59,949 bases of DNA from Blastococcus mobilis (GTDB lineage: Bacteria > Actinomycetota > Actinomycetes > Mycobacteriales > Geodermatophilaceae): positions 1 to 59,949 of the forward strand of contig NZ_FZNO01000027.1 of NCBI RefSeq assembly GCF_900188025.1. Direction: 5' to 3'. The notes beneath the pieces were generated by a model that was given only the letters and a program-made list of their open reading frames with translations, ran no database searches and was not told where the DNA came from. Both the position numbers and the translations under genes were made by a program. Shown here piece after piece: positions 1-59,949 of this stretch. Numbering within the stretch: position 1 is the stretch's first letter; every line of letters starts with the position of its first letter.

Positions 1-569
1 GAACCGGACCTGCGGCACGGTAGGTGAGGACGACGCGTGAGGGAAGGCCAACCGCCCGGGCACGGCTGGCAGTTCACGTGTCCCGTTCGGACGCCCCCTT
101 CGAGTGCTTCTCGGCGTGGAGACCCGGCGTGAAGCTCGAGCCGCAGGTCATCGCCATCTTCGGCGCCGGCAGGCCGAAGTCCTTCGGTCTGGTGCAGTGG
201 GCTGCTGGCCGACATTCCGCACAGGTCGACGTGGGACAGCGACGTCCGGGACGTGTCGGTGCCCGATGGCGTGCAGCCCGGACCACCTGTTCCTGGACTT
301 GGGCACCGGCCACGCCGTGTCGGTTTTCGGCCCACCCCGCTCACCATCGGGCCGCCGCGGAGGGTCGCGGGTGCGGCCTCCTTGCCCGGTGAGCCGTCCA
401 GCGCCAGTGGCCGACGAGCGGCTGCTGATGCCTTGTCCTGCCCGCTACCACGTCTCTTCGGTGACCGATGGGGCAGCGCTCAGCCGGGCGGCCGAAGCCG
501 TGTGCGAGCAGCGAGCACGTCCTGAAAGTTTCCGGGCACCGCAAACCCGCATCGTCGCGGCGCCGAGCA
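1..569. other. No supported gene in the first 569 bases
   Basis: All six frames contain open stretches here, but they overlap one another on both strands and look like the usual spurious frames of very GC-rich DNA. None has a convincing start with a ribosome binding site or a family motif I recognise. The first real gene ends at position 570 on the minus strand, so this stretch lies downstream of it. A decayed gene could be hidden here; I cannot support one. Confidence 0.5.
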
Positions 570-2645
570 TCAGTCCGGCCGGACCGCCGCCTTGAAGAAG
601 TAGAGACCGTGCCCGTCGAGTTCGGTGAACGGGTTCTGTCCCTGCCCCTCAGGGACAACCTCGTCGAGTCGCATCGCCCGGGCCCCGCCGAAGGGCAGGG
701 GCCGGAACGGCATGGCCGGCGGGTCGCCGCCGTTCATCGCGGCGATCAGGTCGGCCGGCGACGTCCCCGCGGGAACCCGCTGGGCGTGAACGTGCAGGTG
801 CGGAGCGCTGGAGGAACCTGAGTTGCCGAGCAACCCCAGGCGTTGTCCCCGGGCGACCACACGGCCGGGCACGGTGAGAGCGTCGGGCACCGAACCGCTC
901 CGCAGATGGGCGTAGAGGACTAGCTCGTCACCGTGGAGGATCCGCAGGCTGTTGCCCCCGCCGCTGCCCAGGTGCCAGGCGATGAGCTTCAGGGCCCCCG
1001 CGTCGGTTCGCACCGCGGTGACGACCCCGGCCCCGTGTCGACCGACCGCCGTGACCGCTACGAGGTCCGTGTGCCCGGCGCGGCCCTCCCCCCACAACAC
1101 GATCCGCTCGTCATCGGTGTCGTACCGCCACAGGAGCACGCGCAGCGTCCCGTCGACGGTGACCGCCGTGACGAAGGAGTTCTCGAACGTGGCCGCCGCC
1201 GCCACCGTTCCGACCGGCTCCCAGGTCGTCGTGGTCACCGCCTCGATGCCCCCGTCGTCCCGGCCGATGCGCCACACCCGGATGTCGAGCCGGCCCGACG
1301 CCCCCCGAGCGCACGTGGCGACCGTTTCCGGGCTGAGCCGCGTGCAGGCGAGGTCCGTGACCGGCCCGGCAGCGGCCGAGGCGCCCCGGGTGAGGGTCCG
1401 CCCGTCCGCACCAACACGCCAGCTGATGAGCTTGAGTCCGTTCTGCTCCGTGCGGACGGCGGTGACGAACTGCCTGCTGCCGAGGCCGACGACCGCGACG
1501 TCCCGCACCTGGCCGGCGAATGCGTGGGCCGTGAGGGAAAGTTCGGCCCCGGCGTCCTCCCAGACGATGACCCGCAGCGCGTCCTCGGCGGTCGCGACCG
1601 CGGTGACGAACCGGCGCCGGTCGAGCGCGGCGAGCGACAGCCGCAGGACCGCGCTCGCCGTCCGGCTCGCTGCGGGGGTCGCGTGGGTCCCGTCGGCGGA
1701 GACCGACCACACCGTGACGTCGAGCACGCCGTCCGGCCTTCGGGCCGCCGTGGCCAGGCGTGTGGCGGTCAGCGCTTCGGCGGCGACGTCGGTGACCGGG
1801 TCCGTGCCGGCCTGTCCCCGCCGGATCACCTCCGCCCCGTCGTCCTCCAGGTCCCAGACGTCGAGCTGGAGCCGTCCCCGCCCGGACCGGCGCACGCTGG
1901 CGACACGCTCGGAGGACAACCGTGCGAGCGCCATGGCGCTGACGCTGCCGGTCGACGCGTCCCCGCGTCGTTGCACGACCCGTGTGCCGGGTGAGGGGTT
2001 GTCCTCCCGGTCGTTGCGGCCGGTGATGACGGCTCCGTCCGCCATCGCGTACACCGGTGTGCTCCAGGCGCGCCGGCCGGCGTTCGTGTCCCGGTCCGCT
2101 CCCGGTCGGAAGGGGGTGAACTCCTGCTGATCCGGGTCCCAGCCCTGCACACCGATGTCGTAGCCGAAGAACTGCTCGCCGCCGGTGTGACGTCGGTTGT
2201 GCGTGAAGTACTCGTCCGTCTCCAGATCCGCCGCGCGGCCGGGAAAGGCGTAGCTGCCGGCCGGGACCCCGGATCGGTGCGGCCGGAGTGGGCGCTCGAT
2301 CTCCTTGGGCTCGTCGAACCCGTTGAAGGACAGCCGGACCCGGACGACGGCCGGCAGCTGGCCCTCGATCCTGATGGCCTCCGACGGCGCGAGGTACACC
2401 GTCTCGGTCGCGCTCGCGCCGATGCGCTGGGATCGGGGGATCTGGGCGGTCAGGTCGGGGCGTCCGGGGAAGAGCACGTCGATGCGGCTCAGGACGACCG
2501 CATCGGCCTCGTTGTTCTTGATCCTGATGCGCAGCCCCATCATCGCGAGCGGAGCCGCTCCGGCGCGCTCCGGTGCGATGCGCAGGCAGACGATGCTGCC
2601 GGCCACATCCGGCTCGACGGAGAACGTGATCGCGGGAACGGTCAT
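570..2645 (-). CDS. M23 peptidase-fold protein with a seven-repeat propeller-like insertion
   Basis: The 691-residue product has an N-terminal beta-rich segment (about 1-125) and an M23/lysostaphin-type domain cut in two. The first part, near residues 155-210, has YDIGV and VYAMADGAVI. The second, near 566-625, has LYAHL (His580) and HLHVH (His616, His618). Between them lie seven repeats starting near residues 247, 296, 345, 392, 441, 490 and 540, a spacing of about 49. Their pattern is a (F/V)xTAV stretch, a Gly-Leu, a hydrophobic strand ending in W, and an acidic-Gly turn. Seven such units suggest a seven-bladed beta-propeller. No signal peptide or membrane segment is visible, so the location is unclear. 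The usual M23 HxxxD histidine is Phe159, so zinc binding may be altered. ATG at 2645 has no strong ribosome binding site. The M23 fold is well supported; the propeller and any activity are inference. Confidence 0.8.
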   Translation of the reverse strand: MTVPAITFSVEPDVAGSIVCLRIAPERAGAAPLAMMGLRIRIKNNEADAVVLSRIDVLFPGRPDLTAQIPRSQRIGASATETVYLAPSEAIRIEGQLPAVVRVRLSFNGFDEPKEIERPLRPHRSGVPAGSYAFPGRAADLETDEYFTHNRRHTGGEQFFGYDIGVQGWDPDQQEFTPFRPGADRDTNAGRRAWSTPVYAMADGAVITGRNDREDNPSPGTRVVQRRGDASTGSVSAMALARLSSERVASVRRSGRGRLQLDVWDLEDDGAEVIRRGQAGTDPVTDVAAEALTATRLATAARRPDGVLDVTVWSVSADGTHATPAASRTASAVLRLSLAALDRRRFVTAVATAEDALRVIVWEDAGAELSLTAHAFAGQVRDVAVVGLGSRQFVTAVRTEQNGLKLISWRVGADGRTLTRGASAAAGPVTDLACTRLSPETVATCARGASGRLDIRVWRIGRDDGGIEAVTTTTWEPVGTVAAAATFENSFVTAVTVDGTLRVLLWRYDTDDERIVLWGEGRAGHTDLVAVTAVGRHGAGVVTAVRTDAGALKLIAWHLGSGGGNSLRILHGDELVLYAHLRSGSVPDALTVPGRVVARGQRLGLLGNSGSSSAPHLHVHAQRVPAGTSPADLIAAMNGGDPPAMPFRPLPFGGARAMRLDEVVPEGQGQNPFTELDGHGLYFFKAAVRPD

Positions 2646-2868
2646 GCGGCGGCCCCCCGCGGTCCGGCGACCAGGGCCCCGGCGGGCGGCCCGAGGCGCG
2701 GGCAGCCCCGAACTGCTCCGTGACGCCGGCCGGTGCCGGAGTGCTGCCGACCCGCGACCACGTCCGGGAGCACCCCGGGTCCTGACCGACCTCTGGCGGC
2801 AGAGGCCATCGGCGTGGGGTACGGCCGGCGAGGCCCAGCCGACGACGAGCTCGCTGTCGACGCCATCG

Positions 2869-3294
2869 TCAGCCCCAGCTGCTCACGCGACGGGTGAACC
2901 ACACGATCACGTCGCTGACCGCGACCTCGCCTGAGCCGTGCGAGGCGTCGGTCGAAAAGATGATCTTGCTTCGTCCCGAGTGCAGGTGACTCGGCTTCAC
3001 CGCCTCGAAGACGGCACGGGAGACGGTTCCGCCCAGGGTGAACGAACTGGCTTCCCGGGTGGCGCCGCTGTTGTCCCGTACCGACACCGTCAGCTTGACG
3101 TCGTCCGCGCCGTTCGACGGGTCGGCTCGGTAGGACAGGACCGGCCAGTACCGGACGTCACCGTCGTCGAGGACGATGTCGTCCGGCGGGTCGAAGGTCA
3201 GCTCCTCGGTCTCGTGCAGACCGTCGGCGTCGATGCGCGGCAGGACGAACGCGGCGTCCTTCAGGACGTTGTAGAGGGTGAGGTTGCGGGCCAT
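2869..3294 (-). CDS. Small beta-rich hypothetical protein
   Basis: About 141 residues, beginning MARNLTLYNV. I chose the ATG at 3294 because GGAGGAAGGCAG precedes it at good spacing; an in-frame start further upstream (3414) would add a basic, low-complexity leader with no such site. The protein is rich in strand-like alternating hydrophobic residues (for example VKLTVSVRDN and VAVSDVIVWF) and has no signal peptide, membrane helix or cysteine. It may be a beta-sandwich. I do not recognise a family. It lies directly upstream of the M23-propeller gene on the same strand with about 220 bases between, so the two may be co-transcribed; a functional link is only inferred. Confidence 0.65.
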   Translation of the reverse strand: MARNLTLYNVLKDAAFVLPRIDADGLHETEELTFDPPDDIVLDDGDVRYWPVLSYRADPSNGADDVKLTVSVRDNSGATREASSFTLGGTVSRAVFEAVKPSHLHSGRSKIIFSTDASHGSGEVAVSDVIVWFTRRVSSWG

Positions 3295-3460
3295 CTGCCT
3301 TCCTCCGATCAGGACGGCGCTCGAGCGGTCGAGGAGCGCTGCGACCGATGGTCGGGCCGCTCCGGCGGCCCGACGAGGGGGCCAGCGCGAGCACCTGTCG
3401 GAGGTGGGCACCACAGTTCAGGACCGGCACGGCTCCGGCCCGCGCGGCCGCGCCGTCAGC

Positions 3461-4117
3461 TCAGGGCTGCTCGTCGAGGTACATGAGCACCGCCGCAACT
3501 CGGCGGTGAACGCTGTCCTCCTCGGCCAGCCCGAGCTTGGCGAACAGCGAGTTGATGTGCTTCTCGACCGCGCGGTAGGTGACGAACAGCTCCCGGGCGA
3601 TCGCCGTGTTGCTTCGCCCCTGGGCCATCTGCGCGAGGACCTCGAGTTCCCGGGAGGTGAGCGCGGCCAGGCGGCTGCGGGAGGAGGCGCGGTGCACGAG
3701 GAGCTCGACCACGTCGGGGTCGACGTAGCAGCCGCCGTCGCCGACCTCCCGGACCGCTCGGCGGACGACGTCGGGCCGGGTGACGTGCTGCTTGAGCAGG
3801 TAGCCCCGCCCCCGCCCGCCGTCGGCCAGCAGCGCCAGCGCCCCGCCGACGTCGAGGTACTGGCTGAGCAGCAGCAGGCCGGTGTCGGGATGCGCCTCGC
3901 GAAGCCACCGTGCGGCGCGGATGCCCTCGTCGGTGCCGGTCGGTGGCATCCGGAGGTCGGTGATGACCACAGCCGGACGGTGCTCGGTGACGGCGGCCTG
4001 CAGGGAGGGCAGGTCGTCCGCGGTGGCCAGGACCGTCGTGTCGCCACCGTCCAGCAGCTGCCGCAGCCCTTCGCGGACCAGCAGGTGGTCCTCGGCGACG
4101 ACCACGGTGACCGTCAC
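3461..4117 (-). CDS. NarL/LuxR-family response regulator
   Basis: A 218-residue two-component response regulator. The receiver domain (about 1-120) has the acidic pocket (AED at 8-10) and the phospho-acceptor Asp54 in VITDLRMP. A GerE/LuxR-type helix-turn-helix follows (about 150-210), with LTSRELEVLAQMAQGRSN and a recognition helix around TYRAVEKHINSLFAKLG. It should bind DNA when phosphorylated by the kinase encoded just upstream. The GTG start at 4117 overlaps the kinase stop codon (GTGA), indicating translational coupling; this overlap decides the start. Target genes are unknown, though the secreted-protein genes at 6-8 kb are nearby candidates. Confidence 0.92.
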   Translation of the reverse strand: MTVTVVVAEDHLLVREGLRQLLDGGDTTVLATADDLPSLQAAVTEHRPAVVITDLRMPPTGTDEGIRAARWLREAHPDTGLLLLSQYLDVGGALALLADGGRGRGYLLKQHVTRPDVVRRAVREVGDGGCYVDPDVVELLVHRASSRSRLAALTSRELEVLAQMAQGRSNTAIARELFVTYRAVEKHINSLFAKLGLAEEDSVHRRVAAVLMYLDEQP

Positions 4118-5475
4118 GTCGAGTCTCCCGCGGCGACGGTGGGAGCCAGCCCGACCGCGCCGGGGTGGGCCGGCGGGATCGTCCCCGCGACGCGGGTGCC
4201 GCCCCGCGGGGAGGAGGACACCTCCAGGTATCCCCCGACCGCGGCCAGCCGGTCGCGCATGCTGATCAGCCCGTGCCCATCGGGCCGCCCGGGGTCCAAG
4301 CCGCGACCGGAGTCGACGACCGAGAACCGCAGCGTTCCGTCGGGGTCCTCGGCCAGCGCGACGCGGGCCTCGGCCCCCGGGCCGGCGTGCTTCTCCACGT
4401 TCTGGAGGGCCTCCCGGCAGCAGAAGTACACCGCCGCCTCCTGTTCGGGCGGGCGTCGGCCGATCGCCGCCACCTCCGCCCGGACGGGCAGCCGTGAGCG
4501 GCGCAGCACCGCCTGCAACGCCGACGCCAGACCCTGCGTCGCCAACACGGGGGGATAGAGGCCGTGGGCGAGTTCGCGCAGCTCCGTGACGGCCTCCTGC
4601 GCGGTCTCCTCGAGGCGGCGCAGCTGGGTGCGGAGGCGGGCGCCCTCCGGTGCCTGCTCGGCGAGGAGGGACACCTCGAGGCACAGGCCGATGAGGGTCT
4701 GCTGCGCGCCGTCGTGCAGGTCTCGCTCGACCCGTCGGCGCTCCTCGTCGGCGGCGGCGACCAGGCGCGCCCGGGACCGACGAAGCTCCGCGGCCTGCTC
4801 GGCGAGTGCCCGCTCGGAGGCCTGCAGCCGGGCGTTGGCGCGCAGCGCCCGCTGGGTGAGCTCCAGCAGCGTCGCCGAGTGCTGCCACAGGTCCAGCCCG
4901 ACGATCCCCAGCGCGACCGGCACGAAGACGACGACGAAGGCCGTGATCACCCAGCCGGGGATCATGTGCTCGACACCGAGGGGGTGCAGCCGGCTCAGGG
5001 TCCCCACGGCGAGGCCGACGGCGAGGGAGGCCGCGACGAGTCGCAGCAGCGCTGCCCGGTCCAGGTACGGCAGGGTGCTGACGATCCGCGCCACGATGAT
5101 CGGCACCAGGGCGGGGGCCACCTCGGGAACCACCAGGAGCACCGCGACGACGATCAGCCAGTCGGCCAGGCAAAAGAGGACCGCGGCCCGCGCGACGGCA
5201 CCGCGTCGGCACAGCAGCAGGATCCACGCGAGCGCGGCCTGATGGAGCACCGCGGTGACCAGGATCAGCAGCACCCAGCCTGACCGCAGGACCGCCGCAT
5301 AGACCAGCGCCACGCCGAGGATCCCGGCCAGGCCCGCGGCGGCGCTCAGGACGACCGACCGGGACAGCCTGCGGACCAGCACCGGCAGCGGCACGAGGTC
5401 CTGCTCCAGCGGCCCGGCAACATCATCAAGTGCCGGGGTGCGACGAGACCGGGGCGGGTCCCCCTGACCGCTCAC
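4114..5475 (-). CDS. NarL-type sensor histidine kinase, membrane bound
   Basis: 453 residues. The N-terminal half (about 40-195) holds several hydrophobic segments consistent with five or six membrane helices and no large extracellular sensor domain. A coiled-coil-like linker (about 200-245) leads to the HisKA_3 dimerisation motif with ERDLHDGAQQ, phospho-acceptor His254. The HATPase region has REALQNVEKHA (N box) and DSGRGLDPGRPDGHGLISMRDR (split: G1/G2 glycines) near 360-420. It autophosphorylates and passes phosphate to the partner regulator whose GTG start overlaps this stop. The signal is unknown; intramembrane sensing is suggested by the topology. Confidence 0.92.
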   Translation of the reverse strand: MSGQGDPPRSRRTPALDDVAGPLEQDLVPLPVLVRRLSRSVVLSAAAGLAGILGVALVYAAVLRSGWVLLILVTAVLHQAALAWILLLCRRGAVARAAVLFCLADWLIVVAVLLVVPEVAPALVPIIVARIVSTLPYLDRAALLRLVAASLAVGLAVGTLSRLHPLGVEHMIPGWVITAFVVVFVPVALGIVGLDLWQHSATLLELTQRALRANARLQASERALAEQAAELRRSRARLVAAADEERRRVERDLHDGAQQTLIGLCLEVSLLAEQAPEGARLRTQLRRLEETAQEAVTELRELAHGLYPPVLATQGLASALQAVLRRSRLPVRAEVAAIGRRPPEQEAAVYFCCREALQNVEKHAGPGAEARVALAEDPDGTLRFSVVDSGRGLDPGRPDGHGLISMRDRLAAVGGYLEVSSSPRGGTRVAGTIPPAHPGAVGLAPTVAAGDST

Positions 5476-5526
5476 GCTTCGACGGTACTGAGCGTCCCGA
5501 TCGGCAACAACGGCCGCGGGCCGCCC

Positions 5527-5898
5527 CTACCGGGCGTGCCAGGCCTCCAGCAGGCGACGCCCGGTGAGCCGGGACTTGCTGACGAAGGCGACGCCGGGCC
5601 GGTCGGCCAGGAGCAGCCCGACGTCGTCGTCGGCGGACACCAGGACCACCACGTGGCCCCGGCCGAGGTCGGCGATCCGGGCGGCCGCCTCCGCTCCGCC
5701 GAGCCCGGGCATCCGCACGTCCATCACCACGAGGACCGGTGCGGTCGCCACCACCAGGTGGGCGACCGCCGACTCTCCTGAGTTCAGGCTGGCCGTGAGG
5801 CGCAGCCCGGGCGTGGCCGCCACCACCCCGGCCAGGGCGCGCCTGGCCCCCGGGTGGTCGTCGACCACCACGACCGGGCAAGCGTCGACCTCGTCCAC
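5527..5898 (-). CDS. Stand-alone receiver-domain protein
   Basis: A CheY-like receiver of about 123 residues without an output domain. The acidic pair is Asp13-Asp14 in VVVDDHPGARR, the phospho-acceptor is Asp60 in VVMDVRMPG, followed by the Ser of LVSADDD and the Lys of FVSKSRL. The frame is open further upstream, but that part is low-complexity and lacks domain character, so I prefer GTG at 5898, with GGAG upstream. It lies just before the kinase-regulator pair on the same strand and may modulate that pathway, for example as a phosphate sink. The start is uncertain. Confidence 0.72.
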   Translation of the reverse strand: MDEVDACPVVVVDDHPGARRALAGVVAATPGLRLTASLNSGESAVAHLVVATAPVLVVMDVRMPGLGGAEAAARIADLGRGHVVVLVSADDDVGLLLADRPGVAFVSKSRLTGRRLLEAWHAR

Positions 5899-6182
5899 CG
5901 GAGCAGGCTGACTCCGCTGGCGGTCGCCGGCCAGGGTGCAGACCCGACCCTGCGCCTTCGTGCAGGCACCACCGGCCCAGGCCTGAGGCTGCGCGCTCTG
6001 GCCGCCCGCATGCTCCGCGGCGGGGGGTGATCCCCGGATCCGGCGCCCCCGTTCGGTCGTGTGGACCCGCGCCCAGGAGGCAGGCCTGCCCCCTGTCCCC
6101 GCACCCCCCGTGCCCGCCAGCGTTGCTGGTGTCCGCGCTCGGCTCTCCGAGCAGCCCAACAGACGATCTCTGGGAGATCCTC

Positions 6183-6521
6183 ATGAACCGGATCGCCACC
6201 TCCGCGGCAGTTGCCGGCACCGCCCTGATCATCACCGCCGCCCCCGCGGCGGCCGCCTCGATCCCCGTTCCGGTCATTGGGGACCTCACCGCCCGCACCA
6301 CGGACACCACCATCGACTGCGCCGTCCCCAACCACGTCGAGTGCCGGGTATCCGACCCCGACGGCATTCGGCGCGTGGTGGTGACCGGCACCACCGGCAC
6401 CGTCCTCGTCGACGAGGGCTTTCCGTGTGTCTCACCGGTCACGGTCGGCTGGGACTCGGCGTACCCGAGCCGGACCTTCAAGGTCCAAGACTGCAGCGGC
6501 CCCTGGATCCGGATGCGCTAG
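6183..6521 (+). CDS. Small secreted protein of unknown function
   Basis: A 112-residue protein beginning MNRIATSAAVAGTALIITAA, a typical Sec signal peptide with a likely cut after the AAAAS stretch near residue 22-24. The mature part has four cysteines (CAVPNHVEC, FPC, QDC), which could form two disulfides, and the rest is beta-like. GGGAG lies before the ATG at 6183. No family is recognised. It is followed within about 40 bases by the secreted M23 peptidase gene, so the two probably form an operon of exported proteins. Confidence 0.75.
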   Translation: MNRIATSAAVAGTALIITAAPAAAASIPVPVIGDLTARTTDTTIDCAVPNHVECRVSDPDGIRRVVVTGTTGTVLVDEGFPCVSPVTVGWDSAYPSRTFKVQDCSGPWIRMR

Positions 6522-6562
6522 CGCCGGCACCGAACCCTCATCCCACCTGACGGGAGGCGACG

Positions 6563-7378
6563 ATGAACGCTGGACGGAGATCGCTCGGACCCCTCGTGAC
6601 ATGCGGCGCCCTGCTGCTCACTCCGATTCTGTGGCCCGGGCCTGCGGCGGCCAATACCCCACCGCAGGACCCGCCCCGGGTGATCACGCCCCTGGGCGCC
6701 GCCACTCTGGAGGGCTCCAAAGGGCTCTACCGGATTCCCTACGCCGATGGCACGCGGGTGCGCGTGACCCGGGACGCCGAGACCCACAGCCCGGTGCGTG
6801 GCCGCCTCGACCTCGTGGGGGTCGGCGGCCGGGGTCCCCACCAGGTCGTGGCCGCAGACGCCGGGCGGGTCGTGGCCATCGAGGACGGCAACACGGTCCA
6901 CTCCGAGCAGCACTGCACCCGCACCTATGCGCCCAACAACTACGTGTGGATCCGGCACGCCTCCGGGGAGTGGACGAAGTACTCGCACCTGTCCCCCGGG
7001 TCGGTGCGAGACGACGCCGGCCTCAGCGAGGGGGACGTCGTCGAGCGCGGCACGTTCCTCGGCTACGAGGACGACATCGGCTGCGCGGATGGCGTGCACC
7101 TGCACTTCGAGGTCGCTGTTCCCGACGATCCGGCCGACCCGTTCGAGTCCGCCGGCGGCTTCATCGACGGACACAACCGGGCGCCCGCATTCTGCGGCGA
7201 CGGCGTGGTCGACCGGACGCTCGTCGCCGGCAGCACGTACACGGCAACGACATGCCGGCCGACGCGCACACCCGGACTGCCGGTCCTGGGAGACGTGACC
7301 AGCCCGACACGGACGACGCACGGAACCACTGCCCGCGGCCGCCGGCCCGGACACCCGGCCGCCCCCTCATCCCGCTGA
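6563..7378 (+). CDS. Secreted M23-family metallopeptidase
   Basis: 271 residues with an N-terminal signal peptide (hydrophobic core about 12-30, ending AAANT). The catalytic domain has a first metal-ligand pair, His75 and Asp83 in HSPVRGRLDLV, a YSHL motif at about 140-143, and HLHFE with His179 and His181. M23 enzymes are zinc endopeptidases that usually cut peptidoglycan cross-bridges or peptides; the target here is unknown. Several cysteines (118, 174 and two near the C-terminus) suit an exported protein. The final 40 residues are low-complexity. GGGAGGCGACG precedes the ATG at 6563. Genes for small secreted proteins lie on both sides. Confidence 0.87.
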   Translation: MNAGRRSLGPLVTCGALLLTPILWPGPAAANTPPQDPPRVITPLGAATLEGSKGLYRIPYADGTRVRVTRDAETHSPVRGRLDLVGVGGRGPHQVVAADAGRVVAIEDGNTVHSEQHCTRTYAPNNYVWIRHASGEWTKYSHLSPGSVRDDAGLSEGDVVERGTFLGYEDDIGCADGVHLHFEVAVPDDPADPFESAGGFIDGHNRAPAFCGDGVVDRTLVAGSTYTATTCRPTRTPGLPVLGDVTSPTRTTHGTTARGRRPGHPAAPSSR

Positions 7379-7389
7379 AAGGACCCGTC

Positions 7390-7611
7390 ATGCGAATCCG
7401 TCCCACCGCACTCGCGCTCGTCGCGAGCGCCGCTCTCGCGAGCCCTCTGGCGCTGGCCTCACCGGCTACCGCTGGCACCTCCCCGGTCCCTCCGGAGACG
7501 GTCGGCGTCCTCGACCCGGTTGCCTACCGGCCGGCCGAGGGCACTTGCTGGAACCCGCCCGTCGGCTTCCATCTCTGCCCGATCCTCGTCCTCCGGCCCG
7601 CCTGGGCCTGA
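7390..7611 (+). CDS. Small secreted peptide
   Basis: A 73-residue product starting MRIRPTALALVASAALASPL, a clear signal peptide with an Ala-X-Ala-type cleavage region near SPATAG. The mature part is only about 45 residues with two cysteines (GTCWNPPVGFHLC). AAAGGA is positioned before the ATG at 7390, eleven bases after the M23 gene stop, so it belongs to the same operon. Function unknown; a short exported cell-surface or signalling peptide is possible. A strong hairpin follows at 7621-7660. Confidence 0.72.
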   Translation: MRIRPTALALVASAALASPLALASPATAGTSPVPPETVGVLDPVAYRPAEGTCWNPPVGFHLCPILVLRPAWA

Positions 7612-7620
7612 GGGACACCG

Positions 7621-7660
7621 GGGTGTCCTCTCGGCGGTGCCGGCCACCGGGAGGACACCC
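7621..7660 (+). terminator. Hairpin after the secreted-protein operon
   Basis: GGGTGTCCTC (7621-7630) pairs perfectly with GAGGACACCC (7651-7660), and the interior adds CGGTG/CACCG. It sits ten bases after the stop of the small secreted peptide gene. There is no U tract, as is common for terminators in high-GC actinobacteria. Confidence 0.6.
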
Positions 7661-7899
7661 ATCGGGTGGTCACCGACGGGAAACCATCCCGGTCTTCGGC
7701 GGCTCGAGAAGCCAGCCTTGGCATTCCAGCGGTCACGTCCGGGCAATCGGCTCCGGCGAACGGGACACATCCCCGCCGGGAGGTGCTCATAGTCATGCCG
7801 ACGGCTGTGGCCGCTCGTACGGGTGCCGTGCCGACAGCCGCTGGCCCCGCCCAGGACTCGAACCACGCCGGGGGATGGCACGGAGCAGAGGACACGACC

Positions 7900-8196
7900 A
7901 TGTTGAGCTTCCGTCGCTGCCGAAGTTGCGGGCACTACCCCGTGGCACGCAACGCACCCGCTTGCCCGAACTGCGGCCGGAGACCCCCGGCTGGCGGCCC
8001 GGCCTCAACGGCGCCTGGCGTCCTCCTCCTGGTCCTCGTCCTCCTCGTCTTCGGCGCAGTTGCGTTCGGCCTGCTGATCCAGCATCCGGAAAACTGTTGG
8101 ATCTGCTTGCCATGGTCAGTGGTGCCTCGACCGTCTCATGTAGCAGGACCGGGCCACTCCGGTCGACCGGCAGTCGAGCGCAAGGGCCCGGTCTGA
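7900..8196 (+). CDS. Zinc-ribbon membrane protein
   Basis: 98 residues from the ATG at 7900 (AGAGGAC upstream). The N-terminus has two CxxC knuckles, CRSC (7-10) and CPNC (22-25), the signature of a short zinc ribbon. A strongly hydrophobic segment at about 39-60 is a single membrane helix, followed by a CWIC motif (66-69) and a polar tail. The frame is open upstream, but that extension has poor composition. Zinc-ribbon/TM proteins of this kind are common and mostly uncharacterised. The last 25 residues look non-conserved. Confidence 0.65.
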   Translation: MLSFRRCRSCGHYPVARNAPACPNCGRRPPAGGPASTAPGVLLLVLVLLVFGAVAFGLLIQHPENCWICLPWSVVPRPSHVAGPGHSGRPAVERKGPV

Positions 8197-8709
8197 ACCG
8201 CCCCGGGACCACCCGGGAACAGGTCGCCTCGACACTCAGCGGGCTGGCAGTTTCAAGCGTGTGCGTATGTAGCGTGTCGCCCCTCGGACACCGTTCCAAA
8301 CCCCACGGGCTCTGCCCGTGAGGTTCTCCCTTTCCCCAGGTGGACGGATCGACTCCGCCGGCCGGGCCGCGACCGGTCGTCCAGCCGTGGACCGGAGTGG
8401 CTTGACGCCCGGCAGTCGGCCGGTCCGACGCCCCCCGTTCGGGGCACCCCGACCGACCTCCTGCAGGCGGCACGTCCGCGCGCTCGTCGAGGCGCAGCAA
8501 GGTCTTCCGGCCTACGGGCACGTACCGTGGGCCGCCCACGATGGGGGCGAGACTCCGCGTCGCCGATCCGCCGTCCGGGGCGGCACGCCCGCTGCGGCCC
8601 CCCGTCACCACCGATGTCGGTACCTCATGGCGGCGGGCGGGCCGGGACCGATCCCGGCAACTTCGATGACGCGGCACCCGGCACGGCGTTCGGTAAGGCC
8701 GGCGACGGC
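8197..8709. other. About 510 bases without a recognisable gene
   Basis: Between the zinc-ribbon gene and the convergent thiolase gene I see no supported coding region. The only structure is a short perfect hairpin, CACGGGC-TCT-GCCCGTG (8304-8320), followed on the plus strand by a pyrimidine-rich run. It could terminate transcription of the zinc-ribbon gene. The rest is unassigned. Confidence 0.5.
8304..8320 (+). terminator. Possible short terminator hairpin
   Basis: A 7-bp perfect stem with a 3-base loop followed by GGTTCTCCCTTT on the plus strand. It lies about 110 bases beyond the zinc-ribbon gene. Confidence 0.35.
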
Positions 8710-9852
8710 TCAGAGCAGCTCGAGGATGGTGGCGTTGGCCTGACCGCCGCCCTCGCACATGGTCTGCAGGCCGTAGCGGATGCCGTTGTCGCGCATGTGG
8801 TGCACGAGGGTGGTCATCAACCGCGCACCCGAGCCGCCGAGCGGGTGGCCCAGCGCGATGGCGCCGCCGTTCGGGTTGAGCGCCTTCGGATCGGCACCGA
8901 GGTCGGCCAGCCACGCGAGCGGGACGGGGGCGAAGGCCTCGTTGACCTCGAACGCCCCGATCTCGTCGATCGACAGCCCCGACTTCGCCAACGCCTTCTG
9001 CGTGGCCGGGATCGGCGCGGTCAGCATGATGACCGGGTCCGCGCCCGCCAGGACGGCGGTGTGCACGCGGGCGATCGGGCGCAGGCCCAGCTCGGCGGCC
9101 TTCTCGCTGGTGGTCATGAGCAGCGCCGCGGAACCGTCGGAAATCTGCGAGGAGTTCCCGGCGGTGATGACACCCCCTTCGGGCTTGAACACCCTCTTCA
9201 GCGTGCCCAACTTCTCCACCGTGCTCTCGCGGATGCCCTCGTCCTGTGCGACGACCCCTGAGTCGGTGTCGACGGGGGCGATCTGCGCCTCGAACCGTCC
9301 CTCGGTGCGGGCGGCTGCGGCCTTCTCGTGCGAGGCGACCGAGTACTCGTCGAGCTGCTGCCGGGAGAGCCCCCACCGCTCGGCGATCATCTCCGCGCCT
9401 ATGCCCTGGTTGGGGAACACGCCGTCGTAGCGGGCGGCGAAGCGCGTGCCGAAGGGGTCCGCGTGCCCGACGGCGGCGCCCATCGGCACCCGGCTCATCG
9501 ACTCGACCCCGCCTGCCACCACGACGTCGTACTGCCCGGCGATCAGGCCGGCGGCGGCGAAGTGCACCGACTGCTGCGAGGACCCGCACTGCCGGTCCAC
9601 GGTCACGCCCGTGACCGTCTCGGGCCAGCCGGCAGCGAGCACTGCGGTCCGGGCGATGTCGAACGTCTGCTCGCCGACCTGGGACACGCAGCCCCAGACG
9701 ACGTCGTCGACCAGCGCCGGGTCCAGCGCCGCCCGCTCGACCAGGGAGGTCAGCACGTGCGCCGACAGATCAGCCGGGTGCGTCCCCGCCAGCCCACCGT
9801 TGCGCTTGCCGACCGGCGTCCGCACGGCCTCCACGATCACTGCGTCGCGCAT
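8710..9852 (-). CDS. Acetyl-CoA C-acyltransferase (thiolase)
   Basis: 380 residues, normal for the thiolase family. The nucleophile is Cys89 in DRQCGSSQQ, the base His336 in GHPLGGSGARLM and the second cysteine Cys366 in CEGGGQANA. It cleaves 3-ketoacyl-CoA with CoA in the last step of beta-oxidation (or runs in reverse). The ATG at 9852 has AAAGGA upstream. The crotonase and acyl-CoA ligase genes lie just upstream on the same strand (82 and 73 bases apart), forming a degradation operon that diverges from the XRE-TetR regulator. Chain-length preference cannot be read from sequence. Confidence 0.93.
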   Translation of the reverse strand: MRDAVIVEAVRTPVGKRNGGLAGTHPADLSAHVLTSLVERAALDPALVDDVVWGCVSQVGEQTFDIARTAVLAAGWPETVTGVTVDRQCGSSQQSVHFAAAGLIAGQYDVVVAGGVESMSRVPMGAAVGHADPFGTRFAARYDGVFPNQGIGAEMIAERWGLSRQQLDEYSVASHEKAAAARTEGRFEAQIAPVDTDSGVVAQDEGIRESTVEKLGTLKRVFKPEGGVITAGNSSQISDGSAALLMTTSEKAAELGLRPIARVHTAVLAGADPVIMLTAPIPATQKALAKSGLSIDEIGAFEVNEAFAPVPLAWLADLGADPKALNPNGGAIALGHPLGGSGARLMTTLVHHMRDNGIRYGLQTMCEGGGQANATILELL

Positions 9853-9934
9853 GTCCGTCGTCCTTTCGTCCTGCCTGGGTGCTCGTCCGGGGTTCCGGTT
9901 ACGAGAGGCTGGTCCGGCAGCGGCTCGTCCTGCG

Positions 9935-10714
9935 TCATCGCAGGCTGCTGGGGAAGCTGGGTGTCCGTTTCGCGAGGAAGGCCGCCACGCCTTCGCGGCC
10001 GTCGGGACTCCCCGCACGCGCCCGGATCGAGAGCGTCTCCCGGCGGAGCGCGGCCTCCGCCGCCGGCGTGGCCGTCTCGCGGAGGAGCCGCTTGGCCGCG
10101 ACCTGGGCCTCCCTCGACCCGGCCCGCAGGCCGGCGACCACGTCCTCGACGGCCGCTGCCAGTTCGTCGTCCGGGTAGACCTGCGCGACCAGCCCCGCGG
10201 CACGCAGGTCCTCGGCCGTCAGGACGGAGTTGAGCAGGGCGAGCCGGAGCGCGCGGTGCAGTCCCAGCGATGCCGTCAGCAACGTGCTGCCACCGTCCGG
10301 GGAGAACCCGATCTTCGTGTAGGCGAGGGTGAAGCGGGCCGACACAGCGGCGAGCACCAGGTCTGCCGCCGCGGCCAGCGGCACCCCCGCACCGGCCGCC
10401 GTGCCCTGCACGACCGAGACCACGACGGCGTCCATTCGGTGCAGGTCGCTGACCACACGGTGCAGGGCCTCCGCGAGGTCGTCGACCATCTGCTCGGTGT
10501 CCTCGGCCGCCGCGAACGCCGACACGTCGCCACCGACGCTGAAGGCGCGGCCCTCGCCGGCGAGCACGACCACGTGCACGTCGTCGGCTCGTGCTCGCCG
10601 CACCGCCCTGGCCAGCTCGGCGACCGTCGGCGGGCTCAGCGCGTTCCCGCGATCGGGGTCGCTGAGCGTGATGCGGGCGACGCCGTCACGCTGCTCGTAC
10701 CGGACGGCAGTCAC
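9935..10714 (-). CDS. Crotonase-family enoyl-CoA hydratase/isomerase, PaaG-like
   Basis: About 259 residues. The crotonase fold is clear from the oxyanion region AAGAGVPLAAAADLVLA and the C-terminal AFLAKRTP. The two glutamates used by classical hydratases (GGCE and QPE positions) are replaced by Pro and Thr; instead GFSPDGGST places an Asp as in PaaG-type isomerases. It is therefore more likely a delta3/delta2-enoyl-CoA isomerase or related enzyme than a plain hydratase. Two GTG codons six bases apart can start it; GGAGG lies 7 bases before the second (10714), which I prefer over 10720. It lies between the ligase and thiolase genes. Confidence 0.87.
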   Translation of the reverse strand: MTAVRYEQRDGVARITLSDPDRGNALSPPTVAELARAVRRARADDVHVVVLAGEGRAFSVGGDVSAFAAAEDTEQMVDDLAEALHRVVSDLHRMDAVVVSVVQGTAAGAGVPLAAAADLVLAAVSARFTLAYTKIGFSPDGGSTLLTASLGLHRALRLALLNSVLTAEDLRAAGLVAQVYPDDELAAAVEDVVAGLRAGSREAQVAAKRLLRETATPAAEAALRRETLSIRARAGSPDGREGVAAFLAKRTPSFPSSLR

Positions 10715-10787
10715 GGGCACTCCTCCAGCAGGACGAGGGCAAGGTCCGCCTCCAGCGGCGGCTCCTCCGGGGACGGGTGGGCGCCCG

Positions 10788-12347
10788 TCACTGGGCGACC
10801 GGCGTGGCGCTCGCGCGGTAGCGGTCGCGGAGCGGGCCCTTGACCAGCTTCCCGGTAGGCGTCCGCGGCAGCTCGTCGACGAAGTCCACGCTGCGCGGCA
10901 CCTTGTAGCCGGCCAGCCGCGAGCGGACGTGGGCGATCAGCTGCGCGGCGAGCTCCTCGCCGACCTCCACCCCGGGGGCGGCCTGGACGACGGCCTTCAC
11001 CTGCTCGCCCATCTCGTCGTCGGGGATGCCGATCACGGCCACGTCGGCGACGGCGGGGTGCAGCGCGAGCGCGTCCTCGATCTCCTGCGGGTAGATGTTC
11101 ACCCCGCCGGAGATGATCAGGAAGGCCTTGCGGTCGGTGAGGTAAAGGTAGCCGTCCTCGTCGACGTAACCGATGTCGCCGACCGTCGTCCAGTTCGGGT
11201 GCTGCGGGTGCTCGGCCGACCGGGTCTTCTCCGGGTCGTTGTGGTATTCGAAGGGGCGGGCGTCGCGCTCGAAGTACACCGTCCCGACGGCGCCGGTCGG
11301 CAGCTCCTCGCCGCTCTCGTCGCAGATGTGCAGCGTGCCGAGGATGGACCGTCCGACCGAGCCCGGGTGGGTCAGCCACTCGTCCGAGTCGACCCATGTC
11401 ATCCCGGCCACCTCGGTCGAGGAGTAGTACTCCTGCAGGATGGGCCCCCACCAGTCCATCATCTGCCGCTTGACGTCGGCCGGGCACGGCGCGGCCGCGT
11501 GCACGGCGACCCGCAGGCTGGAGACGTCGTAGCGGTCGCGGACCTCGGCCGGCAGCTTGAGCATGCGCACGAACATGGTGGGCACCCACTGGCTGTGGGT
11601 CACGCGGTACCGCTCGATGGCGGCCAGGGCCTGCTCCGCATCGAACCTCTCCATCACCACCACGGTGCCCCCGAGGGCCTGCACCGTGGCGCACACGCGC
11701 AGCGGCGCGGCGTGGTAGAGCGGCGCGGGTGACAGGTAAACCGTGTCCGGCCCAAGGCCGATGCGGTCCCCGAAGAGCGCGACCATGGTGTCCCCGGGCT
11801 CGTCGACCTGCCGGTCGGGCAGCGGAGGGCGGATGCCCTTCGGCCGTCCCGTCGTGCCCGACGAGTACAGCATGTCGCCACCCCGTGGCTGGTCGGCAAG
11901 CGACTCGTCCGGGGCGGCGGCGAGCTCGTCCGCGTAGCGGTGCCAGACGCCGCAGTCCTGCGGTGCCCCGTCCATGGCCACCGCGTAGCGCACGCCCGCG
12001 TGGGTGCTCAACCCCGTCGCGAGCTCCCCGATCCCCGGACCCAGGAACAGGGCCTTCGCGCCACTGTCCTCCAGGATGTACCGGATCTCGTCATGACTCA
12101 GGTGCTTGTTGATCGCGGTGACGTAGAGGCCGGTGCGCTGCGCGGCCCAGTAGACCTCGAAGACGCGGACGTCGTTGCCCGAGAGCAGGCCGATGACGTC
12201 TCCTCGCCGGAAGCCCTCCGCGCGGAGCCGGTGCGCCAGCCGCCGGGAGTTCTCCTCCAGCTCCCCGTAGGTCAGCCGGGCATCTCGGCCGGCCATGATG
12301 ACTGCCGGCCGGTCCGGCGCCTGCGCTGCGTGGATACCCGGGAACAT
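10788..12347 (-). CDS. Acyl-CoA synthetase (AMP-forming)
   Basis: 519 residues of the ANL superfamily. The P-loop-like motif is YSSGTTGRPKG (161-171). An EYYSSTE adenine-binding motif, a GD-(IV)GYVDEDGYLYLTDR hinge region and the C-terminal catalytic Lys500 (TPTGKLVK) are all present. It should activate a carboxylate with ATP and CoA to start the pathway completed by the crotonase and thiolase encoded downstream. AAGGA precedes the ATG at 12347. The upstream intergenic region holds a 16-bp palindrome shared with the promoter of the ACAD at 13536, so both are probably under the same TetR control. Confidence 0.92.
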   Translation of the reverse strand: MFPGIHAAQAPDRPAVIMAGRDARLTYGELEENSRRLAHRLRAEGFRRGDVIGLLSGNDVRVFEVYWAAQRTGLYVTAINKHLSHDEIRYILEDSGAKALFLGPGIGELATGLSTHAGVRYAVAMDGAPQDCGVWHRYADELAAAPDESLADQPRGGDMLYSSGTTGRPKGIRPPLPDRQVDEPGDTMVALFGDRIGLGPDTVYLSPAPLYHAAPLRVCATVQALGGTVVVMERFDAEQALAAIERYRVTHSQWVPTMFVRMLKLPAEVRDRYDVSSLRVAVHAAAPCPADVKRQMMDWWGPILQEYYSSTEVAGMTWVDSDEWLTHPGSVGRSILGTLHICDESGEELPTGAVGTVYFERDARPFEYHNDPEKTRSAEHPQHPNWTTVGDIGYVDEDGYLYLTDRKAFLIISGGVNIYPQEIEDALALHPAVADVAVIGIPDDEMGEQVKAVVQAAPGVEVGEELAAQLIAHVRSRLAGYKVPRSVDFVDELPRTPTGKLVKGPLRDRYRASATPVAQ

Positions 12348-12524
12348 GGCGGTCCTTCGTACGAGCCGGTCGATGGAGGGAGCGTGCCGCGCAGGCGTCA
12401 GCGGGGCGTCACGCGGATCGCGCCCCGCGGGCGGACCCGGCCGCCGAGGGACGTTCCCGCGTCGTCGGGGGACGTCGACGGCGGATCCGTCCTGGGGATC
12501 GGCACGCCATCCTCCCGGAGAGAG

Positions 12525-12540
12525 CCGATCGATCGATCGG
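12525..12540. promoter_or_regulatory. Perfect palindrome, putative XRE-TetR operator 1
   Basis: CCGATCGATCGATCGG is a perfect 16-bp inverted repeat in the divergent region between the acyl-CoA synthetase (starts 12347, minus) and the XRE-TetR gene (starts 12628, plus). A close variant stands before the ACAD at 13536. A position between divergent genes next to a TetR gene is typical of an autoregulatory operator. Confidence 0.6.
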
Positions 12541-12627
12541 TAGATCTGAACAGATGGCTGGTACCTTCCACTCGTCGGCCGGGCTTGTCAAGCCGTCCGG
12601 AGGCTCGCGTCGGGAGGAGACAGCAGG

Positions 12628-13473
12628 GTGCGACCGTCCGAGGGGACGAGCACAGCGGCGGCCCGCGAGCCGCTGGGCCTGCGTCTGCGGGAGGCCCGCC
12701 GCGCCGCCGGCCTGACCCTGCGGGACACCGCCCGGGCGCTCGACGTCAGCGCAGCCACGTGGAGCGCCGTGGAGAACGGGCACACCGGCATCAGCGAACC
12801 CCGGCTGGCCGCGGCCGCGAGGCTGTTCGGCACCGAACCCGACGATCTGAGACCTCCCCCGACCCGGGGTTCGGTTCCGGACCGGACCTGGCGCGACTTC
12901 CCCCGGCTGGAACTGGCGCCACCGCTCGCCGGTGCACTGAGCGCTTTCGTGGAGCTCGGCTACCACGGCGCGAGCATCCGCGACATATCTCAGCGCGCCG
13001 GGCTGTCCGTTGCGGGCATCTACCACCATTGGCCGACCAAGCAGCACCTCCTCGTGGCACTGCTCGACCTCACGATGGACGACCTGCTCGATCGCGCCCG
13101 CACCGCGCGGGCCGAGGGTGATGGGCCGGTCGAGCGTTTCGCCCGGCTCGTCGAGTGCCTGGCGCTGTACCACACTCATCGCCGCGAGCTGGGCTTCATC
13201 GGCGCCAGCGAGATGCGTAGCGTCGACGAGCCGGACCGCAGCCGGATCGCGGCCGCGCGACTGGCCGTGCAGCGGATGGTGGACGAGGAGGTGTCCGAGG
13301 GCTGCCGGCGCGGCCTCATGGCCACGCCCCTGCCGCGCCAGGCGGCGCGTGCCGTCGTCACGATGTGCACCGCTCTGCCGACGTGGTGGTCACCTACCGG
13401 CCCCTCGTCCCCCGAGGTGGTCGCCCGCGACTACGTCGAGTTCGCCCGGGACGTCGTCCGCGCCGTGCGTTGA
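12628..13473 (+). CDS. XRE-TetR fusion transcriptional regulator
   Basis: 281 residues carrying two DNA-binding domains. Residues about 17-72 form an XRE/Cro helix-turn-helix (LRLREARRAAGLTLRDTAR then SAATWSAVENGHTGIS). Residues about 97-143 form a TetR helix-turn-helix (GYHGASIRDISQRAGLSVAGIYHHWPTK, key GYHG and YHHW), followed by a helical ligand domain that senses an effector, here probably an acyl-CoA. GTG at 12628 has GGGAGGAGA about ten bases upstream. It lies between an acyl-CoA synthetase operon and an ACAD gene, each with a similar palindrome, and is likely their repressor. The two-HTH arrangement is uncommon compared with normal ~200-residue TetR proteins. Confidence 0.9.
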   Translation: MRPSEGTSTAAAREPLGLRLREARRAAGLTLRDTARALDVSAATWSAVENGHTGISEPRLAAAARLFGTEPDDLRPPPTRGSVPDRTWRDFPRLELAPPLAGALSAFVELGYHGASIRDISQRAGLSVAGIYHHWPTKQHLLVALLDLTMDDLLDRARTARAEGDGPVERFARLVECLALYHTHRRELGFIGASEMRSVDEPDRSRIAAARLAVQRMVDEEVSEGCRRGLMATPLPRQAARAVVTMCTALPTWWSPTGPSSPEVVARDYVEFARDVVRAVR

Positions 13474-13502
13474 CGGAGGGACGGCCGGACCCTAGGTTCA
13501 GA

Positions 13503-13518
13503 CCGACCAATTGATCGG
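13503..13518. promoter_or_regulatory. Near-palindrome, putative XRE-TetR operator 2
   Basis: CCGACCAATTGATCGG matches the palindrome at 12525-12540 in 12 of 16 positions and has the same length and outer arms. It ends 18 bases before the preferred start of the ACAD gene, a position where a repressor would block transcription. Confidence 0.55.
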
Positions 13519-13535
13519 TTTGTTCAGGAGTGCCC

Positions 13536-14762
13536 GTGCTCGAGTACGCCCTCCCCTCCCCCTCCCCCGAGGCACGCGAGCTGCGCGAGCGCATGGTCGC
13601 GTTCATGCAGAACAGCGTCCTGCCCTCGGAAGCCGAGTACCGGCGTCACCGGAGGGCCTCGGGCCCCGACGGGCACGACGTCCCACCGGTCGTCGAGCGG
13701 TTGAAGGCAGAGGCCCGGGCCGAGGGGCTGTGGAACCTCTTCCTCCCGGCGGAGTCCGGCCTGACGCAGCTGGAGTACGCACCGATCGCGGAACTGTCGG
13801 GCTGGAGCCTGGAGCTGGCCCCCGAGGCGATCAACTGCGCGGCGCCGGACACCGGCAACATGGAGCTGCTCCACCTGCTCGGCACCGAGGAGCAGAAGGA
13901 GCAGTGGCTCGAGCCGCTGCTCGCGGGCGAGGTCCGCTCGGCGTTCGCGATGACCGAGCCGGACGTCGCCAGCAGCGATGCCACCAACATCGCCACCCGG
14001 ATCGAGCGGGAGGGCGACGAGCTCGTCATCACCGGCCGGAAGTGGTGGACCAGCGGCGCGATGGATCCCCGGTGCGCCTTCTTCATCCTCATGGGCAAGT
14101 CCGACCCGACGGCCTCGCCGCACCGGCAGCAGACCATGGTCCTGGTGCCGCGCAACACCCCCGGTGTCGAGGTCGTGCGCGACTACCCGGTCATGGGGCA
14201 CCACGACCAGCACGGCCACGCCGAGGTGCGCTTCGACGGCGTGCGTGTGCCGGCCACCTCCGTCATCGGTGAGGAGGGCGGCGGTTTCGCTGCGGCGCAG
14301 GCACGCCTCGGCCCCGGACGGATCCACCACTGCATGCGCGCGCTGGGCGCAGCCGAGCGGGCGCTGGCGCTGATGGTGCAGCGGGCCCGCGAGCGGGTGG
14401 CCTTCGGCGGGCCGCTCGCCGACCAGGGCGTCGTGCAGCAGCAGATCGCCGAGTCCCGGCTCGAGATCGAGCAGGCCCGGCTGCTGTGCCACCACGCCTG
14501 CCACGTCATCGACACGCAGGGCAACAAGGCCGCGCGCGACCTGGTCGCGATGGCGAAGGTCAGCGTTCCCCGGGCCGCGACCCGGGTCATCGACCGCGCC
14601 ATCCAGCTGCACGGCGGCGCCGGGGTCACGGACGTGACCCCGCTGGCCGGCATGTACGGGTGGCACCGCGCGATGCGGCTGTTCGACGGTCCGGACGAGG
14701 TCCACCTCCGCTCGATCGCGAAGGCCGAGCTGGGCCGTGCGCCGCTGCTGCCGCCCGGATGA
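13536..14762 (+). CDS. Acyl-CoA dehydrogenase, ACAD10/11-like
   Basis: About 408 residues. Landmarks are LEYAPIAELSG, NCAAPDTGNMELL, the FAD/substrate motif MTEPDVASSDATNI, and GRKWWTSGA, which match the dehydrogenase part of vertebrate ACAD10/ACAD11 as I know it. Near the C-terminus DGPDEVH (Asp about 384) stands where many ACADs have a catalytic Glu. It is a soluble FAD enzyme acting on an acyl-CoA, with electrons normally going to ETF. The start is GTG 13536, since AGGAG overlaps an alternative GTG at 13530. No APH-kinase gene is adjacent, unlike the ACAD at 31222. A putative operator lies just upstream. Confidence 0.9.
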   Translation: MLEYALPSPSPEARELRERMVAFMQNSVLPSEAEYRRHRRASGPDGHDVPPVVERLKAEARAEGLWNLFLPAESGLTQLEYAPIAELSGWSLELAPEAINCAAPDTGNMELLHLLGTEEQKEQWLEPLLAGEVRSAFAMTEPDVASSDATNIATRIEREGDELVITGRKWWTSGAMDPRCAFFILMGKSDPTASPHRQQTMVLVPRNTPGVEVVRDYPVMGHHDQHGHAEVRFDGVRVPATSVIGEEGGGFAAAQARLGPGRIHHCMRALGAAERALALMVQRARERVAFGGPLADQGVVQQQIAESRLEIEQARLLCHHACHVIDTQGNKAARDLVAMAKVSVPRAATRVIDRAIQLHGGAGVTDVTPLAGMYGWHRAMRLFDGPDEVHLRSIAKAELGRAPLLPPG

Positions 14763-14798
14763 CGGCGGCGGCCGCCAGGGCCGGGGCGCGTCCGGCCA

Positions 14799-15793
14799 CT
14801 AGCCGGTCGAACCCCGTATGGTCGCCACCACCTGCCCGCTGCGCGAACCGCGCTCGATGTCCGCGAGCACGCCCGGAACGTCTTCCAGCTCGCACTCGGC
14901 GGGCTCGCAGGGGCGATAGCGTCCCGCCGACACCGCTTCCAGGACCTCGGACATGAGCCGTTCGGCGAGGGTCGGGTCGTGACCGAGCGCGTGCCCCAGG
15001 TCAACGCCGACGACGGTCTTGTTGGCGATCAGGACCCGGTTCGCGCCGAAGCGCGGGATGTCGCCCGAGGCAAAGCCGAGCACGAGATGGGTCCCGAACG
15101 GGGCGAGGGACTTGAGCGCCTCCGACGCCAGCGGGCCGCCCACCGGGTCGACCACGACATCGATGCCACCGGGCGCGAGGTCGCGCACGCCATCGGCGAG
15201 GCCCGAGGCCGAGAGGTCCAGCAGGTCGACACCCGCCCGATCGGCCGCCCACTCGATCCGGCCCCGGCTGGAGCCGGCGGCGATGACCCGACCACCGAGC
15301 GCGCTCGCCACGTCAACGGCAGCCCGACCGATCGCGCCGCCGGCACCGAGGACCAGGACCGTCTCGCCGGGCCGCAGACGATGCCTGCGCGTCAGGGCGA
15401 GCTGCATCGTGGACCAGGCCTCCAGCACCGCGGCCCGAGGGGGTCCGGGACGTCGTCGGGCACGAGCGCCAGTGCGTCGCGCCGGACGAGGGTGTGCGTG
15501 GCGAGGCACCCGCCCTCCAGCTGGGTGATCGCCACCCTCCTGCCCACCCAGGAGGTGCCGCAGCCGGGTCCGACCGCACGGACGATGCCCACGCCCGTGG
15601 TGCCGGGGACGAAGGGCAGCGGGTGCCTGACCTGGTACGCACCCCGGACGAGGAGGGAGTTCACGAAGCTGACGACGCCGGCGCGCATCTCCACCAGCAC
15701 GCGGCCCTCGTCAGGTGACGGAACAGCGGCTTTCTCCACCACAAGGTCCTCCGGGGGGCCGAACTCCCGGGCCAGTACTCGACGCATGACCAT
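14799..15793 (-). pseudogene. Zinc-less quinone oxidoreductase (MDR family), frameshifted
   Basis: The two halves of one medium-chain dehydrogenase/reductase lie in different frames. The N-terminal part (from ATG 15793, preceded by GAAGGGAA) runs through VPGTTGVGIVRAVG to VPDDVPDPLG. The next frame continues with AAVLEAWSTMQLALTRR, the cofactor-binding GAGGAIGRAAVDVA, and a normal C-terminus. The break is near 15434-15443, beside runs of C and G; one extra base there would restore a protein of about 331 residues with a typical NADPH:quinone-oxidoreductase layout. No zinc-ligand pattern is seen. This is either a recent pseudogene or a homopolymer sequencing error. Confidence 0.8.
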
Positions 15794-15924
15794 GACGTTC
15801 CCTTCTCGTCCTCAGGATGCAGGCCCGTTCTTCCCACCGGGCGTCGTCGAACGGCTCGTGGTCAAGCAATCGCATCGGCCGGCAAGCAGGTGATCGGTGG
15901 CTGGATCCATCCTATCGACCGTTT

Positions 15925-15940
15925 AAGCGAACGTTCGCTT
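15925..15940. promoter_or_regulatory. Perfect 16-bp palindrome before the SDR gene
   Basis: AAGCGAACGTTCGCTT is a perfect inverted repeat ending 15 bases before the SDR start at 15956 and lying between it and the divergent quinone oxidoreductase gene. It resembles TetR-type operators. The regulator is not identified. Confidence 0.5.
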
Positions 15941-15955
15941 CGTTAGGCTGCGCGC

Positions 15956-16732
15956 ATGGACATCACCGGAGCATCCGCCATAGTCACAGGGGGCGCGTCG
16001 GGCATCGGCGCCGCTGTCGCTCGCCGGCTCGCCGGGCTCGGCGCCCGCGTCGTCGTCTCGGACGTGCAGGACGAGGCCGGCCAGGCGCTGGCCGACGAGA
16101 TCGGCGGCACCTTCGTGCACGTCGACGTCACCGACACCGAGCAGCTGAAGGCGGCCGTCGCCGCCGCCGTCGAGCTCGGTCCGCTGCGCGTGTTAGTGAA
16201 CTCCGCAGGTGTCGGTTGGGCGCAGCGCACCGTCGGCCGGGACGGCGAGTTCGGGTCCGCGCACGACCTCGACGCCTACAAGCGAGTCATCGCCATCAAC
16301 CTGATCGGCACCTTCGACGCCATCCGGCTCGCGGCGACCGCCATGAGCCGTACCGAGCCGCTGGAGTCCGGCGAGCGCGGCGCCGTCTGCAACCTCGCCT
16401 CCGTGGCCGCCTTCGACGGCCAGATCGGCCAGGCGGCGTACTCCTCCTCCAAGGGCGGGGTCGTCGGGATGACCCTGCCGGTGGCCCGTGACCTGGCCGC
16501 CATCGGCGTCCGGGTCAACACCGTCGCGCCGGGTCTCATCGACACCCCCATCTACGGCCAGGGCGAGGAGGCCGAGAAGTTCAAGGCCAAGCTCGGTGAG
16601 TCCGTGCTTTTTCCCCACCGCCTCGGCACCGGCGACGAGCTCGCCAGCATGGTCGTGGAGTGCGTGACCAACTCCTACATGAACGGCGCGACGGTGCGCG
16701 TCGACGGTGGCATCCGGATGCCACCCAAGTAG
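15956..16732 (+). CDS. Short-chain dehydrogenase, HSD10/3-hydroxyacyl-CoA dehydrogenase type 2-like
   Basis: 258 residues. The Rossmann motif is TGGASGIG (11-18), NSAG follows at 82-85, and the catalytic residues are Ser149, Tyr162 and Lys166 (YSSSK). The segment [27 protein letters not shown] is like type 10 hydroxysteroid/3-hydroxy-2-methylacyl-CoA dehydrogenases, which oxidise short or branched 3-hydroxyacyl-CoA with NAD. That fits the surrounding beta-oxidation genes; the exact substrate is inferred. The ATG at 15956 has no clear ribosome binding site and the operator-like palindrome is only 15 bases away, so a very short leader or leaderless mRNA is possible. Confidence 0.88.
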
Positions 16733-16747
16733 GCGCCCGGCTCCGGT

Positions 16748-16782
16748 GGCACGGCCCCGGCTCCACGAGCCGGGGCCGTGCC
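16748..16782. terminator. Bidirectional terminator hairpin
   Basis: A perfect 15-bp stem (16748-16762 with 16768-16782) and a 5-base loop, between the SDR gene and the convergent nitroreductase gene. It should end transcription from both sides. Confidence 0.8.
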
Positions 16783-16812
16783 GCGTCATGGGCAGCGACG
16801 GGCGGAGGTGCG

Positions 16813-17475
16813 TCAGGAGTCGACGCGGTGGAGGACGGCGTCGAGGTTCGCGCGGCTGGTCCGGAAGCCGTTGACGGGGTCGGCGCCGTCGGCGTAGCCG
16901 AAGGAGACCGCACAGACGACGAGCCGGTCGTCGCCGAGGCCGAGCCACTCGCGGACGAAGTCCGAGCGCGTCGCGACGGCACCCTGGGCGATGACGCCGA
17001 GGCCGACCGAGCGGGCCGCCAGCATCAGCGTGCCGACGTAGGCGCCGCAGTCCACGGCGCCGTAGGTGCCGAGGGCGCGGTCGGAGGTCACCACCGCCGT
17101 GTGGGGGGCGCCGAAGAACGAGAAGTTCTTGAACATCTGGACCGCTCGCGCGGTGCGGTCCTCGCGCGCGATGCCGAGCGCCGAGTAGAGACCGTAGCCG
17201 GACTCGCGGCGCCGCTCGGCGTGCACGCCGGTGTACGCCGGCAGTCCGAGGTCGGCCGCCTCCTCGGCGCCGCTGAGCACATGCTCCCCGAGCGCCTTGC
17301 CGAACCGGGCGGTCGCCTCGCCGCTGAGCAGGTGGACCTGCCACGGCTGGGTGTTGCACCACGACGGCGTCGCCTGGGCGAGCCGGAAGACCTCGTCGAT
17401 GACGTCGTCGGGCACCGGGTCGGGGCGGAATGCCCGGCAGGAGTACCGGGTGCGCAGGAGTTCGGCCAGTTCCAA
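16813..17475 (-). CDS. Nitroreductase-family flavoprotein
   Basis: 220 residues of the NADH oxidase/nitroreductase fold. RYSCRAF near the N-terminus binds FMN phosphate, TPSWCNTQPWQV follows, and GVIAQGAV and a C-terminal GYADG segment are present. These FMN enzymes reduce nitro groups, quinones or enones with NAD(P)H; the physiological substrate is unknown. The start is an uncommon TTG at 17475, supported by AGAGGA about eight bases upstream and by the domain beginning immediately. A second nitroreductase gene lies about 115 bases upstream on the same strand. They end the long minus-strand set that begins with livK. Confidence 0.88.
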   Translation of the reverse strand: MELAELLRTRYSCRAFRPDPVPDDVIDEVFRLAQATPSWCNTQPWQVHLLSGEATARFGKALGEHVLSGAEEAADLGLPAYTGVHAERRRESGYGLYSALGIAREDRTARAVQMFKNFSFFGAPHTAVVTSDRALGTYGAVDCGAYVGTLMLAARSVGLGVIAQGAVATRSDFVREWLGLGDDRLVVCAVSFGYADGADPVNGFRTSRANLDAVLHRVDS

Positions 17476-17589
17476 GGTCTCATCCTCTCGGTCGTTCGGT
17501 CGACCCGACGGTGGGCCGGATCGCAGCAGGCATCCACCACCGCGCCACGAGCGGTGGGACGGCGTCCATCGGTCCCGGGCAGCCGTCCG

Positions 17590-18273
17590 CTACCGCGTGG
17601 ACCGGTCGGGACCGCCGGGCGCCCCCGGGAGCGGCCCGTCGAACAACGGTGAGCCGAACCGGTCGGCGTAGGCCACCTCCTCGACGGGCAGACGCCGCAG
17701 CTTCGTCGGGAACCCCCGGGCGGGGTAGCCGATGGCGAGGGTCGCCGCCGTGAGGTGGTCGTCAGCGATTCCGAGCAGCGCGCGCACCGCAGCCTCCTCC
17801 CGGCACAGCAGGGTGGTGACCGCGGTGGCCACGCCCTGGTCGCGTAGGGCGAGGCACAGGTTCTGCACCAGCGGGTAGATCGACGCTCCGCCGACGACGC
17901 TGACCCGCCCGGTGTCGACGTCGGTCACCTGCAGGTCCTCGATCCGGGCGCAGACCACCACCAGCGCCGGCACGGCGGCCAGCGTCCGGGCGAACTGGTC
18001 CGCGGCGGTCAGCATTCCGGTGCTCCCGCCGACGCGCACCTGTCCCTCGGTGATGCTCCGGTGGTACGGATCCCAGTGCCGCAGGTACAGCTCCTGCAGC
18101 CGCTCCCTGAGCTCTGGGTCCCGGACGACGACCCAGCGGACCGCCTGGCGGTTGCCGCCCTGCGGGCCGAATCGGGCCGCCTCGAAGGCCCGGTACAGCA
18201 CGGCGTCGGGCACGTCCCGGGTGTCGTACCGGCGGCAGGTCCCGGTCGTGCGCATCGCCTCAAGCAGGTCCAT
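17590..18273 (-). CDS. Second nitroreductase-family flavoprotein
   Basis: 227 residues. The N-terminus MDLLEAMRTTGTCRRYDTR is the usual FMN-binding start of the family (arginines at 8, 14 and 15), with GPQGGNRQAVRWVVV and a C-terminal AIGYPARGFPTKLRR segment. GGAAGG precedes the ATG at 18273, so the longer in-frame start at 18378 is rejected. It is a probable FMN-dependent oxidoreductase. Sequence differs clearly from the neighbouring nitroreductase, so they are not a recent duplication. The gene begins about 75 bases after the TetR remnant. Confidence 0.88.
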   Translation of the reverse strand: MDLLEAMRTTGTCRRYDTRDVPDAVLYRAFEAARFGPQGGNRQAVRWVVVRDPELRERLQELYLRHWDPYHRSITEGQVRVGGSTGMLTAADQFARTLAAVPALVVVCARIEDLQVTDVDTGRVSVVGGASIYPLVQNLCLALRDQGVATAVTTLLCREEAAVRALLGIADDHLTAATLAIGYPARGFPTKLRRLPVEEVAYADRFGSPLFDGPLPGAPGGPDRSTR

Positions 18274-18347
18274 CACATGTCCTTCCCGCTGGGTAGAGCC
18301 CGTTGCTCGACCGGGTCGTCGGGCGCAGCCCGGAAGGCCGCCCCGGG

Positions 18348-18644
18348 TCAGCTCCACGGCCTCGGAGATCGCCGCCACCCTGATCTCGCGCAGGACTCCT
18401 GCTCGGACCCGGAGTGGTGGGAGATCGAGGTCGTCGTGACGCCGGCACCGTCGGCGATGTCCCGGAGCGACGTGCCGTGATAGCCGACGGCGGTGAGCCG
18501 GTCGATCGCCGGCCGCAGGATCACGTCGCGGCGGCTGGTGCGGGGTGAGCCCGGATGGCGCACCGACGGGCTCGGGCGCGGTGGTGCGGCCATGTCGCGA
18601 GTCGCCGTCCGCCCGGGCGGCCTACCGCCACCCCCCGTCGACAC
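18348..18644 (-). pseudogene. TetR regulator remnant
   Basis: The frame encodes only the TetR helix-turn-helix (LRPAIDRLTAVGYHGTSLRDIADGAGVTTTSISHHSGS) and then ends after a divergent tail. The usual helical ligand-binding domain of about 130 residues is absent, and the next gene starts 75 bases on. The words AAISEAVELT in another frame just downstream look like a scrap of the missing part, pointing to a frameshift plus deletion. It probably once controlled the neighbouring operon. Confidence 0.65.
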
Positions 18645-19368
18645 GCAGTACTGCCCCGGTGACGTAGGAGGAGGCGGAGCCGGCCAGGAACAGGGCTGCT
18701 CCGACGACCTCGGAGGGCTCGGCGCACCGGCCGAGGGCCACCTTCTTCTCCATCTCCTCCTTGAGCCCGTCGGGCCAGCCCTGGGAGATGTCGGTCAGGA
18801 AGGCTCCGGCCTGGATGGTGTTCACCCGGACCTTCGGGCCGAACGCCTGGGCGAAGCCCTCGCTGAGGGTGTGCAGGCCCGACTTGGCCGCCGCGTACGG
18901 CAGCGCCATCGGCTGGGGCCGGATGGCCTCGATCGACCCGATGTTCACGATCGAGCCGCCGTCCCCCTCGGCCATCCGCGTGCCGATCAGCGCGCTGAGG
19001 CGGAACGGGCCCTTGAGGTTGATGCCCATCACCTTGTCGAAGTACTGCTCGGTGACCTGGTCGAGGCTGGGGTACAGCGGCGAGGCCCCGGCGTTGTTGA
19101 TCAGCACGTCGACCTGGCCGAACTCGCCGTAGACGTCGTCGACGAGACGGTCGCAGTCGGCCCACGAGCTCACGTTGACGCCGAGCGGCAGGGCCCGCAC
19201 CCGGTACTTGTCCCGGACCTCGGCGGCAACTGTCTCGCAGTTCTCCAGCTTGCGGCTGGCGACGACCACGTCGGCACCGCGCTCGGCGAAGGCGTGGACG
19301 ATCTCCCGGCCCATCCCCCGGCTGCCGCCGGTGACCAGCACGACCTTGCCCGCGAACTCCTGCTCCAT
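18622..19368 (-). CDS. Short-chain dehydrogenase/reductase
   Basis: 248 residues, standard for classical SDRs. TGGSRGMG (13-20) binds the nucleotide, NNAG is at 91-94, and the catalytic residues are Ser145, Tyr158 and Lys162 (YAAAK). The C-terminus GAVLRVDGGWR is typical. The ATG at 19368 is preceded by GAGGAGAGAC. It likely oxidises a 3-hydroxyacyl-CoA or alcohol intermediate in the pathway encoded by the ABC transporter-ACAD-ligase operon to which it belongs; substrate unknown. The 3' end overlaps the TetR remnant by about 20 bases. Confidence 0.9.
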   Translation of the reverse strand: MEQEFAGKVVLVTGGSRGMGREIVHAFAERGADVVVASRKLENCETVAAEVRDKYRVRALPLGVNVSSWADCDRLVDDVYGEFGQVDVLINNAGASPLYPSLDQVTEQYFDKVMGINLKGPFRLSALIGTRMAEGDGGSIVNIGSIEAIRPQPMALPYAAAKSGLHTLSEGFAQAFGPKVRVNTIQAGAFLTDISQGWPDGLKEEMEKKVALGRCAEPSEVVGAALFLAGSASSYVTGAVLRVDGGWR

Positions 19369-19433
19369 GTCTCTCCTCGTCGGTCTGCTTCGATCGGTCT
19401 GCTCATCGGTCGCGGCTCTCGTGCGACCCCGGT

Positions 19434-20399
19434 TCAGCGAGGGGCCAGGTCGCGGCACGCCTGCAACGGGTCGACCCCCACGGGCAGCAGGTGCGCCACC
19501 GGCACCGTGACGCCACGGTCCACGAAACGCCGGACGTGCTCCCGGCACTCCTCCGGCGATCCGTGCACGACGAGTTGGTCGACCACGTGGTCGGGCACGG
19601 CGTCGACGGCACCCCGACGGTCCCCGTCGGCCCAGAGCTTCCACATCGGCTCCAGGTCGTCCCGGCCCAGCGCGACGTAGAAGGCCCGGTAGACGGGCAC
19701 GTTGAGGTAGGCGGTGATCAACCGCCGGCCGACCGCGCGGGCGTGCTCGGCGTCGGCGGTGGGCGCGACGAGGATCCGCGCGACCACCTCCTTACCCGGT
19801 CCGCCGGCGTGGACCTGCGGCACGACACGAGCGACGTCGTCGGCGGAGATCCAGTTGAGCACCGCACCGTCGGCTTCCGCGCCGGCCAGACCGAGCATCT
19901 TGTCGCGCAGCCCAGCCAGCAGCAGGCGCGGTGGCGGGTCGGGCACCACGCCGAGCCGGAAGCCGTGCACCGCGAAGGTCTCGTACCGATGGTCGGCCTG
20001 GTTGCCCGCCAGCACCGTTCGCAGGAAGCGCAGCAGGTCGCGGCAGCGGGACAGCGGCCGTTCGTAGGGGATGCCGTTCCACTGCTGGACGATCACGTCG
20101 GACGACGCGCCGATGCCCAGCGTGAAGCGCCCGGGCGCGGTCGCCACCATCGTCGCGGCCGTCTGCGCCAGCAGCGCCGGTCCGCGGGTGAAGGCGGGGG
20201 CCACGGCCACCCCGAGGTGCACCGTGCTGGTGACCGCCGCCGCGACGGCGAGCGGGGTGAAGCCGTCCGTGCCCATGCCCTCGGCGGTCCAGAGGTCGGT
20301 GTACCCCAGGTCCTCCAGCTCGCGAGCGACGTCGGCCTGCCTCGTCAGCGGCAGCCCTTCCAGCGGGACGGTCATCCCCCACCGCTGCGCGGCACTCAC
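19434..20399 (-). CDS. LLM-class F420-dependent oxidoreductase
   Basis: 321 residues of the luciferase-like monooxygenase fold. Landmarks are DLWTAEGMGTDGFTPLAVAAAVTS, LGVAVAPAFTRGPALLAQTAAT, and LGIGASSDVIVQQWNGIP, which are typical of actinobacterial F420-dependent reductases/dehydrogenases. F420 rather than FMN is inferred from these motifs. GTG at 20399, eight bases after the ligase stop, is preferred (GGAG upstream); an ATG at 20375 is possible. It lies within the operon of acyl-CoA ligase, ACAD and ABC transporter, and may reduce or oxidise a CoA-linked or free intermediate. Confidence 0.85.
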   Translation of the reverse strand: MSAAQRWGMTVPLEGLPLTRQADVARELEDLGYTDLWTAEGMGTDGFTPLAVAAAVTSTVHLGVAVAPAFTRGPALLAQTAATMVATAPGRFTLGIGASSDVIVQQWNGIPYERPLSRCRDLLRFLRTVLAGNQADHRYETFAVHGFRLGVVPDPPPRLLLAGLRDKMLGLAGAEADGAVLNWISADDVARVVPQVHAGGPGKEVVARILVAPTADAEHARAVGRRLITAYLNVPVYRAFYVALGRDDLEPMWKLWADGDRRGAVDAVPDHVVDQLVVHGSPEECREHVRRFVDRGVTVPVAHLLPVGVDPLQACRDLAPR

Positions 20400-20406
20400 G
20401 CCGTCG

Positions 20407-21966
20407 TCACTCCGCCACGCCGAGGCGCTCGGCCGCCCAGGGGCGCAGCTCACGCTTGAGCAGCTTGGCGTTCGCGTTCCGCGGCAGCGGCTCACCGCGC
20501 ACGATCACCTGGCGCGGTCGCTTGTAGGACGCGAGCTGCGCCTCGCACGCGCGCCGGATCTCGGCATCGTCGAACGCCGGGTCGTCGGTCACCACGATGG
20601 CCACCGCCGACTCGCCGAAACGCTCGTGTGGAACGCCGACGACCGCGCACTCCTGGACGCCGGGAATCCGGTGGATGACGTCCTCGATCTCCTTGGGGTA
20701 GATGTTCAGGCCCCCCGAGATGATCATGTCTTTGGTCCGGCCGACGATGGTGACGAAGCCTTCCTCGTCGAGCTCGACCAGGTCGCCGGTGTGCAGCCAG
20801 CCGTCGCGGAACACCTCGGCCGTCTGCTCCGGCCGGTCGTGGTAGCCCTTCATCGAGGCGAGCGACCGGATCAGCAGTTCACCGCGGCCGTGGCGGCGGA
20901 TCCGCCCCTCGTCGTCGCGCACCGCGACCTCGGTGTGCGGCAGCGGACGCCCGGCGGACCCCTCGTGGTCGAAGACCTCGTCGGCCAGGAGGACCGTGGT
21001 GATCGTCGGGAACTCCGACAGGCCGTAGCCCTGGCAGACGTCGACGCCCGGGACGCCGCGACACACGGTCTCGATGACCTTGCGCGGCACCGGCTCGGCT
21101 CCGGTGACGATCCACTCCAGCGTGCTGGCGGAGAGCCGTTCCATGAGGTCCGGCCGGCTGACCAGCTCCCGGAGCAGGCTCGGCACGAGCATCACGTGGG
21201 TGATCCGGTGCTCCTCGACGGAGGCCACGATGTTCTCCATGGAACCGCCACCCGTCCGCCGCAGCTCGACGTACCCGCCGTTCCACGTGAGCGCCATCAC
21301 CAGGTTGTGGAACCCTGCCGCCCAGGAGAGCGACGGGATGACGAAGTAGCGGTGATGGCTCTGCAGCGACAGCCCCTGCAGCTGCCCCATCGCGTTCCAC
21401 AGCACGCCGTTGTGGCTGTGCTCGGCCGCCTTCGGCAACCCGGTCGTACCGGAGCTGTAGTAGAGCAGGAACGTGTCGTCCAGGTCCGGCCCGACGTGCT
21501 CCTCGGGCAGCCCGTGGCCGGCCGTGACCTCCTGCCAGGTCACCTGCCGGGCCCCTCCGGGGACGGCCACGTGACCTACCGTGACGACCAGGTCGAAGTC
21601 GTGCTCGAGCCCCGCCAGCCCGCGAGAGGCGACCTCGTCCATGACCAGGCACCGGGCGGCACTGTCACGGCACACGTGGGCGATCTCCGGGCCGGTGAGC
21701 AGCACGTTCACCGGGACGCAGACCGCGCCGAGCGCTGCGAGGCCGAAGTACACCTCCACCCACTCCAGCCGGTTGCCCATCATCACGGCGACCTTGTCGC
21801 CGGGGCGGACGCCCTGGGCGTACAGCCCGCCGGCCACCGCGAGGGCGGCGTCGCGCATCTGGCGGAAGGTGCGCACCTCCCCCTCGAAGCCGTACCCCGG
21901 ACGGTCACCCGCGTGCGACTCGGCAGTGCGCTCGAGCATCCCGAAGACGTTGCGTGACAGACCCAT
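20407..21966 (-). CDS. Acyl-CoA synthetase (AMP-forming)
   Basis: 519 residues. YYSSGTTGLPK lies at about 169-179, GYGLSEFPT is the adenine-binding motif, GWLHTGDLVELDEEGFVTIVGRTKD covers the hinge, and Lys501 near the C-terminus is the expected catalytic lysine (NAKLLK, with Ala where Gly is usual). It activates an organic acid brought in by the Liv-type transporter encoded upstream. The ATG at 21966 begins about 35 bases after the ACAD stop; GGGGAG lies about 13 bases before it. A longer in-frame start at 22026 would overlap the ACAD gene and lacks support. Confidence 0.92.
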   Translation of the reverse strand: MGLSRNVFGMLERTAESHAGDRPGYGFEGEVRTFRQMRDAALAVAGGLYAQGVRPGDKVAVMMGNRLEWVEVYFGLAALGAVCVPVNVLLTGPEIAHVCRDSAARCLVMDEVASRGLAGLEHDFDLVVTVGHVAVPGGARQVTWQEVTAGHGLPEEHVGPDLDDTFLLYYSSGTTGLPKAAEHSHNGVLWNAMGQLQGLSLQSHHRYFVIPSLSWAAGFHNLVMALTWNGGYVELRRTGGGSMENIVASVEEHRITHVMLVPSLLRELVSRPDLMERLSASTLEWIVTGAEPVPRKVIETVCRGVPGVDVCQGYGLSEFPTITTVLLADEVFDHEGSAGRPLPHTEVAVRDDEGRIRRHGRGELLIRSLASMKGYHDRPEQTAEVFRDGWLHTGDLVELDEEGFVTIVGRTKDMIISGGLNIYPKEIEDVIHRIPGVQECAVVGVPHERFGESAVAIVVTDDPAFDDAEIRRACEAQLASYKRPRQVIVRGEPLPRNANAKLLKRELRPWAAERLGVAE

Positions 21967-22000
21967 GGCCCGCGCCTGCTCCCCTCGTGTGTGGTTGCGC

Positions 22001-23260
22001 TCAGAGCGCCAGGTGACTGGTGGCACCGCGCGGTACCGGGGTCGTGACCGCCTCGAAGCGACGCAGCTCGGTCCGCGCCAGTGCTCGGCGGTGCACCTCG
22101 TCGGGGCCGTCGGCGATGCGGACGATCCGCGTCTCCGCGTACATCCGCGCGAGGGGGGTGTCCTGGCAGAGGCCGGCGCCCCCGAAGACCTGCATCGCCC
22201 GGTCGACCACGCGGCGCGCCATGTTCGGCACGACCACCTTGATGCCCGAGATCTCGCTGGCCGCCTCGCGGTTGCCCACGGTGTCCATCAGGTACGCCGT
22301 GCGCAGGGTGTACAGCCGGGCCTGGTCGATCTCCATCCTGGAGTCGGCGATCCACTCCCGGATCACGCCGCGCTCGACCAGGGGGCTGCCGAACGTCGAA
22401 CGGCGCCCCGCCCGGTCGATCATCAGCTCCTGGGCTCGCTCCGCGGCGCCGATCAGCCGCATGCAGTGGTGGATGCGCCCGGGGCCGAGGCGCGCCTGCG
22501 ACATGGCGAAGCCGGCCCCCGGTTCGCCCAGCAGGTTGTCGACCGGCACCCGGACATCGGTGAACCGCATCTCCACGTGGGTCTCGAACGGCTTGTAGCC
22601 GAACACGTCGAGCTCGCGTACCACCTCCACCCCGGGGGCGTCGCGCGGGATCAGGACCATGCTGTGCCGACGGTGCCGGGAGGCGCCGGGATCCTGATCG
22701 GTGATGCCCATCAGGATCAGCAGCCGGCAGTCCTCCCGCATCGGACCGGAGATCCACCACTTGCGGCCGTTGACGACCCATTCGTCGCCGTCCCGCTCGA
22801 TCGTGGTCTCGATGTTGCCGGCGTCGGACGACGCGACCTGCGGCTCGGTCATCACGTACGCCGACCGGATTTCGCCGGCCATGAGCGGCTGCAGCCACTC
22901 CTCCTTCTGCTCCGGCGTCCCGAACATGGAGAGCAGCTCCATGTTCCCGGTGTCCGGAGCCGCACAGTTCATGGCCTCCGGCGCGAGCTCGAGGCTACGG
23001 CCGCTCAGCTCAGCGATCGGCGCGTACTCGAGGTTGGAGAGGGGCTCGTGGTCCTTCTCCGGGTGCGGGAGGAAAAGGTTCCACAACGCGAGCCCGCGTG
23101 CGGTCTCCTTGAGCTCCTGGAGCACCGGCGGCGTCGGACGGGGATACCCGGCTTCCTCGACCTGCCGGGCGAACACCGCCTCCGCCGGGTAGACGTGGTC
23201 GGCCAGGAAGTCGTGCATGCGCACGACCAGCTCCTGGGAACGGGGCCCGAAGTCGAACAT
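22001..23260 (-). CDS. Acyl-CoA dehydrogenase, ACAD10/11-like
   Basis: 419 residues and clearly a paralogue of the ACAD at 13536: LEYAPIAELSGRSLELAPEA, NCAAPDTGNMELL, MTEPQVASSDAGNI and GRKWWISG are shared. The C-terminal DGPDEVH (Asp384) occupies the site of the usual catalytic Glu. It is a FAD enzyme of beta-oxidation or a related elimination reaction. GAGGAGCAGAAG precedes the ATG at 23260, only ten bases after livF, so it is co-transcribed with the ABC transporter. The ACAD10/11 family in animals is fused to an APH kinase; here no kinase gene is adjacent. Confidence 0.92.
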   Translation of the reverse strand: MFDFGPRSQELVVRMHDFLADHVYPAEAVFARQVEEAGYPRPTPPVLQELKETARGLALWNLFLPHPEKDHEPLSNLEYAPIAELSGRSLELAPEAMNCAAPDTGNMELLSMFGTPEQKEEWLQPLMAGEIRSAYVMTEPQVASSDAGNIETTIERDGDEWVVNGRKWWISGPMREDCRLLILMGITDQDPGASRHRRHSMVLIPRDAPGVEVVRELDVFGYKPFETHVEMRFTDVRVPVDNLLGEPGAGFAMSQARLGPGRIHHCMRLIGAAERAQELMIDRAGRRSTFGSPLVERGVIREWIADSRMEIDQARLYTLRTAYLMDTVGNREAASEISGIKVVVPNMARRVVDRAMQVFGGAGLCQDTPLARMYAETRIVRIADGPDEVHRRALARTELRRFEAVTTPVPRGATSHLAL

Positions 23261-23270
23261 CTTCTGCTCC

Positions 23271-23987
23271 TCAGCCGGCGACGCCGAGGTAGGCCCGGCG
23301 CACCTCGTCGGAGGCCCGCACCTCGGCGGCCGGACCTTCCATGGACACCCGTCCTAGTTCGAGCACGTAGGCGCGGTCGGCGGCCTGCAAGGCCTGGTCG
23401 GCCATCTGCTCCACCAGCAGGATCCCGGCACCGGTGCGCTCGCGGATCATCTCGATGAGGCGGAAGACCTCCAGCGTCTTCAGGGGGCTCAGCCCCAGCG
23501 ACGGCTCGTCGAGCAGCAGGTACCGCGGCCGGGCGGCCACGGCCCGGGTCAGCGCCACCATCTGCTGCTCGCCTCCCGACAGCAGGTTCGCCTGCTGGTC
23601 CCAGCGCTCGGTGAGGATCGGGAACGCGTCGAGCAGCGCGGCGACAGGGTCCTCCCCGCCCGTGCGCCCGCGGGCGGCGCGGCGGCCCATCTCGATGTTC
23701 TCCCCCACGGTCAGCTGGGGGAACAGCCGGCGGCCCTCAGGCACCATGACGATCCCCGACCGGGCTCGCCGCGCGGCAGAGGTCCGGGCGAAGGAGCTGC
23801 CGTCGACCCGCAGGTCGCCAGAGCGGACGGTCAGCAGACCGGCGATGGTCCGCACCAGCGTGGTCTTCCCCGCCCCGTTGGACCCCACGACGGCGACGAG
23901 CTCCCCCGGGCCGACCCGCAGGCTGACACCGTGCAGGATCGGCGCGCGGTCGTAGCCGCACTCCAGCCGGTCGACTTCCAGGCTCAT
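23271..23987 (-). CDS. livF: Liv-type ABC transporter ATP-binding protein
   Basis: 238 residues. Walker A GSNGAGKT (35-42), signature LSGGE (136-140), Walker B LLLDEP (Asp160, Glu161) and the family-typical ending of about 235 residues identify LivF, one of two ATPases of a branched-chain amino acid/amide-type importer (HAAT family). The ATG at 23987 overlaps the stop of the livMG fusion (ATGA). In this setting, next to ACAD and acyl-CoA ligase genes, the imported compound is more likely an organic acid or amide degraded via CoA than an amino acid; that is inference. Confidence 0.92.
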   Translation of the reverse strand: MSLEVDRLECGYDRAPILHGVSLRVGPGELVAVVGSNGAGKTTLVRTIAGLLTVRSGDLRVDGSSFARTSAARRARSGIVMVPEGRRLFPQLTVGENIEMGRRAARGRTGGEDPVAALLDAFPILTERWDQQANLLSGGEQQMVALTRAVAARPRYLLLDEPSLGLSPLKTLEVFRLIEMIRERTGAGILLVEQMADQALQAADRAYVLELGRVSMEGPAAEVRASDEVRRAYLGVAG

Positions 23988-25990
23988 GAGTGCTCCTCCA
24001 TCGGCTTGCCGAGGTATGCCGAGACGACGCCCTCGTCGGACAGGACCTGCTGCGGGGTGCCGCGCGACAGCAGGCGCCCCTGATCCATGCAGGTGACCTG
24101 GTCGGCGATCCTCGCCACGAGGTCCATGTGGTGCTCCACCACGATCAACGCGTAGCCGTGCGCCCGGAGTGACAACAGCAGGTCACCGAGGCCGGCGGTC
24201 TCGGTGGCGAGCAGTCCGGCGGCCGGCTCGTCCAGCACGATGAGCTCCGGCTGGCTCGCCAAGGCCCGGGCGATCTCGAGTGCACGTTGCTTGCCGTAGG
24301 GCAGCTCACCGGCCCGGAGCCTGGTGAACTCGGTAAGGCCCACCAAGTTCAGGAGGCGCTCCGCTTCGGCACGCATCTCCGCGTCCCGCCGGTAGCGCGA
24401 CGGCGGCTTGAGCGCTGCCGCCCACAACGGTGTGCGCCCCGTGTCGGGGAAACCGGCGAGCACGTTGTCGAGCACCGTCGCGTCGTGGAAGAGCTGAGGC
24501 GTCTGGAACGTGCGCGCCACTCCCGCGCGCGCCACCTTGTGCGGCGCCAGGCCCGTGATCTCCCGCCCCTCGAACCGCACGGAACCCGAGCTGGGCTTGT
24601 AGACACCGGTGAGCAGGTTGGCGAGCGTGGACTTGCCGGCTCCGTTCGGCCCGATGACCGCGTGGATCTGCCCGCGGCCCACTGTCAGGTCCATGTCGGC
24701 CACGGCCTTGAGCCCGCCGAAGTTCTTGCCAACCCCCCTCATCACGAGCAGCGGCTCGCCCGCGCGCCCCGCCGGCGAGGCGCCGTCGACCGAGGCGTCG
24801 GACACCGCCTCTGCTGTGGCAGGCAGGCCGGCGGTCTCCTGAAGGCCGGCGCCGTCGTCCTCGGCCACGTCGGCCCGCTGCCGACGTCCCATGACCAGAG
24901 CGCCGATGGTGCCGACGATGCCCTTGGGCATGAGGAACAGGGTCAGGACGAACAGGACGCCGACCAGGCCCGGCGTCGAGAGGTACCACTGGGAGGAGAT
25001 GTACTCCTGCTGCAGGTCACCGAGCTGGGCCAGGATGTCGGACTGCTCGAGCCAGACGATGCCGACCGCTCCGACGAGCGGGCCCAGCACCGTGCCGCTG
25101 CCCCCGAACACGACGGCGAGCACGATCGTGATGGTGAGGAAGATGTCGAAGGTCTCGGGCTGCAGGTGGGCGAAGCACAGCGTCGTGATCACGCCGCCGA
25201 GACCACCGAAGACCGACGCGAGGACGAAGACCGAGACCTTGCGGTGGAAGACGTCGACGCCCAGGTGCGACGCCAGCATCTCGCTCTCGCCGATGGCACT
25301 GAGCGAACTCCCCCACGGTGACCGGGCGATGTTGCGGGAGACGATGACGACCAGCGCGGTCACGACCACGACGGGCACCATGACGGTGGCGACCGTGTTG
25401 GCGATCATCGGCGGCTCGAGGGTGAAACCGAGGACCTCGATGGGGGGCAGCCCGGTCGTGCCGTGCTGGGCGTGGTTGGGGTAGCCGGCCAGTCGGCCGA
25501 AGAGGGCGCCCTCGTTGAGGATCCGCTCCACCAGGATGGCCAGCACCAGGGTGATGACGGAGAACTGCGGACCGCGCAGCTGCATCGAGGCGACGGCGAC
25601 CACCGCCCCGACGGCCCCGCAGAGCGCGAGCGCGCCGGCGATGGCGAGCAGCGGGTGCCAGCCGCCGTCGAGCACCAGCCACGCGGTCGCGTAGGCGCCG
25701 ATCGCGTAGAAGCCGCCCTGCCCGAGCGAGACCAGCTTGGCGTACCCCATGAGCAGGTTGAGGCCGACGGCGGCGACGGTCATCGCCGCCATCGACGCCA
25801 CCAGCTGCATCAGGGAGATGGAGGGGCCGGCGCCGTCACGCCCCGGGAGGATGGCGATGAACGCGACCGCCAGGGCGGCGACGGCGAACAGCGCGTCGCG
25901 CGCCCAGGGCCGTGCCGGCCAGCGGGCCGGTCGGCGGGACGACTCCCTGGTCGGAGGCGCGCTGCGCGACTCCTGGTCGAGGATGCTCAC
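23984..25990 (-). CDS. livM/livG: Fused Liv-type permease and ATPase (LivM-LivG)
   Basis: 668 residues. Residues about 35-370 are a LivM permease with many membrane helices and GPQFSVITLVLAILVERI plus VVFGGSGTVLGPLVGA. An acidic, Ala-rich linker (about 371-412) leads to a LivG ATPase (413-668) with Walker A GPNGAGKS (447-454), signature ELPYGKQRALEIA and Walker B ELIVLDEPAAGL. Permease and ATPase are usually separate polypeptides. The GTG at 25990 overlaps the livH stop (GTGA), which decides the start, and the stop overlaps livF. With LivH, LivF and LivK it completes one importer. Confidence 0.92.
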   Translation of the reverse strand: MSILDQESRSAPPTRESSRRPARWPARPWARDALFAVAALAVAFIAILPGRDGAGPSISLMQLVASMAAMTVAAVGLNLLMGYAKLVSLGQGGFYAIGAYATAWLVLDGGWHPLLAIAGALALCGAVGAVVAVASMQLRGPQFSVITLVLAILVERILNEGALFGRLAGYPNHAQHGTTGLPPIEVLGFTLEPPMIANTVATVMVPVVVVTALVVIVSRNIARSPWGSSLSAIGESEMLASHLGVDVFHRKVSVFVLASVFGGLGGVITTLCFAHLQPETFDIFLTITIVLAVVFGGSGTVLGPLVGAVGIVWLEQSDILAQLGDLQQEYISSQWYLSTPGLVGVLFVLTLFLMPKGIVGTIGALVMGRRQRADVAEDDGAGLQETAGLPATAEAVSDASVDGASPAGRAGEPLLVMRGVGKNFGGLKAVADMDLTVGRGQIHAVIGPNGAGKSTLANLLTGVYKPSSGSVRFEGREITGLAPHKVARAGVARTFQTPQLFHDATVLDNVLAGFPDTGRTPLWAAALKPPSRYRRDAEMRAEAERLLNLVGLTEFTRLRAGELPYGKQRALEIARALASQPELIVLDEPAAGLLATETAGLGDLLLSLRAHGYALIVVEHHMDLVARIADQVTCMDQGRLLSRGTPQQVLSDEGVVSAYLGKPMEEHS

Positions 25991-26856
25991 AGCTTGACCT
26001 CCGTGCGTCGTCCGAGCAGTCCCTGGGGCCGCCACACCAGGACGACGATCACCAGCAGCAGACCGGCGGTCTCCCCCCAGATGGCGCCGAACTCGTAGCT
26101 GGTGACCTCGCTGAGTACGCCGTAGAGGGCGCCGCCGAGCAGCGGTCCCCAGAGCGAGGACAGGCCACCCACCACGGCCACCGCGATCGAGGCGACCAGC
26201 AGCGGAGCCCCCATCACCGGCGACGCCCCGACGGTCGCGGCGTAGAGGGTGCCGGTGAGCGCAGCGATGCCCATGGCGACGGCGTAGGTCACCATGCCGA
26301 CCAGCCGCGGCGAGACGCCCATGAGCGAGGTCGTCTCGGGGTCCTGCGACACCGCCCGCATGACCAGGCCGGCAGACGTCTTCTTCGACGCCACGACCAG
26401 CAGCACCGTGACGACCACCGCTAGGACGGCGATCAGGAGCTGCTGCTTGCTGACCCCTGCACCGAGCACGTCGACGGCGCCGGACAGCCGGGCCGTCTCG
26501 GAGCGCTGCGGCGAAGGCCCCTCGACGTTCGTGATGAGGTTGAGCATCACGAACGACAGGGCGACGGTGGACAGCAGCCACCGGACGTCGTGCTCGCCCT
26601 CGGTCATGAACGGCACCACCAGGAAGCGGTAGGCCGCCGCGCCCACCACCGCGGCGACGAGCACCCCGACGGCGAGCTTGCCGACGTCGGGCAGCCACGA
26701 CCAGCCGGCGACCGCGAGCACGACGAAGGCACCCAGCGCCACGAACTCACCGACGGCGAAGTTCAGCGTCTTGGTGGTGATGAAGGTCAGTACGAAGGAC
26801 TGGGCCAGGAGGGCGTAGAGCCCTCCCAGCACCAGCCCGAGAACAAGGGCGTCCAT
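25987..26856 (-). CDS. livH: Liv-type ABC transporter permease
   Basis: 289 residues, almost all hydrophobic, with about eight membrane helices and the family motif AVVGGLSSLWGPLLGGALYGVL near 225-247 (EAA-like loop). The N-terminus LGLVLGGLYALLAQSFVLTF is a typical LivH start. The ATG at 26856 lies 28 bases after livK and the stop overlaps the livMG start. It forms the second half of the membrane channel. Confidence 0.93.
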   Translation of the reverse strand: MDALVLGLVLGGLYALLAQSFVLTFITTKTLNFAVGEFVALGAFVVLAVAGWSWLPDVGKLAVGVLVAAVVGAAAYRFLVVPFMTEGEHDVRWLLSTVALSFVMLNLITNVEGPSPQRSETARLSGAVDVLGAGVSKQQLLIAVLAVVVTVLLVVASKKTSAGLVMRAVSQDPETTSLMGVSPRLVGMVTYAVAMGIAALTGTLYAATVGASPVMGAPLLVASIAVAVVGGLSSLWGPLLGGALYGVLSEVTSYEFGAIWGETAGLLLVIVVLVWRPQGLLGRRTEVKL

Positions 26857-26884
26857 GGTTTCCAGTCCTCGCCGATGACCTGCG

Positions 26885-28111
26885 TCAGCAGCTCTTCTGC
26901 AGGCACTCGGCAGCCGTGCCGAGGTGCACCAGCTCGAAGTTCTCGTCGAAGCCGTAGGTGTGCCACTTCGCCGGGTCGTCGTCGTAGAGGACGTGGTCGT
27001 CCTCGGAGAACGGGTTCTCGATCGTCAGGCTGTCACCGATGTGGACGGTCTCGATGTCCTCGATCGCCTGGCGCACCGCCTCGAAGTCGGTGGCGTCACC
27101 GACCTCCTGGACGGCCTGTGCGTAGATGTCCAGTATCGCGTAGGTGCTGATGTTGTTGGTCGGGATCGCCGGGGCCTCGCCCGTCGCCTCCCGGACCGCG
27201 GCCAGCACCTCGGAGTCGCCGCCCTCGAGGAAGTTCCGCGGGTCGACGATCTGGATCTTCTCCCACTGCGACGGGTCGGCGACGTCCTTGTAGTTGGTGA
27301 GGATGGTGCCCGTCGTCATGATGGTCTTCGGCTCGAAGCCGGCCTGCTCGATCGCCCGGGTGACGGTCGCGGTGTCCGCGCCCTGCGTGATGCCCATGAA
27401 CACCGAGTCGACGCCCGAATCCTTGAAGCGCTGGATGATGGCGTTGGCGTCGCTCGCGCCAGGCTGGATGGTCTCCTCAGCGGTGACCTCGTGGCCGTTC
27501 TCCTCCGCCCAGGACTTCAGGTGCTGGAGGTTGGACTGACCGAACCCGTCGGCGGAGTAGACGATGCCGACCTTCTGCCCGTTCGCCCACAGCCGCTCAC
27601 CGAGGACCGCCATGATCTGCTGGTTGGTGAAGTTGGTCATGAAGGCCCAGTTGGGCTGGATGTCGTAGTTGATGATCTCGTCCGCGTTCGGACCAGGGAG
27701 CAGCCACGGCAGCTGGCTCTTCTGCACCACGTCGGCGACCTGGAGGGAGTTGCCCGAGAGCGGCGGACCCATCAGGGCGTGCACGCCCTTCTCGTTGATG
27801 AGCCGGCTGACTGCACGGGCCGTCTCCTCCGGGGACGCCTGGTCGTCCTCGCTGATCACCTCGAACCGGACGTCGTACTTCTCCTCGAAGTCGTCGGAGA
27901 ACGTCTCGAAGGTCTGGTCCATGTACTCGTAATAGAGGGATGCGGGCCCCGTCTTGGGACCGACGACGCCGAGCTTGACCGTGATGACGCCGTCCTCACC
28001 CGCGCTGCCGGTCGCACCCCCCGCGTCGGCACCGCCACCGCAGCCGGTGAGCGCCAGCGCCGTGGCAGCGGCCACGCCGAGGGCCTTGTGCATCGACCGG
28101 AGCTTGCCCAT
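26885..28111 (-). CDS. livK: ABC transporter substrate-binding lipoprotein
   Basis: 408 residues. The leader MGKLRSMHKALGVAAATALA ends in the lipobox LTGC with Cys24, so it is a lipid-anchored extracytoplasmic receptor. The body is a periplasmic-binding type 1 (Leu/Ile/Val) fold, with VKLGVVGPKTGPASLYYEY, QASPEETARAVSRLI and MGPPLSGNSLQVADV. Two cysteines at the C-terminus (ECLQKSC) could form a disulfide. AGGAGGATTCGG before the ATG at 28111 fixes the start; the longer frame to 28186 lacks a site. It is the first gene of the minus-strand operon. The ligand is not predictable. Confidence 0.93.
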   Translation of the reverse strand: MGKLRSMHKALGVAAATALALTGCGGGADAGGATGSAGEDGVITVKLGVVGPKTGPASLYYEYMDQTFETFSDDFEEKYDVRFEVISEDDQASPEETARAVSRLINEKGVHALMGPPLSGNSLQVADVVQKSQLPWLLPGPNADEIINYDIQPNWAFMTNFTNQQIMAVLGERLWANGQKVGIVYSADGFGQSNLQHLKSWAEENGHEVTAEETIQPGASDANAIIQRFKDSGVDSVFMGITQGADTATVTRAIEQAGFEPKTIMTTGTILTNYKDVADPSQWEKIQIVDPRNFLEGGDSEVLAAVREATGEAPAIPTNNISTYAILDIYAQAVQEVGDATDFEAVRQAIEDIETVHIGDSLTIENPFSEDDHVLYDDDPAKWHTYGFDENFELVHLGTAAECLQKSC

Positions 28112-28187
28112 CCGAATCCTCCTGAGGTGTGATCCACGCCATGTCGTTCGACGCAGGGATGCTATGCGGCTTAAGTCGTCTGCCACA

Positions 28188-28199
28188 AGTACTAGTGCT
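28188..28199. promoter_or_regulatory. Imperfect palindrome in the livK/TetR divergent region
   Basis: AGTACTAGTGCT (five of six pairs match) lies about midway between livK (starts 28111, minus) and the TetR gene (starts 28248, plus). Flanking TTAAGTC (28170-28176) and GACTTAC (28223-28229) form a further, wider inverted repeat. The site could bind the adjacent TetR protein; this is position-based inference. Confidence 0.3.
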
Positions 28200-28247
28200 G
28201 ATGTATGAGCGCCGGTCTTTACTGACTTACCTTGCTACGGTTCTCGC

Positions 28248-28973
28248 ATGACAGAAGCATCGCTCCGCGCGGCGGACCAGGCGGGCGCCTCGCGGTCGCG
28301 GGCCGACCGGCTACCCGGCGCAGACGCGCGGACCCGCATCCTGCGGGCGGCGGCCCGGCTGCTGGCCGTGAAGGGCCTCGAGGGCGTGTCCCTGCGGGAG
28401 ATCACCCGGTCCGCCGGGCACCGCAACACGACCGCGCTGCAGTACCACTTCGGCGACCGGGAGGGTCTGCTCCGGGCGCTCATGGACCTGCACGTCCCGC
28501 GCGTGTCGGTACGCCGGCACGCGCTGCTCGACCACCTCACCGCCCGGGGGGACGTCACCCTGCGGGAGGCAGCCGGCATCCTGGTGGACCCCCTGGTGAC
28601 CGAGCTGCAGGACGAGGACGGCTCCGACTTCCTCCAGGTGGCCGCCCAGCTGGTCAACCGCTCCGAGGCACTGGTCAACCCACACGACGCCCTGGGTGCC
28701 CTGGTCTATGACCCGGAGGGGAGCTTGGAGCGGTGGTCGGTCCTGGTGGAGCCCCTGATGCCCGCCGGCACCGCCGGTCCCCCGCTGCACCGGCGGTTCG
28801 CCGCGCTGCGGTTCACGCATATCGAGCTCGGCCGCCGCGCCCGGATCGCGCCCGGGCAGCCGGCGGAGCTGTTCGCCAGCCAGCTGACCGATCTGGTCGC
28901 GGCCGTGCTCGGCGCGCAGCTGTCCGAGGAGACGAGCCGTCTGCTGGAGGAGCGCCGCGCCGAGCATCGCTGA
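28248..28973 (+). CDS. TetR-family transcriptional regulator
   Basis: 241 residues. The N-terminal helix-turn-helix covers about 28-75 (RTRILRAAARLLAVKGLEGVSLREI then GHRNTTALQYHFGDREGLL), with the family-typical YHFG. The remaining helices form the ligand-binding and dimer domain. It is divergent from livK and probably regulates the ABC transporter-catabolic operon, sensing an acyl-CoA or the imported compound. The ATG at 28248 lacks an obvious ribosome binding site, so translation could be leaderless; the basic, Ala-rich first 25 residues may be optional. Confidence 0.9.
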   Translation: MTEASLRAADQAGASRSRADRLPGADARTRILRAAARLLAVKGLEGVSLREITRSAGHRNTTALQYHFGDREGLLRALMDLHVPRVSVRRHALLDHLTARGDVTLREAAGILVDPLVTELQDEDGSDFLQVAAQLVNRSEALVNPHDALGALVYDPEGSLERWSVLVEPLMPAGTAGPPLHRRFAALRFTHIELGRRARIAPGQPAELFASQLTDLVAAVLGAQLSEETSRLLEERRAEHR

Positions 28974-28983
28974 GCCCGGCGAC

Positions 28984-30102
28984 TCAGCCGTCCCCGGCGC
29001 CCCAGGCGGCGACGACGTCGGCCAGTTCGGCCTCGCGCGGCGCGCCCGGCACCTCGGTGGAGCGGTCCGACCCGACGGCATCCGCGCCGGCCGCGGGGAG
29101 GAAGCGGGGCGCCCGCACGGCCACCACCGAGCTGTCGCCGGCGTCGACGAGCGAGCGGCGGGCGGTGACGTGCCGATGGGCCGGCGCCTCGGCGAAGGTC
29201 AGCACCGGCGTTACGCAGGCGTCGGTGTCCTCGAACACCGCCACCCAGTGGTCGCGGTCGTGCTCGGCGAACCGGTCGGCGAAGAGCTTCGCCAGCTCCT
29301 GCCAGTTTGCTCGGTCGTCGCGGTCGGGCAACTCGTCGAGGCGGAGGCCGAGTCCGTCCACCAGCAGCGCGTAGAACTGCGGCTCGATGGATCCCACGGC
29401 CATGAAGCGGCCGTCGGCGCACCGGTATGTCCGGTAGTACGGCGCAGCGCCGTCCAGCAGGTTGTCGCCGCGCGTGTCGTTCCAGAGACCGATGTCCCGC
29501 AACTCGAGCAGCGCCTGCACCAGAACGCTCGCGCCGTCCACCATCGCCGCGTCCACGACCTGGCCTTCGCCGGTGCGCGCGCGCTCGACCAGCGCGCCGA
29601 GCACGCCTACGACGAGCATCATCGACCCGCCCCCGTAGTCCCCGACCAGGTTCAGCGGCGGGAACGGCCGCTCCGCCGGCCCGACCGCGTGCAGGGCCCC
29701 GGTGAGCGAGATGTAGTTGATGTCGTGCCCGGCGCGGGGAGCCAGCGGACCGTCCTGGCCCCACCCGGTCATCCGGGCGTAGATGAGCCGGGGGTTGTCG
29801 GTCAGCAGGCCCTGCGGACCGAGCCCCAGTCGCTCCATCACGCCGGGCCGGAAGCCCTCCACCAGCACGTCGGCGCGGGCCGCGAGGGTGCGGACCCGCT
29901 CGAGGTCCTCCGGCCACTTCAGGTCGGCCTCGGCCACCGTTCGCCCTCGCAGCGTGTGCCGGTCGGTGGCGGCCTCCCGGCGCCCTGGGCGCTCGACGCG
30001 GACCACCTCGGCACCGAGGTCGGCGAGCATCATGCATGCGTGCGGGCCGGGTCCGATGCCGGCCATCTCCAGGACTCGGACGCCTTCCAGGGGTCGGCTC
30101 AT
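28984..30102 (-). CDS. CaiB/BaiF-family enzyme, alpha-methylacyl-CoA racemase-like
   Basis: 372 residues of the type III CoA-transferase fold. His126 (AGHDINY) and Asp155 (GDYGGGSMM) fall at the positions of the catalytic His126/Asp156 pair of alpha-methylacyl-CoA racemase, and LADLGAEVVRVERP is the conserved N-terminal signature. It would interconvert (2R)- and (2S)-2-methylacyl-CoA so that branched chains can enter an ACAD. True CoA-transferases share the aspartate but lack this His pairing, so racemase is preferred. AGAAGGAG precedes the ATG at 30102. An APH kinase and ACAD gene pair lies immediately upstream. Confidence 0.87.
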   Translation of the reverse strand: MSRPLEGVRVLEMAGIGPGPHACMMLADLGAEVVRVERPGRREAATDRHTLRGRTVAEADLKWPEDLERVRTLAARADVLVEGFRPGVMERLGLGPQGLLTDNPRLIYARMTGWGQDGPLAPRAGHDINYISLTGALHAVGPAERPFPPLNLVGDYGGGSMMLVVGVLGALVERARTGEGQVVDAAMVDGASVLVQALLELRDIGLWNDTRGDNLLDGAAPYYRTYRCADGRFMAVGSIEPQFYALLVDGLGLRLDELPDRDDRANWQELAKLFADRFAEHDRDHWVAVFEDTDACVTPVLTFAEAPAHRHVTARRSLVDAGDSSVVAVRAPRFLPAAGADAVGSDRSTEVPGAPREAELADVVAAWGAGDG

Positions 30103-30127
30103 CTGTGTGCTCCTTCTCCGCCGGTCA

Positions 30128-31219
30128 TCAGGTTCCGGTGATCTCGCGGGCACGCGCCAGGAGCACGAGACTGCCGGCGTGGAGCCGGTCGCCCACCTCG
30201 CGGGGGGCGAGGCCGGCGCACGCACGGGCATAGGTGCCCTCCTGCACGATCGCGAGCTTGTAGCAGGCCAGGACGACGTACCAGTCGACCGAGGACAGGT
30301 CACGGGTGGAGCGCTCGGCGTACTCCCGGACCAGGTCGTCGCGGTCCACGACGCCGGCGAGCGCGCGGACGCCGTCGGACAGGATCTCGGGCCCGTCTCC
30401 CCGCGGCCAGGTGGCGAGCAGCCACCCGAGGTCGAGCAGCGGGTCGCCGATGGTGGTCATCTCCCAGTCGACGACCGCGGCGACGGAGCCCGTCCGGTGG
30501 TCGCACAGGACGTTGGCCAGGTGGTAGTCGCCGTGCAGGATGCCGGGTCGCCACTGCGCGGGGCGGTTGTCGTCGAGCCAGTCCCCCAGCGCTTCGACCC
30601 CAGGGAGGTCCGGCCCGTCGTACCCCGCGAACGAGCTGTAGGAGACCAGCTCCGAGCGCCATCGGCCGACCTGGCGCTCGAGGAAGCCGGTCGGGTTCCC
30701 CATGTCGCCCAGGCCGACGGCCTCGTGGTCGACGGCGGCCAGCGTGGCGGCGGCCGCCGCGGTGGACAGGCAGAGGTGGCGCCGGACATCCAGGGAGCGG
30801 GACGCCGCTCCGGAGAGCCCGACGGCGGGATTGAACCCGTCCACCTCCTCCATCAAGTAGAAGACGGCCCCTCCGAGCACCTCCTCGTCGGGGCAGGCGG
30901 CGATCAAGCGGGCGTGCGGCACCTCGGTGCCGCTCAGCGCCTCGAGGACCCGCATCTCGCGGCGCAGCATGTCGTTGGTCCGCGGCCGGAGGTGGCGGGG
31001 GCCGCGACGCAGCACCATGTCGCGGTCGCCGGTGCGGACCTTGATCAGCACGTTCTGCGTTCCGCCCCCAAGCGTCTCCCCCAGCCGCACGGGGCCGTCG
31101 GTGACGCCCTGCGACTGCATCCAGTCCTGGAGAGCGGCCACGTCGACCAGGTCCTCCACCCCGCTATCGGGTGACCGGACCTCGGCCGTGCGGCGCCGGG
31201 GCGGGGTGCCGCCTGCCAC
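30128..31219 (-). CDS. APH-family kinase paired with an ACAD (ACAD10/11 kinase-domain type)
   Basis: 363 residues of the aminoglycoside phosphotransferase/choline kinase fold. The catalytic loop is HGDYHLANVL (His229, Asp231, Asn236) and the metal-binding DWEMTTIGDP has Asp251 and Glu253. MVLRRGP near 68-74 replaces the usual ATP-lysine region. The pattern matches the kinase domain fused to vertebrate ACAD10/11 and LvaA of the Pseudomonas levulinate pathway, which phosphorylate 4-hydroxyacyl-CoA; this role is inferred. It is not expected to give antibiotic resistance. GTG at 31219 starts just after the ACAD stop (31222), so the two are translated together. Confidence 0.85.
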   Translation of the reverse strand: MAGGTPPRRRTAEVRSPDSGVEDLVDVAALQDWMQSQGVTDGPVRLGETLGGGTQNVLIKVRTGDRDMVLRRGPRHLRPRTNDMLRREMRVLEALSGTEVPHARLIAACPDEEVLGGAVFYLMEEVDGFNPAVGLSGAASRSLDVRRHLCLSTAAAAATLAAVDHEAVGLGDMGNPTGFLERQVGRWRSELVSYSSFAGYDGPDLPGVEALGDWLDDNRPAQWRPGILHGDYHLANVLCDHRTGSVAAVVDWEMTTIGDPLLDLGWLLATWPRGDGPEILSDGVRALAGVVDRDDLVREYAERSTRDLSSVDWYVVLACYKLAIVQEGTYARACAGLAPREVGDRLHAGSLVLLARAREITGT

Positions 31220-31221
31220 GG

Positions 31222-32493
31222 TCAGGCCTCTTCGGGGTAGAGGGCCCGTGCCCGTCGCTCCTGCTCGGGCCGGGTGTACGAGGGGATGTCGCCGTCGGCC
31301 GGCTTGTAGTCCCTGAGCACCTGCCGGGCGACCACCATCTTGTGCACCTCCGTGGGACCGTCGGCCAGGCCGACGTGGAAGGAGTTGATCACCAGCTCCG
31401 CGAAGGGCATGTCGTGGGAGAGGCCCAGCGACCCGTGCAGGTGCAGCGCGGTCGAAGCGATGTCGTGCAGCACCTTGGGCATCACCATCTTCACCGCGGA
31501 CACGTTCTTGCGCAGCGATTTCCAGTCGTGCCCCTGGTCGGCCAGCCATGCGGTCTCCAGGACCAGCAGCCGGAACTGCCTGATCTGCACCCACATGTCG
31601 GCGATGCGCTCCTGGACCATCTGCTTGTCCGAGAGGAGCTCGCCCTTGGTGGTGCGCGACAGCACCCGCTGGCAGGTCAGGTCGAAGGCCCGGGTGGCCT
31701 GGGCGAGGGTGCGCATCGCATGGTGCATCCGGCCGCCACCCAGCCGGGTCTGGGCGACCGCGAACGCCTCGCCCCGCGGTCCGAGCATCTGCGACTCGTG
31801 CACCCGCACGTCGGTCAGCCGCAGGTGTGCGTGGGTGGGCTCCGGCTCGCCGTAGAAGCCGTAGTTGCGCAGGTTCTCGATGCCCGGGGTGCCCCTGTCC
31901 ACGATGAACATCGACGACCGCTTGTAGGGGTCGGGGTGGTCGGGGTCGGTCACGACCATCATGATGAGGAAGGCCGCGGTGTCGGCCTCGGAGGCGAACC
32001 ACTTCTCCCCGTTGATGACGTAGGTGTCCCCGTCCAGCACCGCGCGGGTCTCGAACGCGGTCGGATCGGCACCGCCCTGCGGCTCCGTCATCGAGAAGCA
32101 GGAGACCACCTCGTTGGCGAGGAGTGGCTCGAGGTACTTCTTCTTCTGCTCCGGCGTGGCGTAGTGCGCCAGGATCTCGGAGTTGCCGGTGTCGGGCGCC
32201 TGGGATCCGAACACGATCGGCCCGAACCGGGACATCCCGAACTTCTCGTTCATCAGCGCCAGCTTCAGCTGCCCGTAGCCGGGGCCGCCCAGCTCCGGCC
32301 CCAGGTGGCACGCCCACAGCCCCCGCTCCCTGACCTCCCGCTGCAGCGGCCGCACGAGCCGCTCGAACTCCGGGGCGTGGATGTCCCACTGGCTGCCCAG
32401 GATGTAGTCCAGCGGCTGCACCTTCTCCCGGACGAACGTCTCGATCCAGTCCAGCTCCGCCTGGAACTCGGGTTCGGTCTCGAAGCCCCACAT
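31222..32493 (-). CDS. Acyl-CoA dehydrogenase, ACAD10/11 family
   Basis: 423 residues. GSQAPDTGNSEIL, SMTEPQGGADPTAFE, GEKWFASEADTAAF and the C-terminal DGPTEVH (Asp378 in place of the common Glu) place it in the ACAD10/11-like FAD dehydrogenases. With the adjoining APH kinase it may eliminate phosphate from a 4-phosphoacyl-CoA instead of, or besides, simple dehydrogenation. I prefer the ATG at 32493 (GGAAG upstream) to one at 32529 that has no site. It is transcribed divergently from the hydratase at 32611, with palindromes in between. Confidence 0.9.
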   Translation of the reverse strand: MWGFETEPEFQAELDWIETFVREKVQPLDYILGSQWDIHAPEFERLVRPLQREVRERGLWACHLGPELGGPGYGQLKLALMNEKFGMSRFGPIVFGSQAPDTGNSEILAHYATPEQKKKYLEPLLANEVVSCFSMTEPQGGADPTAFETRAVLDGDTYVINGEKWFASEADTAAFLIMMVVTDPDHPDPYKRSSMFIVDRGTPGIENLRNYGFYGEPEPTHAHLRLTDVRVHESQMLGPRGEAFAVAQTRLGGGRMHHAMRTLAQATRAFDLTCQRVLSRTTKGELLSDKQMVQERIADMWVQIRQFRLLVLETAWLADQGHDWKSLRKNVSAVKMVMPKVLHDIASTALHLHGSLGLSHDMPFAELVINSFHVGLADGPTEVHKMVVARQVLRDYKPADGDIPSYTRPEQERRARALYPEEA

Positions 32494-32565
32494 GGTGTGC
32501 CCACTTCCTGCGTATTGAGTCAGGTGCATTAGATGCTACAACGCATGCACTATAAACGCATACGA

Positions 32566-32577
32566 GTGGCATGCCAC
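32566..32577. promoter_or_regulatory. Palindromes between divergent ACAD and hydratase genes
   Basis: GTGGCATGCCAC is a perfect 12-bp inverted repeat 34 bases before the hydratase start. A second, spaced repeat GTGCAT (32524-32529) with ATGCAC (32545-32550) lies beside it. Both sit in the divergent promoter region and may bind a regulator. Confidence 0.35.
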
Positions 32578-32610
32578 AGATGCGCGGACGCCCGCCACCG
32601 AGGAGGAGTC

Positions 32611-33390
32611 ATGACGCCGACCGACCCCGCGAGGACGCTCCGGGTGGAGCACCGCCACGGCGGAGTGCTCGTCATGACGATGCAGCGTCCGGAGCGGCGC
32701 AACGCCGTCGACCAACCGCTGGCCGACGCCATCGACGCGGCCATGCACCGGCTCGAGCACGAGGACGGTCTCCGGGTCGGCGTGCTCACCGGGGACGGTG
32801 GCTACTTCTCCGCCGGCACGGATCTGACGCTGGAGGCCAGCCCCACCACCCCGGACGGCGGCGAGTACGGCTTCGTGCGGAGGTCGAGGACGCGGCCGCT
32901 CATCGCCGCCGTGGAGGGGTTTGCCCTGGGTGGCGGCATGGAGATGGTCCTGGCCTGCGACCTGGTCGTGGCCGCGGAGGACGCGGTCCTGGGGCTGCCG
33001 GAGACGCTGCGCGGCGTGGTCGCCAACTGCGGCGCCCTGTTCCGGGCGCCCGAGCGGCTCGGCCCGCAGGTCGCGATGGAGCTGCTGCTCACCGGCAGCC
33101 GGCTCGCCGCGCCGCGCGCGCACGCGCTGGGGCTGGTCAATCGACTCGCCCCTCCGGGCGCCGCCCTGGACACCGCACTGGAGCTCGCGACCGAGGTGTG
33201 CGGGGCGAGCCCCGACGCCGTCGCCGCCACGCTCCGCGCTGCCTTCGCCTCCCGCACCCGGCGGGAGGCGGACGAGTGGGAGCTCACCGAGCGCGCGGCC
33301 GCCGAGGCCGCGGCGTCCCCCGATCGCGCCGAGGGCATCGCCGCCTTCTTCGCGAAGCGCACCCCGCGCTGGGCCCACCCAGGCACCTGA
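32611..33390 (+). CDS. Enoyl-CoA hydratase
   Basis: 259 residues with both catalytic glutamates of classical crotonases: Glu111 in GGGMEMVLACD and Glu131 in LGLPETLRG, and the oxyanion-hole SAGTDL near 67-72. The C-terminus ends FFAKRTPRW. It should hydrate 2-enoyl-CoA to 3-hydroxyacyl-CoA. AGGAGGAGTC immediately before the ATG at 32611 sets the start; a longer frame from 32533 is not supported. It faces the SDR at 33415 on the other strand and would share substrates with the ACAD it diverges from. Confidence 0.92.
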   Translation: MTPTDPARTLRVEHRHGGVLVMTMQRPERRNAVDQPLADAIDAAMHRLEHEDGLRVGVLTGDGGYFSAGTDLTLEASPTTPDGGEYGFVRRSRTRPLIAAVEGFALGGGMEMVLACDLVVAAEDAVLGLPETLRGVVANCGALFRAPERLGPQVAMELLLTGSRLAAPRAHALGLVNRLAPPGAALDTALELATEVCGASPDAVAATLRAAFASRTRREADEWELTERAAAEAAASPDRAEGIAAFFAKRTPRWAHPGT

Positions 33391-33414
33391 GCCGGCCGTC
33401 GGCGCCCCGCGGCG

Positions 33415-34233
33415 TCACATGTGCTTGATGGTGAGCCCGCCGTCGACCGGGATACTCGCGCCGGTGACGTAGCCCGACGCCGGCAGGCACAGGCTGAGCG
33501 TCATCTGCGCGACCTCCTCCGCGAACCCGTATCGACCCAGCGGGACCCGGCGCCGGGCGTAGGCCTTCTTCTTGTCGACCGGGAAACGCTCGGTCATCGC
33601 CGTCTCGATGGGCCCGGGCAGTATGCAGTTGACGGTGACACCCTGCGGGCCGAGCTCCACCGCCAGGCTCCGGGTGAGGCCCGCGACTGCCGCCTTGCTG
33701 GCCGCGTAGCCCACCAGGCCCGACATCGCCATGACGGCCTCGGTCGAGGCGATGTTCACGACGCGCGCACTGTCGGACGCCAGCAGGTGCGGCAGCGCGT
33801 ACCGCACCAACCGGACCTGCGCCGTGACGTTGACATCGAGGGACCGTGACCACAACTCCTCGAACTCTGCCTCCTCCTGGACGCAGTCGTTGCGGACCGA
33901 GATCCCGGCATTGTTGATCACCACGTCGATGCCGCCGGCCCAGGCGACGGTCTCCTGCACCAGGCGTGCGAGGTCGTCGGGTCGCGCCACGTCGCAGACG
34001 ACGCCGAGCGCGGCCCGGTCGCCGTGCGCCTCACGGATCTCGGCGACCACCGCCTCGACCCGGTCCGTGCCGAGGTCGGCCACCACGACTCGGGCGCCCT
34101 CGTCGGCGAACACGCGGGCGGTGGCCCGACCCATGCCGCTGGCCGCCCCGGTGACGATGACCCGCCGGCCGGCGACCGACCGCGACAGGGTGGAGAGCCG
34201 GCGTCCCGGCGTGGTGGTCGTGAAGTCGATCAT
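33415..34233 (-). CDS. Short-chain dehydrogenase/reductase
   Basis: 272 residues. TGAASGMG (28-35), NNAG (107-110) and Ser163, Tyr176, Lys180 (YAASK) form the classical SDR catalytic set. The first 20 residues are extra compared with the usual start. GGAAGGAATCCC precedes the ATG at 34233. The ending GASIPVDGGLTIKH is typical. It probably oxidises a 3-hydroxyacyl-CoA produced by the convergent hydratase, or a related alcohol; the substrate is not readable. It diverges from the thioesterase gene at 34463. Confidence 0.9.
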   Translation of the reverse strand: MIDFTTTTPGRRLSTLSRSVAGRRVIVTGAASGMGRATARVFADEGARVVVADLGTDRVEAVVAEIREAHGDRAALGVVCDVARPDDLARLVQETVAWAGGIDVVINNAGISVRNDCVQEEAEFEELWSRSLDVNVTAQVRLVRYALPHLLASDSARVVNIASTEAVMAMSGLVGYAASKAAVAGLTRSLAVELGPQGVTVNCILPGPIETAMTERFPVDKKKAYARRRVPLGRYGFAEEVAQMTLSLCLPASGYVTGASIPVDGGLTIKHM

Positions 34234-34427
34234 GGGATTCCTTCCGTCGCGCCGGGGAGACCCTCCGGCGGCGCTACCTGTTCAGTAGGTCGGTGCTCCG
34301 TGGCACCCCCTGCAGCGCGAGGCGCATGCCCGACCCCGACGCAGGGACGTGCGGTCGCGCTGGCCACCAGAGCGACGCAGTCGGGAAGCGGCGGAACCAC
34401 AGGTGCGGACGCCTGCGTGGCAGTATC

Positions 34428-34446
34428 CTAGCGTTCGTTCGTTCAG
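34428..34446. promoter_or_regulatory. GTTC-repeat element before the thioesterase gene
   Basis: CTAGCGTTCGTTCGTTCAG contains three tandem GTTC units and resembles one half of the CGAACG/CGTTCG palindromes seen elsewhere in the window. It lies 17 bases before the GTG of the thioesterase gene. Possible degenerate TetR site. Confidence 0.3.
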
Positions 34447-34462
34447 AGAGGCGGGAGCCGCT

Positions 34463-34960
34463 GTGAGAACCGCACCAGACATCGACGTCGTCCGCACCCT
34501 GCCGATCCGCCACGACGCCGAGGTCACGCAGGACTTCATCGACGTCAACGGGCACATGAACATCACGCAGTACCTGAGACTCGGCGCGGAGGCCGTCGAC
34601 CTCGCGCTGCGCGCCGCCGGCATGGACGACGACTACCGGGAGCGCCGGCACCTCAGCTGCTTCGCCGTCGAGCACCACCTCACCTACCGGGCGGAGATGC
34701 ACCTCGGGCAGGAGATCACCGCCCACCCGCAGCTGCTGGCACGCTCCGACCGGGCCGCTCACGCGATGGTCTACCTGGTCGACGCGACGAACGACCGGCT
34801 GGCGAACACCCTCGAGGTCGTCCTGGTGCACGTCGACATGCGCACCCGGCGCTCGGTGCCGTTCCCCGACGAGGTCGCCGAGAGCCTGGACGCGATGGTC
34901 CTGCGGGACGTCGCCGTCCTGGATCCGCCGCTGTGCGGGGTCATGGGCGTCCGCGGCTGA
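34463..34960 (+). CDS. Hotdog-fold acyl-CoA thioesterase
   Basis: 165 residues of the 4-hydroxybenzoyl-CoA thioesterase-like group. DFIDVNGHMNITQYL (24-38) carries the conserved Asp/His-Met-Asn pattern at the active site, and VEHHLTYRAEMHLGQEI forms the long hotdog strand region. It hydrolyses an acyl-CoA to free acid, for example to relieve trapped CoA. GTG at 34463 has GGGAG at proper spacing. It lies between a divergent SDR and a convergent MFS gene; export of the released acid by that transporter is a possible link. Confidence 0.85.
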   Translation: MRTAPDIDVVRTLPIRHDAEVTQDFIDVNGHMNITQYLRLGAEAVDLALRAAGMDDDYRERRHLSCFAVEHHLTYRAEMHLGQEITAHPQLLARSDRAAHAMVYLVDATNDRLANTLEVVLVHVDMRTRRSVPFPDEVAESLDAMVLRDVAVLDPPLCGVMGVRG

Positions 34961-34986
34961 GTCACCTGCGCACCGGCCGCTTCGGG

Positions 34987-36315
34987 TCAGGCGGCAGCGA
35001 GCCGCCCACGCGTCAGCACAGCCAGGGCCGCCGTCACCAGTGCCAGCAGGACCAGGGCGACGGCCCAACCGAGCTCGGCCCCCAGTCCGGCCACCGCGGC
35101 ACCGAGGCTCCCCCCGGCGAAGAAGACCAGGGTGGCCAGACCCAGCGAGACCCCGGCCAGGTCCACGGGCACGCCGTCGTGCACGACCGTGCTCATCGCC
35201 GGCTGACCCACCGAGTAGGCGGTGTACGCGAGCGCGACCGCCACCGCGTGCCCCCACGGCGAGATCCAGGTCGCGGCCAGGGAGGTGAGCACCGCCGCGG
35301 TCGCGCAGGCGGCGGCCACCGTGACCGACGGACCCGCTCCGCGCCGGTCGACCAGACGGGCGACACCCAGGGAGACCAGCACGCCGACGACCGCGCCCGG
35401 CAGCATGAGCAGACCGATCCGCACAGCACTCCAGCCGCGCGCGGTGAGGACGGCCGGGATCACGACGAGCAGGCCGAAGTAGGCGATGGTGGCTGCACTC
35501 GCCCCGATGGCGCCGGCCAGGACGTGGTGCCGGCGCAGCACCGCCCGGGGCAGGAAGCCCGTCGGCCGGAGCCGGACCTGGAGCAGCACCAGCGGGAGAC
35601 CGGCGATCACCATGGCCGTTCCCGCCAGCAGCGCACCGGGACCGAGCACCGGTGCCTGCACGAGGAGCACCACCCCGCCGGCGACCGCTGCCACGACGAC
35701 CGCTCCGGGGTGGTCCAGCCGCGCGCCGGAACCCTGCCGGGGGATCACCCGCCAGAGCAGGCCGAGGCCCAGCAGCCCGAACGCGGGGAACAGCATGGTG
35801 GACTGCCAGCCCACGGCATCGGTCAGCACGCCACCCAGCACGGGCCCGAGGGCGCTGATGCCCACGGACGTACCGACCAGGACTCCCATGGCCCGCACGC
35901 GGACGCCAGGTGGGTAGAGCACCTGCAGCGCCGCGATGGTGAGGGTCGGGGCCGCCGCGGCGCCGGCTCCCTGGAGGAGCCGGGCGACGACGAGCAAGCC
36001 GTACGTGGGCGCCAGTGCGGCCAGCACGCCCCCCACCGCGAGCAGCGCGACGCCGAAGCCGAGCGGCCCCCGGATGCCACGGCTGTCGCCGAGCCGGCCG
36101 TAGAGCGCCGTCCCGACGGCGACCATGAGCGTGTACGCCGCGAGCACCCACACGCCGCGGCCCGCGGCGACGTCGTAGTGCTCCACGACCGCCGGCACGG
36201 CCACTGCGGCCGCGGCGCTGCCCATGCCACTGGTGCCCATGAGCGTGCCGAGAAGTGCCCCTATCCCGATCGGGCCGAGGCGGTCGGCCGGCCCCCCGGA
36301 CCGTGTGCGCAACAC
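34987..36315 (-). CDS. MFS transporter, DHA2/14-helix drug-exporter type
   Basis: 442 residues and strongly hydrophobic. The N-terminal helix pair is followed by a GRLGDSRGIRGP loop (motif A: G-x-L-x-D-x-x-G), and GPVLGGVLTDAVGWQ is motif C, seen in proton-driven antiporters. About 12-14 helices fit the length. It probably exports a small organic molecule. The GTG at 36315 is the likely start, though a TTG follows at once and no strong ribosome binding site is visible, so the exact start is uncertain. Neighbours are a convergent thioesterase and the flavoprotein operon upstream. Confidence 0.88.
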   Translation of the reverse strand: MLRTRSGGPADRLGPIGIGALLGTLMGTSGMGSAAAAVAVPAVVEHYDVAAGRGVWVLAAYTLMVAVGTALYGRLGDSRGIRGPLGFGVALLAVGGVLAALAPTYGLLVVARLLQGAGAAAAPTLTIAALQVLYPPGVRVRAMGVLVGTSVGISALGPVLGGVLTDAVGWQSTMLFPAFGLLGLGLLWRVIPRQGSGARLDHPGAVVVAAVAGGVVLLVQAPVLGPGALLAGTAMVIAGLPLVLLQVRLRPTGFLPRAVLRRHHVLAGAIGASAATIAYFGLLVVIPAVLTARGWSAVRIGLLMLPGAVVGVLVSLGVARLVDRRGAGPSVTVAAACATAAVLTSLAATWISPWGHAVAVALAYTAYSVGQPAMSTVVHDGVPVDLAGVSLGLATLVFFAGGSLGAAVAGLGAELGWAVALVLLALVTAALAVLTRGRLAAA

Positions 36316-36473
36316 GGCCTCGAGTCACTCCGACCTGGTGGAGGAGGAAGCGCGACGCCGCCCCTGGGCCTCGTCCCCGCGAGTGTGCACGGCTGCACCC
36401 GGGGCCGGGCGGACCGAGCCCGTCACGGGCTGGAGCGATCGCTGCGTCCGGACCATGCCCGCTTGGTCCCTGC

Positions 36474-37448
36474 TCAGCCGGCGATGCCGAGCCGGTCGTG
36501 GATGAGCGTCTCGGCGTCGGCCACGATGCGGGACACGACCGCCTCGCAGCTCGCGACGTCGTCGATGAGGCCCTGGGCCTGACTGGCCCACCACAGACCG
36601 TCCTCCATGTCGCCGCCGGCCAGGACCCGCTCGCGACCTCGGACGCCGCTGGCGAGGTGGGCGACGTCGTCGAAGGTCGCGCCGGGGCGCCGCGAGAGCT
36701 CGATGATCTCCTCCGACACCGAGTTGCGGACCACCCGACCGGTGTTGCCGAACTCCCGGAAGACCAGGACGGTGTCGCGCTCGGTGTTGCGGACGATCTG
36801 CTGCTTGACGTTGTCGTGGACCGGCGCCTCGTCGGTCGCCATGAACCGGGTGCCCATGTTGACGCCCACTGCTCCGAGCGCGAGCGCGGCCACCAGCCCG
36901 GCGCCGGTCGCGATACCGCCCGAGGCGATGACCGGGATGTCGAGCGCCTTCACCGCGGCCGGGATGAGCACGAGCCCGGGGACGTCGTCCTCCCCCGGGT
37001 GGCCGGCGCACTCGAAGCCGTCGATGCTGATCATGTCCACGCCGAGCGCCTGGGCCTTCAAGGCGTGCCGCACCGACACCGCCTTGTGCACCACCTTGAC
37101 CCCGGCGGACTTGAAGTGCTCCATGTGCGGGCCCGGGTTGGCCCCGGCCGTCTCCACCACCGTGATGCCCGACTCGATGATCGCCTGCCGGTACTCCTCG
37201 TAGGGCACCGGCTTGATGGTCGGCAGGATCGTCAGGTTGACGCCGAACGGCTTGTCGGTCAGGTCGCGGGTGCGGCCGATCTCCTTGACCAGGTCCTCGG
37301 GGGTCGGCTGGGTCAGCGCAGTGAGGAAGCCGAGCGCTCCGGCGTTCGCCACGGCGCCGATCAGCTGGGCCGTGCCGACGGCTGTCATGCCGCCGCAGGA
37401 GATGGGGTGCTCGACGCCGAACATCTCGGTGAACGTGGTGCGGATCAT
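36474..37448 (-). CDS. Nitronate monooxygenase-like flavoprotein
   Basis: 324 residues with the TIM-barrel FMN fold of the 2-nitropropane dioxygenase family. CGGMTAVG near the N-terminus, DGFECAGHPGE with catalytic-type His150, IASGGIATGAGLVAAL and GVNMGTRF(MA)T for the FMN phosphate are all present. Known members oxidise alkyl nitronates, but many in actinobacterial lipid operons have unknown roles. AGGAGGACCC precedes the ATG at 37448. CGAGCGCTCG, a palindrome like other sites in this window, lies upstream at 37587. Confidence 0.9.
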   Translation of the reverse strand: MIRTTFTEMFGVEHPISCGGMTAVGTAQLIGAVANAGALGFLTALTQPTPEDLVKEIGRTRDLTDKPFGVNLTILPTIKPVPYEEYRQAIIESGITVVETAGANPGPHMEHFKSAGVKVVHKAVSVRHALKAQALGVDMISIDGFECAGHPGEDDVPGLVLIPAAVKALDIPVIASGGIATGAGLVAALALGAVGVNMGTRFMATDEAPVHDNVKQQIVRNTERDTVLVFREFGNTGRVVRNSVSEEIIELSRRPGATFDDVAHLASGVRGRERVLAGGDMEDGLWWASQAQGLIDDVASCEAVVSRIVADAETLIHDRLGIAG

Positions 37449-37586
37449 GGGTCCTCCTGGTCGCGTGCTGGCAGGCATCGGCCGGCGCAGGTGACCAGCG
37501 CGACGGCGTCGCCCTCGCCACCGCCGCGACGTCCACGGCGGCAGGAGGAGCGCAGAGGCGCACCATGAACCGCCTGACGAACTGAA

Positions 37587-37596
37587 CGAGCGCTCG
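37587..37596. promoter_or_regulatory. Palindrome upstream of the flavoprotein gene
   Basis: CGAGCGCTCG, a perfect 10-bp repeat inside GAACGAGCGCTCGGTT, lies between the end of the TetR gene and the start of the flavoprotein gene. It is a looser relative of GAACGATCGTTC found at 38380 and 44127. Confidence 0.4.
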
Positions 37597-37661
37597 GTTA
37601 CCCTTCGAACCATGCATCTTTGCGAGCACGCTGTCAAGGGCGCGCGGCACGACCGGGGAAC

Positions 37662-38288
37662 TCAGGCGGGAGTGGTGCCGACCGCGGGACCGCGAACGGT
37701 GGCGAGCGCAAGCTCGGCGTACCGGTCGGACATCTCCTCTGGCTTGGTGCCGCCCCCTAGGCGGTACCACGACGCCACGGAACGGCCCATGTTGATCACG
37801 GCCCGGGCGGCCTCCCGGGGGTAGGGCGTCGCGAACTCGCCCATCTCGACCCCGCGCTCGACGATGTCGCGGAAGAGGCTCTCCTGCTCGTCGCGGAGCG
37901 CGACGACCAGCCTCCGTCCCGCCGACTCCAGGCTGCGGAGCTCGGAAGCGCCGATCAGCGCCTCCGCCTGCCGAGTGGTGTGGAACTCGATCCACGCCCG
38001 GACGACGGCCTGCAACTGGTCGGCAGGGGACGACCCGGCGGTCATGAGCGCCTGGCGGGTTGAGCCGATCACGTCGCTCAGCGTCTTGGCCATGATCTCG
38101 GCCAGGATCTCCTGCTTCGACGGGTAGTGGTGGTAGATCGACGCCACCGTGACCTCGGCGTCCCGGGCGATGTCACGCATGGACGTGCCGTGGTACCCGC
38201 GCTCGGTGAAGTTCGCTATCGCGGCGCGGAGGACGACTTCCTTGCCGCCTCGGATGCGCGGCTTGCCGGCCGCGGTCATGCCCTCCAT
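37662..38288 (-). CDS. TetR-family transcriptional regulator
   Basis: 208 residues from the ATG at 38288, chosen because AGGAG lies nine bases upstream; a GTG at 38327 would add 13 residues. The helix-turn-helix region has ERGYHGTSMRDIARDAEVTVASIYHHYPSKQEIL. The C-terminal part (TRQAEALIGASELRSLE) resembles actinobacterial regulators of lipid and acyl-CoA genes. The palindrome GAACGATCGTTC stands 92 bases upstream, between this gene and the divergent flavoprotein at 38407, and recurs before the TRAP/ligase genes, so a shared regulon is likely. Confidence 0.92.
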   Translation of the reverse strand: MEGMTAAGKPRIRGGKEVVLRAAIANFTERGYHGTSMRDIARDAEVTVASIYHHYPSKQEILAEIMAKTLSDVIGSTRQALMTAGSSPADQLQAVVRAWIEFHTTRQAEALIGASELRSLESAGRRLVVALRDEQESLFRDIVERGVEMGEFATPYPREAARAVINMGRSVASWYRLGGGTKPEEMSDRYAELALATVRGPAVGTTPA

Positions 38289-38379
38289 GCCTTCGCTCCT
38301 CGCCTCGTCACGCGCAGTCGCAGGCACGGTACGCGCTCCGGGGCGCCTTGACCCAGCACAAGGGTCATCCTAAGGTGTC

Positions 38380-38391
38380 GAACGATCGTTC
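38380..38391. promoter_or_regulatory. GAACGATCGTTC palindrome, putative TetR operator
   Basis: A perfect 12-bp inverted repeat between the divergent TetR (38288, minus) and flavoprotein (38407, plus) genes. The identical 12 bases recur at 44127-44138 in the next divergent promoter region of the TRAP transporter. Confidence 0.65.
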
Positions 38392-38406
38392 AGTTTGGAG
38401 ATCGAA

Positions 38407-39345
38407 ATGGCCGCCGCGCCTCGCCTGCCCGCAGCCGTCGCCGAGCGGCTGCGCATCCCGGCCATCGCCGCCCCAATGCTGGCTGTGAGCGGCCCGGAGC
38501 TCGTCGCCGCCGCCTGCCGCAGCGGCGTGGTCGGGGCGTTCCCGACGGTGAACGCCCGTTCGACCGGCGAGCTCGACGATTGGCTCTCGGGCCTCGCGAC
38601 GCAGCGCGGCAACCAGGCGTGGGCCCCGTGGTGCCCCAACCTGATCATCCGCCAGCCGCGCCTGGCCGACGACCTCGAGACGCTCGTACGTCACCGCGTC
38701 GAGATGGTGATCACCAGCGTGGGCCCCCCCGCCGAGGTGGTCCCGGCCCTGCACGACGCGGGCGCCCTGGTGCTCGCCGACGTGGCGACGATGCGCCATG
38801 CGCAGCGGGCGGTCGAGGCCGGGGTGGACGGGCTCGTGTTGCTGACCGCGGGCGCCGGTGGTCAGACGGGGTGGCTGAACCCCTTCTCGTTCGTGCGCGA
38901 GGTGCGCCGCTGGTACGACGGCCTCGTCATCCTGGCCGGCGGCATCGGCGACGGGGTGGCGTTGCGCGCCGCCCGCACGCTGGGAGCCGACCTGGGGTAC
39001 CTCGGCACCCGCTTCATCGCCACAGAGGAGAGCCGCGCCGCGCCGGCCTACAAGCAGATGCTGGTCGACAGCGGCATGGACGACGTCGTCCTCACCAAAG
39101 CGTTCACCGGCCTGGCCACGAGCATGCTGCGCCCCTCGATCGAGGCGGCCGGTCTGGACCCCGAGCGCCTCGACGAGCAGGTGAGGCCCGAGACGGCGGC
39201 GGCCATGTTCGGCTCGGGGGCGGAGGGCCCCCGCCGGTGGACGCACATCTGGAGCGCCGGCCACTCGGTCTCCGCCGTGGCGTCCGTGCCGAGCGTCGCG
39301 ACGCTGACGGACGAGCTCACCGCGGAGTACCACGCGACGGAGTAA
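38407..39345 (+). CDS. Nitronate monooxygenase-like flavoprotein with altered active site
   Basis: 312 residues with the same FMN barrel: IAAPMLAVSGPELVAA, VLLTAGAGGQTGW, LAGGIGDGVALRAA, LGYLGTRFIATEES. Where related enzymes have a catalytic His in a GGHTG-type motif, this one has Gln153 (GAGGQTGW), so the chemistry may differ. The ATG at 38407 has GGAG eight bases upstream; a TTG at 38395 is the longer alternative. It is divergent from its likely TetR regulator and converges on the acyl-CoA synthetase gene at 39369. Confidence 0.88.
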   Translation: MAAAPRLPAAVAERLRIPAIAAPMLAVSGPELVAAACRSGVVGAFPTVNARSTGELDDWLSGLATQRGNQAWAPWCPNLIIRQPRLADDLETLVRHRVEMVITSVGPPAEVVPALHDAGALVLADVATMRHAQRAVEAGVDGLVLLTAGAGGQTGWLNPFSFVREVRRWYDGLVILAGGIGDGVALRAARTLGADLGYLGTRFIATEESRAAPAYKQMLVDSGMDDVVLTKAFTGLATSMLRPSIEAAGLDPERLDEQVRPETAAAMFGSGAEGPRRWTHIWSAGHSVSAVASVPSVATLTDELTAEYHATE

Positions 39346-39356
39346 GGAACGGCCGC

Positions 39357-39381
39357 GCGGGCCCGGCGTCACCGGGCCCGC
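39357..39381. terminator. Bidirectional terminator hairpin
   Basis: GCGGGCCCGG (39357-39366) pairs with CCGGGCCCGC (39372-39381) around a 5-base loop, between two convergent genes. It overlaps the last codons of the acyl-CoA synthetase gene. Confidence 0.7.
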
Positions 39382-40928
39382 AGCGCCTTCTTGTCGATCT
39401 TGCCGACGACGGTCAACGGCAGCTCGCTGAGCACACGGACCTCCTTGGGCGCCTGCACCGGCCCCTTGAGCTCCCTGACCCGCGCGATGAGCTCCGCCTC
39501 GTCGACCGTGGCCCCCGGCTTGAGGACCACGGCGGCCGTGACCGCCTCGCCCCACTTCTCGTCGGGGACACCGTAGACCGCCGCACTGGCCACGTCGGGG
39601 TGCGCGGTGAGCGCGTCCTCGACCTCGCGGGGGAAGACGTTGAAGCCACCCGTGACGATCATGTCCTTCTTGCGGTCGACGATCGTCAGATAACCGCGCC
39701 CGTCGAGGGTGCCAATGTCGCCGGTGTGCAACCAGCCGCCGGCCAGCGCCTCCTCGGTGAGCTCCGGCAGGTCGTGGTACCCCTCCATCGCCGCCTGTCC
39801 GCGAACGCAGATCTCCCCCGCCTCCCCGGTCGGCACCGGTGCCCCGTCCGGCCGGAGCAGCGTCACCGACGTGCCGTGAACGGGGAATCCGCACGAGACG
39901 AGCAGGCCCGTGTCCTCCAGGCGACCACGGCGGTGGTCCTCCCGCGACAGGTAGCTGATCGGATAGCACTCGCTCTGGCCGTACAGCTGGGCGAAGACGT
40001 CCCCCAGTCGCTCCTGCCCCTCCGCCAGCCGGGTCGGCGACATGGCGGAGGCACCGTAGAGCACGAGCTCCAGGGACGACATGTCCGTGCGGTCCAGCTC
40101 CGGGTCGTCGAGCAGGACGTAGATCATCGTCGGCACGAACAGCGCCATCGTGATCCGGTGCTCCTCGATCGCCCGCAAGGCGCCGGTGGGCGTGAAGCCG
40201 TCGAGCAGGTGCACGCTGCCACCGCGGTGCAGGACCGGCAGGATCTTGGTGCCCGCCACGTGCGTGATCGGTCCGGCCGCCAGGTAGCGGGGCTCGGCGG
40301 GCAGCTCGAAGTCGGTGAGGACCGAGCGGGAGTGCCCGAGCACCGAGGAGTGCCGGTAGCGCACGCCCTTCGGTTTGCCGGTGGTGCCGCCGGTGTAGTT
40401 GAGCCACACCAGGTCGCCGGCGTCCGCCACGTCCACCGCCGTGCTTGCGCCCACCTGCTCCCGGGCGGCGTGCAGGTCGCGGCCCGTCTCCGCGGGACCG
40501 AAGGTGAAGAGGTGCTGCAGGCCGGCGTGCTCGGTGAGGTCGCAGCCGCGCTGAGCGAACTTCGCCGGATCGACGAACAGCGCCTGGACGCCGGCGTCGC
40601 CCAGTTGGTACAGGTGGTCGGCAAGGGATCCCAGCGGGTGCAGGTACGTGACGATGAGGCCGCTGCACCAGGCGGCGGTGGCGGTGAGCCACGAGTCGAC
40701 CCGGTTGCCCGAGAGGATCCCGATTCGGCTGCCCGGTCCCAGGCCGGCGGTCGCGAACACCGTCTGCGTGCGACCGATCGCGTCGAGCGCCTGGCCGTAG
40801 CTCAGCGAGCCCCGGACGGCGTCCGGGCCCTCACCCCAGGTGAAGGCGGTGCGGTCCTGGGGATAGCGACGCAGTGCGCGCAGGATGACTCCCCCAACCG
40901 TGGACTCACCCTGGTGAGTCGCGGCCAT
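39369..40928 (-). CDS. Acyl-CoA synthetase (AMP-forming)
   Basis: 519 residues. YTGGTTGKPKG (178-188) is the nucleotide-binding motif, LYGQSECYP the adenine motif, GWLHTGDIGTLDGRGYLTIVDRKKD the hinge, and Lys510 (VVGKIDKK) the catalytic lysine. It makes a CoA thioester from an organic acid, plausibly one taken up by the TRAP transporter whose genes lie just upstream on the same strand (63 bases). GGAAGGAG precedes the ATG at 40928; an upstream in-frame GTG/ATG (40955) lacks support. Confidence 0.92.
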   Translation of the reverse strand: MAATHQGESTVGGVILRALRRYPQDRTAFTWGEGPDAVRGSLSYGQALDAIGRTQTVFATAGLGPGSRIGILSGNRVDSWLTATAAWCSGLIVTYLHPLGSLADHLYQLGDAGVQALFVDPAKFAQRGCDLTEHAGLQHLFTFGPAETGRDLHAAREQVGASTAVDVADAGDLVWLNYTGGTTGKPKGVRYRHSSVLGHSRSVLTDFELPAEPRYLAAGPITHVAGTKILPVLHRGGSVHLLDGFTPTGALRAIEEHRITMALFVPTMIYVLLDDPELDRTDMSSLELVLYGASAMSPTRLAEGQERLGDVFAQLYGQSECYPISYLSREDHRRGRLEDTGLLVSCGFPVHGTSVTLLRPDGAPVPTGEAGEICVRGQAAMEGYHDLPELTEEALAGGWLHTGDIGTLDGRGYLTIVDRKKDMIVTGGFNVFPREVEDALTAHPDVASAAVYGVPDEKWGEAVTAAVVLKPGATVDEAELIARVRELKGPVQAPKEVRVLSELPLTVVGKIDKKALRAR

Positions 40929-40991
40929 GGCTGGCTCCTTCCTCGAGGTGGGCACCCGCCCGCCCTCAGACGGCCGGCTGCGGGCAGTGGG

Positions 40992-42359
40992 CTACTCGGC
41001 GAGCAGGCCGGGCAGCCAGAGGGCGATGTCGGGGACCACGAAGACCGCGGCTACCACGGCCAAGGAGACGAAGACGAAGGGCGTGACCCCGCGGAAGACG
41101 CTCTCGAGGCGAAGACCAGAGGTCATCGAGACCACGAACGTGTTCATGCCCACCGGTGGGGTGACGAGGCCGATCTCGAGCATCATCACGAACAGCACGC
41201 CGAACCAGACACCGTCGTAGCCGAGCTCGGTGATGACCGGGTGGACCAGCGGGACGACGATCACGAGGATCGACAGGGTCTCCAGGAACATGCCCAGCGG
41301 CACCATGACCGCGAGGATCCCCACGACGATGACCCAGCCCGGGACGTCGAACCCTACGACCCACTGGGTGAGCTGCATCGGGATCCGGGCCATCACCAGG
41401 AAGGTCGACAGGACTCCGGCGCCCACCACCAGGGCGAAGGCCATGGAGGTGACCGACGCCGCCTCGAGCACCGCCCCGCGGGCTCGCGAGAACATCGGCC
41501 GGAGGCCGCTGCGGAGGTTCTCGGAGACGAGCATCACCAGGGCGATGAGCGCTCCGATGGCCGCCGACTCGATCACGGTGAAGAGGCCGGTGAGCATCCC
41601 GAGCAGGATCGCGGCGAAGATGGCGGCGATCCACGCGGTGGCGCGGAAGCGCTGGAAATTCGTTACCTCGGCCTGCTCCTCGTCCGCGGCCGACGGCGCC
41701 TTGCCTCCCGCTGCGGCGAGCGCCTGCGCCAGCGGGACCTGCCCGGGCACGACGTTCTGGCGGGCGCGCGCCGCGATGAAGGCGGCGTACGCCAGCGCGG
41801 CCACGATGCCGGGCACCACGCCGGCCATCAGGAGGTCGGCGATCGACTCGCGGGCGATGACGCCGTAGAGGACCAGGGCGACGCTCGGCGGGATGAGGAT
41901 GCCGAGCGTCCCGGCGACGGCCACGATGCCGCCGGCGAAGGGTGCCTTGTAGCCGTGGCGCATCATCTCGTGCGCCGAAATCTTGCCGATGCTGGCCGCG
42001 GTGGCCACCGACGAGCCGGAGACCGCGGCGAAGCCCGCACAGGCGCCCACAGTGGCGATGCCCAGTCCGCCAGGCAGCCGACGGAGCGCGACGGTTGCGG
42101 CGCTGTAGACACGCTCGGCCAGCCGGCCGTGCAACGCGAACATCCCGAGCAGGATGTACATCGGGATGATCGCGAGGCTGTACTTGTGGGTCTCGTTGAA
42201 CGGCACGGAGCCGAGCACCGAGGTGGCCAGTTCGGCGTCGCGGAGCAGCGCGATGCCGACGCCACCCGACGCGGCCAGGGCGAAGGAGACGGGGGTCTCC
42301 GCTGCCAGCAGGAAGAAGAAGAGCCCGAAGACGATCAGGGTGATCAGGTCGACGCTCAC
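40992..42359 (-). CDS. dctM: TRAP transporter large permease
   Basis: 455 residues, the usual DctM size, with about 12-13 membrane helices. AAVSGSSVATAASIGKIS, GTLGILIPPSVALVLYGVIA and EIGLVTPPVGMN(TF)V are characteristic DctM motifs. A polar loop around residues 225-240 (AAGGKAPSAADEEQAEV) is an insertion between helices. It carries organic acids inward using an ion gradient. The GTG at 42359 overlaps the dctQ stop (GTGA), which fixes the start. Confidence 0.93.
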   Translation of the reverse strand: MSVDLITLIVFGLFFFLLAAETPVSFALAASGGVGIALLRDAELATSVLGSVPFNETHKYSLAIIPMYILLGMFALHGRLAERVYSAATVALRRLPGGLGIATVGACAGFAAVSGSSVATAASIGKISAHEMMRHGYKAPFAGGIVAVAGTLGILIPPSVALVLYGVIARESIADLLMAGVVPGIVAALAYAAFIAARARQNVVPGQVPLAQALAAAGGKAPSAADEEQAEVTNFQRFRATAWIAAIFAAILLGMLTGLFTVIESAAIGALIALVMLVSENLRSGLRPMFSRARGAVLEAASVTSMAFALVVGAGVLSTFLVMARIPMQLTQWVVGFDVPGWVIVVGILAVMVPLGMFLETLSILVIVVPLVHPVITELGYDGVWFGVLFVMMLEIGLVTPPVGMNTFVVSMTSGLRLESVFRGVTPFVFVSLAVVAAVFVVPDIALWLPGLLAE

Positions 42360-42883
42360 AGGTGCGCCTCCGCCGGCCGCTCCATCCGGCCCTCCACCGC
42401 GGGCCGGGAGGTCCACCGGCGCCACAGGCCGAGGAGGCACTCGAGGGTCAGGAAGCTGAACCCGACGGCGATGATCAGCTTGGTGGGCCAGACCGGGAAA
42501 TCGACGATGCCCTGGGTGAACTCGCCGCGCTCCATCGAGACCATCGCCTGCTCCCACGTGGCCTTGGCGAAGACGGCCACCACGACGGTCGAGACGACGC
42601 CGCCGACCAGCCGGACCACCCGCGCGACGGCGTGCGGCATCCGCGAGGTCCCGAGCGTCACCCGCACGTTGGTCTCGGTGCGCTCGGCGTACGCGAAGCC
42701 GAGGAACACCACGATCACCAGGAGCATGGCGGCCAACTCGTAGGCACCCGCCAGCGAGCCGTTCCCGACGAGCCTGTTGCCCACGTCGGCGATCATCGTG
42801 AACATCATGGCCAGCGTGCAGACCGCGGCGAGCACGGCGAGCAGCGCCGAGACCTTCCCAACCAGGTCGTCCAACTTCTTCAT
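42356..42883 (-). CDS. dctQ: TRAP transporter small permease
   Basis: 175 residues with four predicted membrane helices and the DctQ features AVCTLAMMFTMIADVGNRL, YELAAMLLVIVVFLGFAYA and FPVWPTKLIIAVGFSFL. GGAGGACCGC precedes the ATG at 42883. The stop overlaps dctM. A strong hairpin separates it from dctP upstream. Confidence 0.92.
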   Translation of the reverse strand: MKKLDDLVGKVSALLAVLAAVCTLAMMFTMIADVGNRLVGNGSLAGAYELAAMLLVIVVFLGFAYAERTETNVRVTLGTSRMPHAVARVVRLVGGVVSTVVVAVFAKATWEQAMVSMERGEFTQGIVDFPVWPTKLIIAVGFSFLTLECLLGLWRRWTSRPAVEGRMERPAEAHL

Positions 42884-42900
42884 GCGGTCCTCCGGGACAC

Positions 42901-42936
42901 GTGACGTGGGGCCGGGCAGGGCCGGCCCCACGTCAC
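42901..42936 (-). terminator. Hairpin between dctP and dctQ, likely partial terminator
   Basis: A perfect 15-bp stem (42901-42915 with 42922-42936) and a 6-base loop in the 75-base gap between dctP and dctQ on the transcribed minus strand. It probably lowers read-through into the permease genes or protects the 3' end of dctP mRNA, giving more binding protein than permease. Confidence 0.7.
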
Positions 42937-42958
42937 GGTGGTCGGTCGTGTCAGTGGG

Positions 42959-44053
42959 TCAGACGCCGGCGCAGATCTCGGCGGTGGTCGGCGCCTCACC
43001 CGTGGAGGCCTCCTCGATGTTGCTGAGGTAGGCGTCGAACATCGCCGGCGCGTCGGTCAACTCCGCGGCGCTCTCCTCCCAGGCGGCACGCTGCGCGTCC
43101 CCGGCCCGCTCGGCCCACGCCTGGCCGACCTCGTCCGGGCCGAGACGCTCCACGGTGGTGCCGGTCTCGGCGAGGGCGCTGCAGTTCTCCTCCATGGTCG
43201 GCACGAGGAACTCCTCGACATAGCTGCCGGCGATCTCCTCGCTGACCTCGCGCACGACCGCCTGCTGGTCCTCGCTGAGGGACTCGAACGCGTCGAGGTT
43301 CATCGTGTAGGCGTTCATGGCGTAGGAGCCCATGTACTCGCCGAGGTCGTAGACGTGCGGCGCGACCTCGGTCAGCCGGTAGTCCACGACGCTCTCGAGT
43401 GGGAAGGTGGCGCCGTCGACGACGCCGCGCTCCAGGGACTCGTAGATCTCGGCCGGGTCGATGGCGACGGGGTTGGCGCCCAGGGCGGCGATGCCGGTGC
43501 TCATGGAGCCGGAGGCCCGTAGGGACATGCCGGCGATCTGGTCCAGGGAGCTCACCGGCTCGACGGAGGCGAGCACCGGCATCGAGTTGTTGAATGTGTA
43601 GAGCATCGTGAGGCCCCGGTTCTCGTATTCGGCCCGGTAGTCCTCGTTGTCCTGGTACAGCTTGTTGAGGGCGTCCTGGTTCGCCTGGAGATCGCTGGTC
43701 TGAAAGGCCACCGACCCGATGTTGGCCAGGGTCATCTCCGGGTTGTACGCCGGCACGGACATCACGATGTCGGCCGTGCGGTCCTCCGCGCAGGCGATCG
43801 AGTCGGCCGCTCCGCAGAGCGAGCCGTTGTAGAAGGTCTCGAAGGTGACCGCCCCGTCGGTGCGCTCGGTCACCTCCTCCATCCAGGCCTCGAAGCCCCG
43901 AGAGGCCGGGTGGTCCTCGGTGAGGAAACTGCTCACGGTCAACTGGACCTCCGAGCCGGAACCTGACCCGGAGTCCGATCCGTCACTGCCGCACGCGGCG
44001 AGCAGGCCGAGCGACGTTGCGGCAATGAGGCCGACGGGCTTCCTGGTGCGCAT
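42959..44053 (-). CDS. dctP: TRAP transporter substrate-binding lipoprotein
   Basis: 364 residues. The leader MRTRKPVGLIAATSLGL ends in the lipobox LAAC (Cys21), followed by a Ser/Gly-rich linker typical of actinobacterial lipoproteins. The DctP fold shows LRASGSMSTGIAALGANPV, where an Arg usually binds the ligand carboxylate, and ESLERGVVDGATFP. It delivers an organic acid to DctQM. GAGAGGACCAGC precedes the ATG at 44053. The CGAACGATCGTTCG palindrome lies 73 bases upstream in the divergent promoter region. Confidence 0.92.
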   Translation of the reverse strand: MRTRKPVGLIAATSLGLLAACGSDGSDSGSGSGSEVQLTVSSFLTEDHPASRGFEAWMEEVTERTDGAVTFETFYNGSLCGAADSIACAEDRTADIVMSVPAYNPEMTLANIGSVAFQTSDLQANQDALNKLYQDNEDYRAEYENRGLTMLYTFNNSMPVLASVEPVSSLDQIAGMSLRASGSMSTGIAALGANPVAIDPAEIYESLERGVVDGATFPLESVVDYRLTEVAPHVYDLGEYMGSYAMNAYTMNLDAFESLSEDQQAVVREVSEEIAGSYVEEFLVPTMEENCSALAETGTTVERLGPDEVGQAWAERAGDAQRAAWEESAAELTDAPAMFDAYLSNIEEASTGEAPTTAEICAGV

Positions 44054-44125
44054 GCTGGTCCTCTCAGAACCCCCGCGGGGGGCGGTCGGCCTGGACTGCC
44101 GCTAGGGCATGTGGTCCAGAGCATT

Positions 44126-44139
44126 CGAACGATCGTTCG
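44126..44139. promoter_or_regulatory. CGAACGATCGTTCG palindrome, putative TetR operator
   Basis: A perfect 14-bp inverted repeat in the region between dctP (minus) and the acyl-CoA synthetase at 44291 (plus). Its inner 12 bases equal the site at 38380-38391 beside the TetR gene. Confidence 0.65.
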
Positions 44140-44290
44140 GGAACCTACGGCGAGCCACACCGGCCGTCAACCCTTGGGAACCCGTGTCTAACAGAGAGGC
44201 GCACGACCCGAACCGAGCGAGCGCTTACTAGCTCCTGGGCCGGTGCCGGTCTACGGTCCTGACCAAACTCACCCCACACCCGGAGGCACG

Positions 44291-45979
44291 ATGAACGCTC
44301 CGACGCCAGTCGGCACCCGGTACTCCCCCGCGAGCGCCCGGCTACCTGCTCCGGTGCTGCCCGGCCTGATGATGAACGTCCAGCTGACCACGCAGCTGCT
44401 GCACCGCCGCCTGCTGGAGGTGAACGGCGACCGTGAGCTCGTCTCGGTGCAGGAGGCCTCCGGCGCCGCCCGCACCCAGTCCTTCCGGGTGACCGCTCTG
44501 CGCGCGGGGCAGCTCGCCGCGGCTCTGGCGCGTCTCGGCGTCCGGGAGGGCGACCGGGTCGGCACCTTCTCCTGGAACACCGCGGAGCACGTCGAGGCGT
44601 ACTGGGGCGTGATGGGCATGGGCGCCGTCCTGCACACCATCAACTTGCGGCTGCACACCGACCAGATCGCCTACACCGTCCGCCACGCCGAGGACCGCGT
44701 CGTCCTGCTCGACGCCAGCCTGGCCGAGCAGTTTCTGCCAGTGCTCGAACGCTGTCCGGACGTGGAACACGTCATCGTCTTCGGCACCCTGCCCGAGGGC
44801 GTGGAAGTGCCCGGCGCACTGAGCTACGAGGCGTTGCTGGCTGCCGAGTCCCCGGACTTCGCGTGGCCCGACCTGGACGAGCACGCCGCGGCGTCGCTGT
44901 GCTACACCTCCGGCACCACCGGTGACCCCAAGGGCGTGCTGTCCTCGCACCGCGCCGTCGTCCTGCACGCAATTCTGATGGCCGGCACCGAGGTCTACCG
45001 GATCACCGCCGAGGATCGGGTGCTGTCGCTGGTTCCGCTCTTCCACGCGATGGGCTGGGGACTGCCGTTCGTCGCCTCCGCGGTCGGTGCGGACCTGATC
45101 CTCCCGGGCCGGTTCCTCCAGCCGGAGCCGCTCGGCCGCATCATCACCGAGCACCGCGCGACCTGGTCCGCCGGCGTCCCGACCCTCTGGATGGACCTGC
45201 TCTCCCACGTCGACTCCCCCGCCGGGGCGGACGTCTCTCTGACGTCCCTCCGCCGGGTGATCTCCGGTGGCACGCAGGTGCCGACGGAGATGATGCGCGA
45301 GTACCAGCGCCGGTTCGACGTCGAGGTGGTGCAGGGCTGGGGGATGACCGAGATCTTCCCCGGAGCGACAGTCAGCCAGGACCTGCCGGACGCGCCCGGG
45401 GAGGAGCGCTGGCACCGGCGCAGCCTGGCCGGCCGGGTGAGCCCCCTCTACCAGGTCCGGATCAGCGACCCCGAGCTCGGCGTCCTCCCCCAGGACGGGG
45501 GGTCCGCCGGCGAGGTGGAGGTGCGCGGACCGGCGGTGGCCAGCGGCTACTACAAGGCCCCCGAGGTGACCTCGGAGAAGGTCACCGTGGACGGCTGGCT
45601 GCGCACCGGCGACGTCGGCACCCTGGACCAGCAGGGTTGGCTGCAGATCCGCGACCGCGCGAAGGACGCCATCAAGTCCGGTGGCGAGTGGATTCCCTCG
45701 GTCGACCTGGAGAACGCCTTGATGGCCCACCCCCGGGTGCGGGAGGCCGCCGTGGTCGGGCGCCCGGACGCGCGGTGGAGCGAGCGCCCGCACGCCTTCG
45801 TCGTCACCGACGGGCCGCTGGACGAGGAGGAGCTGCGGGACTTCCTCGCGGAGCGGGTGGCGAAGTGGTGGATCCCCGACAGCTTCGACCGGGTCGACGC
45901 GATCCCGCGCACCAGCACCGGCAAGTTCGACAAGCTGGACCTGCGGAAGCGCCTGATCGGCATGGGAACCGGAGCGTGA
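44291..45979 (+). CDS. Medium/long-chain acyl-CoA synthetase (AMP-forming)
   Basis: 562 residues, longer than the other ligases here. YTSGTTGDPKG (205-215), GWGMTEIFPGA, GWLRTGDVGTLDQQGWLQIRDRAKD and Lys545 (TSTGKFDK) cover the expected motifs; IKSGGEWIPSVDLEN is typical of the AlkK/fatty-acyl ligase branch. It activates an acid for beta-oxidation. GGAGGCACG precedes the ATG at 44291; an in-frame GTG-type start at 44243 is less likely. The stop overlaps the next crotonase gene. Confidence 0.92.
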   Translation: MNAPTPVGTRYSPASARLPAPVLPGLMMNVQLTTQLLHRRLLEVNGDRELVSVQEASGAARTQSFRVTALRAGQLAAALARLGVREGDRVGTFSWNTAEHVEAYWGVMGMGAVLHTINLRLHTDQIAYTVRHAEDRVVLLDASLAEQFLPVLERCPDVEHVIVFGTLPEGVEVPGALSYEALLAAESPDFAWPDLDEHAAASLCYTSGTTGDPKGVLSSHRAVVLHAILMAGTEVYRITAEDRVLSLVPLFHAMGWGLPFVASAVGADLILPGRFLQPEPLGRIITEHRATWSAGVPTLWMDLLSHVDSPAGADVSLTSLRRVISGGTQVPTEMMREYQRRFDVEVVQGWGMTEIFPGATVSQDLPDAPGEERWHRRSLAGRVSPLYQVRISDPELGVLPQDGGSAGEVEVRGPAVASGYYKAPEVTSEKVTVDGWLRTGDVGTLDQQGWLQIRDRAKDAIKSGGEWIPSVDLENALMAHPRVREAAVVGRPDARWSERPHAFVVTDGPLDEEELRDFLAERVAKWWIPDSFDRVDAIPRTSTGKFDKLDLRKRLIGMGTGA

Positions 45980-46794
45980 CCGCCGACGCGCAGGACGCCG
46001 TCCTGCTGGACCGGCCGGCCGACGGCGTCCTCCAGGTCACCCTCAACCGGCCGGAACGGCTGAACGCGATGAACGGCTCGCTGGTGCACCGGCTGCACAA
46101 GGTCCTCGACGAGGTGGCCGCGGACCGGGACTGCCGGGCCGTCGTGCTCACCGGCGCGGGACGCGGGTTCTGCGCGGGCCTCGACCTCGGGGGCTACGGC
46201 GACCCGGAGCGCGAGGAGCGGATGGGCCTGCCGCTGGCGACCCTCGACCGGCAGCAGGAGATCGCCCGGTTGACGCAGTGCCTGCAGACCCTCCCCCACC
46301 CGGTGATCGCCGCGGTGAACGGCCCCGCGGCGGGCGGCGGGCTGGCGCTGGTCCTGGCCGGCGACATCCGGATCGCGGCCCCCGAGGCCGTCTTCGCGGT
46401 CTCCTTCATCCGGGCCGGCTACTCGGCGTGCGACATCGGCGTCTCGTGGCTGCTGCCGCGCATCGTCGGTGCGGGTCACGCCCACGAGCTGATGCTCACC
46501 GGCCGCCGCTTCGCGGCCGACGAGGCCGAGCGCATCGGCATGCTCCACCGCGTGGTGCCGCAGGACGCCCTGTTGGACGCGGCGCTCGCCAAGGCCGCCG
46601 AGATCGCGCTCAACCCGCCTGCGTCGGTCAGGCTCACCAAACAGGGCATGTGGGCGGCCCTGGAGATGCCGACCCTCGCGACGGCCATCGAGTTCGAGAA
46701 CCGGCAGCAGGTCATCACCGCGCTGACCGAGGATGCTGCCGAGGCCCGGTCCGCGTTCCTCGAGAAGCGCGTACCGGAGTACCGGTACCGCTGA
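45976..46794 (+). CDS. Crotonase-family protein
   Basis: 272 residues. The N-terminal LNRPERLNAMN, CAGLDL oxyanion region and NGPAAGGGLALVLAGDIRIA define the crotonase fold. Both classical catalytic glutamates are missing (Leu/Ala and Ser at those places); instead CDIGVSWLLPRIVG provides an Asp, as in several actinobacterial EchA-type proteins of unsettled function. It may be an isomerase or another CoA-ester enzyme rather than a hydratase. The GTG at 45976 overlaps the ligase stop (GTGA), so the pair is translationally coupled. A strong hairpin follows. Confidence 0.87.
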   Translation: MTADAQDAVLLDRPADGVLQVTLNRPERLNAMNGSLVHRLHKVLDEVAADRDCRAVVLTGAGRGFCAGLDLGGYGDPEREERMGLPLATLDRQQEIARLTQCLQTLPHPVIAAVNGPAAGGGLALVLAGDIRIAAPEAVFAVSFIRAGYSACDIGVSWLLPRIVGAGHAHELMLTGRRFAADEAERIGMLHRVVPQDALLDAALAKAAEIALNPPASVRLTKQGMWAALEMPTLATAIEFENRQQVITALTEDAAEARSAFLEKRVPEYRYR

Positions 46795-46824
46795 GGCGCT
46801 CCGAGCCTCCCGGAACACGACAGG

Positions 46825-46870
46825 GGCCGGGCAGCGCCGCCGCCGGAGGTGAGGGCGGCGCTCCCCGGCC
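46825..46870. terminator. Bidirectional terminator hairpin
   Basis: A 17-bp stem with one mismatch (46825-46841 with 46854-46870) between the crotonase gene and the convergent carboxyltransferase remnant. Confidence 0.75.
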
Positions 46871-46871
46871 G

Positions 46872-47735
46872 TCACCAGTCGTCGATGTAGCTGCGCCCGG
46901 TGCGCTCCGTCGGACGAGCGGCCGACAGGACCTGGGAGACGATCCACCGGGTGTCGGCAGGATCGATCACGTCGTCGACCTCGTGCACGCTCGCGATGTT
47001 GAGCGCCTTGCCGTGCTCGTAGAGCTCGTCCACCAGCTCCTGGTAGCGGCGCTGCCGGGCGGCGGGGTCCGCGATCGCCTCGAGCTCCTTGCGGTAGCCG
47101 AGTCGGACGTACCCCTCCAGGCCCATTCCGCCGAACTCGCCGGTCGGCCACGACAGCGTCTCGAGCGGCGCCTTGAGGTCGCCCCCTGTCATCGCCATCG
47201 CGCCGAGTCCGTAGCCCTTGCGGAGCACGACCGCGACGACGGGAACCTGCAGGTTCGCGCCCGCAAGGAACAGCTGGCCGAAGCGCCGCACGGTCGCCGT
47301 CTCCTCCGCCGCGGGCCCGACCATGAAGCCGGGGGTGTCCACCATCGAGACGACGGGCAGAGCGTGCGCGCCGCAGAGCTGCAGGAAACGGGCCGCCTTC
47401 TCGGCCGCGGGCGCGTCTATCGCCCCGCCCAGATGCTGCGGGTTGTTCGCTAGGAGCCCGACCGCCCGTCCACGGATCCGCGCGAAGGCGGTCAGGATGC
47501 CGACCCCGAACTCCGGGCGCACCTCGAGCAGCGATCCGACGTCGGCGACCAGCTCCATGGCCCGGCGCACGTCATAGACGCGGAGCCGGTTCTCCGGGAC
47601 GACATGGCGCAGCAGCCGCTGGTCGTGCTCGGCGTACTCATCGTGCGACGTCTCCAAGATCTGCAGCACATACCTTCGCGCGACGGCCACGGCCTCGGCC
47701 TCGTCCTCGGTCAGGACGTCGATGACCACACCGCA
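46872..47735 (-). pseudogene. Acyl-CoA carboxylase carboxyltransferase, 5'-truncated
   Basis: About 288 residues match the C-terminal half of biotin-dependent carboxyltransferase beta subunits: LTEDEAEAVAVARRYV, RPEFGVGILTAFARIRGRAVGLLANNPQ, LPVVSMVDTPGFMVGPAAEE and VVLRKGYGLGAMAM. Intact subunits are about 510 residues, and the N-terminal CoA-binding domain with its zinc or oxyanion motifs is missing. Homology stops abruptly near 47735, where the sequence becomes part of a plus-strand fragment. The frame stays open to 47855 but without family sequence. A truncated, probably inactive gene; it might still be translated from a GTG at 47729. Confidence 0.8.
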
Positions 47736-48061
47736 GGACAGACTTGGACCGGCCTCGACACACGTCTGAGCGACGGAGAAGTCGACCTCGTGGAGCAGAC
47801 CGAGGTGGCCGTCAGCAACGCGGTGACAGCGCTCGCCGGCGTCGGAGGGGAGCATCGGGGCTCGTCTCCCTCGACGTGTACGTCGTCGGCCTGGACGAGG
47901 CCAACGTCCAGGACGTCTACCGCGGCATCGGCCGGGCGGCGAAAGCAGCCGGTTTCGGCGCCGTGCTCATCACCGTTCTCGGTGTCGCCGCGCTGGCCGT
48001 TCCGGGCGCCCGGGTCGAGGCCAAGGCAATGGGCGTGCCCGTGACGGAGGCCGGGGTGTGA
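47736..48061 (+). pseudogene. Truncated and frameshifted plus-strand gene of unknown family
   Basis: Two frames together read as one protein-like segment: LSDGEVDLVEQTEVAVSN then, after a one-base shift near the GGGG at about 47857-47860, DVYVVGLDEANVQDVYRGIG and AKAAGFGAVLITVLGVAALA. Its stop codon overlaps the GTG of the following thioesterase (GTGA), showing it was a real upstream operon partner. No good start codon is visible and the 5' end abuts the truncated carboxyltransferase. I do not recognise the family. A short version from GTG 47876 (61 residues) could still be translated. Confidence 0.5.
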
Positions 48062-48654
48062 CCCATCCCGGAAGCTCGCCACTCGACGAGCGCGGGACAC
48101 CCCGGGCCGAACTCGCACAGGCGACCCGCGCCCTGCAGGACGAGGTCCGCGGCACCCGGATCGATGGCCGGCGGGCCCGGGAGCTCGCGGGGATCGTCGC
48201 CGAGGTGGCTCGCGAGCTCCGCGACTCCGGAGCCGACGACGAGGTGGGACGCCTCCACATGGGTCCCGGGCCGGTCAACCGCGGACAGACGCTCAGCCCC
48301 GTCTACAACGTGGACACCTGGGACGGCCGGCGGATGCAGGGGACGGTCACTTTCGCCCGCTTCCACCACGGCTCCGTCGGCACCGCGCACGGCGGTGCGA
48401 TCGGACTCTGGGCCGACGACGTCCTGGGCCGCCTCAGCCGGGAGCTGAGCGAGGGACGCGCCCGGACCGCCTGCCTGCACGTGCAGTACCGGGCCTCCGT
48501 GCCGGTCGGTGCACCCGTCTGGTTCACGGCCTGGGCAGACGACGCCGACGGGCGAAAGCGCGAGCTGCACGCGACGCTCGAGGACGACGGGACCGCCCTC
48601 GTGACCGTCGATGGCCTGTTCGTAGAGCCGCGCATCCCCCTGAACGGCCACTAG
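48058..48654 (+). CDS. PaaI-type hotdog thioesterase
   Basis: 198 residues. GSVGTAHGGAIGLWADD (His111-Gly-Gly, Asp120) is the PaaI/YbgC-type active site, and CLHVQYRASVPVGAPVW is the following strand. An N-terminal helical extension of about 80 residues (ALQDEVRGTRI...) precedes the fold. It hydrolyses an acyl- or aryl-CoA. The GTG at 48058 overlaps the stop of the truncated gene upstream, and the ancestral promoter may be lost with that gene's 5' end. Confidence 0.85.
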   Translation: MTHPGSSPLDERGTPRAELAQATRALQDEVRGTRIDGRRARELAGIVAEVARELRDSGADDEVGRLHMGPGPVNRGQTLSPVYNVDTWDGRRMQGTVTFARFHHGSVGTAHGGAIGLWADDVLGRLSRELSEGRARTACLHVQYRASVPVGAPVWFTAWADDADGRKRELHATLEDDGTALVTVDGLFVEPRIPLNGH

Positions 48655-48700
48655 GAATGCGACGTCGCTTGCCAACGGCGCGCTCGACTGCTTCCATTGG

Positions 48701-48716
48701 CTAAACGAACGTTTAG
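48701..48716. promoter_or_regulatory. Palindrome before the thiolase operon
   Basis: CTAAACGAACGTTTAG has seven matching pairs each side of a central AA and ends 13 bases before the thiolase start at 48730. It resembles TetR operators and shares the CGAACG core with other sites in the window. Confidence 0.55.
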
Positions 48717-48729
48717 TTAGGACTCGCCC

Positions 48730-49920
48730 ATGACCAGCGCCGTGATCGTCGATATCGTCCGCACCGCGTCCGGCCGGGGGAAGCCGGGAGGCGCCCTGTC
48801 CGGCGTGCACCCGGCCGACCTCCTCGCCACCACCATCCGGGCGCTCATCGAGCGCACGGGCGTCGACCCCCAGCTGGTCGAGGACGTGGTCGCCGGCTGC
48901 GTCGGCCAGGTGGGCGACCAGACCCTCAACATCGCCCGCACTGCGGCGCTGGCCGCGGGTCTTCCCGAGCACGTGCCCGGCGTGACCGTCGACCGCCAGT
49001 GCGGATCGAGCCAGCAGGCCGCCCACTTCGCCGCGCAGGGCGTCATCGCCGGCGCGTACGACGTGGCGATCGCGTGCGGCGTCGAGTCCATGAGCCGGGT
49101 GCCGATGTTCTCCAATGTCGCCGACGGCGACCCGCTCGGCCCCCTTGCCGTCCGCTACCCGGAGGGGCTGCCCTCCCAGGGCTACGGCGCCGAGCTGATG
49201 GCCGCCCGCTGGGGACTCGACCGCACGGACCTGGACGAGTTCGCCGCCCGCTCCCACCGCCTCGCCGCCGAGACCGCGGCCGCCGGCGGCTTCGACGACG
49301 AGATCGTCCCCATCGAACTCTCCGCCGAGGACGGGACCGTGCAGCTGCACAGCGTCGATCAGACCGTGCGCCCCTCGACCACCGTGGAGGGGCTGGCCGG
49401 TCTCCGCTCGTCGTTCCACGACGAGGCCATGGCCGAGAAGTACCCCGAGATCCAGTGGCACATCACGCCAGGCAATTCCTCGCCGCTGACAGACGGAGCG
49501 TCCGCGGCGCTGATCATGAGCGAGGCGAAGGCCGAGGCCCTGGGGCTGCGTCCCCGCGCCCGCTTCCACACCTTCTCGGTCACCGGCAGCGACCCCGTCC
49601 TCATGCTCTCGGGCGTCATCCCGGCGACGCGAAAGGCGATCGAGCGCTCCGGCCTCCGCCTCGACGACATCGACGCCTTCGAGGTGAACGAGGCGTTCGC
49701 CCCTGTGCCTCTCGCCTGGGCCAAGGAGCTGGGCGTCGAGATCGACCGCGTCAACCCGCGCGGCGGCGCCATCGCCCTGGGCCACCCCCTCGGCGGCTCC
49801 GGAACCCGGCTGATGGCCACCCTGGTCAACCACCTCGAGGCGACCGGCGGCCGCTACGGCCTGCAGACGATGTGCGAGGGCGGCGGCATGGCCAACGCCA
49901 CCATTCTCGAACGGCTCTGA
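48730..49920 (+). CDS. Acetyl-CoA C-acyltransferase (thiolase)
   Basis: 396 residues. Cys91 in DRQCGSSQQAAHFA is the nucleophile, His352 lies in GHPLGGSGTRLM and Cys382 in CEGGGMANA. It is a clear paralogue of the thiolase at 8710 (near-identical motif contexts) but in its own operon with crotonase, ACAD and APH kinase. It cleaves 3-ketoacyl-CoA. AGGA precedes the ATG at 48730, and an operator-like palindrome is immediately upstream, so this is probably the first gene of the transcript. Confidence 0.93.
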   Translation: MTSAVIVDIVRTASGRGKPGGALSGVHPADLLATTIRALIERTGVDPQLVEDVVAGCVGQVGDQTLNIARTAALAAGLPEHVPGVTVDRQCGSSQQAAHFAAQGVIAGAYDVAIACGVESMSRVPMFSNVADGDPLGPLAVRYPEGLPSQGYGAELMAARWGLDRTDLDEFAARSHRLAAETAAAGGFDDEIVPIELSAEDGTVQLHSVDQTVRPSTTVEGLAGLRSSFHDEAMAEKYPEIQWHITPGNSSPLTDGASAALIMSEAKAEALGLRPRARFHTFSVTGSDPVLMLSGVIPATRKAIERSGLRLDDIDAFEVNEAFAPVPLAWAKELGVEIDRVNPRGGAIALGHPLGGSGTRLMATLVNHLEATGGRYGLQTMCEGGGMANATILERL

Positions 49921-49944
49921 GCGCGGAGCGGACAGGAGAACCGA

Positions 49945-50865
49945 GTGAGCGTCGTCCAGCTGGACGTCAACGAGGGCATCGCCACCATCACCCTCAACCG
50001 GCCCGAACTGCTCAACGCCTTCACCGACGAGATGGAGGTCGGCCTCGTAGAGGCGTTCGACCGCACGGACGCCGACGACGACGTGCGGGCCGTCATCCTG
50101 ACCGGCGCCGGGCGCGGCTTCTGCGCCGGCATGGACGTGAGCGACGGCGACGCCGCCTTCGTGAACTGGCGGACTTCCGGCACCGCCCCGGAGGGCACCA
50201 CGTACGAGGTCCCCGGCGAGTCCATGCCGATGCGACGCGACGGTGGTGGCCGCGTGGTACTGCGCATCTACTCGTCGCTGAAGCCCGTCATCGCGGCGGT
50301 CAACGGACCGGCCACCGGTGTCGGCGCGACCATGCTGCTGCCCTGCGATGTCCGGCTCGCCAGCGAGGACGCCCGGTTCGGCTTCGTCTTCAACCGGCGC
50401 GGGGTCGTGCCGGAATCGTGCTCCTCATGGTTCCTGCCCCGCGTCGTCGGCATGCAGACCGCACTGGAGTGGGTGCTCACCGGCCGCGTCTTCCCGGCGA
50501 CCGAGGCGCTCGAGCAGAAGCTGGTCCGCACCCTGCACGCCCCCGGCGGCCTGCTCGATGCCGCCCGCGCCCTGGCCCGCGAGATCGCCGACAACACCGC
50601 CCCAGTCTCCGCGTCGCTGGCCCGCCGGATGCTCTGGCGGATGCAGGAGGCCGCCCACCCCATGACCGCCCACCAGGTCGAGACGCTGGCCATCAATCTC
50701 CGCGGCGTCAGCGCCGACCTGCAGGAAGGATTCACCGCCTTCCTCGAGAAGCGCTCTCCTGTGTTCCCCGATCGGGTGGGTACCGACCTGCCCGACATCT
50801 TCCGTTCGATGCCCGAGCCGGCGTTCGACCCGGCGGTCCTGAAGGAGTACCACCGTGAAGCGTGA
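49945..50865 (+). CDS. Crotonase-family enoyl-CoA isomerase-like protein
   Basis: 306 residues, longer than usual because of a loop near 65-95 (WRTSGTAPEGTTYEVPGESMPM region) and a C-terminal tail. The classical Glu pair is absent; GVVPESCSSWFLPRVVG supplies a Glu where delta3,delta2-enoyl-CoA isomerases have theirs (SPEGCSS in peroxisomal enzymes). An isomerase role is therefore favoured. AGGAGAACCGA precedes the GTG at 49945. The 3' end overlaps the ACAD gene by 11 bases. Confidence 0.87.
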   Translation: MSVVQLDVNEGIATITLNRPELLNAFTDEMEVGLVEAFDRTDADDDVRAVILTGAGRGFCAGMDVSDGDAAFVNWRTSGTAPEGTTYEVPGESMPMRRDGGGRVVLRIYSSLKPVIAAVNGPATGVGATMLLPCDVRLASEDARFGFVFNRRGVVPESCSSWFLPRVVGMQTALEWVLTGRVFPATEALEQKLVRTLHAPGGLLDAARALAREIADNTAPVSASLARRMLWRMQEAAHPMTAHQVETLAINLRGVSADLQEGFTAFLEKRSPVFPDRVGTDLPDIFRSMPEPAFDPAVLKEYHREA

Positions 50866-52009
50866 CCTGTACACGGCGGACCACGAGGCATTCCGGCAGG
50901 TCGTCCGCGAGTTCGTCGCCCGCGAGGTGACGCCCAATCTGGAGCGGTGGGACCAGCAGCGCCTCATCGACCGCGACGTCTGGCTGGCCGCAGGGAAGCA
51001 GGGCATCCTCGGCCTCACCGCGCCCGAGCACCTCGGCGGGGCCGGAGGCGACTACCGCTTCCGCATGGTCGTGCACGAGGAGCTCGGCAAGGCGTTCGCG
51101 AGCTCGCTGGCCTCCTCCTTCTCCCTCCAGGACGACATCCTCATCCCCTACGTCGTGGAGCTGGGTACCGAGCAGCAGCAGCAGCGCTGGCTGCCGCCGA
51201 TGATCGCCGGGGAGCTGATCATGGCGGTGGCCATGACCGAGCCGGGCACCGGCTCGGACCTGCAGGGCATCCGCACCTCCGCCGCCAAGGTCGACGGTGG
51301 CTGGGTGGTCAACGGCGCCAAGACGTTCATCACCTCCGGCATCCAGTCCGACGTGGTCATCACCGTCTGCCGCACCGACCCCGGAGGCGGGCCCCGCGGG
51401 TTCACTCTGCTGGCCGTCGAACGCGACTTCGCCGGGTTCACCCGTGGCCGCAAGCTCGACAAGGTCGGTCTGGACGCCCAGGACACCGCCGAACTGTTCT
51501 TCGAGAACGTCTTCGTCCCTGACGCCAACGTCCTGGGCGAGGTCGGAGGCGGATTCGCGCAGCTCAAGCGCATGCTGCCCCTCGAGCGGCTCTCGATCGC
51601 GGCCTGGGCGGTCGGCCTGGCGTCCGCGGTGCTGGCCGACACGGTCGAGTACACCAAGGCCCGGACGGCGTTCGGGCAGCCGATCATCGACTTCCAGAAC
51701 ACCCGCTTCGAGCTGGCGGAGATGACCACGGAGCTCAACGTGACCCGGTCATTCATCGACCGGGCGATCGAGGCGCACAACGCGGGTGAGCTGAGCGATG
51801 TCGACGCCGCCCAGGCCAAGTGGTGGGCCGCGGAGATGCAAAACCGGGTCGTCGACCGCTGCGTCCAGCTGCACGGCGGCTACGGCTTCATGCTGGAGTA
51901 CCCGGTGGGGCGGGCCTACCGCGACTCCCGCGTGCAGAAGATCTTCGGCGGCACCAACGAGATCATGAAGCACATCATCGGCCGCAGCATCGCTGCGGGA
52001 CGGGTCTGA
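50855..52009 (+). CDS. Acyl-CoA dehydrogenase
   Basis: 384 residues, typical ACAD length. AMTEPGTGSDLQGI binds FAD and substrate, TFITSGIQSDVVIT follows, and the C-terminal KIFGGTNEIMKHIIGR has Gly in place of the Glu of medium-chain enzymes. That suggests a base elsewhere, as in long-chain and isovaleryl types. It belongs to a different ACAD branch from the APDTGN-type ones at 13536, 22001 and 31222. GTG at 50855 overlaps the crotonase gene. An APH kinase gene follows ten bases later. Confidence 0.92.
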   Translation: MKRDLYTADHEAFRQVVREFVAREVTPNLERWDQQRLIDRDVWLAAGKQGILGLTAPEHLGGAGGDYRFRMVVHEELGKAFASSLASSFSLQDDILIPYVVELGTEQQQQRWLPPMIAGELIMAVAMTEPGTGSDLQGIRTSAAKVDGGWVVNGAKTFITSGIQSDVVITVCRTDPGGGPRGFTLLAVERDFAGFTRGRKLDKVGLDAQDTAELFFENVFVPDANVLGEVGGGFAQLKRMLPLERLSIAAWAVGLASAVLADTVEYTKARTAFGQPIIDFQNTRFELAEMTTELNVTRSFIDRAIEAHNAGELSDVDAAQAKWWAAEMQNRVVDRCVQLHGGYGFMLEYPVGRAYRDSRVQKIFGGTNEIMKHIIGRSIAAGRV

Positions 52010-52018
52010 GGGGCCCCG

Positions 52019-53050
52019 GTGACCGAGGCGACGGCGAAGTCGGAGCTGGTTCCGACCGACCGGCTGGCTCCGGCGCTGGTGGAGGCAACGGGCGACCCCG
52101 GCTGGTCCGACGTCCGTGCGCAGCTGATCAGCGGCGGCAAGTCGAACCTGACGTTCCTGCTCACCAGCACCGCCGGCGAGATGGTGCTCCGTCGTCCACC
52201 GACCGGCGCGCTGCTTCCCAGCGCCCACGACATGATGCGCGAGGCACGTATCCAGTCCGCGCTGGCCGGGACGCCCGTGCCGACGGCCCCCATCGTGCTG
52301 GCCGACCCAGGCGGCTTGATCGGCATCCAGTGCTACGTCATGGGACGGGTGCACGGGCACGTCATCCGCGACACCATGCCCGACGGGTACGCCGTCACCC
52401 AGGAGGAGCGGCGCGCGCTCTCCTTCGGCTTCGTCGACACCCTGGCGGCGCTCCACCAGGTCGACCAGGACGCCGTGGGGCTCGGCGACTACGGCCGCCC
52501 CACCGGCTTCATGGAGCGGCAGGTGCGCCGGTGGTCCGGTCAGTGGGAGAAGTCGCGCACCCGCAACGTGCCCGAAGTCGAGGAGCTGGGACGCCGACTG
52601 GCGGCCCGGATACCGGTGCAGCAGGCGGCGACCATCGTCCACGGCGACTACCGCATCGACAACGTCGTCCTCGACTCGGTCGATCCCGGCCGTGTGAAGG
52701 CGGTGCTCGACTGGGAGCTGTCCACGCTCGGCGACCCGCTCGCCGACCTCGGCATGCTGCTGCTGTTCTGGCGACACGCCGGGGAGCCCGACGTCTCCTC
52801 GCTCACCCCCGGGGTCACCCAGCTCCCGGGCTTCCCCACCCGCGCCGACGTGGTCGAGCGGTACGCCGCCGCCACCGGCACCGACCTCGGCGAACTCGGC
52901 TTCTACACGGCCTTCGCGCACTTCAAGTTCGCCGTCATCGCCCAGGGTGTCTCGGTCCGCGCCAGCGCGGGCGCCATGGGTGGCCAGTCGTTCGGGAACC
53001 TCGACCGCGAGGTGCAGGCCGTCGCGGCGGCCGGCCTCGACCTCCTGTGA
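52019..53050 (+). CDS. APH-family kinase paired with an ACAD
   Basis: 343 residues. The catalytic loop HGDYRIDNVV has His208, Asp210 and Asn215, and DWELSTLGDP has Asp231 and Glu233. MVLRRPPTG is at 55-63 and GLGDYGRPTGFMERQVRRW resembles the same stretch in the kinase at 30128, so the two are paralogues. This group includes the kinase domain of ACAD10/11 and LvaA; phosphorylation of a hydroxyacyl-CoA is inferred. The GTG at 52019 has GAGGGG upstream. It is co-transcribed with the ACAD, crotonase and thiolase genes. Confidence 0.86.
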   Translation: MTEATAKSELVPTDRLAPALVEATGDPGWSDVRAQLISGGKSNLTFLLTSTAGEMVLRRPPTGALLPSAHDMMREARIQSALAGTPVPTAPIVLADPGGLIGIQCYVMGRVHGHVIRDTMPDGYAVTQEERRALSFGFVDTLAALHQVDQDAVGLGDYGRPTGFMERQVRRWSGQWEKSRTRNVPEVEELGRRLAARIPVQQAATIVHGDYRIDNVVLDSVDPGRVKAVLDWELSTLGDPLADLGMLLLFWRHAGEPDVSSLTPGVTQLPGFPTRADVVERYAAATGTDLGELGFYTAFAHFKFAVIAQGVSVRASAGAMGGQSFGNLDREVQAVAAAGLDLL

Positions 53051-53260
53051 CGCGACAGGGAGCAGCTCTGGACCTCGCCCGTGGCGCAGCAGACCCGCGA
53101 GGGCAGATGGGTGTTCATGCGGTCCGACGCCTTTCCCGCACCGGCCACGGCCGCGCCGACACCGCCGGTGCAGCGCCCGCTGCACGCCGGCACCTGAGCC
53201 ACTCATGCCGCACGGGTGCTCCCCCGCCCCGCGCCACGACGACCCAGTGGATGTGAACTC

Positions 53261-54049
53261 ATGAACGACAGCGCAGCTGCGATCCTCGAGAAGCGCGACG
53301 GTGTCGCGATCCTCACCTTGAACCGGCCTTCGGCCTTGAACGCCGTCAACGCCGACCTCGCCGGGTCCGTTGGCGCGGCGCTGGAGGAGATCGAGCAGGA
53401 CGACGGCATCCGGGCCTGCGTCGTCACGGGTGCCGGCCGGGCCTTCTGCGCGGGGGCCGATCTGAAAGCCATAGCTGCCGGCCTGGACGTCGGCGCGCCC
53501 GGCCACCCCGAGTGGGGTTTCGCCGGCCTCGTCGAGCACGAGATCTCCAAACCGCTCATCGCCGCCGTCAATGGCTTCGCACTCGGCGGCGGGACGGAGA
53601 TCGTTCTCGCGAGCGACCTCGCCGTCCTGGCCGACGATGCCGCACTGGGCCTGCCCGAGGTCAAGCGTGGGCTGTTCGCGGCGGCCGCCGGACTGATCCG
53701 CCTGCCCCGCCAGCTGCCCGCCAAGCTGGCCATGGAGCACGCCCTGACCGGCCGGCCCATCGCGCCGGCGGTCGCCGAACGGTACGGTCTCGTCAACCGG
53801 GTGGTTCCGGCTGCAGAGGTGCTCGACACCGCCCTCGGCCTGGCAGCAGAGATCGTCGCCAACGCGCCGCTGGCCGTGCGCGCATCCAAGCGTCTGGTGC
53901 GGGCCGCCACCGGCGCCGGCACCGACTGGGACAGGTCGGTCTACGCGCTCCAGGAACGGGAGATGGAGACTGTCTTCTCCAGCGCGGACGCCCGCGAGGG
54001 AGCCACCGCCTTCGCGGAGAAGCGGCAGCCGGTGTGGAGCGGCTCCTGA
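53261..54049 (+). CDS. Enoyl-CoA hydratase
   Basis: 262 residues. Both catalytic glutamates are present: Glu113 in GGGTEIVLASD and Glu133 in LGLPEVKRG. GRAFCAGADLKA is the oxyanion region and AFAEKRQPVW the usual end. It hydrates 2-enoyl-CoA and is the only full-featured hydratase in this operon. I use the ATG at 53261; a longer frame from 53216 has no support. About 210 bases separate it from the APH gene, with no gene I can support in between, so it may have its own promoter. Confidence 0.92.
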   Translation: MNDSAAAILEKRDGVAILTLNRPSALNAVNADLAGSVGAALEEIEQDDGIRACVVTGAGRAFCAGADLKAIAAGLDVGAPGHPEWGFAGLVEHEISKPLIAAVNGFALGGGTEIVLASDLAVLADDAALGLPEVKRGLFAAAAGLIRLPRQLPAKLAMEHALTGRPIAPAVAERYGLVNRVVPAAEVLDTALGLAAEIVANAPLAVRASKRLVRAATGAGTDWDRSVYALQEREMETVFSSADAREGATAFAEKRQPVWSGS

Positions 54050-54179
54050 CCAGGGGGACGGGGTTCGTGTGCCCCTCAACAGGGGCCGAACCGAGCCGCA
54101 TCATGCGCACGAGCGACGTCCTCCCCGGCGGTCGGAGCGCACGCCGCCGGGTTGGTCGCGCGACCCATGAAGGACGAGG

Positions 54180-54947
54180 TCAACGCTCGATCTGCCTCAG
54201 CAGCCGCTCCCGTGCCGTCGCCAGCGACGGTCCGTACCACGTGATGTCCCGCCCGGACACCAGCACGGTGCGCACTCCCGGAAAGGCTTCGGGGCCGTCG
54301 TGAGGGCTGAAGACGTAGGGCTCGTCGGGCAGCACCACCAGCTCTGCGCCGGCCCGGTGGAGGTCGGCGAGTTCCACGCGGGGATACCGCTCCACGCTCG
54401 CGCCGTACACGTTCCGTAACCCCAGGCGTGCGAGCAGATCGCCGGTGAACGTGCGGCTGCCCACAACCATCCACGGGTCGCGCCAGACCGGGACCACGAC
54501 CTGGGCCGTCCGCTTCGGCGCCGGTCGCGCCCACTCGCGTGCCGCAGCGGTGAGCCAGGCCGGTTCCTCGACAGCGAGCACCTCGGTGAGCAGTCGGCGC
54601 ATCGACCGCAGCGCCTGATCGAGCGACTCGATGACGGTCACCCAGACCGGGATACCGGCCGCCCGCAGGCGTTCGACGTCCAACCGACGGTTCTCCTCCT
54701 GGTTGGCCACCACGAGCTCCGGGGCGAGCGCCGCGATGGCCGCCCGGTCAGGGTTCTTCGTACCGCGCACGCGTGGGACGTCCAGATCGGCGGGGTGGGT
54801 GCACCAGTCGGTGGCGCCGACCAGCCGCCCGGGCACGGTGAGCGCCAGCGCCTCGGTCAACGAGGGGACGAGCGACACGATCCGCCGCGGCGGCCGGTCG
54901 AGCGCCACCGGGGTCCCCAGGTCGTCCGGCAGGGGCACCGAGGTCAT
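54180..54947 (-). CDS. BtuF-like helical-backbone metal/cobalamin-binding protein without signal peptide
   Basis: 255 residues of the ABC substrate-binding family with a helical backbone (BtuF/FecB type). RRIVSLVPSLTEALALTVPGRLVGATDWCTHPAD is a BtuF-like start, and ELVVANQEENRRLDVERLRAAGIPVWVT follows. There is no signal peptide or lipobox, so it is probably cytosolic, unlike true BtuF. Cobalamin or cobalt-corrinoid handling is inferred from the fold and from the nearby B12-dependent mutase gene. The ATG at 54947 overlaps the MarR stop (ATGA), so the two are co-translated. Confidence 0.82.
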   Translation of the reverse strand: MTSVPLPDDLGTPVALDRPPRRIVSLVPSLTEALALTVPGRLVGATDWCTHPADLDVPRVRGTKNPDRAAIAALAPELVVANQEENRRLDVERLRAAGIPVWVTVIESLDQALRSMRRLLTEVLAVEEPAWLTAAAREWARPAPKRTAQVVVPVWRDPWMVVGSRTFTGDLLARLGLRNVYGASVERYPRVELADLHRAGAELVVLPDEPYVFSPHDGPEAFPGVRTVLVSGRDITWYGPSLATARERLLRQIER

Positions 54948-55450
54948 GGTTGGAAGTCTCCGGCTTCCCGGCGCACGTCCCGCAGGATCTCCACGAGGGT
55001 CCGCATCGGGGCGCTGGTCATTTCCGGCCGGCCGAAGACCAGCCGGTTGAGCCGCTCGGTCCCCTCGGCGGCCACAGCACGGCCCGCGTCGGTTATCTCC
55101 ACCAGGACGGCGCGGCCGTCGCCCGGGTGCGGGCGGCGCACCACCAGCCCGGCTGCCTCCAGCCGGCCGGCGGCGTTGGTGACGCTGGCCGGGTGGACCT
55201 GCAGCCGTGCGCCCGCCTTCGCCATCGGAAGGCCACCGTTGCGCGTGAACGACAGGAGCATGAGCAGCTCGTAGCGGGCGAAGCTCAGCTGCATCGGGCG
55301 CAGGACGTCGTCCACCCGGGCCTGCACGATGGCCTGGGCACGCATGAGCGAGGTGACCGCCGCCATGCCGTCCGCAGCCTCGGTCCACCCGCGCTCGCGC
55401 CACAGCCGGGCTGCTTGCCCCACCGGGTCGAACGGGAGCGGTGGCGTCAT
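54944..55450 (-). CDS. MarR-family transcriptional regulator
   Basis: 168 residues with a winged helix-turn-helix (about 55-125): LSFARYELLMLLSF, LQVHPASVTNAAGRLEAAGLV for the recognition helix, and RRPHPGDGRAVLVEIT for the wing. Long helices on both sides make the dimer. It lies 100 bases downstream of the mutase gene on the same strand and may be in that transcript. Its target could be the paired palindromes at 58845-58890, but no site is seen directly next to it. Confidence 0.9.
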   Translation of the reverse strand: MTPPLPFDPVGQAARLWRERGWTEAADGMAAVTSLMRAQAIVQARVDDVLRPMQLSFARYELLMLLSFTRNGGLPMAKAGARLQVHPASVTNAAGRLEAAGLVVRRPHPGDGRAVLVEITDAGRAVAAEGTERLNRLVFGRPEMTSAPMRTLVEILRDVRREAGDFQP

Positions 55451-55456
55451 CAGGAG

Positions 55457-55489
55457 CTTCTCCCCACCTGCGGCAGCTGCAGGGAGAAG
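55457..55489 (-). terminator. Possible terminator after the mutase gene
   Basis: CTTCTCCC (55457-55464) pairs with GGGAGAAG (55482-55489), with further pairing inside the loop. It lies downstream of the mutase gene on its strand and just before the MarR start. Confidence 0.35.
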
Positions 55490-55550
55490 ACAGCCGTGCC
55501 TCCGGGCGGGCCCACCGTCACGGGGACGCGCCCTGCCGCCGCTGCGTCGG

Positions 55551-58500
55551 TCACACGTTGCGCCGGTACTGGCCGCCGACCTCGAAGAAGGCGTCGGAGA
55601 TCTGCCCGAGAGAGCAGGACTGGACGGCGTTCATGAGTTCGGCGAAGACGTTGCCGCCGTCCATGGCGACCTGCTGGAGGCGGGCCAGCGCGGCGGGCGC
55701 CTCGTCGGCGTGCCGGGCGTGGAAGTCGGCCAGCCGTTGCAGTTGGGACTGCTTCTCCGCCTCGGTGGCGCGGGCGAGCTCGACCGGCTGCGGCGGCGCC
55801 TCGTCGCGGTGCGGGTCGAGGAAGGTGTTGACGCCGACGATGGGCAGGCTGCCGTCGTGCTTGCGGTGCTCGTAGAGCATCGACTCGTCCTGGATGCGGC
55901 CGCGCTGGTACCCGGTCTCCATGGCACCCAGCACGCCGCCGCGCTCGGCGATCCGGTCGAACTCGGCCAGCACCGCCTCCTCCACCAGGTCGGTGAGCTC
56001 CTCGATGATGTAGGAGCCCTGCAGCGGGTTCTCGTTGCCGGCCAGCCCCCACTCCTTGTCGATGATCATCTGGATCGCGAGCGCGCGGCGGACCGAGGAC
56101 TCGCTGGGGGTGGTGACCGCCTCGTCGTAGGCGTTGGTGTGCAGGCTGTTGGCGTTGTCGTAGATCGCGCACAGCGCCTGCAGCGTCGTGCGGATGTCGT
56201 TGAAGTCCATCTCCTGGGCGTGCAGCGACCGGCCGGAGGTCTGCACGTGGTACTTCAGCTTCTGCGACCGTTCCCCCGCCCCGTACTTCTCCTTCATCGC
56301 GACCGCCCAGATCCGGCGGGCCACCCGGCCGATCACCGAGTACTCGGCGTCCATGCCGTTGGAGAAGAAGAACGACAGGTTCGGCGCGAAGTCGTCGATG
56401 TCCATCCCGCGGGCCAGGTAGGACTCCACGTAGGTGAAGCCGTTGGCCAGGGTAAACGCCAACTGGCTGATCGGGTTCGCCCCCGCCTCGGCGATGTGGT
56501 AGCCGGAAATCGACACCGAGTAGAAGTTGCGCACCGAGTGGTCGATGAACCACTGCTGGATGTCACCCATGCAACGGAGCGCGAACTCGGTGGAGAAGAT
56601 GCAGGTGTTCTGGCCCTGGTCCTCCTTGAGGATGTCGGCCTGCACCGTGCCGCGGACGTTGGCCAGCACCCAGGCGCGGACCTCCTCGGCCTCGGCCGCG
56701 TCCGGCTCGCGACCCTCTTCGTCGCGGAAGGCGTCGAGGCGCTGGTCGATGGCTGTGTTGAGGAACATCGCGAGGATCGCCGGTGCCGGCCCGTTGATCG
56801 TCATCGACACCGACGTGCTCGGCGCGCACAGGTCGAAGCCGGAGTACAGCACCTTCATGTCGTCCAGCGTCGCGATCGAGACGCCGGACGTGCCGACCTT
56901 GCCGTAGATGTCCGGCCGCAGATCGGGATCACGGCCGTAGAGCGTCACCGAGTCGAACGCCGTCGACAGGCGGGTCGCCTCGCCGCCGGCCGACAGCATC
57001 TTGAACCGCCGGTTGGTGCGGGCGGCGTCACCCTCGCCGGCGAACATCCGGGCCGGCGCCTCTCCCTCCCGCTTGAACGGGAACACTCCCGCCGTGAACG
57101 GGAAGAAGCCGGGCAGGTTCTCCCGGCGCAGGAAGCGCAGCAGCTGACCCTCGTCGCGGATGTGGGGCACCGAGACCCGGCGCACCTGGTTGCCCGAGAG
57201 CGTCGTGCGGGTCAGCGCAGTGCGGATCTCCTTGTCCCGCACCCGGTAGACGTACTCGTCGCCGGAGTAGTCCTCGACCCGGGCCGGCCACTGCTCGAGC
57301 AGCTCGCGCGCCTCGGGCAGCAACTCGCGGTCGGCGTCGTCCTGCAACTGGCGCACCCGAGCCGCGGTGACGTCGTCGCCGAGCAGCGCGGCGGTGGTGC
57401 GCACAGCCTGACGCCGGCTCGCCACCTCGGCCTGCGCCTCGGTTGCGGCGTGGTAGCCGCGCACCGCCTCGGCGATCTCGGCCAGGTAGCGGGACCGGGA
57501 CGAGGGGACGATGCTGGACAGGCCGGAGGAGGCGCGGACGTCGACCCGCGGCAGCACACCCGCCCCCGCCGGCAGCCCCTTGGCCGCCAGCAGCTCCTTC
57601 AGTTCCTGGTACAGGGCGGTGACGCCGTCGTCGTTGAACCGCGCCGCGCTGGTGCCGAACACCGGCATCTGCTCCCACGGGACACCGAAGGCCTGCCGGT
57701 TGCGCACCATCTGCCGAGCCACGTCCCGGCGGGCGTCCTCCGCGCCGCGTCGCTCGAACTTGTTGACCGTCACGACGTCGGCGAAGTCGAGCATGTCGAT
57801 CTTCTCCAGCTGCGACGCGGCGCCGAACTCCGGCGTCATCACGTACAGCGAGACGTCCGAGAACGGGACGATGGCCGCGTCCCCCTGCCCGATGCCCGGC
57901 GTCTCCACGATCACCAGGTCGTAGCCGGCCGCCTTGACCGCGGCCAGGATGTCGTCCAGGTGCTCGGGAACCTGCGCGCCGGCCGTGCGAGTGGCCAGGG
58001 AGCGGAAGAACGTCCGTCCCGCCCCGCCCGTCTCCAGGGCGTTCATCCGGATCCGGTCACCCAGCAACGCCCCGCCGCCGCGGCGTCGGGTCGGGTCGAT
58101 CGCCAGCACCGCAATCCGCAGCTTGTCCTCCTGATCCAGGCGCAGCCGGCGCAGCAGCTCGTCGGTCAACGACGACTTCCCCGAACCGCCCGTACCGGTG
58201 ATGCCCAGCACCGGCACGGTGCGACCGGCCGTCGCCGCCCGCAGCTGCTGGGCCAGCTCCGGGGAGCGGCCGGCCTCGAGGACGGTGATCGCGCGGGCCA
58301 GCGCCGCGGGGTCGCCGGTGAGCACCGCGTCGACGTCCGGCCCCGCGACGGTCAGGTCCCTGTCGCAGGCACGGATCAGCTCGTTGATCATGCCCGGAAG
58401 CCCGAGCCGCTGCCCGTCCTCCGGCGCGAAGATCGTCACGCCCCGCTCGCGGAGCAGAGCGATCTCCTCCGGAACGATCACTCCGCCACCCCCACCGAAC

Positions 58501-58796
58501 ACCTGCACGTGTCCGGCGCCGGCCTCGGCCAACCGCTCCACCAGATAGCTGAAGTACTCGACGTGCCCGCCCTGGTAGGACGAGATCGCTACTCCCTGCA
58601 CGTCCTCCTCCAGCGCCGCCCGCACCACGGTGTCCACGCTGCGGTCGTGCCCGAGATGGACTACCTCCGCGCCCTGGCTCTGCAGCAGCCTCCGCATCAC
58701 GTTGATCGCAGCGTCATGTCCATCGAACAGGCTCGCCGCGGTCACGAACCGCACCGGATGGAGGGGGACGTGCAGGTCAGACGGCGTGCCAGGCAT
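55551..58796 (-). CDS. icmF: Fused isobutyryl-CoA mutase with G-protein chaperone
   Basis: 1081 residues with the IcmF order of domains. Residues about 15-145 are the B12-binding domain (SLFDGHDAAINV, Asp25-x-His27 for the cobalt lower ligand). Residues about 195-415 are a MeaB-like GTPase with P-loop GTGGSGKSS (201-209) and VNKFERRGAEDA. Residues about 560-1081 are the acyl-CoA mutase barrel (KVGTSGVSIATLDDMKVLYSG, NTCIFSTEFALRCMGD, SISGYHIAEAGANP). It interconverts isobutyryl- and butyryl-CoA by a radical mechanism; some IcmFs also act on pivalyl-CoA. GGGAG precedes the ATG at 58796. It is divergent from the 3-hydroxybutyryl-CoA dehydrogenase gene, which would use the product. Confidence 0.95.
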   Translation of the reverse strand: MPGTPSDLHVPLHPVRFVTAASLFDGHDAAINVMRRLLQSQGAEVVHLGHDRSVDTVVRAALEEDVQGVAISSYQGGHVEYFSYLVERLAEAGAGHVQVFGGGGGVIVPEEIALLRERGVTIFAPEDGQRLGLPGMINELIRACDRDLTVAGPDVDAVLTGDPAALARAITVLEAGRSPELAQQLRAATAGRTVPVLGITGTGGSGKSSLTDELLRRLRLDQEDKLRIAVLAIDPTRRRGGGALLGDRIRMNALETGGAGRTFFRSLATRTAGAQVPEHLDDILAAVKAAGYDLVIVETPGIGQGDAAIVPFSDVSLYVMTPEFGAASQLEKIDMLDFADVVTVNKFERRGAEDARRDVARQMVRNRQAFGVPWEQMPVFGTSAARFNDDGVTALYQELKELLAAKGLPAGAGVLPRVDVRASSGLSSIVPSSRSRYLAEIAEAVRGYHAATEAQAEVASRRQAVRTTAALLGDDVTAARVRQLQDDADRELLPEARELLEQWPARVEDYSGDEYVYRVRDKEIRTALTRTTLSGNQVRRVSVPHIRDEGQLLRFLRRENLPGFFPFTAGVFPFKREGEAPARMFAGEGDAARTNRRFKMLSAGGEATRLSTAFDSVTLYGRDPDLRPDIYGKVGTSGVSIATLDDMKVLYSGFDLCAPSTSVSMTINGPAPAILAMFLNTAIDQRLDAFRDEEGREPDAAEAEEVRAWVLANVRGTVQADILKEDQGQNTCIFSTEFALRCMGDIQQWFIDHSVRNFYSVSISGYHIAEAGANPISQLAFTLANGFTYVESYLARGMDIDDFAPNLSFFFSNGMDAEYSVIGRVARRIWAVAMKEKYGAGERSQKLKYHVQTSGRSLHAQEMDFNDIRTTLQALCAIYDNANSLHTNAYDEAVTTPSESSVRRALAIQMIIDKEWGLAGNENPLQGSYIIEELTDLVEEAVLAEFDRIAERGGVLGAMETGYQRGRIQDESMLYEHRKHDGSLPIVGVNTFLDPHRDEAPPQPVELARATEAEKQSQLQRLADFHARHADEAPAALARLQQVAMDGGNVFAELMNAVQSCSLGQISDAFFEVGGQYRRNV

Positions 58797-58844
58797 GCCA
58801 CTCCCAGGAGATACGACACCGCCGTGGCGACCCGACGACGGTGA

Positions 58845-58866
58845 GTTAGTAGGACGTCCATGTAAC
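58845..58866. promoter_or_regulatory. Palindrome 1 between icmF and the dehydrogenase gene
   Basis: A 22-bp inverted repeat with GTTA and TAAC ends around the perfect core GGACGTCC (58852-58859). It lies 49 bases upstream of icmF in the divergent promoter region. Confidence 0.6.
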
Positions 58867-58876
58867 CTACCGCAAC

Positions 58877-58894
58877 TACTAGGACGTCCAACTA
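58877..58894. promoter_or_regulatory. Palindrome 2 between icmF and the dehydrogenase gene
   Basis: TACTAGGACGTCCAACTA repeats the AGGACGTCCA element of the first palindrome, with core centres exactly 30 bases apart (about three helical turns). The pair suggests cooperative binding of one regulator controlling both divergent genes. Confidence 0.6.
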
Positions 58895-58927
58895 TCTACA
58901 CGGGTCCGGTCGAGGGGAACAGCTGGC

Positions 58928-59779
58928 ATGCACCGAATCGCAGTCATCGGCGGCGGCACCATGGGCGCTGGGATTGCGGAGGTCTGCGCCCGGGCCGGTT
59001 CGCGGGTCGTCGTCGTCGAAGCCGCGCCCGACGTGATCGAGCGCTGCCGCGCCCGGATCGACACCTCACTGCAGCGCGCCGTCCGGGCCGACAGGATCAC
59101 CGCCGCCGAAGCCGCGGCGGCTCTGAGCCGCATTGACCTGGCAACCGACCTCGGAGCCGCGGCCGAGGCCGACCTCGTCATCGAGGCGGTCCCGGAGGTC
59201 GAGGAGCTCAAGCTGGACCTCTTCCGTCGACTCGACGCTCTCCTCGGTCCCGACGCGATTCTGGCCTCGAACACGTCCTCCATCCCGCTGGTGAAGATGG
59301 CCAGCGTCACTGGACGGCCCGACCGCGTCGTCGGCGTGCACTTCTTCAACCCGGCGCCGGTGCTGCCCCTGGTGGAGATCGTGGCCAGCCTGCTCACCTC
59401 GGATGACACCTTGCTCGCGGTCACCGACTTCGCCGAGAAGCGGCTGGGCAAGACCACCATCCGCTCGCAGGACCGTGCCGGCTTCATCGTCAACGCGCTG
59501 CTGATTCCGTATCTGCTCTCCGCGATTCGGATGCTGGAGTCCGGTTTCGCGAGTGCGAAGGACATCGACGCCGGCATGGTGCAGGGCTGCGCGCATCCGC
59601 AGGGCCCACTTGCGCTGGCGGACCTGATCGGCCTGGACACCACCGCCGCGGTGGCGCAGTCGATGTACGAGGAGTTCAAGGAGCCGCTCTACGCGCCTCC
59701 CCCACTGCTGCTGCGAATGGTCGACGCCGGCCTGCTCGGCCGCAAGACGGGCCGCGGCTTCTTCCCCTACCCCCGCTGA
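58928..59779 (+). CDS. 3-hydroxybutyryl-CoA dehydrogenase
   Basis: 283 residues, the size of single-domain-pair HBD/FadB2 enzymes. GGGTMGAG (8-15) binds NAD(P). Active-site residues are Ser117 (NTSSIP), His138 and Glu150 (GVHFFNPAPVLPLVEIV), with Asn in FIVNALLIPYL. It oxidises 3-hydroxybutyryl-CoA to acetoacetyl-CoA, a step directly after butyryl-CoA made by IcmF. GAGGGGAAC lies before the ATG at 58928. It starts a plus-strand operon with the ACAD gene at the window edge. Confidence 0.94.
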   Translation: MHRIAVIGGGTMGAGIAEVCARAGSRVVVVEAAPDVIERCRARIDTSLQRAVRADRITAAEAAAALSRIDLATDLGAAAEADLVIEAVPEVEELKLDLFRRLDALLGPDAILASNTSSIPLVKMASVTGRPDRVVGVHFFNPAPVLPLVEIVASLLTSDDTLLAVTDFAEKRLGKTTIRSQDRAGFIVNALLIPYLLSAIRMLESGFASAKDIDAGMVQGCAHPQGPLALADLIGLDTTAAVAQSMYEEFKEPLYAPPPLLLRMVDAGLLGRKTGRGFFPYPR

Positions 59780-59796
59780 CCTCGAGGAGCACGACC

Positions 59797-59949
59797 GTGA
59801 CGCACCCTGGGCTGTACGCCCTCACCGAGGAGCACGAGGCGATCCGGGCCGCGGTCCGGGAGATCGCCGAACGGGAGATCGCCCCCTACGCCGCCGAGGT
59901 GGACGCCGAATCCCGCTATCCGGTCGAGGCGCAGAAGGCGCTGACGGCC
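59797..59949 (+). CDS. Acyl-CoA dehydrogenase, N-terminal part (cut by window end)
   Basis: Only the first 51 codons are inside the window. They read as an ACAD N-terminal helix: YALTEEHEAIRAAVREIAE followed by REIAPYAAEVDAE. GAGGAGC precedes the GTG at 59797, 17 bases after the dehydrogenase stop. Given the HBD and IcmF neighbours, a butyryl- or isobutyryl-CoA dehydrogenase is plausible, but the catalytic part lies outside. Confidence 0.82.
   Translation, partial: MTHPGLYALTEEHEAIRAAVREIAEREIAPYAAEVDAESRYPVEAQKALTA

Follow-up and report, generated by a model that had tools for sequence, protein, structure and literature searches.

A predicted seven-bladed propeller in a groove-wall loop of an M23-type peptidase domain from Blastococcus mobilis

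An M23-type peptidase domain from Blastococcus mobilis is predicted to carry, in place of its loop 2, an entire WD40-like propeller of seven blades. The protein concerned, here called P0001, is the 691-residue product of an open reading frame at positions 570–2645 (reverse strand) of the window, that is, of the whole 59,949-nucleotide stretch analysed. We found no description of an M23/LytM protein associated with a propeller or a WD40 domain in the open-access literature, which is not proof of its absence from print; in its accessible part, PMC12419801 describes no M23 domain with a propeller, the word propeller does not occur in a review of the M23 family (PMC9662197), and no title concerning M23 stood among the listed papers on domain insertion and propellers. 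According to the available sections of the report on EnpA (PMC8269130), M23 peptidases are believed to owe their specificity to the loops lining their narrow groove. P0001 would show how far one of these loops can extend, and offers a direct way to ask whether a small peptidase can be controlled by a binding domain inserted in it.

The gene and its split M23 domain

The P0001 gene starts with an ATG, and its coding score and GC3 (0.90) fit a real gene. The frame remains open for 79 codons 5' of this ATG, but none of them is a usual start codon. Inspection by eye of both the ATG start and these upstream codons revealed no signal peptide. On the same strand, upstream of P0001, a small protein (2869–3294, reverse strand), again with no signal peptide by eye, matched no family in Pfam, PADLOC, or PHROGs and nothing in plasmids, and its single NCBIfam match, at 11.9 bits, falls far under the cut-off of that model.

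In Pfam searches, M23 was the sole family over its cut-off (PF01551, residues 555–622, E-value 4.2e-10, 40.1 bits for a curated cut-off of 28.7), and the match covers the C-terminal piece of the domain only. The NCBIfam and PHROGs matches, which are to M23-type or phage tail and lysis proteins, also all lie across the C-terminal part, and a PADLOC search returned no match. The assignment of the N-terminal piece to M23 comes instead from alignments with two uninterrupted relatives, which at the level of sequence support the proposal of the first-pass annotation that the two outer pieces belong to one M23 domain. One of these relatives is a protein from a genome of the same order (G263), identical to a Thermocrispum agreste DSM 44070 protein across a 275-residue query, in which a P0001-like N-terminal domain is followed by an uninterrupted M23 domain; the joined outer pieces of P0001 share 34% identity with it. 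The other, from Candidatus Fermentibacteria, aligns on both sides of the P0001 insert, which falls between the strands PVYAMADGxV and NSLRILHG, the aligner having put four of the relative's residues inside the insert.

These alignments and the structural model delimit the parts of the protein outside the insert, all encoded on the reverse strand. Residues 1–122 (2280–2645) form an N-terminal domain shared with the Thermocrispum relative; it contains only strands in the model and by inference would be a beta-sandwich or Ig-like domain. The N-terminal part of M23 (residues 146–215; 2001–2210) holds the strand PVYAMADGAV and two candidate zinc ligands, a displaced His153 and Asp163, while the C-terminal part (residues 563–640; 726–959) holds the YAHL (His580) and PHLH (His616, His618) motifs. 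It is followed by a tail (residues 641–691; 573–725) modelled with low confidence.

The stretch from the valine of the xDGxV motif to YxH spans 372 residues in P0001 (Val206 to Tyr578, from alignment positions) versus 25–48 in 15 other, hand-anchored M23 domains, a set that leaves out the second M23 protein of the window and L024, L027, L029, L068, and L069. From the order of the sequence motifs rather than from a superposition, our reading is that the insertion point corresponds to loop 2 of M23. In the available sections of the EnpA report, loop 2 lies between strands 4 and 5 and is one of the three that line the groove; the subsites at the scissile bond are bordered by loops 1 and 3, so that loop 2 sits further along the groove (PMC8269130). 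In lysostaphin, the groove walls are formed by loops 1–4, of which loop 2 is the most flexible, as stated in the accessible text of PMC4286107. His580 lies 17 residues past Gly563 in P0001, and the part of the EnpA report at hand likewise places His78 of that enzyme 17 residues past the end of loop 2 (PMC8269130).

The canonical HxxxD motif is absent from P0001, which has a phenylalanine four residues before the aspartate and histidines 10 and 14 residues upstream of it. His580, His616, and His618, in the YxH and HxH motifs, are invariant in two alignments (A6 and A8). Of 20 loci examined, 16 yielded an M23 domain; sorted by eye, seven of these 16 have the standard histidine at Asp-4 and nine lack it; all nine have a histidine 16–21 residues upstream of the aspartate (several in the Fermentibacteria protein, L031), and their loop-2 stretches are of 32–48 residues versus 25–29 in the six standard domains measured. 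Because these nine relatives also lack the histidine at Asp-4, we describe P0001 as an M23 fold with a displaced histidine and, given their longer loop-2 stretches, it seems to be the extreme case within a group of M23 domains with altered groove loops. Zinc would be held in P0001 by Asp163, His618, and the displaced histidine, most likely His153, and the site would also include His580 and His616. The model has pLDDT values below 50 at residues 125–171 and 173–192, which include the histidine and aspartate candidates.

A group of M23 proteins within the same order (L005, L006, L008, L009, L010, L022, and L026) has a CC pair, a histidine 20–21 residues before the zinc aspartate, and a loop-2 stretch of 40–48 residues. 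The window itself encodes a second M23 protein (6563–7378, forward strand; Pfam), with a signal-like N-terminus by eye; it also lacks the histidine at Asp-4 and has, by eye, a histidine eight residues upstream of its candidate aspartate.

Repeats and predicted fold of the insert

The M23 domain of P0001 had been described from its sequence as split by seven regular repeats of about 49 residues, which was confirmed, the split lying near residues 219 and 563. When residues 226–565 were compared with themselves at offsets of 20–119, similarity was maximal at 49 (mean BLOSUM62 score of +0.148, as against −0.186 for the best offset anywhere in 1000 shuffles). A profile built from the repeats found seven copies, six of which coincide with full sets of predicted strands: blade 1 (residues 234–282; 1800–1946), blade 2 (283–331; 1653–1799), blade 3 (332–378; 1512–1652), blade 4 (379–427; 1365–1511), blade 5 (428–476; 1218–1364), and blade 6 (477–524; 1074–1217), all on the reverse strand. 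The seventh, blade 7 (528–563; 957–1064, reverse strand), has three strands of its own, its fourth being supplied by strand 221–224. Because the profile was made from these same repeats, it shows their register and is not an independent proof of them. Pairs of blades share 22–47% identity (mean 32%), and a tryptophan is found in the third strand of all seven. No Pfam model corresponds to these repeats, and no WD40 match was listed at E-values up to 10, HMMER filters dropping most matches above 0.1; searches of PDB sequences with the propeller gave nothing significant, WD40 or other.

AlphaFold2 was run on P0001 with an alignment of nine rows, in which the eight relatives cover the outer pieces only, apart from some loop residues misplaced into the insert by the aligner. 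The resulting model has a mean pLDDT of 71.1 and a pTM of 0.60; of the five models, three scored poorly (52.7–56.0), and the single sequence without alignment gave a mean pLDDT of only 37.8. Between residues 231 and 560, 29 of 33 ten-residue blocks have a pLDDT of 70–91, and the other four of 58–69. The model contains 27 strands from residue 238 to residue 559, arranged in seven groups, and strand 221–224 is assigned in place to complete blade 7, with a pLDDT of its own below 50. Since this segment is predicted to give blade 7 its outer strand, the insert begins at about residue 219 (insert start, residues 219–229; 1959–1991, reverse strand), and the limits of 231–560 in the first-pass annotation should be widened to about 219–562.

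A Foldseek search of the PDB with this model returned 948 matches at E-values up to 0.001. The best 50 (1e-11 to 8e-10) are mostly propellers of the WD40/DDB1 type, as judged by title, and among them single propellers reach a TM score by target of 0.68. This value is attained by chain F of 6tbl, from a CIAO1 complex (E-value 2.2e-10, 4.6 Å), a chain that we take to be CIAO1 itself. Chains B of receptor–G-protein complexes, presumably G-beta, score 0.59–0.66. No title among these best 50 names an M23 peptidase, and the search therefore speaks for the propeller only. Against viral models, there were 193 matches at E-values up to 0.001, the best 50 of which, many of them nameless, name no M23 peptidase either. 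The seven four-stranded blades of the model and their WD40/DDB1-type matches support the earlier suggestion of a seven-bladed propeller. Neither an open array of repeats nor outer pieces that fail to make one M23 domain, the outcomes named beforehand as contrary to that suggestion, was found, closure depending in part on the low-confidence strand 221–224 and the single M23 domain on the sequence alignments.

Relatives of the propeller and of the M23 domain

When the propeller by itself was used as a tblastn query against plasmids, at E-values up to 10, a single record was returned (E-value 0.3), from a plasmid of Bradyrhizobium barranii, a root-nodule bacterium. The protein, WP_166107148 (P0003), is annotated as an M12 family metallopeptidase and has a Pfam astacin (M12A) domain at residues 11–182, the zinc motif of which reads as intact by eye; no signal peptide was seen by eye. 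The rest of this protein aligns end to end with the propeller of P0001 at 28% identity, including the segment that corresponds to strand 221–224. The phmmer score of the propeller against it is 37.3 bits (bias 11.9), whereas 1000 shuffles gave 9.3 bits at most. Its own repeat is weaker: seven blade hits are spaced by about 50 residues but score −2.3 to 3.5 bits each, the blade profile reaches 18.2 bits by a narrow margin over the best of 1000 shuffles (15.9), and self-similarity beats the best of 500 shuffles at an offset of 103 but not at 50. Given the strong score of the whole region and the weakness of its own repeat, the relationship to the P0001 propeller is well supported and the count of seven blades less so. 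The repeat region thus appears to sit on two unrelated metallopeptidases, inserted in M23 and appended in astacin. Beside the astacin gene, a protein cut by the edge of the locus (L063:1-1794) carries trypsin-like and DNA/RNA endonuclease domains, the trypsin-like part matching four PADLOC models.

No second copy of the full P0001 architecture was found in searches of the order, family, phylum, plasmids, phages, contigs, or viruses. At an E-value of 1e-8, whole P0001 matched eight of 397 genomes of the order, among which, besides its own, only G263 matched beyond the C-terminal M23 piece; at 1e-6, it matched 14 of 112 genomes of the family, all but its own within residues 510–651. Across the phylum (296 genomes), the propeller, the blade profile, and, at 1e-15, the Thermocrispum-type piece comprising the N-terminal and M23 domains each matched the Blastococcus genome alone. 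There was no match in phages and none in plasmids at 1e-3. In scans of genome contigs, the full protein matched none of 29 stretches and its outer pieces two of 10, whereas viral scans gave 2 of 42, 0 of 8, no match, 0 of 92, and 6 of 38 (the last used for the M23 rows). One viral match, L032, holds an ordinary M23 domain, and another, L033, was rejected as it is antisense to a long phage-like frame.

At E-values up to 0.05, the blade profile matched 62 of 394 genomes of the class: the Blastococcus genome seven times, 60 genomes with one weak match each (the best in G207, 4.2e-4), and G191 with two matches that lie apart (0.007 and 0.033). The 61 genomes other than its own were judged to match by chance from scores and spacing alone; open frames were listed for one of these loci, L034. 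A two-propeller profile matched three of 202 genomes, and the two at E-values of about 0.005 were likewise put down to chance.

Two relatives of the P0001 M23 domain carry a different repeat, BTRD1. There are five BTRD1 stretches behind M23 in the Thermocrispum agreste protein (L004/L030; L030:4689-6998) and four in front of M23 in the Fermentibacteria protein (L031:3261-5480); Pfam detected none in P0001. BTRD1 was considered as a possible propeller and rejected: its namesake, the N-domain of a polyglycine hydrolase, has five helix-strand repeats in a barrel-like fold according to the part of PMC9912923 available to us, the link of this domain to the name BTRD1 resting on the Pfam description.

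Possible roles and comparison with known systems

The most economical reading of these data, which we hold to have about an even chance of being right, is that P0001 combines an N-terminal all-beta domain with an M23-type metallopeptidase, the loop-2 propeller of which is a portable target-binding domain, or exosite. Because the propeller starts and finishes in a single loop next to the groove, it would keep a bound partner or substrate close to the groove and restrict the peptides that enter. Loop 2, which carries the insert, is part of the groove wall, and this makes a binding face above the active-site groove plausible. Several points weigh against the exosite: a phenylalanine stands in place of the canonical HxxxD histidine; the apparent lack of a signal peptide would be unusual in a peptidoglycan hydrolase; in EnpA, as far as the accessible text goes, loops 1 and 3 and not loop 2 wall the scissile-bond subsites (PMC8269130); the propeller has one relative only, with a weak repeat of its own (WP_166107148); and three of the five AlphaFold2 models are poor, with residues 125–171 and 173–192 below a pLDDT of 50. 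The related region found on an astacin points to a mobile recognition module with no Pfam name, as searched here, and its occurrence on M23 and on an unrelated protease suggests that peptidases can acquire it as a plug-in module for targeting. In a bolder form, which we consider doubtful, the repeats would be an undescribed propeller family, a recognition cassette that can be swapped between leaderless metallopeptidases from different clans; P0001 would carry it in its groove wall, target binding would open or close the active site, and the protein would act as a sensor-protease, either in its own cell or after delivery to a different one.

Alternatively, the propeller may be a general adhesion or localisation domain lodged in a permissive loop, which tethers P0001 without shaping its choice of substrate. 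This is a possibility to be held tentatively. The repeats of the astacin relative lie behind the catalytic domain and not in a loop, so the module does not have to sit at the groove; BTRD1, which follows M23 in one of the two relatives and precedes it in the other, and the walls of the EnpA scissile-bond subsites, formed by loops 1 and 3 in the available sections of PMC8269130, point the same way. However, the P0001 propeller is fixed at both ends in a groove-wall loop, and a steric effect on the groove would be hard to avoid. We find it unlikely that P0001 is instead a degenerate, inactive M23 scaffold with the propeller as its working part, comparable to the regulatory EnvC and NlpD. The missing histidine at Asp-4 and the low confidence of the model around the candidate histidine and aspartate would fit such a scaffold, and, according to the consulted part of a review (PMC9662197), M23 proteins that lack motifs or zinc serve as hubs for other proteins. 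On the other hand, Asp163, His580, His616, and His618 are all present, and nine of the 16 M23 domains lack the Asp-4 histidine while having one 16–21 residues upstream, these relatives not being mutually independent; a displaced ligand may thus be a property of the group. The simple loss of the first zinc ligand was set aside once the upstream histidine had been found in these nine, and is kept as part of the inactive-scaffold explanation.

Finally, P0001 could be a chimera or misassembly fusing unrelated coding pieces, since its gene ends 570 bases from the start of the window, which is also the start of the contig, and the searches found no second copy of its full architecture. This is very improbable: the gene is a single open frame without stops, GC3 is similar across its three segments (0.90, 0.92, and 0.85), the insert starts and finishes at one loop, and blade 7 is predicted to take its outer strand from the opposite end of the insert, as a complete domain would.

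P0001 can also be compared with known systems. Like the M23 peptidases lysostaphin, LytM, EnpA, and ShyA, P0001 has a PF01551 match over the cut-off, an aspartate ligand, and the YxH and HxH motifs; its sequence matches to TagE and ShyA (E-values of about 5e-4) and to lysostaphin (0.015) are weak. It differs from them by its first histidine, which is not at Asp-4, by some 344 residues in loop 2, and by the lack of a visible signal peptide. The insert has no Pfam WD40 match at E-values up to 10 and no significant match to PDB sequences, unlike WD40 propellers, but resembles seven-bladed ones such as CIAO1 and G-beta in its predicted fold and in the tryptophan of the third strand of every blade. 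In WP_166107148, the repeat region follows an M12A astacin domain, whereas it is inserted in a loop of P0001. The Thermocrispum agreste protein differs from P0001 in its uninterrupted M23 domain, with BTRD1 behind it, and in a signal-like N-terminus by eye, while sharing the N-terminal domain and an M23 domain with a displaced histidine; like the P0001 propeller, BTRD1 is a repeat module paired, in two relatives, with an M23 domain of the P0001 type.
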